Source of the DNA: a virus
DNA length: 20,061 bases
Reading direction: 5' to 3' (one strand)
IMG/VR virus record: IMGVR_UViG_3300025127_000385
Coordinates: 1 to 20,061 of that record
Below, piece after piece: positions 1-20,061 of the stretch; within the stretch, counting starts at the first letter, position 1, and each line of letters starts with the position of its first letter. The notes beneath the pieces were generated by a model. The model did no database searches and was not told the origin of the DNA. It saw only the letters and a program-made list of their open reading frames with translations. The translations under genes were made by a program, and so were the position numbers.

Positions 1-1
1 A

Positions 2-211
2 AATTTTAGTGGAGGTAGTAATCCTTTTGGTACACCAGATCCTAGTGCTGAATTTGAAAGACAAATTTATATTGTAGATAGAAAATCAGTAGAAAATAGA
101 GATATAGTAGAATTTGAACTTAGTGCAGTTAGTGATCTGGCTGGTGTCAGATTACCTAAAAGACAATGCACTAGAGCTTTATTTCCTGCTATTGGTACGT
201 TTTTTCAATGA
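2..211 (+). CDS. Minor tail protein, lambda gpL-like (3' end only)
   Basis: The reading frame is open from the left edge and stops with TGA at 209-211; only the last 69 residues are present. They read as the end of the N-terminal domain of a lambda gpL-type protein: a conserved strand segment (IVEFELSAVSDLAG) followed by RLPKRQC. It lies directly before gpK-, gpI- and gpJ-like genes, which is the lambda order. gpL joins the tail tube to the tip complex. In lambda gpL this segment is followed by roughly 50 more residues with several cysteines that bind an iron-sulfur cluster. Here the protein ends about 15 residues after RLPKRQC, with one visible cysteine, so that C-terminal domain appears to be absent. 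The stop overlaps the next start (ATGA). The family call rests on motif and order, not on a full sequence. Confidence 0.72.
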   Translation, partial: NFSGGSNPFGTPDPSAEFERQIYIVDRKSVENRDIVEFELSAVSDLAGVRLPKRQCTRALFPAIGTFFQ

Positions 212-915
212 GTTGGCAAGATGACGCATTGGTCCATGCGAAAGACCAAAATCCTAAAGAATCTGTAGGACTTTTATTAAATATCAGAGGAAAACAAAGA
301 TATTATCCGTGTCAAAATTTAGCTATTACAAGTCATCAAGAATTTATATTAAATCCAGAAGATTATGTAAAAGCAGATAATTTAGGAGAAATAACGGCTG
401 TAATTCATAGTCATCCAATATCATCTCCAGAACCAAGTCAAGCAGACAAAATTAGTTGTGAAAAAAGTAACTTACCGTGGCATATTGTTAATCCAGAAAC
501 AGGTAAATGGGCATATCTAGAACCATCAGGATATAAAGCACCTTTGATTGGTCGTGAATGGGTTTGGGGTGTTACTGATTGTTGGGCTTTAGTAGTTGAT
601 TGGTATAAAGAAGAAAAAGGAATAACTTTAAAAGATTATGAGAGAAATATGTCTGCTGATGAATTTTTATTTAATCCATTATTTGAAAACTATGCTTGGA
701 GAACAGGTTTTAGAGAACTTAGACCAGATGAACCATGTAAAAAGGGAGATGTGTTATTAATGTCAATAATGTATCCAACTTTAAATCATGTAGCTATTTT
801 TCTTGGAGATATGGTTTTACATCATTTAGCAGATAGACTATCTTGTAAAGAGCCTTACTCTGAATGGTTGTTAAAATGTACTGGTAAGAGGTATCGCTAT
901 GCTCAAGAAAATTAA
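208..915 (+). CDS. Tail-tip protein gpK-like: JAB/MPN metalloprotease fused to NlpC/P60 peptidase
   Basis: Two enzymatic domains are visible. Residues 1-110 form a JAB/MPN (JAMM) domain with the full zinc motif: E18, H67-S-H69-P, S77 and D80. Residues 112-225 form an NlpC/P60 papain-like domain with C125 in TDCWAL, H194 in NHVAIF and H206 as the likely third polar residue. This architecture and size (235 residues) are typical of lambda gpK, a tail-tip component thought to cut peptidoglycan during DNA entry and possibly to process tail proteins. The ATG at 208 overlaps the gpL stop (ATGA). No good Shine-Dalgarno precedes it, so translational coupling is likely. The 3' end overlaps the gpI-like gene by 17 bases. 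All expected catalytic residues are present, so both domains look active. Confidence 0.93.
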   Translation: MSWQDDALVHAKDQNPKESVGLLLNIRGKQRYYPCQNLAITSHQEFILNPEDYVKADNLGEITAVIHSHPISSPEPSQADKISCEKSNLPWHIVNPETGKWAYLEPSGYKAPLIGREWVWGVTDCWALVVDWYKEEKGITLKDYERNMSADEFLFNPLFENYAWRTGFRELRPDEPCKKGDVLLMSIMYPTLNHVAIFLGDMVLHHLADRLSCKEPYSEWLLKCTGKRYRYAQEN

Positions 916-1519
916 ACTTTATGGTGAGTTAGCTGACTTTGTAGGTCATAAGGAATTAGATGCTGTGGTAAATACATCTGCTGATGCAATTAGATTTTTA
1001 ATAACTAATTTTCCAGAATTAGAGGCTCATATGAATGATAGATATTATCAAGTAATTGCTAATAATTATGAATTATCTCAAGATGATTTGCACGGTCCAA
1101 TAGGAAGTGAAGGTGTAAGTATAGTTCCTGTAATTAGTGGTGCTGGTGGTGGAGCTTTTAGAAAAATATTATTAGGTGCTGCATTAATTGGAGGTGCATT
1201 TGCTTTTGGAGGGTTGTCATTCGGAGGTAGTTTTAAAGCGTTTGGAGCAAATTTAGCAGCAGCACCAGGTCTTACTAAAGCTGCTTTCGGTATTGGTGCA
1301 GCTTTAACTTTAAGCGGAGTATCAGATATGTTATTCCCGTTACCAGATATACCTGATTTTTCTAATGAAGAAGATCCTAGAATATCATTTAGTTTTTCTG
1401 GAGTACAAAACACATCACGGGCTGGAACCAGTATACCTCTATGCTATGGAGAAATTGTCACTGGATCGGTAGTAATTTCAGCAGGAATAGACACACATCA
1501 AATAGTGGCGGAGGATTAA
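899..1519 (+). CDS. Tail assembly protein gpI-like
   Basis: This 206-residue protein has the layout of lambda gpI-type assembly proteins. Residues 1-80 are a ubiquitin-like/beta-grasp N-terminal domain (LKKIKLYGELADFVG). Residues 82-145 are a Gly/Ala-rich hydrophobic stretch. The C-terminal segment, SFSGVQNTSRAGTSIPLCYG, resembles the C-terminus of gpI and the start of gpJ-like architectures (PLVYG motif). The start lies inside the gpK-like gene, with AAGAGG at 886-891 seven bases upstream as a ribosome site. The family is needed for tail-tip assembly. The hydrophobic stretch could interact with membrane, but that is inference. An antisense reading frame inside it is a shadow. Confidence 0.9.
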   Translation: MLKKIKLYGELADFVGHKELDAVVNTSADAIRFLITNFPELEAHMNDRYYQVIANNYELSQDDLHGPIGSEGVSIVPVISGAGGGAFRKILLGAALIGGAFAFGGLSFGGSFKAFGANLAAAPGLTKAAFGIGAALTLSGVSDMLFPLPDIPDFSNEEDPRISFSFSGVQNTSRAGTSIPLCYGEIVTGSVVISAGIDTHQIVAED

Positions 1520-1522
1520 ATT

Positions 1523-4500
1523 ATGTCAAAAATTATTAGAGGAGCAAAAGGTGGTGGAAGAAGTAGAGATCCAGTAAGAGCAGATGATAATTTAAATAGT
1601 AAAGAATTTGCAACAGTACAGGACTTGTTATCTGAAGGTGAGATTGAAGGTTTTGCTACTCCATCAAAAAGAAATATTGCAAGAAATAATTCTAATTATA
1701 ATAAGGCTTGTTTAGCTGACATATTTTTAAATAACACTTCAGTGTTAAATGTTTCTTCTGATCTAACAGATACAGAATTTACTAATAAATTAAATAATTT
1801 ACAAGAAACAGATTTTAGTTTTCAAGATGTAACTTTTAAACCTCGATTTGGTACTAGTAATCAATCTGCTGTGGGAAATGTTGATAACAACGTCTTTACA
1901 AAGCAAAGCACTAGCATAACACCTACACATTCAAACCCTATAAAAAAAACTGGTACTCCTGGTCCTGTAGACAGTCCAGATATTAGCCCGAATAAAGATG
2001 CAGTAGAAGTAACAATTACTTTTGCAGCGTTTCAAAAGTTTGAAAATAATGGTGATATTTCAGGAACAGAGGTAACTTTAAAAATTCAAAGACAGATAGA
2101 TGGTGGTAATTTTGAAGATAGGGTAACAGATACAATAAAAGGAAGAAGTGCTGATCCTTATTCAAAAGAGTATCGTATTAATCTTCCTTCTACTTACAAT
2201 CAGGCAAAAATAAGAGTTTTAAGAGATACAGACGATAGTAATTTAGATGAAATACAGGATACTTTTTCTGTTACAAGAATGGAGGAGATATCCGATGATG
2301 TAAGAACATATCCAAACTGTGCATATTCAACATTAAGATTAAGTTCTGAACAGTTTAGTTCTGTTCCTCAAAGGGCTTTTCGTATAAGAGGAATTAAGGT
2401 AAAGATTCCAGGTGCAGGTGCTAATGGCACAAACGCACCAACTGTTGATGCTGCAACAGGTCGTATTAAATATGATGATGATTATATATTTAATGGAACG
2501 ATGGGTGCTGCGGTTTGGTGTACCTGTCCTTCAATGATATTGCTTGACTTGCTTATTAATAAAAGATATGGGTTAGGAGATCATATCGCTCCAGATCAAT
2601 CTACTGATGCGAAGATGTACTCAAATATAGATTTATTTAGCTATGTTCAGGCTTCTAGATATGCTAACGCTCTAGTAACTGATACTGTTGATGGTACAAG
2701 TGAAGCAAGATTTAGTTGTAATGCTTCTATTCAAGGAACAGCAGAAGCATATACTTTGATAAACGAATTAGCAGGTATTATGAGAGCCTTTCCTATATGG
2801 CAAGCAGGTACTATAACAATTGCACAGGATAGCCCAACTAATGCAAGTTATTTATTCAGTTTGTCAAACGTAACAGAAGCAGGTTTTTCATATTCAGGAA
2901 GTAGTTTAAGACAGAGACATTCTGTAGTTAGTGTCAGTTATTTTAATATGGATTCAAGAGAGATAGATTATGAAATATATGGTGATGATGATTCTGACCC
3001 TGTTCAAGCTGCACGAATAGCTAAATATGGAATTGTTAAAAAAACTGTTAAAGCATTTGGGTGTACTTCCAGAAAACAAGCCAGAAGATTAGCAAAAGCT
3101 ATTGTTTTTGGCGAAGAGCAAGAATCAGAAACAGTTACATTTACCACTTCAATAGATGCTGGAGCGATTGTAAGACCTGGAAGTGTGGTAGCTGTAGCAG
3201 ATCCAGTTAGAGGGTCACAAAGAAGATCAGGCAGAATTAAAACTGCAACTACTACAAGTATTACAGTAGATAACGTAAAAGATCTTGATACATTTCTTGG
3301 AGGAGATCAAAAATGTTCAGTTTTGTTACCAGATGGCAAGTCAGAAGAGGTTGCCACAACGAGTGTTAATGCTACAACTGGGGTTATTACTTTAGCTTCA
3401 GCATTATCTCAAACACCTGCTCAACATTCAATTTGGATGTTATCCAGTAATGACCTTAAGCCTCAATTTTATAGAGTTATTAGTGTAGAAGAACAAGAAA
3501 ACACTAATTTTGTAATTACTGGACTTACATATATTGATGGCAAATATAACAATATTGAATTAGGAGAAGCATTGCCTCCAAGAAATATTTCGTTATTAAA
3601 TGCACTAAAAGCACCTCCTAGCGGTTTAGGTGCTGAAGAAAAAATAGTTGTTATAAATAATCTTGCTGTATCAAAAATAATTGTTTCTTGGCAAGTAAGA
3701 ACAGGTGTAAGCCAGTATCTTGTTCAATATCGTTTCAATCAAGCAAACTGGGTAAGTGAAACAGTTTTTAGACCTGACATTGAGATATTAAATAGTCAGG
3801 CAGGTACTTATGAGATCCGTGTATATTCTTTTAATGCGTCATTAAGTTTATCTAATAGTGCAAGTAGTATTACATTTGATGCGAAAGGAAAAACAGAACC
3901 ACCTGGTGCTGTTCAAAACTTATCATATGAACCTTTAACAAATAAATTAGTAAGACTTAGATGGGATCTAGCAACAGATCCAGATGTTTTGCATGGCGGA
4001 AGAGTTTATATCAGACACAGTAGTAGAACTGATGGTAGTGGTACGTTCCAGAACTCGGTAGATTTAATTCCAGCTATAGCAGGAAATAGTACAATAGCTG
4101 ATGTTCCTGCTTTAGAAGGCGAATATATTTTAAAATTTCAAGATGATGGTGGTCGTTTTAGTTTAAGTGCAACAAGTGTGATTGTAGATTTACCTGATCT
4201 TATTGATGAGGAAACAATAGTTATACGAAGAGAAGATTTATTAACACAACCATTTTGCACTTCTGAATCTCCAGATGTTACTACTACTTGCACATCAGTA
4301 AAAACTAATGTGTCAGTTGTTGGAGATGGGCTACAGTTAACAAATCCAGCTACAAATTTAATTGGAACTTATGATTTTGCACAAGTTATAGATTTAGGAG
4401 CCGTTTATTCTTTAAATTTACAAAGAACAATACAAGCTATAGGTTTTGCTTTAGGTGGTCTAACTATCACTGCAATTTATGTACAATCAGGAACAACTAT

Positions 4501-5284
4501 AACAATTACTTCTAATTCTCATGGTAGGTCTCAAGGTGATTATGTAAATTTTGTAGCTGTAGCTGGTGGTGGTGCTAGTGGTGTTTATCAAATAAATAAT
4601 GGCTCAGTTACAACAAATACTTTTCAAATTACATCTACAACATCAGCAACGATATCTTCTTCAGCTTGTACTTTTGCTTTTGTTAACACAATAGATCAGT
4701 TAATACCAGCAGGTACTTTTTGGAACGATTATGCTACTGATGGAAATTTTGATGGTCCTACTGTAGATGATGTATCAGCTTCTTTATCAGTTAACGTTAC
4801 ACAAAGTGATCCAGCTTCGGCAGCAGCAGATACTTATTCAGGGTTTCAAACATTTGCAAATGGAACTTATAAAGGTAGGGGATTTAAATTTAGAGCAACT
4901 TTAGAATCAGAATCAATAGCACATAATATTTCAGTTCAACAGCTAGGGTTTATTGCTAAATTTGAATCACGAACAGAAAGAAGGTATGTACATACAGACG
5001 GCACGATAAAAACAGAGCCAATTAATTCTGGAACAGCTTCTTCTGGAAAAAATGTTACCTTTGCTAACCCATTTTTCACTGGTACGGCTACTTTAGGTGG
5101 AGTAAATAACTTTCCCCCTTCTATTGGTATAACAATAGTAGGTGCTGCAACTGGAGATTATTTTGTTTTATCTAATGTAACAAGAACAGGCTTTAATATA
5201 AAGATTAAAAATGATTCGCAAAACCCTGTATTTATAGATAAACAATTTACGTTTCAAGCTGTCGGTTATGGTAAAGGAGTGTAA
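1523..5284 (+). CDS. Central tail-tip / host-specificity protein gpJ-like
   Basis: This 1253-residue protein matches lambda gpJ in position, length and motifs. The start MSKIIRGAKGGG leads into a tip-attachment core (SLSEGEIEGF-like segment near residue 35, and PSMILLDLLINKRYGLGDHI near residue 335, a hallmark of the family). Two fibronectin type III-like domains follow at about 695-890. After them comes a fibre-like segment near 975-1050 built around SHGRSQGDYVNF, a motif common in phage fibres. The extreme C-terminus (1050-1253) is beta-rich and is where receptor binding would be expected. A strong Shine-Dalgarno GGAGG at 1510-1514 lies eight bases before the ATG, the best site in the tail cluster and in keeping with a major structural product. 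A charged insert near residues 150-250 is family-typical. Confidence 0.93.
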   Translation: MSKIIRGAKGGGRSRDPVRADDNLNSKEFATVQDLLSEGEIEGFATPSKRNIARNNSNYNKACLADIFLNNTSVLNVSSDLTDTEFTNKLNNLQETDFSFQDVTFKPRFGTSNQSAVGNVDNNVFTKQSTSITPTHSNPIKKTGTPGPVDSPDISPNKDAVEVTITFAAFQKFENNGDISGTEVTLKIQRQIDGGNFEDRVTDTIKGRSADPYSKEYRINLPSTYNQAKIRVLRDTDDSNLDEIQDTFSVTRMEEISDDVRTYPNCAYSTLRLSSEQFSSVPQRAFRIRGIKVKIPGAGANGTNAPTVDAATGRIKYDDDYIFNGTMGAAVWCTCPSMILLDLLINKRYGLGDHIAPDQSTDAKMYSNIDLFSYVQASRYANALVTDTVDGTSEARFSCNASIQGTAEAYTLINELAGIMRAFPIWQAGTITIAQDSPTNASYLFSLSNVTEAGFSYSGSSLRQRHSVVSVSYFNMDSREIDYEIYGDDDSDPVQAARIAKYGIVKKTVKAFGCTSRKQARRLAKAIVFGEEQESETVTFTTSIDAGAIVRPGSVVAVADPVRGSQRRSGRIKTATTTSITVDNVKDLDTFLGGDQKCSVLLPDGKSEEVATTSVNATTGVITLASALSQTPAQHSIWMLSSNDLKPQFYRVISVEEQENTNFVITGLTYIDGKYNNIELGEALPPRNISLLNALKAPPSGLGAEEKIVVINNLAVSKIIVSWQVRTGVSQYLVQYRFNQANWVSETVFRPDIEILNSQAGTYEIRVYSFNASLSLSNSASSITFDAKGKTEPPGAVQNLSYEPLTNKLVRLRWDLATDPDVLHGGRVYIRHSSRTDGSGTFQNSVDLIPAIAGNSTIADVPALEGEYILKFQDDGGRFSLSATSVIVDLPDLIDEETIVIRREDLLTQPFCTSESPDVTTTCTSVKTNVSVVGDGLQLTNPATNLIGTYDFAQVIDLGAVYSLNLQRTIQAIGFALGGLTITAIYVQSGTTITITSNSHGRSQGDYVNFVAVAGGGASGVYQINNGSVTTNTFQITSTTSATISSSACTFAFVNTIDQLIPAGTFWNDYATDGNFDGPTVDDVSASLSVNVTQSDPASAAADTYSGFQTFANGTYKGRGFKFRATLESESIAHNISVQQLGFIAKFESRTERRYVHTDGTIKTEPINSGTASSGKNVTFANPFFTGTATLGGVNNFPPSIGITIVGAATGDYFVLSNVTRTGFNIKIKNDSQNPVFIDKQFTFQAVGYGKGV

Positions 5285-5306
5285 GATGAAGGAAAGTATT
5301 TTTTAA

Positions 5307-6515
5307 ATGTCTACATTTCAAAAGACTAATAAGAATATAGATAACGCTTCTGGACAAGTTGTAAGAGAAGATGTTGAAGATACTGTTAAAGCAGTAGCAG
5401 CACATAATTATGGACCGTTAGCTGGTGGAGTAGAGTTGTTACCTACAGAATTTATAGCTGTAAATACTGGAACACCTAAAAAATTATTTATGCGAGCGAC
5501 AAGTGGAGGTGTTTTAGCTGAACAAGGTATTACAGGTAGTGCAACTTTATTAGAAGTAGGAAATTTAGATGAAGCTAATTTAGGATTATTAAAAAGAGCA
5601 GGAGATACCTTAACAGGTACTTTGCAGTTTATTAATGGTGTTCATGGTACACCATCTATAAATTTTGGCGATACTACTACTGGTTTATTTAAATCTGCTA
5701 CTAATGCTATTGGATTTTCTACAGCAGGAACAGAAAGAGTAACAATAGCTAACTCTGGATTAGATATGTTGGGATTACCAGTAAGGTTCAGAGATTCAGA
5801 TGGCACTCCAAATTTCGTATCAGTACAAGCTCCATCTAATTTAACTGGAGATTTAACTCTTAAATTACCTAATTCAATAGTGAATGGTGGTTTTATGCAG
5901 ACTGATGGTAATGGTCAATTAAGTTTCCAACCTATATCACCCGTACCAACAGGTGTTATTTTTGCACTACCTGATACACAAGCTGGTGGTAATACTGGTT
6001 ATGAATCTGATGGTATTCCTACTGGATATAAACATTGTAATGGTGATGCCATATCTAGATCAACTTTTTCTGCTTTATTTGCTGTTATAGGAACTACTTA
6101 TGGAGCAGGTGATGGTTCTAGTACATTTAATTTACCTGATCTAAGAGGTCGATTTATTAGAGGTGTAAACACCAGTAATTCAGGTGATGATCCAAATAGA
6201 GCTATTGGTAATTTACAGTCAGATGACAACAAATCACATACTCATAATCTTAATACTACGACAAGCACCCACAATATAACTGGTAACGTTAGAAAAATAT
6301 CAGAAACCTTTGCAGGGGCTGGTACTACAAGTGGTGTATTTTCAAAATTAGGAAATCAAGATGCTCCTTTTACGCCAGGTGGGCCTGATACAAGTCCTAC
6401 AGGTGGTTTTAGTATTAACGCAACTCATAGTCATACTATAAATGCAAACACTAATTCACATGGTTCTGAATCTAGACCAAAAAACATCGCTATGATGTAC
6501 ATTATTAAGTTTTAA
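5307..6515 (+). CDS. Tail fibre protein with phage tail-collar domain
   Basis: This 402-residue protein ends with a recognisable tail-collar module. The sequence runs from about residue 212 (PTGVIFALPD) through KHCNGDAISRSTFSALFAVIG and FNLPDLRGRFIRG to SHTHN and a histidine-rich end (HSHT; SRPKNIAMMYIIKF). This His-rich collar fold coordinates metal in related fibres and forms trimeric tips. The N-terminal half carries short fibre beta-modules (KRAGDTLTGTLQF; FGDTTTGLFKSATNAIGF). The start follows a six-codon open frame whose TAA (5304-5306) touches the ATG. An AAGGAAAG purine run at 5289-5296 is the only ribosome site nearby and is slightly far away. It is likely a second receptor-binding or side-fibre protein acting beside the giant fibre. 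Confidence 0.88.
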   Translation: MSTFQKTNKNIDNASGQVVREDVEDTVKAVAAHNYGPLAGGVELLPTEFIAVNTGTPKKLFMRATSGGVLAEQGITGSATLLEVGNLDEANLGLLKRAGDTLTGTLQFINGVHGTPSINFGDTTTGLFKSATNAIGFSTAGTERVTIANSGLDMLGLPVRFRDSDGTPNFVSVQAPSNLTGDLTLKLPNSIVNGGFMQTDGNGQLSFQPISPVPTGVIFALPDTQAGGNTGYESDGIPTGYKHCNGDAISRSTFSALFAVIGTTYGAGDGSSTFNLPDLRGRFIRGVNTSNSGDDPNRAIGNLQSDDNKSHTHNLNTTTSTHNITGNVRKISETFAGAGTTSGVFSKLGNQDAPFTPGGPDTSPTGGFSINATHSHTINANTNSHGSESRPKNIAMMYIIKF

Positions 6516-6517
6516 TT

Positions 6518-6859
6518 ATGGCAATCCAACCTGGCACATATAATTTTACGCTACAACGTAGATCAGATCATACGATTCCTCTGTTGTTTAAAGATGGAAA
6601 TGATGCAGCAATAAATTTAACAAACTATACAGTAGAAGCACAAGTTTGGGAAGAAACACGCATCACAAAATATGCAGATTTTACAACAACATATACTGAT
6701 CGTTCTGCTGGTTCTGTGTCAATATCGTTGACGGATACACAAACAGCTACATTTACTCCTGATATTTTAAAATATGATGTTCTATTAACTGATCCTTCGG
6801 GGTCGAAAGAATATTATTTAGAAGGTACTATATTTGTAAGTGAAGGATACACGACATGA
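6518..6859 (+). CDS. Small tail / fibre-attachment protein (BppU-like)
   Basis: A 113-residue beta-rich protein. The opening PGTYNFTLQRRSDHTIPLLF and the pattern of short strands followed by YDVLLTDPSGSKEYYLEGTI are typical of small phage proteins encoded just before fibres, which resemble the N-terminal domain of baseplate upper proteins or immunoglobulin-like adaptors. It lies two bases after the collar fibre and its stop overlaps the start of the giant fibre (ATGA at 6856), which points to coupled translation in a fixed ratio. A role as adaptor between tail tip and fibre is inference from position and size; no enzymatic motif is visible. Confidence 0.72.
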   Translation: MAIQPGTYNFTLQRRSDHTIPLLFKDGNDAAINLTNYTVEAQVWEETRITKYADFTTTYTDRSAGSVSISLTDTQTATFTPDILKYDVLLTDPSGSKEYYLEGTIFVSEGYTT

Positions 6860-9800
6860 CTTCAGTTAATGTTACAACTACAAAAAATACAGTTACAGTA
6901 AACGGAGAAACCCGTGTTGTCACTGTAAAAACAGCAGGTCCGCAGGGAACTTTTACTGATGGAAACTTAGGTGATGTAACAGTATCAAACAATGGTACAA
7001 ATATTGTTGTTAATGCTGGAGCGATTGATAATGCAAATATAGCTAGTAATGCAGCTATATCTTTAAGCAAGTTAGCAACTGGAGCGTTACCAACAGCAAT
7101 TACTGTCACCAGTGCAAACATATCTGACCTTAGTATTGTCAATGCCGATATAAACGCCAGTGCTGCTATTGCAGGTACAAAAATTTCTCCCAACTTTGGA
7201 TCGCAAAATATAGTTACAACAGGAACTATTGCTTCTGATAATATAACTATTGCTGGTGCTACACCTACATTAACTTTTACAGATAATGACGCTAATCCAG
7301 ATTATGAAATAAGAAATCATAGTGGGTATTTTGCAATTAGAGATGCAACTTCAAGTGTAAATAAAATAAGAGTTAATCCAGATGGACATATTGATATTCA
7401 TGCGTTTTTAGAATGTTTAGATAGCCTTTCTGTAACAGGAAATATAACTGTTTCTGGAACAGTTGACGGAAGAGATGTTGCGACAGATGGTACAAAACTT
7501 GATGGAATAGAAACAGCAGCTACCGCAGATCAAACAGCAGCAGAGATAAAAACATTATTAGATAGCAATGGTATTGTTAACTCAAACGTAGATGCAAGTG
7601 CGGCAATAGCTGGTACAAAGATTTCTCCTGACTTTGGATCGCAAAATATAACTACAAGTGGAGAAATAGAAATAACAGGAAGCACTACTGTTTTAAAGTT
7701 TACAGAAAATGATAACAATCCTGATTTTGGTTTTTTAGGCAATGGTGGATTATTAAGAGTACAGGATCTTACCAATACTTCTAACATTATGATTTTTGGG
7801 CCAAATAATGTCCAATGTGTTAAAAATTTAGATTTAGACAATGGTCTTGATGTATCGGGCAATATCACAGTAACAGGAACAGTTGACGGAGTTGATATTG
7901 CTGCACTTAATACAACTGTTGGAAACTTAAGTTTATCTGGCAGTGTTTTAGCTGACGGCACAACTGCAACGACCCAATCAGCAAGTGATAACTCTACAAA
8001 AGTTGCGACAACAGCTTATACAGATACAGCAGTAGCAAACCTAGTTGACTCTGCACCTGGTACGTTAAATACACTGAACGAACTGGCATCAGCTTTAGGT
8101 GATGATCCAAACTTTGCGACAACAGTTACTAACTCAATAGCAACCAAAATGCCTTTAGCTGGTGGTCAGTTTACAGGAAATATTACTTTTTCTGGTACTC
8201 AAACAGTAGATGGTAGAGATTTATCTGTTGATGGTAGTAAATTAGATGGTATCGAGAGTGGAGCTACAGCCGACCAGACAGCTAGTGATATAAAAACTTT
8301 ATTTAATAGTAGTGGACTTGTTAACGCACAGATTGATGCAAGTGCAGCAATAGCAGGTACGAAAATATCTCCGAATTTTGGATCGCAGAATATAGTTACA
8401 ACAGGTCAAGTATTTTCAAGTTATGCAACTCTTACTGCTGTAAACCCAACACTTACATTTTCCGATTCAGACAATAACCCTGATTATACAATCAATGTAA
8501 ATAGTGGCATATTAAAAATAACGGATTCAACTAATAGTGCCGATAGATTCGTTGTAAACACAGATGGTCATGTTGATATAACTGGCAACCTAGATGTTGG
8601 TGCAGGGCTAGACGTAACAGGTAATATCACTGGAACGACAGACGCAACCATAAACGGAGTTACTGTTGGTAAAGGTGCTAGTTCTGTCGCTAATAATACT
8701 GCTCTTGGAGTTTCTGCTTTAGCTGCAAATACTTCTGGTAATGACAACCTTGCAGTAGGTAGTCTTGCATTAGAAGATAATACGTCTGGTGGTCATAACG
8801 TAGCTTTAGGTAGAAAAGCACTTAACAGTAATACGACCCAATCAAACAACACTGCTATAGGTAGTCATGCTTTAAATGTGGCAACAGCATCAAACAATAC
8901 AGCAGTAGGATATGCTTCCTTATTATCAAACACAACTGGAACAGACAATACAGCCACAGGTGCTAATGCTCTAGATGCTAATACTACTGGAAATTACAAT
9001 TCAGCTTTCGGAACACACGCTTTAAGCGCAAACGGTGGGGGCCAGAGAAATACAGCTTTAGGTAGAGGATCTTTAGCATCAAACACAACTGGAAGTTATA
9101 ATGTTGGAATTGGTTATGCAGCTTTAAGTAACCAAACAACATCAACTAGTAATACTGCAGTTGGCGATTATGCCGCAAGATTAATGACAACTGGAATTGA
9201 TAATACTGCAGTTGGTAGGTACGCTTTATATAATAATACGACTGGTTATTTTAATACTGCAGTCGGTGTAAGTTCTTTAGCTTCAACCTCAACTGGAATT
9301 GATAATACTGCAGTTGGTAGGTACGCTTTATATTCAAACACTACTTCAAGTAATAATACTGCTATAGGTTCAAGTGCATTAACCTCAAACACAACTGGAG
9401 CAGGTAACATAGCTGTAGGTTCTCAAGCATTAGATGCAAATACTACTGCAAATAATAATATTGGTATTGGTTATTTCTCATTGTCGAATAATACTACTGG
9501 TACTCGAAATATAGGAATAGGAACATCAGCTTTACTTGGAAACACAACTGCCGATAATAACACTGCTGTTGGCTATAACGCTTTACAAGAAAACACAACT
9601 GCCGATAATAATACTGCTTTTGGCTATCAAGCTTTGTACGCCAATACAACTGGAACGCAAAACGTGGCGGTAGGTGCTTTAGCGTTAGATGCTAATACTA
9701 CTGGAGGTTCTAATACTGCTGTTGGTGAAGAGTGCTTAACAGCAAACACAACAGGTAGTGGAAACGTTGGTGTTGGTGAACGCACCTTAAGAGATAATAC

Positions 9801-12800
9801 TACTGGGGCACAAAGCAGTGCTGTCGGTCAGTTTGCTTTAAGAGCAAACACTACTGGCTATAACAATAATGCTTTAGGTTCTTCTTCTTTGATGAACAAT
9901 ACTACTGGCCATTCAAACTCTGCTTTTGGTACAGCTGCTTTAAGTCAAAATACAACTGCAAATAATAATGCAGCTTTTGGAAGATCAACTTTAGCAAATA
10001 ACACAACTGGAACTAGAAATACTGCAATAGGAGCTATGGCTTTAGATGCAAATACTACTACAAGTGATAATACAGCAGTAGGTTATGAGTCCTTAACAGC
10101 AAACACAACTGGAAGTCTAAATACTGCCGTAGGTTCTTTGGCTATGGATGCCTCTACAACTGCATCTAACTGTACTGCTATTGGTGCTAGTTCTTTAAGT
10201 GCAAACACAACTGGAGCAGATAACACAGTAGTCGGTACAGAAGCAGCCAAGACTAATACCACAGGGGCTAATATTACTGCTATTGGTAGATCTGCCTTAT
10301 TTGCAAATACAACTGGAGCAAAAAATGTAGCAGTTGGTAGTCAAGCATTAAGAACGAACACTACAGCAAGTAATAATACAGCAGTAGGATATGACGCTTT
10401 AGGAGACAATACTACAGGAAGTGCCAACGTAGCGATAGGTACTGATTCCTTAGATGCTAATAGTACTGGAAGTAATAACGTAGGTATAGGTAATGGTTCT
10501 TTGGGAGCTAATACCACAGCAAGTAATAATACAGGAGTTGGGTATTTTGCTCTTCATGCAAACACAACTGGAGTAGAAAACGTAGCTGTTGGAACAAATT
10601 GTCTTGATGCTAATACTACTGGATTTAATAATACTGCTGTAGGTCATCATTCTTTAGGAGCAAATACAACTGCTTCTTATCACACCGCTTTCGGTTCTTT
10701 TGCTCTTAAAGCTAATACATCAGGAGTAGGTAATACAGCCGTAGGATCTCATTCTCTTGATGCAAATACTACTGGTGGATCAAATGCTGCTTTTGGTAGA
10801 AATGCATTAACTAGCAGCACCAGTGGAAGTTTTAATACAGGTTTAGGTGCTTTTGCTCTTCAGCTTAATAGCACTGCTTCTAATAACACAGCAGTAGGCT
10901 ATAACTCATTAGGTGCAAACACAACTGGAACGCATAACACTGCTGTTGGTAGTGGCTGTCTAGATGCAAGTACCACAGGAGACTACAACGCTGCTGTCGG
11001 AACTAATACTTTAACAAACAGCACAACTGGATCTTATAACGCAGCACTTGGTCACGGAACCTTGCGAGACAACACTTCTGGTTATTCTAACGTAGCTGTA
11101 GGTTCAGCAGCTTGCCAAGAAAACGAAACTGGATTTTATAACGTAGCAATCGGAACTAATGCTTTACAAAGTAATATTAGTCAAAGTTATAACGTAGCAG
11201 TTGGAAATTTTGCATTAACAAATAATATTACAAATTTCAACACAGCCGTTGGCTTTAATGCTTCAAAAGAAAATACTACAGGAAATGGTAATGTAGCTGT
11301 TGGTCAAGGAGCAGCCCAGGAAACAACTACAGGTAGTGACAATGTTGCAGTAGGTCGTCTAGCTTTAAATTCAAATACTACCGCTTCAAACAATACAGCA
11401 GTTGGTAAGTCAGCTTTAGAAGCAAATACAACTGGAACTAACAACGTAGCTCTAGGAGCAAATGCTTTAGATGCCAATACTACAGCTTCTAATAACACTG
11501 CTGTTGGATATAACTCTTTAGGCGCAACTACAACTGGAACTAAAAATACAGCTATTGGACAAGCAGCTTTAGGAGCAAATACAACTGGAGCAGACAATGT
11601 TGCTGTTGGGCAAGCAGCTTTAGACGCTAATACAACTGCATCTAACAACGTAGCAGTTGGTAAAGCAGCTTTAGGAGCAAACACTACTGGAACACAGAAC
11701 GTAGCAGTAGGTACTTATGCATTAGATGCTAATACTACGGCCAGTAATAACACTGCGATTGGTTATGAATCTTTAACAACAAATATTACTGGTATTTCAA
11801 ACGTAGCTATTGGTGCTACAACACTAAAACAAAATAATAGTGGACATAGAAATATAGCTATTGGTCATAATTCTATGGAGCTTACTCAGAGTGGTTCTGA
11901 TAATATAGCGATTGGTCATGACTCTCTAAAGGCAAATACTACTTCCAGTAACAACGTAGCAATAGGAAGATCAGCATTAAACCAAAATACTGCAGCAAAT
12001 AACACTGCGATAGGAAGATCAGCTTTAGCTTTAAACACAACTGGTACTAATAATGTAGCTGTTGGAAGAAACGCTTTAGATGCAAGTACTACAGCTTCAT
12101 ACAATACTGCTATTGGTTCAACTGCTCTTACGACTAATACAACAGGAGCAAATAACACTGCCTTGGGTGCAAACAGTTTAGCTTTAAACACAACTGCCAG
12201 CAATAATACTGGTCTTGGATTTCAAACATTACAAGATAACTCAACTGGTGCATCTAATACGGCAGTTGGAGCTAACAGTATAACCAATAACACCACAGGA
12301 AATTACAATACAGGTGTAGGTGTAGATTCTTTAAAAGCAAATACAACGGCAAGCAATAACACAGCCGTTGGTTATGACTCTTTAACGCTAAACACAACTG
12401 GAACGCAGAACGTAGCAGTTGGTTCTCTTGCTTTAGATGCCAACACCACTGCTTCAAATAATATTGCTATTGGTTATTTATCCCTTACTGCAAACACAAC
12501 TGGTACGCAAAATGTGGGAGTGGGAGTAAATACAATAGCAGATAATACCACTGGAGATTTTAATACTGCTGTAGGTCATCAAGCTCTTAAAAACAACGAA
12601 ACCGCAGATAACAATACTGCTGTTGGTACTAATTCCTTATTAGCAAACACAACTGGAACAGATAATACGGCTGTAGGTGCTAATAGTTTAGATTCAAACA
12701 CTACAGGACAAGCCAATAATGCTATTGGTAGAAATGCTCTTGGAGTAAATACTACAGGTAGTTATAACCAGGCTATAGGTCGTGAATGTTTAGATGCAAA

Positions 12801-14313
12801 TACTTCAGGAGAGATGAATGTTGGTGTTGGTCATGCTTCTTTAAGTGACAACACGACAGGTAGTAGAAATGTTGCTATTGGTTTTGATGCTTTAAATGAT
12901 AATACTACTTCAAGTGATAATACTGCTGTTGGACATAACGCATTAAAATTAAACACTGCTACCAACAATACTGCGTTAGGTAGATCAGCATTAGCAGTAA
13001 ACACAACTGGAGCACAGAACGTAGCTGTTGGTACTTTTGCTTTAGACGCTAATACTACGGCATCTAACAACACTGGTGTTGGTTATCAAGCTCTTACAAC
13101 AAATACAACTGGAACACGTAATGTTGCTCTTGGTTATAACTCATTAAAACTTAATGAAACAGCAAATGACAACACTGCTGTTGGTTATCTAGCTTTATTA
13201 TTAAACACAACTGGATCTCAGAATACAGTTCTGGGAGCTTATGCCCTAGATGCTAATACAACGGCTGGTAATAACACTGCGGTAGGTTATGCTGCTTTAT
13301 CTGCAAATACTACAGCTAACTATAATACGGCAGTTGGTACAAATTCATTATTAACAAACACAACTGGACATTCAAATACTGCTATCGGTTTTAACTCTTT
13401 AGATGCAAGTACAACTAGTTACCAAAACACTGTTGTAGGTAACAGTGCTGGGAGTTCAATTACAACTGCCAACTCTAGCACTGCTATTGGTGCTCAAGCT
13501 ATGCAAAATACCACGACAGCGAGTAATAATACTGCGGTTGGTAGGAGTGCTTTAAAAAACAATACAACTGGTACTGAAAACACTGTAGTAGGTACTTATT
13601 CTACGCAAACTAATACTACAGGAAACTACAACACTGCTTTAGGTTATTACTCATTAAATGCAAACACAACTGGGACAGAAAATACTGCGGTTGGTAGGAG
13701 TGCTTTAAAACACAATACAACTGGTTACAGTAACACAGCCGTAGGTAGTGGAGCGGGGTCTGCAAGTGGAAACACGGGTGGTTTATTTAATACTTTTATA
13801 GGAAGAGGTGCTGGTAGTAGTAGCGCTGCTTCTGGTGGTGTATTTATTGGTAATAACGCTGGTAATACTGCAACAACAGGTAATCAAGTAATTTGTATTG
13901 GACACAATAGCCAACCTTCTAGTGCAACAGCTTCTCAGGAAATAACACTTGGAAGCAGCAGTACTGCAACCCTAAGATGTAATGTACAAACCATATCTTC
14001 CTTATCAGATGCAAGAGATAAGACAAACGTAATCGACCTACCAGAAGGTTTAGATTTCATATCCAAACTAAGACCTGTCAAATTTGAATGGGCTACCAGA
14101 GATGGTAATGGTAAAGATGGATCGTTTGAACATGGCTTTATTGCTCAGGATTTACAGGCTGCACAAAAGGAAAATGATGCTGATTATTTAAACATGGTTA
14201 TGGATGAAAACCCTGACAGGTTAGAAGCTAGTTATGGTAAACTCGTACCAATCCTTGTCAAAGCGATCCAAGAGCTTACAATGGAAGTAAACAAACTTAA
14301 ATCAAATGGCTGA
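6856..14313 (+). CDS. Giant tail fibre: YadA-head-like 17-residue repeats and C-terminal peptidase S74 chaperone
   Basis: This 2485-residue protein has three parts. Residues 1-612 hold an N-terminal attachment segment and three diverged copies of a fibre module beginning at N96, N242 and N490, plus a SAPGTLNTLNELASALGDDP segment common in phage fibres. Residues 614-2292 are 99 consecutive repeats of consensus N-T/V-A-V/I-G-x-x-A/S-L-x-x-N-T-T-G-x-x, the YadA head/Hep_Hag type that forms a trimeric left-handed beta-roll. Residues 2293-2383 are degenerate Gly/Ser-rich repeats. The final 102 residues are a peptidase-S74 intramolecular chaperone: SDARDKTNV with the predicted nucleophile S2384, then LRPVKFEW, HGFIAQDLQ and a C-terminal helix LVPILVKAIQELTMEVNKL. 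S74 domains drive trimer folding and then cleave themselves off at that serine. It is probably the main long host-recognition fibre. The gene has no frame break despite the repeats. Confidence 0.93.
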   Translation: MTSVNVTTTKNTVTVNGETRVVTVKTAGPQGTFTDGNLGDVTVSNNGTNIVVNAGAIDNANIASNAAISLSKLATGALPTAITVTSANISDLSIVNADINASAAIAGTKISPNFGSQNIVTTGTIASDNITIAGATPTLTFTDNDANPDYEIRNHSGYFAIRDATSSVNKIRVNPDGHIDIHAFLECLDSLSVTGNITVSGTVDGRDVATDGTKLDGIETAATADQTAAEIKTLLDSNGIVNSNVDASAAIAGTKISPDFGSQNITTSGEIEITGSTTVLKFTENDNNPDFGFLGNGGLLRVQDLTNTSNIMIFGPNNVQCVKNLDLDNGLDVSGNITVTGTVDGVDIAALNTTVGNLSLSGSVLADGTTATTQSASDNSTKVATTAYTDTAVANLVDSAPGTLNTLNELASALGDDPNFATTVTNSIATKMPLAGGQFTGNITFSGTQTVDGRDLSVDGSKLDGIESGATADQTASDIKTLFNSSGLVNAQIDASAAIAGTKISPNFGSQNIVTTGQVFSSYATLTAVNPTLTFSDSDNNPDYTINVNSGILKITDSTNSADRFVVNTDGHVDITGNLDVGAGLDVTGNITGTTDATINGVTVGKGASSVANNTALGVSALAANTSGNDNLAVGSLALEDNTSGGHNVALGRKALNSNTTQSNNTAIGSHALNVATASNNTAVGYASLLSNTTGTDNTATGANALDANTTGNYNSAFGTHALSANGGGQRNTALGRGSLASNTTGSYNVGIGYAALSNQTTSTSNTAVGDYAARLMTTGIDNTAVGRYALYNNTTGYFNTAVGVSSLASTSTGIDNTAVGRYALYSNTTSSNNTAIGSSALTSNTTGAGNIAVGSQALDANTTANNNIGIGYFSLSNNTTGTRNIGIGTSALLGNTTADNNTAVGYNALQENTTADNNTAFGYQALYANTTGTQNVAVGALALDANTTGGSNTAVGEECLTANTTGSGNVGVGERTLRDNTTGAQSSAVGQFALRANTTGYNNNALGSSSLMNNTTGHSNSAFGTAALSQNTTANNNAAFGRSTLANNTTGTRNTAIGAMALDANTTTSDNTAVGYESLTANTTGSLNTAVGSLAMDASTTASNCTAIGASSLSANTTGADNTVVGTEAAKTNTTGANITAIGRSALFANTTGAKNVAVGSQALRTNTTASNNTAVGYDALGDNTTGSANVAIGTDSLDANSTGSNNVGIGNGSLGANTTASNNTGVGYFALHANTTGVENVAVGTNCLDANTTGFNNTAVGHHSLGANTTASYHTAFGSFALKANTSGVGNTAVGSHSLDANTTGGSNAAFGRNALTSSTSGSFNTGLGAFALQLNSTASNNTAVGYNSLGANTTGTHNTAVGSGCLDASTTGDYNAAVGTNTLTNSTTGSYNAALGHGTLRDNTSGYSNVAVGSAACQENETGFYNVAIGTNALQSNISQSYNVAVGNFALTNNITNFNTAVGFNASKENTTGNGNVAVGQGAAQETTTGSDNVAVGRLALNSNTTASNNTAVGKSALEANTTGTNNVALGANALDANTTASNNTAVGYNSLGATTTGTKNTAIGQAALGANTTGADNVAVGQAALDANTTASNNVAVGKAALGANTTGTQNVAVGTYALDANTTASNNTAIGYESLTTNITGISNVAIGATTLKQNNSGHRNIAIGHNSMELTQSGSDNIAIGHDSLKANTTSSNNVAIGRSALNQNTAANNTAIGRSALALNTTGTNNVAVGRNALDASTTASYNTAIGSTALTTNTTGANNTALGANSLALNTTASNNTGLGFQTLQDNSTGASNTAVGANSITNNTTGNYNTGVGVDSLKANTTASNNTAVGYDSLTLNTTGTQNVAVGSLALDANTTASNNIAIGYLSLTANTTGTQNVGVGVNTIADNTTGDFNTAVGHQALKNNETADNNTAVGTNSLLANTTGTDNTAVGANSLDSNTTGQANNAIGRNALGVNTTGSYNQAIGRECLDANTSGEMNVGVGHASLSDNTTGSRNVAIGFDALNDNTTSSDNTAVGHNALKLNTATNNTALGRSALAVNTTGAQNVAVGTFALDANTTASNNTGVGYQALTTNTTGTRNVALGYNSLKLNETANDNTAVGYLALLLNTTGSQNTVLGAYALDANTTAGNNTAVGYAALSANTTANYNTAVGTNSLLTNTTGHSNTAIGFNSLDASTTSYQNTVVGNSAGSSITTANSSTAIGAQAMQNTTTASNNTAVGRSALKNNTTGTENTVVGTYSTQTNTTGNYNTALGYYSLNANTTGTENTAVGRSALKHNTTGYSNTAVGSGAGSASGNTGGLFNTFIGRGAGSSSAASGGVFIGNNAGNTATTGNQVICIGHNSQPSSATASQEITLGSSSTATLRCNVQTISSLSDARDKTNVIDLPEGLDFISKLRPVKFEWATRDGNGKDGSFEHGFIAQDLQAAQKENDADYLNMVMDENPDRLEASYGKLVPILVKAIQELTMEVNKLKSNG
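7141..8640 (+). repeat. Three diverged copies of an N-terminal fibre module
   Basis: A segment with the core ASAAIAGTKISPNFGSQNI starts at bases 7141, 7579 and 8323 (residues N96, N242, N490). Each copy continues into a strand-rich part (LTFTDNDANPDY; LKFTENDNNPDF; LTFSDSDNNPDY) and a VTGNI segment. A linking part, TVDGRDxxxDGxKLDGIE followed by ATADQTA, occurs twice, before copies 2 and 3. Copies 1 and 2 are 146 residues apart; copies 2 and 3 are 248 apart because about 100 residues with the TLNTLNELASALGDD segment lie between them. The DNA of the core is also similar (GGATCGCA is shared by all three), so they arose by duplication within the gene. Confidence 0.85.
8695..13731 (+). repeat. 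Array of 99 coding repeats, 51 bp (17 residues) each
   Basis: I segmented the protein by hand. Repeat 1 begins at N614 (base 8695) and repeat 99 ends at 13731. Ninety-five units are 17 residues and four (units 4, 50, 65, 84) are 16, which gives 1679 residues or 5037 bases and matches the coordinates exactly. Glycine at position 5 is present in all 99 units and asparagine at position 1 in 94. The DNA is much less conserved than the protein because synonymous codons vary freely (GCA/GCT/GCG/GCC for the same Ala), so most units are old and held by selection on the protein. Some neighbours are nearly identical in DNA and look recently copied. Confidence 0.95.
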
Positions 14314-14557
14314 ACGTACTGCTGACGAAGTTGCTGCAATCTTTACTGCTGCTGGAGATAGCGTGACTTTAATTAACACCGCTAAAACATCAGATGAAAC
14401 TGATGATGAATACAAAGACAAGATTAAACGTAATGTAGAGCATCTTGAAATTATCAAGGCATACAAAAAAGAAGATGAAACAACATCTATCTGGACTAGT
14501 GAAGATTTCACTGCTATCGACAAAGCTGTTGTTGATGGTAAAAAAGTTTATTCTTAG
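14306..14557 (+). CDS. Small fibre-adjacent protein, unknown function
   Basis: An 83-residue acidic protein, largely helical by composition. A central RNVEHLEIIKAYKKED segment and a TTSIWTSEDFTAIDKA end resemble, from memory, short proteins encoded right after S74 fibres in marine cyanophages. The ATG lies inside the end of the fibre gene (8-base overlap), so it is coupled to the fibre. No signal peptide, membrane segment or catalytic motif is visible. A role as fibre assembly chaperone or fibre cap is possible from position only. Confidence 0.72.
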   Translation: MAERTADEVAAIFTAAGDSVTLINTAKTSDETDDEYKDKIKRNVEHLEIIKAYKKEDETTSIWTSEDFTAIDKAVVDGKKVYS

Positions 14558-14586
14558 GTATCATTAGTACAATTATTTAAAAATTT

Positions 14587-14805
14587 ATGTCAGCTTTATC
14601 TAAAAGATGTGAAGAACGTAAAGCAGAAGCCCAGGCTCTTGCTGAAAAGTACAACGCAGGTGTTGAAGAAGTAGAAAAAATGAAAAACGCAAACCAACAA
14701 GTATATGCGGAATTTCAAATTAAAAATGCTCAATATGCTGAACTTCTTGCTCAAGTAAAAGAAGAAGAAGGAGCAGAAGAACCTGCAACAGAAGTTGTAG
14801 ATTAG
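14587..14805 (+). CDS. Small coiled-coil protein, unknown function
   Basis: A 72-residue protein made almost wholly of charged, Ala-rich helix (KRCEERKAEAQALAEKY onward), with heptad-like spacing through about residue 57 and an acidic Glu-rich tail. It follows the previous gene after 29 bases in which I see no clear promoter or ribosome site. It is cytoplasmic by composition. Its stop at 14803-14805 overlaps the stop of a minus-strand micro-gene. Function is not recognised; a small structural or assembly factor is possible. Confidence 0.68.
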   Translation: MSALSKRCEERKAEAQALAEKYNAGVEEVEKMKNANQQVYAEFQIKNAQYAELLAQVKEEEGAEEPATEVVD

Positions 14806-14906
14806 TTAGATTTTCCCAACATCTGACGTTGTATTATTCCTAATGTGACGTACAAGGGTGATAGACCTATAATTAACAGTAATACGGCTATGCTCATAAC
14901 TGACAT
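14802..14906 (-). CDS. Micro-protein with one membrane segment (34-43 residues)
   Basis: The minus strand encodes a 34-residue protein from the ATG at 14906, or 43 residues from the in-frame ATG at 14933. It has a clean hydrophobic segment (IAVLLLIIGLSPLYVTLGII) and a short basic tail, QRQMLGKSN. Hydrophobic helix, positive-inside tail and sensible length make it more protein-like than the plus-strand extension that covers the same bases. From memory, small proteins ending in IQRQMLGK-like sequence occur in marine cyanophages. An AAAGG purine run lies just upstream of the 14906 ATG, close for that start and far for an ATG at 14897, so the exact start is unsure. It is the only minus-strand gene in this block. 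Confidence 0.5.
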   Translation of the reverse strand: MSVMSIAVLLLIIGLSPLYVTLGIIQRQMLGKSN

Positions 14907-14931
14907 AGCCTTTAAAATTGCAAATTTTATC

Positions 14932-15150
14932 ATGTTTCAAAAAATAGCTAATGTTTTGAGTATTATCTCATTTGTAATGGTAGCTTCAATGAGTGGTGGA
15001 GCGTACTTTGGTTACAAGTATGTAACTTCAGAACAGTTTAAATCTAAAGTAATGAATGAAATTCTTGGTAATGTACAAGGAATGATGCCCAAAATATTAG
15101 ATAATGGTTTACCTAAAATGACAGGTCCATCAATGCCAATCATAAAATAA
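14932..15150 (+). CDS. Small inner-membrane protein, one TM segment
   Basis: I place the start at the ATG at 14932 (73 residues, MFQKIANVLSIISFVMV...). A GTG at 14845 would extend it to 101 residues, but that extension lies entirely opposite the minus-strand micro-gene, and I recall phage relatives starting at MFQKIAN. Residues 7-27 are a membrane segment with Gly/Ser-rich continuation (ASMSGGAYFGYKYV). A helical part follows and the end is TGPSMPIIK. No Shine-Dalgarno is visible for either start. It sits three bases before the 2OG oxygenase gene. Function is not recognised; a membrane anchor or lysis accessory is possible. Confidence 0.68.
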   Translation: MFQKIANVLSIISFVMVASMSGGAYFGYKYVTSEQFKSKVMNEILGNVQGMMPKILDNGLPKMTGPSMPIIK

Positions 15151-15153
15151 TAG

Positions 15154-15651
15154 ATGAAAGTAATTGATGATTTTTTGCCCGAAGAAGAATTTAAATTAGT
15201 TCAAACTCTAATGATGGATTATGGTTTTCCTTGGTTTTATAATGATTCAGTAACTAAAGACCCTTATCCGCAAAATTGTAAAGAGTTTCAATTCGTACAT
15301 TTATTTTATAACCCTTTATGTGGCATGGTAAGTGAATACCCACGATGGAAAGATATAGTCAAACCTTATGCAGACAGATTAGTTAGCACTGCGATATTAA
15401 GAATTAAAGCAAACTTAAATATTGCAACAAAAGAATTTATAACAAGAGAATTTCATACAGATTTTAATATTAAATGTAAAACAGCAGTAATTTATATTAA
15501 TACCAATAATGGTTATACACTTTTTGAAGACAGTGAAAAAGTAGAAAGTGTAGAAAATCGAGTAGTTATCTTTGATTCACATATGAGACACGCAGGAATA
15601 CCCTGTACAGATGAAAAAAGAAGAGTAGTTATTAACTTTAATTTTATTTAA
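15154..15651 (+). CDS. 2OG-Fe(II) oxygenase (short phage form)
   Basis: This 165-residue protein shows the double-stranded beta-helix signature of 2-oxoglutarate/iron-dependent oxygenases. The HxD pair is H101 and D103 (EFHTDF), the distal histidine is H146 (RHAG), and R156 or R157 (EKRRVVIN) would hold 2-oxoglutarate. The strand motif AVIYINTNNGYTLFEDSEKV is characteristic of the prolyl-hydroxylase-like group, well known in marine cyanophages. It is about the usual length for those small forms. The substrate is unknown; these enzymes hydroxylate proteins or nucleic acids. It sits in a block of small genes next to the tail fibres, so modification of a virion or host surface protein is one guess. 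Confidence 0.88.
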   Translation: MKVIDDFLPEEEFKLVQTLMMDYGFPWFYNDSVTKDPYPQNCKEFQFVHLFYNPLCGMVSEYPRWKDIVKPYADRLVSTAILRIKANLNIATKEFITREFHTDFNIKCKTAVIYINTNNGYTLFEDSEKVESVENRVVIFDSHMRHAGIPCTDEKRRVVINFNFI

Positions 15652-15652
15652 A

Positions 15653-15820
15653 ATGAACTGTTGGCACTGTAAAACTGAACTTATCTGGGGTGCTGATGCC
15701 GATATAGAAGAGGATTTTCAACCTGTTTTATATCAAGAATATTCAATGGTAAGTAACTTTTCTTGTCCTAAATGTAATTCGTATGTAGAAGTATATAAAC
15801 GAAGAGATGCCTACGATTAA
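15653..15820 (+). CDS. Small zinc-ribbon protein (55 residues)
   Basis: Translating from the ATG at 15653 gives 55 residues with two CxxC knuckles, C3-x-x-C6 (NCWHCKTELIWG) and C38-x-x-C41 (SCPKCNSYVEVY), the pattern of a zinc ribbon. The start lies one base after the oxygenase stop, and the end overlaps the next gene by 14 bases. I recall close relatives as unnamed small proteins in cyanophages. A compact metal-binding domain of this kind usually binds nucleic acid or protein. No other domain is present. Confidence 0.82.
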   Translation: MNCWHCKTELIWGADADIEEDFQPVLYQEYSMVSNFSCPKCNSYVEVYKRRDAYD

Positions 15821-16424
15821 AGTTCCTAAGATAAAAATACCGAAGATAGATATACCAGAAACACCTCTTATACCAGAACACGTTTTAACAGGTAATATTC
15901 CAGGATGTAATTTATATCATAGAGATTTAGAGATAACAAAAAATCCTAGTATTTTATACAACGACAGGAACGCATATATAACTTGTCCAGAGGGAGAAAT
16001 GCCTTCGTTCAATCCAATAGAATACGATCCAAGAAAACCTATTGAAACAGTAACTCCTACACAATCTCCACAGCAACCAGAATATAGACCTGTTATCCCA
16101 AAGAAAAAAGAAGAGAAAGAAACAATAGAAATACCTCCCTGTCCTGGCAAAAAAGATTTAAGAGTAGGAAGTTTTGTTAATGAAAAGCGTTTGGAGCGTG
16201 TAAAAGGCTATAAAAGGGGAGAAGATGGAATTGAATGTATCACTCTTTATGAAGACGTACCCTTCAAAGATCAATACATACCGAATCCTCCACAGCTTGT
16301 TAGCACTGCTCTCATTGCTAGCGTTGCTGCCACTACTCCATTACTCCTTAATGTCGTAAAACCTTTGGTAAAAAATATTATAAAAAAACTTACAAAGAAA
16401 AAAGATAAATCTAATCCGTCTTAA
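15807..16424 (+). CDS. Proline/lysine-rich protein with C-terminal membrane segment
   Basis: A 205-residue protein. The N-terminus is a repetitive IKVPKIKIPKIDIPE stretch of alternating Pro, Lys and Ile. A middle region has cysteines at 34, 60, 112 and 144 and a low-complexity TPTQSPQQPEYRPVIPKKKEEKE linker near 84-105. Near residues 165-185 there is a hydrophobic segment (STALIASVAATTPLLLNVV), followed by a very basic tail ending KKLTKKKDKSNPS. The topology suggests a membrane protein with its tail in the cytoplasm. Similar proteins occur beside the next (minus-strand) secreted proteins in cyanophages, from memory. The gene ends convergently, overlapping the minus-strand neighbour by 14 bases. 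Function is not known. Confidence 0.75.
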   Translation: MPTIKVPKIKIPKIDIPETPLIPEHVLTGNIPGCNLYHRDLEITKNPSILYNDRNAYITCPEGEMPSFNPIEYDPRKPIETVTPTQSPQQPEYRPVIPKKKEEKETIEIPPCPGKKDLRVGSFVNEKRLERVKGYKRGEDGIECITLYEDVPFKDQYIPNPPQLVSTALIASVAATTPLLLNVVKPLVKNIIKKLTKKKDKSNPS

Positions 16425-17043
16425 GTTTATGATTATGTGGAATAACTTGATTTGGAGCGGTGGTCAGTACAACATTTCTACAGCTAACAGCATCTTCTCC
16501 GACATACTTAACACCAAGTTTTAATTGCTCGGCACATATTTTAAGACGATTGAGATTGACCTCTAATTTTTTAGCATCAAGCATAAAATCTTGGTATTTT
16601 CTATAGGTTTGTGCAGCCTGTAAACATTCTTTGTTAAAACCTCCACCCCCAAGTGGTATTTGAAAACTAGCTGTAATTCCATAATTTAGGTTATATACTG
16701 TCTGATCTAATCGTTCCTGTTCTGCAACATATAAAATATTCCCAGGATTAAGCAACTCGCCTGTATCACTGTCTTTTGCAGTGTCATAAATATTGGTTCT
16801 AGAGATTGTACTTCTTGGAAGGGAAAAATTTTCTCCTTTAGTGACAAAGGGAGTAATAGCCAAAGTGGGAAGTTGGCATTGTATTCCGTTTGAAAATCTA
16901 TGAGTAGGAAAGTTTCCATTTATAGTTTGATAGCCATTATTGATAACTGTTCCAGATGAACTGGCCGATGGCGAACTTATTGTATTATTAGCATATACAG
17001 GACTTGTAAACAGTAACCCTATTGGGAAAAGATACTTAAGGAT
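16411..17043 (-). CDS. Exported protein with four cysteines; start codon probably non-standard
   Basis: The recognisable protein begins with a signal peptide, ILKYLFPIGLLFTSPVYA followed by NN, and continues with a Ser/Gly-rich stretch (SSPSASSSGTV), a beta-rich part (IQCQLPTLAITPFV) and a helical C-terminal part with ECLQAAQTYRKYQ and LNRLKICAEQLKLG. Four cysteines in the mature part would allow two disulfides outside the cytoplasm. No ATG, GTG or TTG lies at the signal peptide. The nearest in-frame ones are ATG 17190 and GTG 17157, which would add an Arg-rich leader that is merely the out-of-frame reading of the upstream gene. I therefore place the start at ATC 17043, giving 210 residues. 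Family known to me only as unnamed cyanophage proteins; function unknown. Confidence 0.66.
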   Translation of the reverse strand: MLKYLFPIGLLFTSPVYANNTISSPSASSSGTVINNGYQTINGNFPTHRFSNGIQCQLPTLAITPFVTKGENFSLPRSTISRTNIYDTAKDSDTGELLNPGNILYVAEQERLDQTVYNLNYGITASFQIPLGGGGFNKECLQAAQTYRKYQDFMLDAKKLEVNLNRLKICAEQLKLGVKYVGEDAVSCRNVVLTTAPNQVIPHNHKLKTD

Positions 17044-17447
17044 GTGGTTTGGGTTTCTATAGTTTGAGTTCGATTTATTACCGATACTGCATCTAGTCCT
17101 GGAGCGAGGAAGTTTTCTACGAGAGAAAAATCTGAGCCTTCCGTCACTATGCTCCACTGAGGTTTGCTTGTTAATTCTGGTGTCACCCATTGAAAATTAA
17201 CTGCTCCATTGCCTGTATTTTGGCTTGTTGTATATGTCGCATCAGGTGAGATATATGAGTCTGTTTTAATATTATGGCCTTGAACTGTGTAACTAAAGCC
17301 TGTCCTATAGTTTTCAGTAACAATCGTTTCTTGGATCGTAGATACGCTACGGCTAGATGATTCCATTTGACCTGTTGTAAATCTTGGAGTAATACTTCCT
17401 GCATAGGCACTAGGTATTGTAAGAAACAGGCATAGAAACCATTTCAT
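17019..17447 (-). CDS. Exported beta-rich protein, unknown function
   Basis: A 142-residue protein with a clear signal peptide (MKWFLCLFLTIPSAYA, cleavage before GS). The mature part has no cysteine, is rich in Thr, Ser and beta-strand-forming residues, and contains SYTVQGHNIKTDSYISPDATY and TPELTSKPQWSIVTEGSDFSL. The start shares one base with the stop of the gene upstream (TAATG), so translation is coupled. The 3' end overlaps the signal-peptide part of the next gene by 25 bases. It belongs to a four-gene cassette of exported and membrane proteins. No enzyme motif is seen; a periplasmic or surface structural role is inference. Confidence 0.74.
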   Translation of the reverse strand: MKWFLCLFLTIPSAYAGSITPRFTTGQMESSSRSVSTIQETIVTENYRTGFSYTVQGHNIKTDSYISPDATYTTSQNTGNGAVNFQWVTPELTSKPQWSIVTEGSDFSLVENFLAPGLDAVSVINRTQTIETQTTSLSIFSQ

Positions 17448-17971
17448 TAATCAAGGCCAAGAGTGATAGTGGACTGAAGAGTTGCAGTTGTACCAGCACC
17501 CATATCAGATAAGTTTACTGTCAATGCTTGCCCACTATCTAATGTAATAGCTACAGATCCAACATCACCACCTGATGTAACTGTGTTTTTACCAAGTAAA
17601 GGAAGCGATGGCACTACCCCGTCTGTCACTGTGGCAGATAATAAACTTGGGATAGCATCCGCTTCAATATAAGTCTCGCTTGCAGAGAAGGCATCTCCTG
17701 TATTTACAACATTAAAGCTAGTGTCGTAATCAACAGTAGGAACACCATTAGTAATACCAGCATCAGCTAAATCAAGAGAACCTATCTGACCTGCTACTGT
17801 ATTAGCTTTTGGAGTTACGTTTGTACCTGCAACACTAATAGACGATCCAATACGTTCACTCATCGCTGAAGCTGCAACAGTACTTACTGAAGCTACGGAT
17901 TGAATACTATGCGTTATATCTGCATAAGCTGGTGCAGACATTACAAACAAAAATGGAATTAGTCTTTTCAT
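17447..17971 (-). CDS. Exported low-complexity beta protein, unknown function
   Basis: A 174-residue protein with a signal peptide (MKRLIPFLFVMSAPAYA, cleavage before DI). The mature part is acidic, Cys-free and rich in Ala, Ser, Thr, Val and Gly (SIQSVASVSTVAASAMSERIGSS; SVAGTNVTP). It ends in repeated short strands (SGQALTVNLSDMGAGTTATLQS), a composition like that of self-assembling or outer-surface beta proteins. The ATG overlaps the stop of the two-TM gene (ATGA). From memory, proteins starting with ADITHSIQ-like sequence after a signal peptide recur in marine cyanophage genomes without an assigned role. Confidence 0.76.
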   Translation of the reverse strand: MKRLIPFLFVMSAPAYADITHSIQSVASVSTVAASAMSERIGSSISVAGTNVTPKANTVAGQIGSLDLADAGITNGVPTVDYDTSFNVVNTGDAFSASETYIEADAIPSLLSATVTDGVVPSLPLLGKNTVTSGGDVGSVAITLDSGQALTVNLSDMGAGTTATLQSTITLGLD

Positions 17972-18225
17972 TTAATACCTACTTTGTTTTTACTATTATC
18001 CACTATTTTAGGAGAATTGCCATTTTTCTTGTTTCCCACGGAAATGCCGTAGCTTCCGAGGACACCGCTAACTAAACCTGCGGTAAACGCTCCATCAATT
18101 CTTACCTTTCCCATGTACCCCAAAGTCATCATTGATAAACTCCAAGTCAAAATTAGAAATCGAATTGCGTGACCAAACAAATCACCCCACTCAATACCTT
18201 CTTTTTCTTCTTTCTCTTCAGCCAT
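17968..18225 (-). CDS. Two-TM membrane protein, holin-like
   Basis: An 85-residue protein with an acidic N-terminus (MAEEKEEKEGIEWGDLF), a hydrophobic segment at about 18-38 (GHAIRFLILTWSLSMMTLGY), a short basic turn (MGKVRI), a second Gly-rich hydrophobic segment at about 46-64 (AFTAGLVSGVLGSYGISVG) and a basic Lys/Asn-rich tail. Length, two membrane segments and charged ends match small phage holins, but the same layout fits any small membrane anchor, and no lysis enzyme is seen next to it. It is the first gene of the minus-strand cassette, and its stop overlaps the next start by four bases. Confidence 0.74.
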   Translation of the reverse strand: MAEEKEEKEGIEWGDLFGHAIRFLILTWSLSMMTLGYMGKVRIDGAFTAGLVSGVLGSYGISVGNKKNGNSPKIVDNSKNKVGIK

Positions 18226-18290
18226 AAAAGTTAAGATTCTTGTCTAATACTAGCAAAGTAGCTATGTTTGGGAAGTAACACATAAAAACG
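18226..18290. promoter_or_regulatory. Divergent intergenic region with a candidate plus-strand promoter
   Basis: These 65 bases separate the minus-strand cassette from the plus-strand pair and must hold whatever drives at least one of them. On the plus strand, TTGTCT (18240-18245) and TATGTT (18263-18268) are 17 bases apart, each matching four of six consensus bases of a sigma-70 promoter, with a leader of about 15 bases. On the minus strand a TAGTAT (18252-18247) could be a -10 box, but I find no matching -35. These are weak matches in AT-rich DNA. Confidence 0.3.
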
Positions 18291-18467
18291 ATGGTAAAAA
18301 TTCTAAAACCTATCCTTTTAATCTTTATTAAATCTAAAGCAATGAAAAGATTGATTGTTGATTTGCTTAAGGCAATAGCTAAACAAACAGACAACACAAT
18401 AGACGATCAGGCAGTTGAATTTATTGAGGCCAGAATGTTCCCAGGTTCTACTACTAATCTTCAGTGA
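18291..18467 (+). CDS. Small phage protein (58 residues), unknown function
   Basis: Translating from the ATG at 18291 gives a 58-residue protein that starts VKILKPILLIFIKSKAMKRL, continues as an amphipathic helix (IVDLLKAIAKQTDNTIDDQA) and ends in VEFIEARMFPGS. Basic-hydrophobic at the front and acidic behind, it resembles short proteins I recall from many phages and prophages, with the KQTDN...DD..V pattern. It may sit on the membrane face. The stop overlaps the next start (GTGA), so the two genes are translated together. Function is not known. Confidence 0.78.
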   Translation: MVKILKPILLIFIKSKAMKRLIVDLLKAIAKQTDNTIDDQAVEFIEARMFPGSTTNLQ

Positions 18468-18745
18468 AAATAACTAAATTTCTCAACATTGATATAGAGC
18501 CAGCACCTATAGAGATGCAGTTAGAGGTTGAAATGCAATGTAGAGAAATTATGAATACTAATGATTTAGATGGCTTAAAAAGATATTGCACTCATCTTAT
18601 AAGAAAGAAATTTGATCAAGATATTTTTATGGCCTCTTTATTAAATAGATTGATTGAATTAGAAGCTAATCGTGTTGTTGCTGAAATGAGGAAAGAAAAG
18701 CCTAAACCTAAGCATCCTTTGAAAAAGTTTTTTCGTATTCGTTAA
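18464..18745 (+). CDS. Small helical protein, unknown function
   Basis: A 93-residue protein starting at GTG 18464, which overlaps the previous stop. It is mostly helical (IEMQLEVEMQCREIMNT; LLNRLIELEANRVVAEM) and ends in a strongly basic tail (KPKPKHPLKKFFRIR) that could bind nucleic acid or membrane. I recall similar short proteins beginning MKI..FLN..IE paired with the upstream family in cyanophages. Its last 38 bases overlap the convergent minus-strand gene, so the two ends are read on both strands. Confidence 0.74.
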   Translation: MKITKFLNIDIEPAPIEMQLEVEMQCREIMNTNDLDGLKRYCTHLIRKKFDQDIFMASLLNRLIELEANRVVAEMRKEKPKPKHPLKKFFRIR

Positions 18746-18992
18746 GATGTTTTCTTTCAAAATCTTTAACTAACATAGAGCTAGTCTTATCAATCTCATA
18801 ATTAAATTTTAGAATTGCCGTGCGAATATGTTCTGAAACCCATCCACCTTGTTTAGAAACAACTTCTGCTTTGTTGCGGTCATTAATAAAAATATAATGG
18901 TCATAACCTTTCAGTTCCACATCTAAAAGATTTTTTTCTAAGTCTTTACGTCTTATCTCTTTTAGTCGTCTTAGCTTTATTGAGTCACTCAT
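18708..18992 (-). CDS. Conserved-looking small protein, unknown function
   Basis: A 94-residue charged protein with an Arg/Lys-rich N-terminus (KLRRLKEIRRKDLEKNLL), a short beta part (YDHYIFINDRNKAEVV) and a helical end. The strand-then-helices layout (GGWVSEHIRTAILKFNYEI) weakly resembles the neighbouring upstream protein, and both may be small DNA-binding proteins, but no motif proves it. The start overlaps the end of the upstream gene by eight bases, so it is likely co-translated. The 3' end overlaps the plus-strand gene convergently. Confidence 0.66.
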   Translation of the reverse strand: MSDSIKLRRLKEIRRKDLEKNLLDVELKGYDHYIFINDRNKAEVVSKQGGWVSEHIRTAILKFNYEIDKTSSMLVKDFERKHLNEYEKTFSKDA

Positions 18993-19275
18993 TTTTCTTT
19001 TTAATTGAATTAAGAATCCTAGAAAGTGCTCTACCTTGTAGTCGGTTTTGAATGGCTCTGTTCCAGTTTTCTTGGTCTTTTCTCAATGCTTCATCATACA
19101 CTTCTTTATCAATCTTGTCTTGTAAAAAATTATAAACAACATCTCTTATCCAAGAAGTAGGTTTGATTTTTAATTTCGTGCGAATGTATTCATCGAATAG
19201 CTCTCCTCTATTTATATCTATAAGAACGTGGTAATACTTTTTGTTTCCGTGAGGTTTCTTGCCAGCTTCAGCCAT
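18985..19275 (-). CDS. Small protein with ribbon-helix-helix-like layout, candidate DNA-binding
   Basis: A 96-residue basic protein. After a Lys/Gly-rich start comes a strand (KYYHVLIDI), a helix (GELFDEYIRTKLKI) and a second helix introduced by KPTSWIRDVVYNFLQDKI, the order and spacing of ribbon-helix-helix (CopG/Arc-type) DNA-binding domains. The C-terminal half is a long charged helix (NWNRAIQNRLQGRALSRILN). I recall similar small proteins in cyanophages, all unnamed. It lies about 180 bases from the TGGGACAA half-site array, on the same strand, so it is one candidate to bind there. That link is inference. Confidence 0.68.
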   Translation of the reverse strand: MAEAGKKPHGNKKYYHVLIDINRGELFDEYIRTKLKIKPTSWIRDVVYNFLQDKIDKEVYDEALRKDQENWNRAIQNRLQGRALSRILNSIKKKNE

Positions 19276-19289
19276 AAATATCTTTTTGA

Positions 19290-19318
19290 TTTATACTATC
19301 ACATTCTCATTGTATTAA
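19290..19318 (-). promoter_or_regulatory. Candidate sigma-70 promoter before the RHH-like gene
   Basis: On the minus strand, TTAATA (19318-19313) and TATAAA (19295-19290) are 17 bases apart and match the -35 and -10 boxes in four and five of six positions. Transcription would begin near 19283, leaving a leader of under 10 bases before the ATG at 19275, with no Shine-Dalgarno visible. The -35 overlaps the stop codon of the 28-residue gene. This is a weak call in AT-rich DNA. Confidence 0.3.
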
Positions 19319-19401
19319 CTTTTTGTTTTCCAGGCTTTAATTAAGCGTTCCAATTCAGCAATTCGTTGTTTTGCAGCTTCAATTCTTTGTTGAGTTGTCA
19401 T
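19315..19401 (-). CDS. Micro-protein (28 residues), single amphipathic helix
   Basis: The minus strand encodes MTTQQRIEAAKQRIAELERL followed by IKAWKTKS and TAA. The whole chain is one amphipathic helix with heptad-like hydrophobic spacing (I, A, I, L, L, I, W). From memory, near-identical short proteins starting MT.QQRIE.A..RI.EL occur in marine cyanophages, which is why I call it despite its length. No Shine-Dalgarno is visible upstream. It is the first gene downstream of the half-site array and may be read from a promoter in that region. Function is unknown; a coiled-coil partner of a larger protein is plausible. Confidence 0.55.
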   Translation of the reverse strand: MTTQQRIEAAKQRIAELERLIKAWKTKS

Positions 19402-19603
19402 AGATTCTGATTGTAATAATGTTAATTAGTGTTTCCCCTGGGGAGAGTGGCTGAAATTGTCCCATTCTCTATAATCCCGTTCCAAGACTACGGTTTGCTA
19501 TGGGACAAAGGTATGGGACAAGTAAAGTTGTCCTACGCTCCAATAGTAATGGGACAATCTATTTTGTCTCATACAGTTGTCCCACTGAAATCTATTGGTA
19601 CGA
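19402..19603. promoter_or_regulatory. Intergenic control region / possible origin with mirrored TGGGACAA half-sites
   Basis: This 202-base gap holds seven 8-bp half-sites (an eighth, weaker one lies inside the next gene). They are 19457-19464 (minus), 19501-19508 and 19514-19521 (plus), 19528-19535 (minus, TTGTCCTA), 19550-19557 (plus), 19564-19571 (minus, TTGTCTCA) and 19577-19584 (minus). The six central sites are arranged plus-plus-minus then plus-minus-minus, with gaps of 5, 6, 14, 6 and 5 bases, so the block 19501-19584 is a perfect dyad in spacing. Each half holds a 22-bp palindrome (arms of 8, centre of 6). A TATAAT lies at 19470-19475 without a good -35, and TCCCCTGGGGA at 19434-19444 is a separate short palindrome. 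It is likely the binding site of a dimeric regulator or replication initiator. Confidence 0.75.
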
Positions 19604-20061
19604 CTACGATTCCTCCAATGAGACAGGATATGTAAACGCCCCGCGAGCGAGGACTGCTCTATAAGACTTATTAGAATTATCATCTTCTATAAGTTCAATA
19701 AGACCTTTTTTGGTTAATCTTTGGAACGACTTTCTTATCGCAGCATCTTTACCATCAACCATTGGGTCGTGAATCATTTGATTTATGGTATAAGTTTCTG
19801 GGTGAATTTTTCTTAGCTTTTGAAGAACTTTATCTTGAACAGTAGTAGGAGAACCAGAATCATCAGATACTTCAGGAGTGTAATCAGCGATAGCAAAGGT
19901 GAGATCATCTTTCATCTTCATTATCATTTGAGTTCCCATTCTTCCAGACCTAGATTTTTCGATAGTAATAAATCTGCTATTACGACCTACTTTATTGATT
20001 TGTTCTTGGGTCGGTTTAGATAATTTCCAAGTTTCATCAACAGCATCTCTGATAGCTGATG
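19604..20061 (-). CDS. C-terminal part of a probable RepA/DnaB-type ATPase with winged-helix tail
   Basis: The frame stays open from the right edge to TAG at 19606-19604; the N-terminus lies outside the window. An ATG at 19939 is internal, because in-frame coding sequence continues upstream of it. The visible 151 residues contain RFITIEKSRSGRMGTQMIMK, resembling the last strands of RecA-like helicase domains (usually K-x-R-x-G). An acidic linker (ADYTPEVSDDSGSP) follows, then a helix-turn-helix or winged-helix domain (VQDKVLQKLRKIHPETYTIN; AAIRKSFQRLTKKGLIELIE). The best fit is a replication helicase or helicase loader, with a DNA-binding tail that may contact the adjacent half-sites. The Walker motifs are not in view, so the ATPase call is inference. 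Confidence 0.5.
   Translation of the reverse strand, partial: SAIRDAVDETWKLSKPTQEQINKVGRNSRFITIEKSRSGRMGTQMIMKMKDDLTFAIADYTPEVSDDSGSPTTVQDKVLQKLRKIHPETYTINQMIHDPMVDGKDAAIRKSFQRLTKKGLIELIEDDNSNKSYRAVLARGAFTYPVSLEES

Follow-up and report, generated by a model that had tools for sequence, protein, structure and literature searches.

The window, by which we mean the whole 20,061-nucleotide stretch analyzed here (IMG/VR record IMGVR_UViG_3300025127_000385), is phage DNA. It has tail genes upstream and shows DNA similarity to Prochlorococcus and Synechococcus phages, on which basis the host is probably a marine picocyanobacterium. A 2485-residue protein, consisting mostly of NTTG..NTAVG-type repeats, is encoded at 6856–14313 beside the tail-fibre genes. 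The end of the window holds the 3′ part of a replication protein gene, together with eight half-sites arranged with mirror symmetry within 170 bp. The features, in window coordinates, are as follows.

18985–19275, minus strand: small downstream gene, ribbon-helix-helix-like by eye, with no consistent association with the array
19435–19451: GC-rich outer arm of the opposite side, minus-strand reading CACTCTCCCCAGG, with high conservation among close relatives
19457–19464, minus strand: outer half-site TGGGACAA, 36 bp from the block, position and orientation kept in close relatives
19501–19508, plus strand: half-site TGGGACAA
19514–19521, plus strand: half-site TGGGACAA
19528–19535, minus strand: half-site TAGGACAA
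19536–19549: central spacer, 14 bp
19550–19557, plus strand: half-site TGGGACAA
19564–19571, minus strand: half-site TGAGACAA
19577–19584, minus strand: half-site TGGGACAA
19604–20059, minus strand: 3′ part of the gene for the PrimPol / PriCT-2 / AAA_25 (RepA-type) helicase / winged-helix replication protein, truncated where the window ends
19619–19626, plus strand: outer half-site TGAGACAG, within the last codons of the PrimPol gene (stop codon 19604–19606)
19639–19651: GC-rich outer arm, CTCGCTCGCGGGG on the minus strand, with mirror arms in relatives
19640–19879, minus strand: C-terminal winged-helix domain (mean pLDDT of 84 for a model of the window's own domain)
19706–19747, minus strand: recognition helix DAAIRKSFQRLTKK, in which the Arg codon at 19733–19735 is helix position 3, co-changing with half-site bases 1–2

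The coordinates, orientations and gaps of the array are exactly those given in the initial annotation. The six-site block has gaps of 5, 6, 14, 6 and 5 between its 8-mers and retains the GACAA core in all six sites, while the outliers at 19457–19464 (minus) and 19619–19626 (plus, TGAGACAG) stand 36 and 34 bp from the block. All five exact copies of TGGGACAA in the window fall within the array, and 2000 dinucleotide shuffles of the window never placed more than two in 200 bp; with up to one mismatch, seven copies were observed per 200 bp against a shuffle maximum of five. The array has a higher GC content than the genome and contains no AT-rich unwinding element; AT-rich stretches (0.72–0.80 AT) occur only beyond its two ends. 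No Rfam match to a structured RNA was found up to E = 1, and a literature search on the half-site word returned nothing relevant. Between the array and the downstream gene lies a small ORF, MTTQQRIEAAKQRIAELERLIKAWKTKS (19315–19401, minus strand), which is present in many close relatives.

Full-length relatives of the replication protein have about 710 residues (for example L014:8324–10456) with PriCT_2 and AAA_25 domains, and a Prim-Pol domain matched above the cut-off in a clade B member. No Toprim primase was recognized, Prim-Pol and PriCT-2 matches being found in its place. The helicase part of an AlphaFold model matches RSF1010 RepA. The model of the C-terminal domain comprises three helices and a two-stranded wing, with helix 3 as the recognition helix, and aligns to winged helices with a VIA-align Z of about 10; a Foldseek search with this small domain returned generic winged helices only, none of them below E 0.001. 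Thus, primase, helicase and C-terminal winged helix are combined in one polypeptide. We found no isolated phage with a close relative of this protein, the resemblance there being only ~27% identity over the helicase domain, and plasmid relatives share only 23–31% identity. A search of host genomes returned one MAG contig, L190, which is probably phage and has a related array. In clade B, a gene for a family-A DNA polymerase lies close downstream.

We compared the array across relatives of the locus. A first search gave 72 loci and wider scans added several hundred, which were deduplicated to 229 unique 3′ regions; an early broad pattern scan had matched much unrelated DNA, at the chance level expected. 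The sample was gathered by PrimPol homology, which in part builds in the pairing of array and PrimPol. De novo word finding scored at least 5 in 89.5% of the 229 3′ regions, versus 0.9% of shuffled sequences and 4.3% of upstream coding sequences. Automatic site calling recovered the full mirror order -++-+--+ at 103 loci. Close relatives with enough sequence share, with few exceptions, the order - ++- +-- + with gaps of 34, 6, 8, 14, 8, 6 and 36 between 7-mers. Across 41 close sequences, all distinct, none of the 32 columns of the GACA core varies, and mean entropy is 0.064 in the sites versus 0.409 in the spacers. The array is therefore kept beside the same gene in related phages, and the expectation that its 8-mer would not be equally frequent elsewhere was borne out in whole contigs of close relatives (19–43 kb), where the array holds the exact copies and 0–2 lie outside. 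These outside copies are scattered and single, so no second array was seen as a possible origin. In the five longest contigs, cumulative GC skew does not turn clearly where the array lies, and its minima are mostly near the late/early gene junction.

The relatives also reveal elements absent from the initial annotation. The GC-rich arms beyond the outer sites tend to mirror each other, and TGGAACGGGAT-like elements occur within the 34–37 bp spacers. A second conserved element, TTGGAACGGGAT-like, is found in the same orientation in both 36-bp spacers of relatives such as L223–L232.

In more distant lineages the number of sites is often lower, as in - + - + - + with gaps of 37, 19, 18, 19 and 37, and the gap series are commonly palindromic. 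These lineages use other words, such as TGCGACA, CTGGACA and GGGGACA, in a layout that is usually mirrored even where the gene contains the whole array. In 121 of 204 loci the PrimPol stop codon lies within the array; in the other 83 it lies beyond, and the array is then entirely in the PrimPol reading frame. A single word in clade B is translated in different frames as AMRQ, NATG, CRI and VAL, which points to selection on the DNA and not to an accident of coding.

Spacing is constrained as well. The centre spacers of relatives measure 4, 13–15, 24–25, 37, 45–46, 58 or 69 bp, a series with a period of ~10.85 bp (R of 0.91 on seven merged modes, scan-corrected P of 0.0036), and one inner gap alternates between 8–9 and 18–21 bp. 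These steps of about a helical turn suggest a need for both modules to be on one side of the DNA. Two variants were noted: L044 has an extra central half-site (TGTCCCAcgacTGTCCCA) 3′ of position 10453, apparently a small tandem duplication, and L422 has, 3′ of position 4621, oppositely oriented blocks of sites at 3-bp gaps (44, 3, 3, 3, 31, 3, 3 and 44), nearer to a two-block layout.

The words vary between lineages in step with the wing of the protein. We tested this co-evolution at the 190 of 229 loci with a clear word and enough protein, using a phylogeny of the protein with the wing removed and Fitch reconstruction, which is approximate. Of the 24 branches on which base 1 changes, 17 also show a change at helix residue 3, which ranks first of 597 protein columns (nominal P of 2.5e-16, the next column 2.3e-6). 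For bases 1–2 taken jointly it changes on 17 of 28 branches (P of 1.4e-14, next 5.5e-7), and for base 2 alone it falls outside the eight best columns. These hypergeometric P values treat branches as interchangeable, hence we rely on rank against the other 596 columns. A mutual-information ranking made without the tree put helix residue 3 at the top for base 1 and in second place for base 2; for base 3 this ranking is confounded by kinship.

The contingency counts give the pairing in detail. At helix residue 3, Arg accompanies TG at bases 1–2 in 112 cases and TA in nine, Lys accompanies GG (23), His CT (10), Thr CT (four), Gln CT, TT or GT (six), Gly GT (three) and Ser TG (six). At helix residue 7, Gln accompanies G at base 3 (169) and Glu C or T (12). 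In terms of whole words, Arg at position 3 is found with TGGGACA and sometimes TAGGACA, Lys mostly with GGGGACA, and His, Gln, Thr and some Gly with xTGGACA, while Glu at position 7 is found with TGCGACA. Exceptions are the nine loci with Arg and A at base 2, Ser with TG, some Gly with AGGACA words and a few Arg with CT, GT, CC or AC. The link between residue 7 and base 3 involves only two changes on the tree, essentially one clade, and we therefore do not claim it statistically. Words and DNA-reading helix change together across hundreds of relatives, which makes for a readable recognition code. Computation thus supports a match between the array's word and the winged helix that ends the neighbouring replication protein and, since the word co-evolves with its recognition helix, it is almost certainly PrimPol's own wing that reads the array.

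We propose that the array is the phage's iteron-type replication origin, formed of two head-to-head initiator modules, and put the probability of this reading at roughly 85%. As in iterons, several copies of a short word occupy one compact region near an initiator gene. The initial annotation had offered an operator, an initiator origin or a recombinase site; the initiator origin is the option that stands, the other two being disfavoured. Conservation, position and the co-evolution of helix and word argue strongly for such an origin, probably bound by the C-terminal domain of the ATPase, as had been suggested. The winged-helix fold, the RepA-like helicase part, the regular centre spacing and the clade B polymerase gene also favour it; the GC skew, the absence of an AT-rich element within the array and the result for base 2 alone count against it. 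Several molecules of the replication protein would bind the array through their wings, and the two mirror modules, each an outer site, ~36 bp and then ++- or +--, would seat two helicase assemblies head to head on one face of the DNA. The helicases may then separate the strands for initial priming by the PrimPol domains, with bidirectional replication as a possible outcome.

Binding alone does not imply initiation, and the co-evolution, which indicates binding by the PrimPol wing, would also suit an array that serves autoregulation or copy control, as an operator or incompatibility site, with initiation elsewhere. We consider this unlikely: the array sits at the gene's 3′ end and not at its promoter, it is wholly intragenic in 83 of 204 loci, and the single, scattered words elsewhere in the contigs offered no second array as an alternative origin. 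Very improbable is a repressor operator for the small ribbon-helix-helix-like product of 18985–19275, an idea prompted by the adjacent gene and the symmetric half-sites. The word tracks the PrimPol helix, the array sits inside the PrimPol frame in 83 of 204 loci, and a detectable relative of the small gene is missing from the 2 kb downstream in 116 of 197.

We give scarcely any weight to a cosB-like DNA packaging site, which prophages such as L557 bring to mind by their similar word and spacing; the array is tied to PrimPol and is not adjacent to terminase, and in the relative G005 the terminase large gene (21243–22499) and the array (34611–34780) are ~12 kb apart. Equally faint is the case for a site of recombination or dimer resolution, dif-like or telomere-resolvase-like, as the initial annotation had considered from the 22-bp palindromic units with a 6-bp centre, because there are 6–8 sites over 170 bp in conserved order and not two arms, the centre varies from 4 to 69 bp, and no recombinase was recognized among the tested genes of these partly annotated genomes. 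A dif/Xer site, in which two 11-bp arms and a 6–8 bp centre make up the whole, does not describe the array.

The proposed origin would work like the SaPI and P4 origins, by analogy, while being built on different enzymes. P4 alpha has an SF3 helicase, and P4 has a distant second region (crr), whereas no second array was seen here. Like the present protein, P4 alpha joins primase, helicase and winged helix in one polypeptide, and its winged helix binds the origin repeats, but its primase is of the Toprim type (PMC4234260), in place of the AEP PrimPol and RepA-type helicase found here. SaPI origins, located immediately 3′ of rep, are recognized by the Rep C-terminal domain (PMC7581432). In both SaPI Rep/ori and the SCCmec Cch2 origin, as here, short repeats directly follow the initiator-helicase gene (PMC7581432). 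There, the helicase C-terminal domain binds the origin and two hexamers have been proposed (PMC7581432); co-evolution points to a comparable C-terminal reading in the phages. Unlike these systems, the phages have an initiator that joins an AEP primase with a RepA/RecA-type helicase, and their array partly or wholly occupies the coding sequence as a conserved two-module mirror with outlying sites ~36 bp away.

Other systems share parts of this design. pRN1 ORF904 is likewise a PrimPol-helicase with a C-terminal winged helix and an origin 3′ of its gene, but it has an SF3 helicase and a 100-nt stem-loop origin without iterons, and specific binding was undetected there (PMC4234260). RSF1010 has in common with the phages a hexameric helicase of the RepA type (the structure match), a primase and probably iteron recognition, functions which it divides among three proteins, RepA, RepB′ and RepC, the last binding the oriV iterons (PMC4234260), in contrast to the one protein here. 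Phage NrS-1 and cyanophage S-2L also encode AEP primase-polymerases, with PriCT-2, as here, in S-2L (PMC8065100), although the C-terminal part of the S-2L protein resembles papillomavirus-type helicases (PMC8065100) and not the RepA type.

Similar arrays were also observed in other elements. Enterobacterial lambdoid prophages carry a TGGGACA array immediately 5′ of a terminase small-subunit-like gene (L557:3640–3790, L567 at ~1085–1230 and the E. coli HS chromosome within 2080404–2080904), laid out as TGTCCCATGTCCCA followed by TGGGACA-6-TGGGACA-9-TGTCCCA-6-TGTCCCA and more. This array is a candidate cosB-like site whose word and spacing are probably convergent. In addition, phages whose replication proteins appear VirE/D5-like by eye have TGGGACA arrays directly 3′ of the gene (L077:3168–3420, L094 at ~9662–9850 and L127 at ~1061–1300), candidates for a similar origin design with a different helicase.

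Finally, we found no description of an origin for this PrimPol-helicase protein family in the literature searched. At slightly less than even odds, and so tentatively, these phages may represent a large, apparently undescribed replicon class. The two mirrored modules of its origin would be spaced by helical turns, could sit wholly within the initiator gene and would load the fused PrimPol-helicase head to head as two hexamers. Origin specificity would obey a simple code, in which helix residue 3 goes with bases 1–2 and residue 7 with base 3, giving many natural replicons that are orthogonal to one another. In hundreds of contigs from uncultured aquatic phages, the array shows where the origin probably lies. 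It also supplies naturally occurring pairs of protein and DNA on which the recognition code can be tested directly, and the loading of a fused primase-helicase at a symmetric origin becomes testable.
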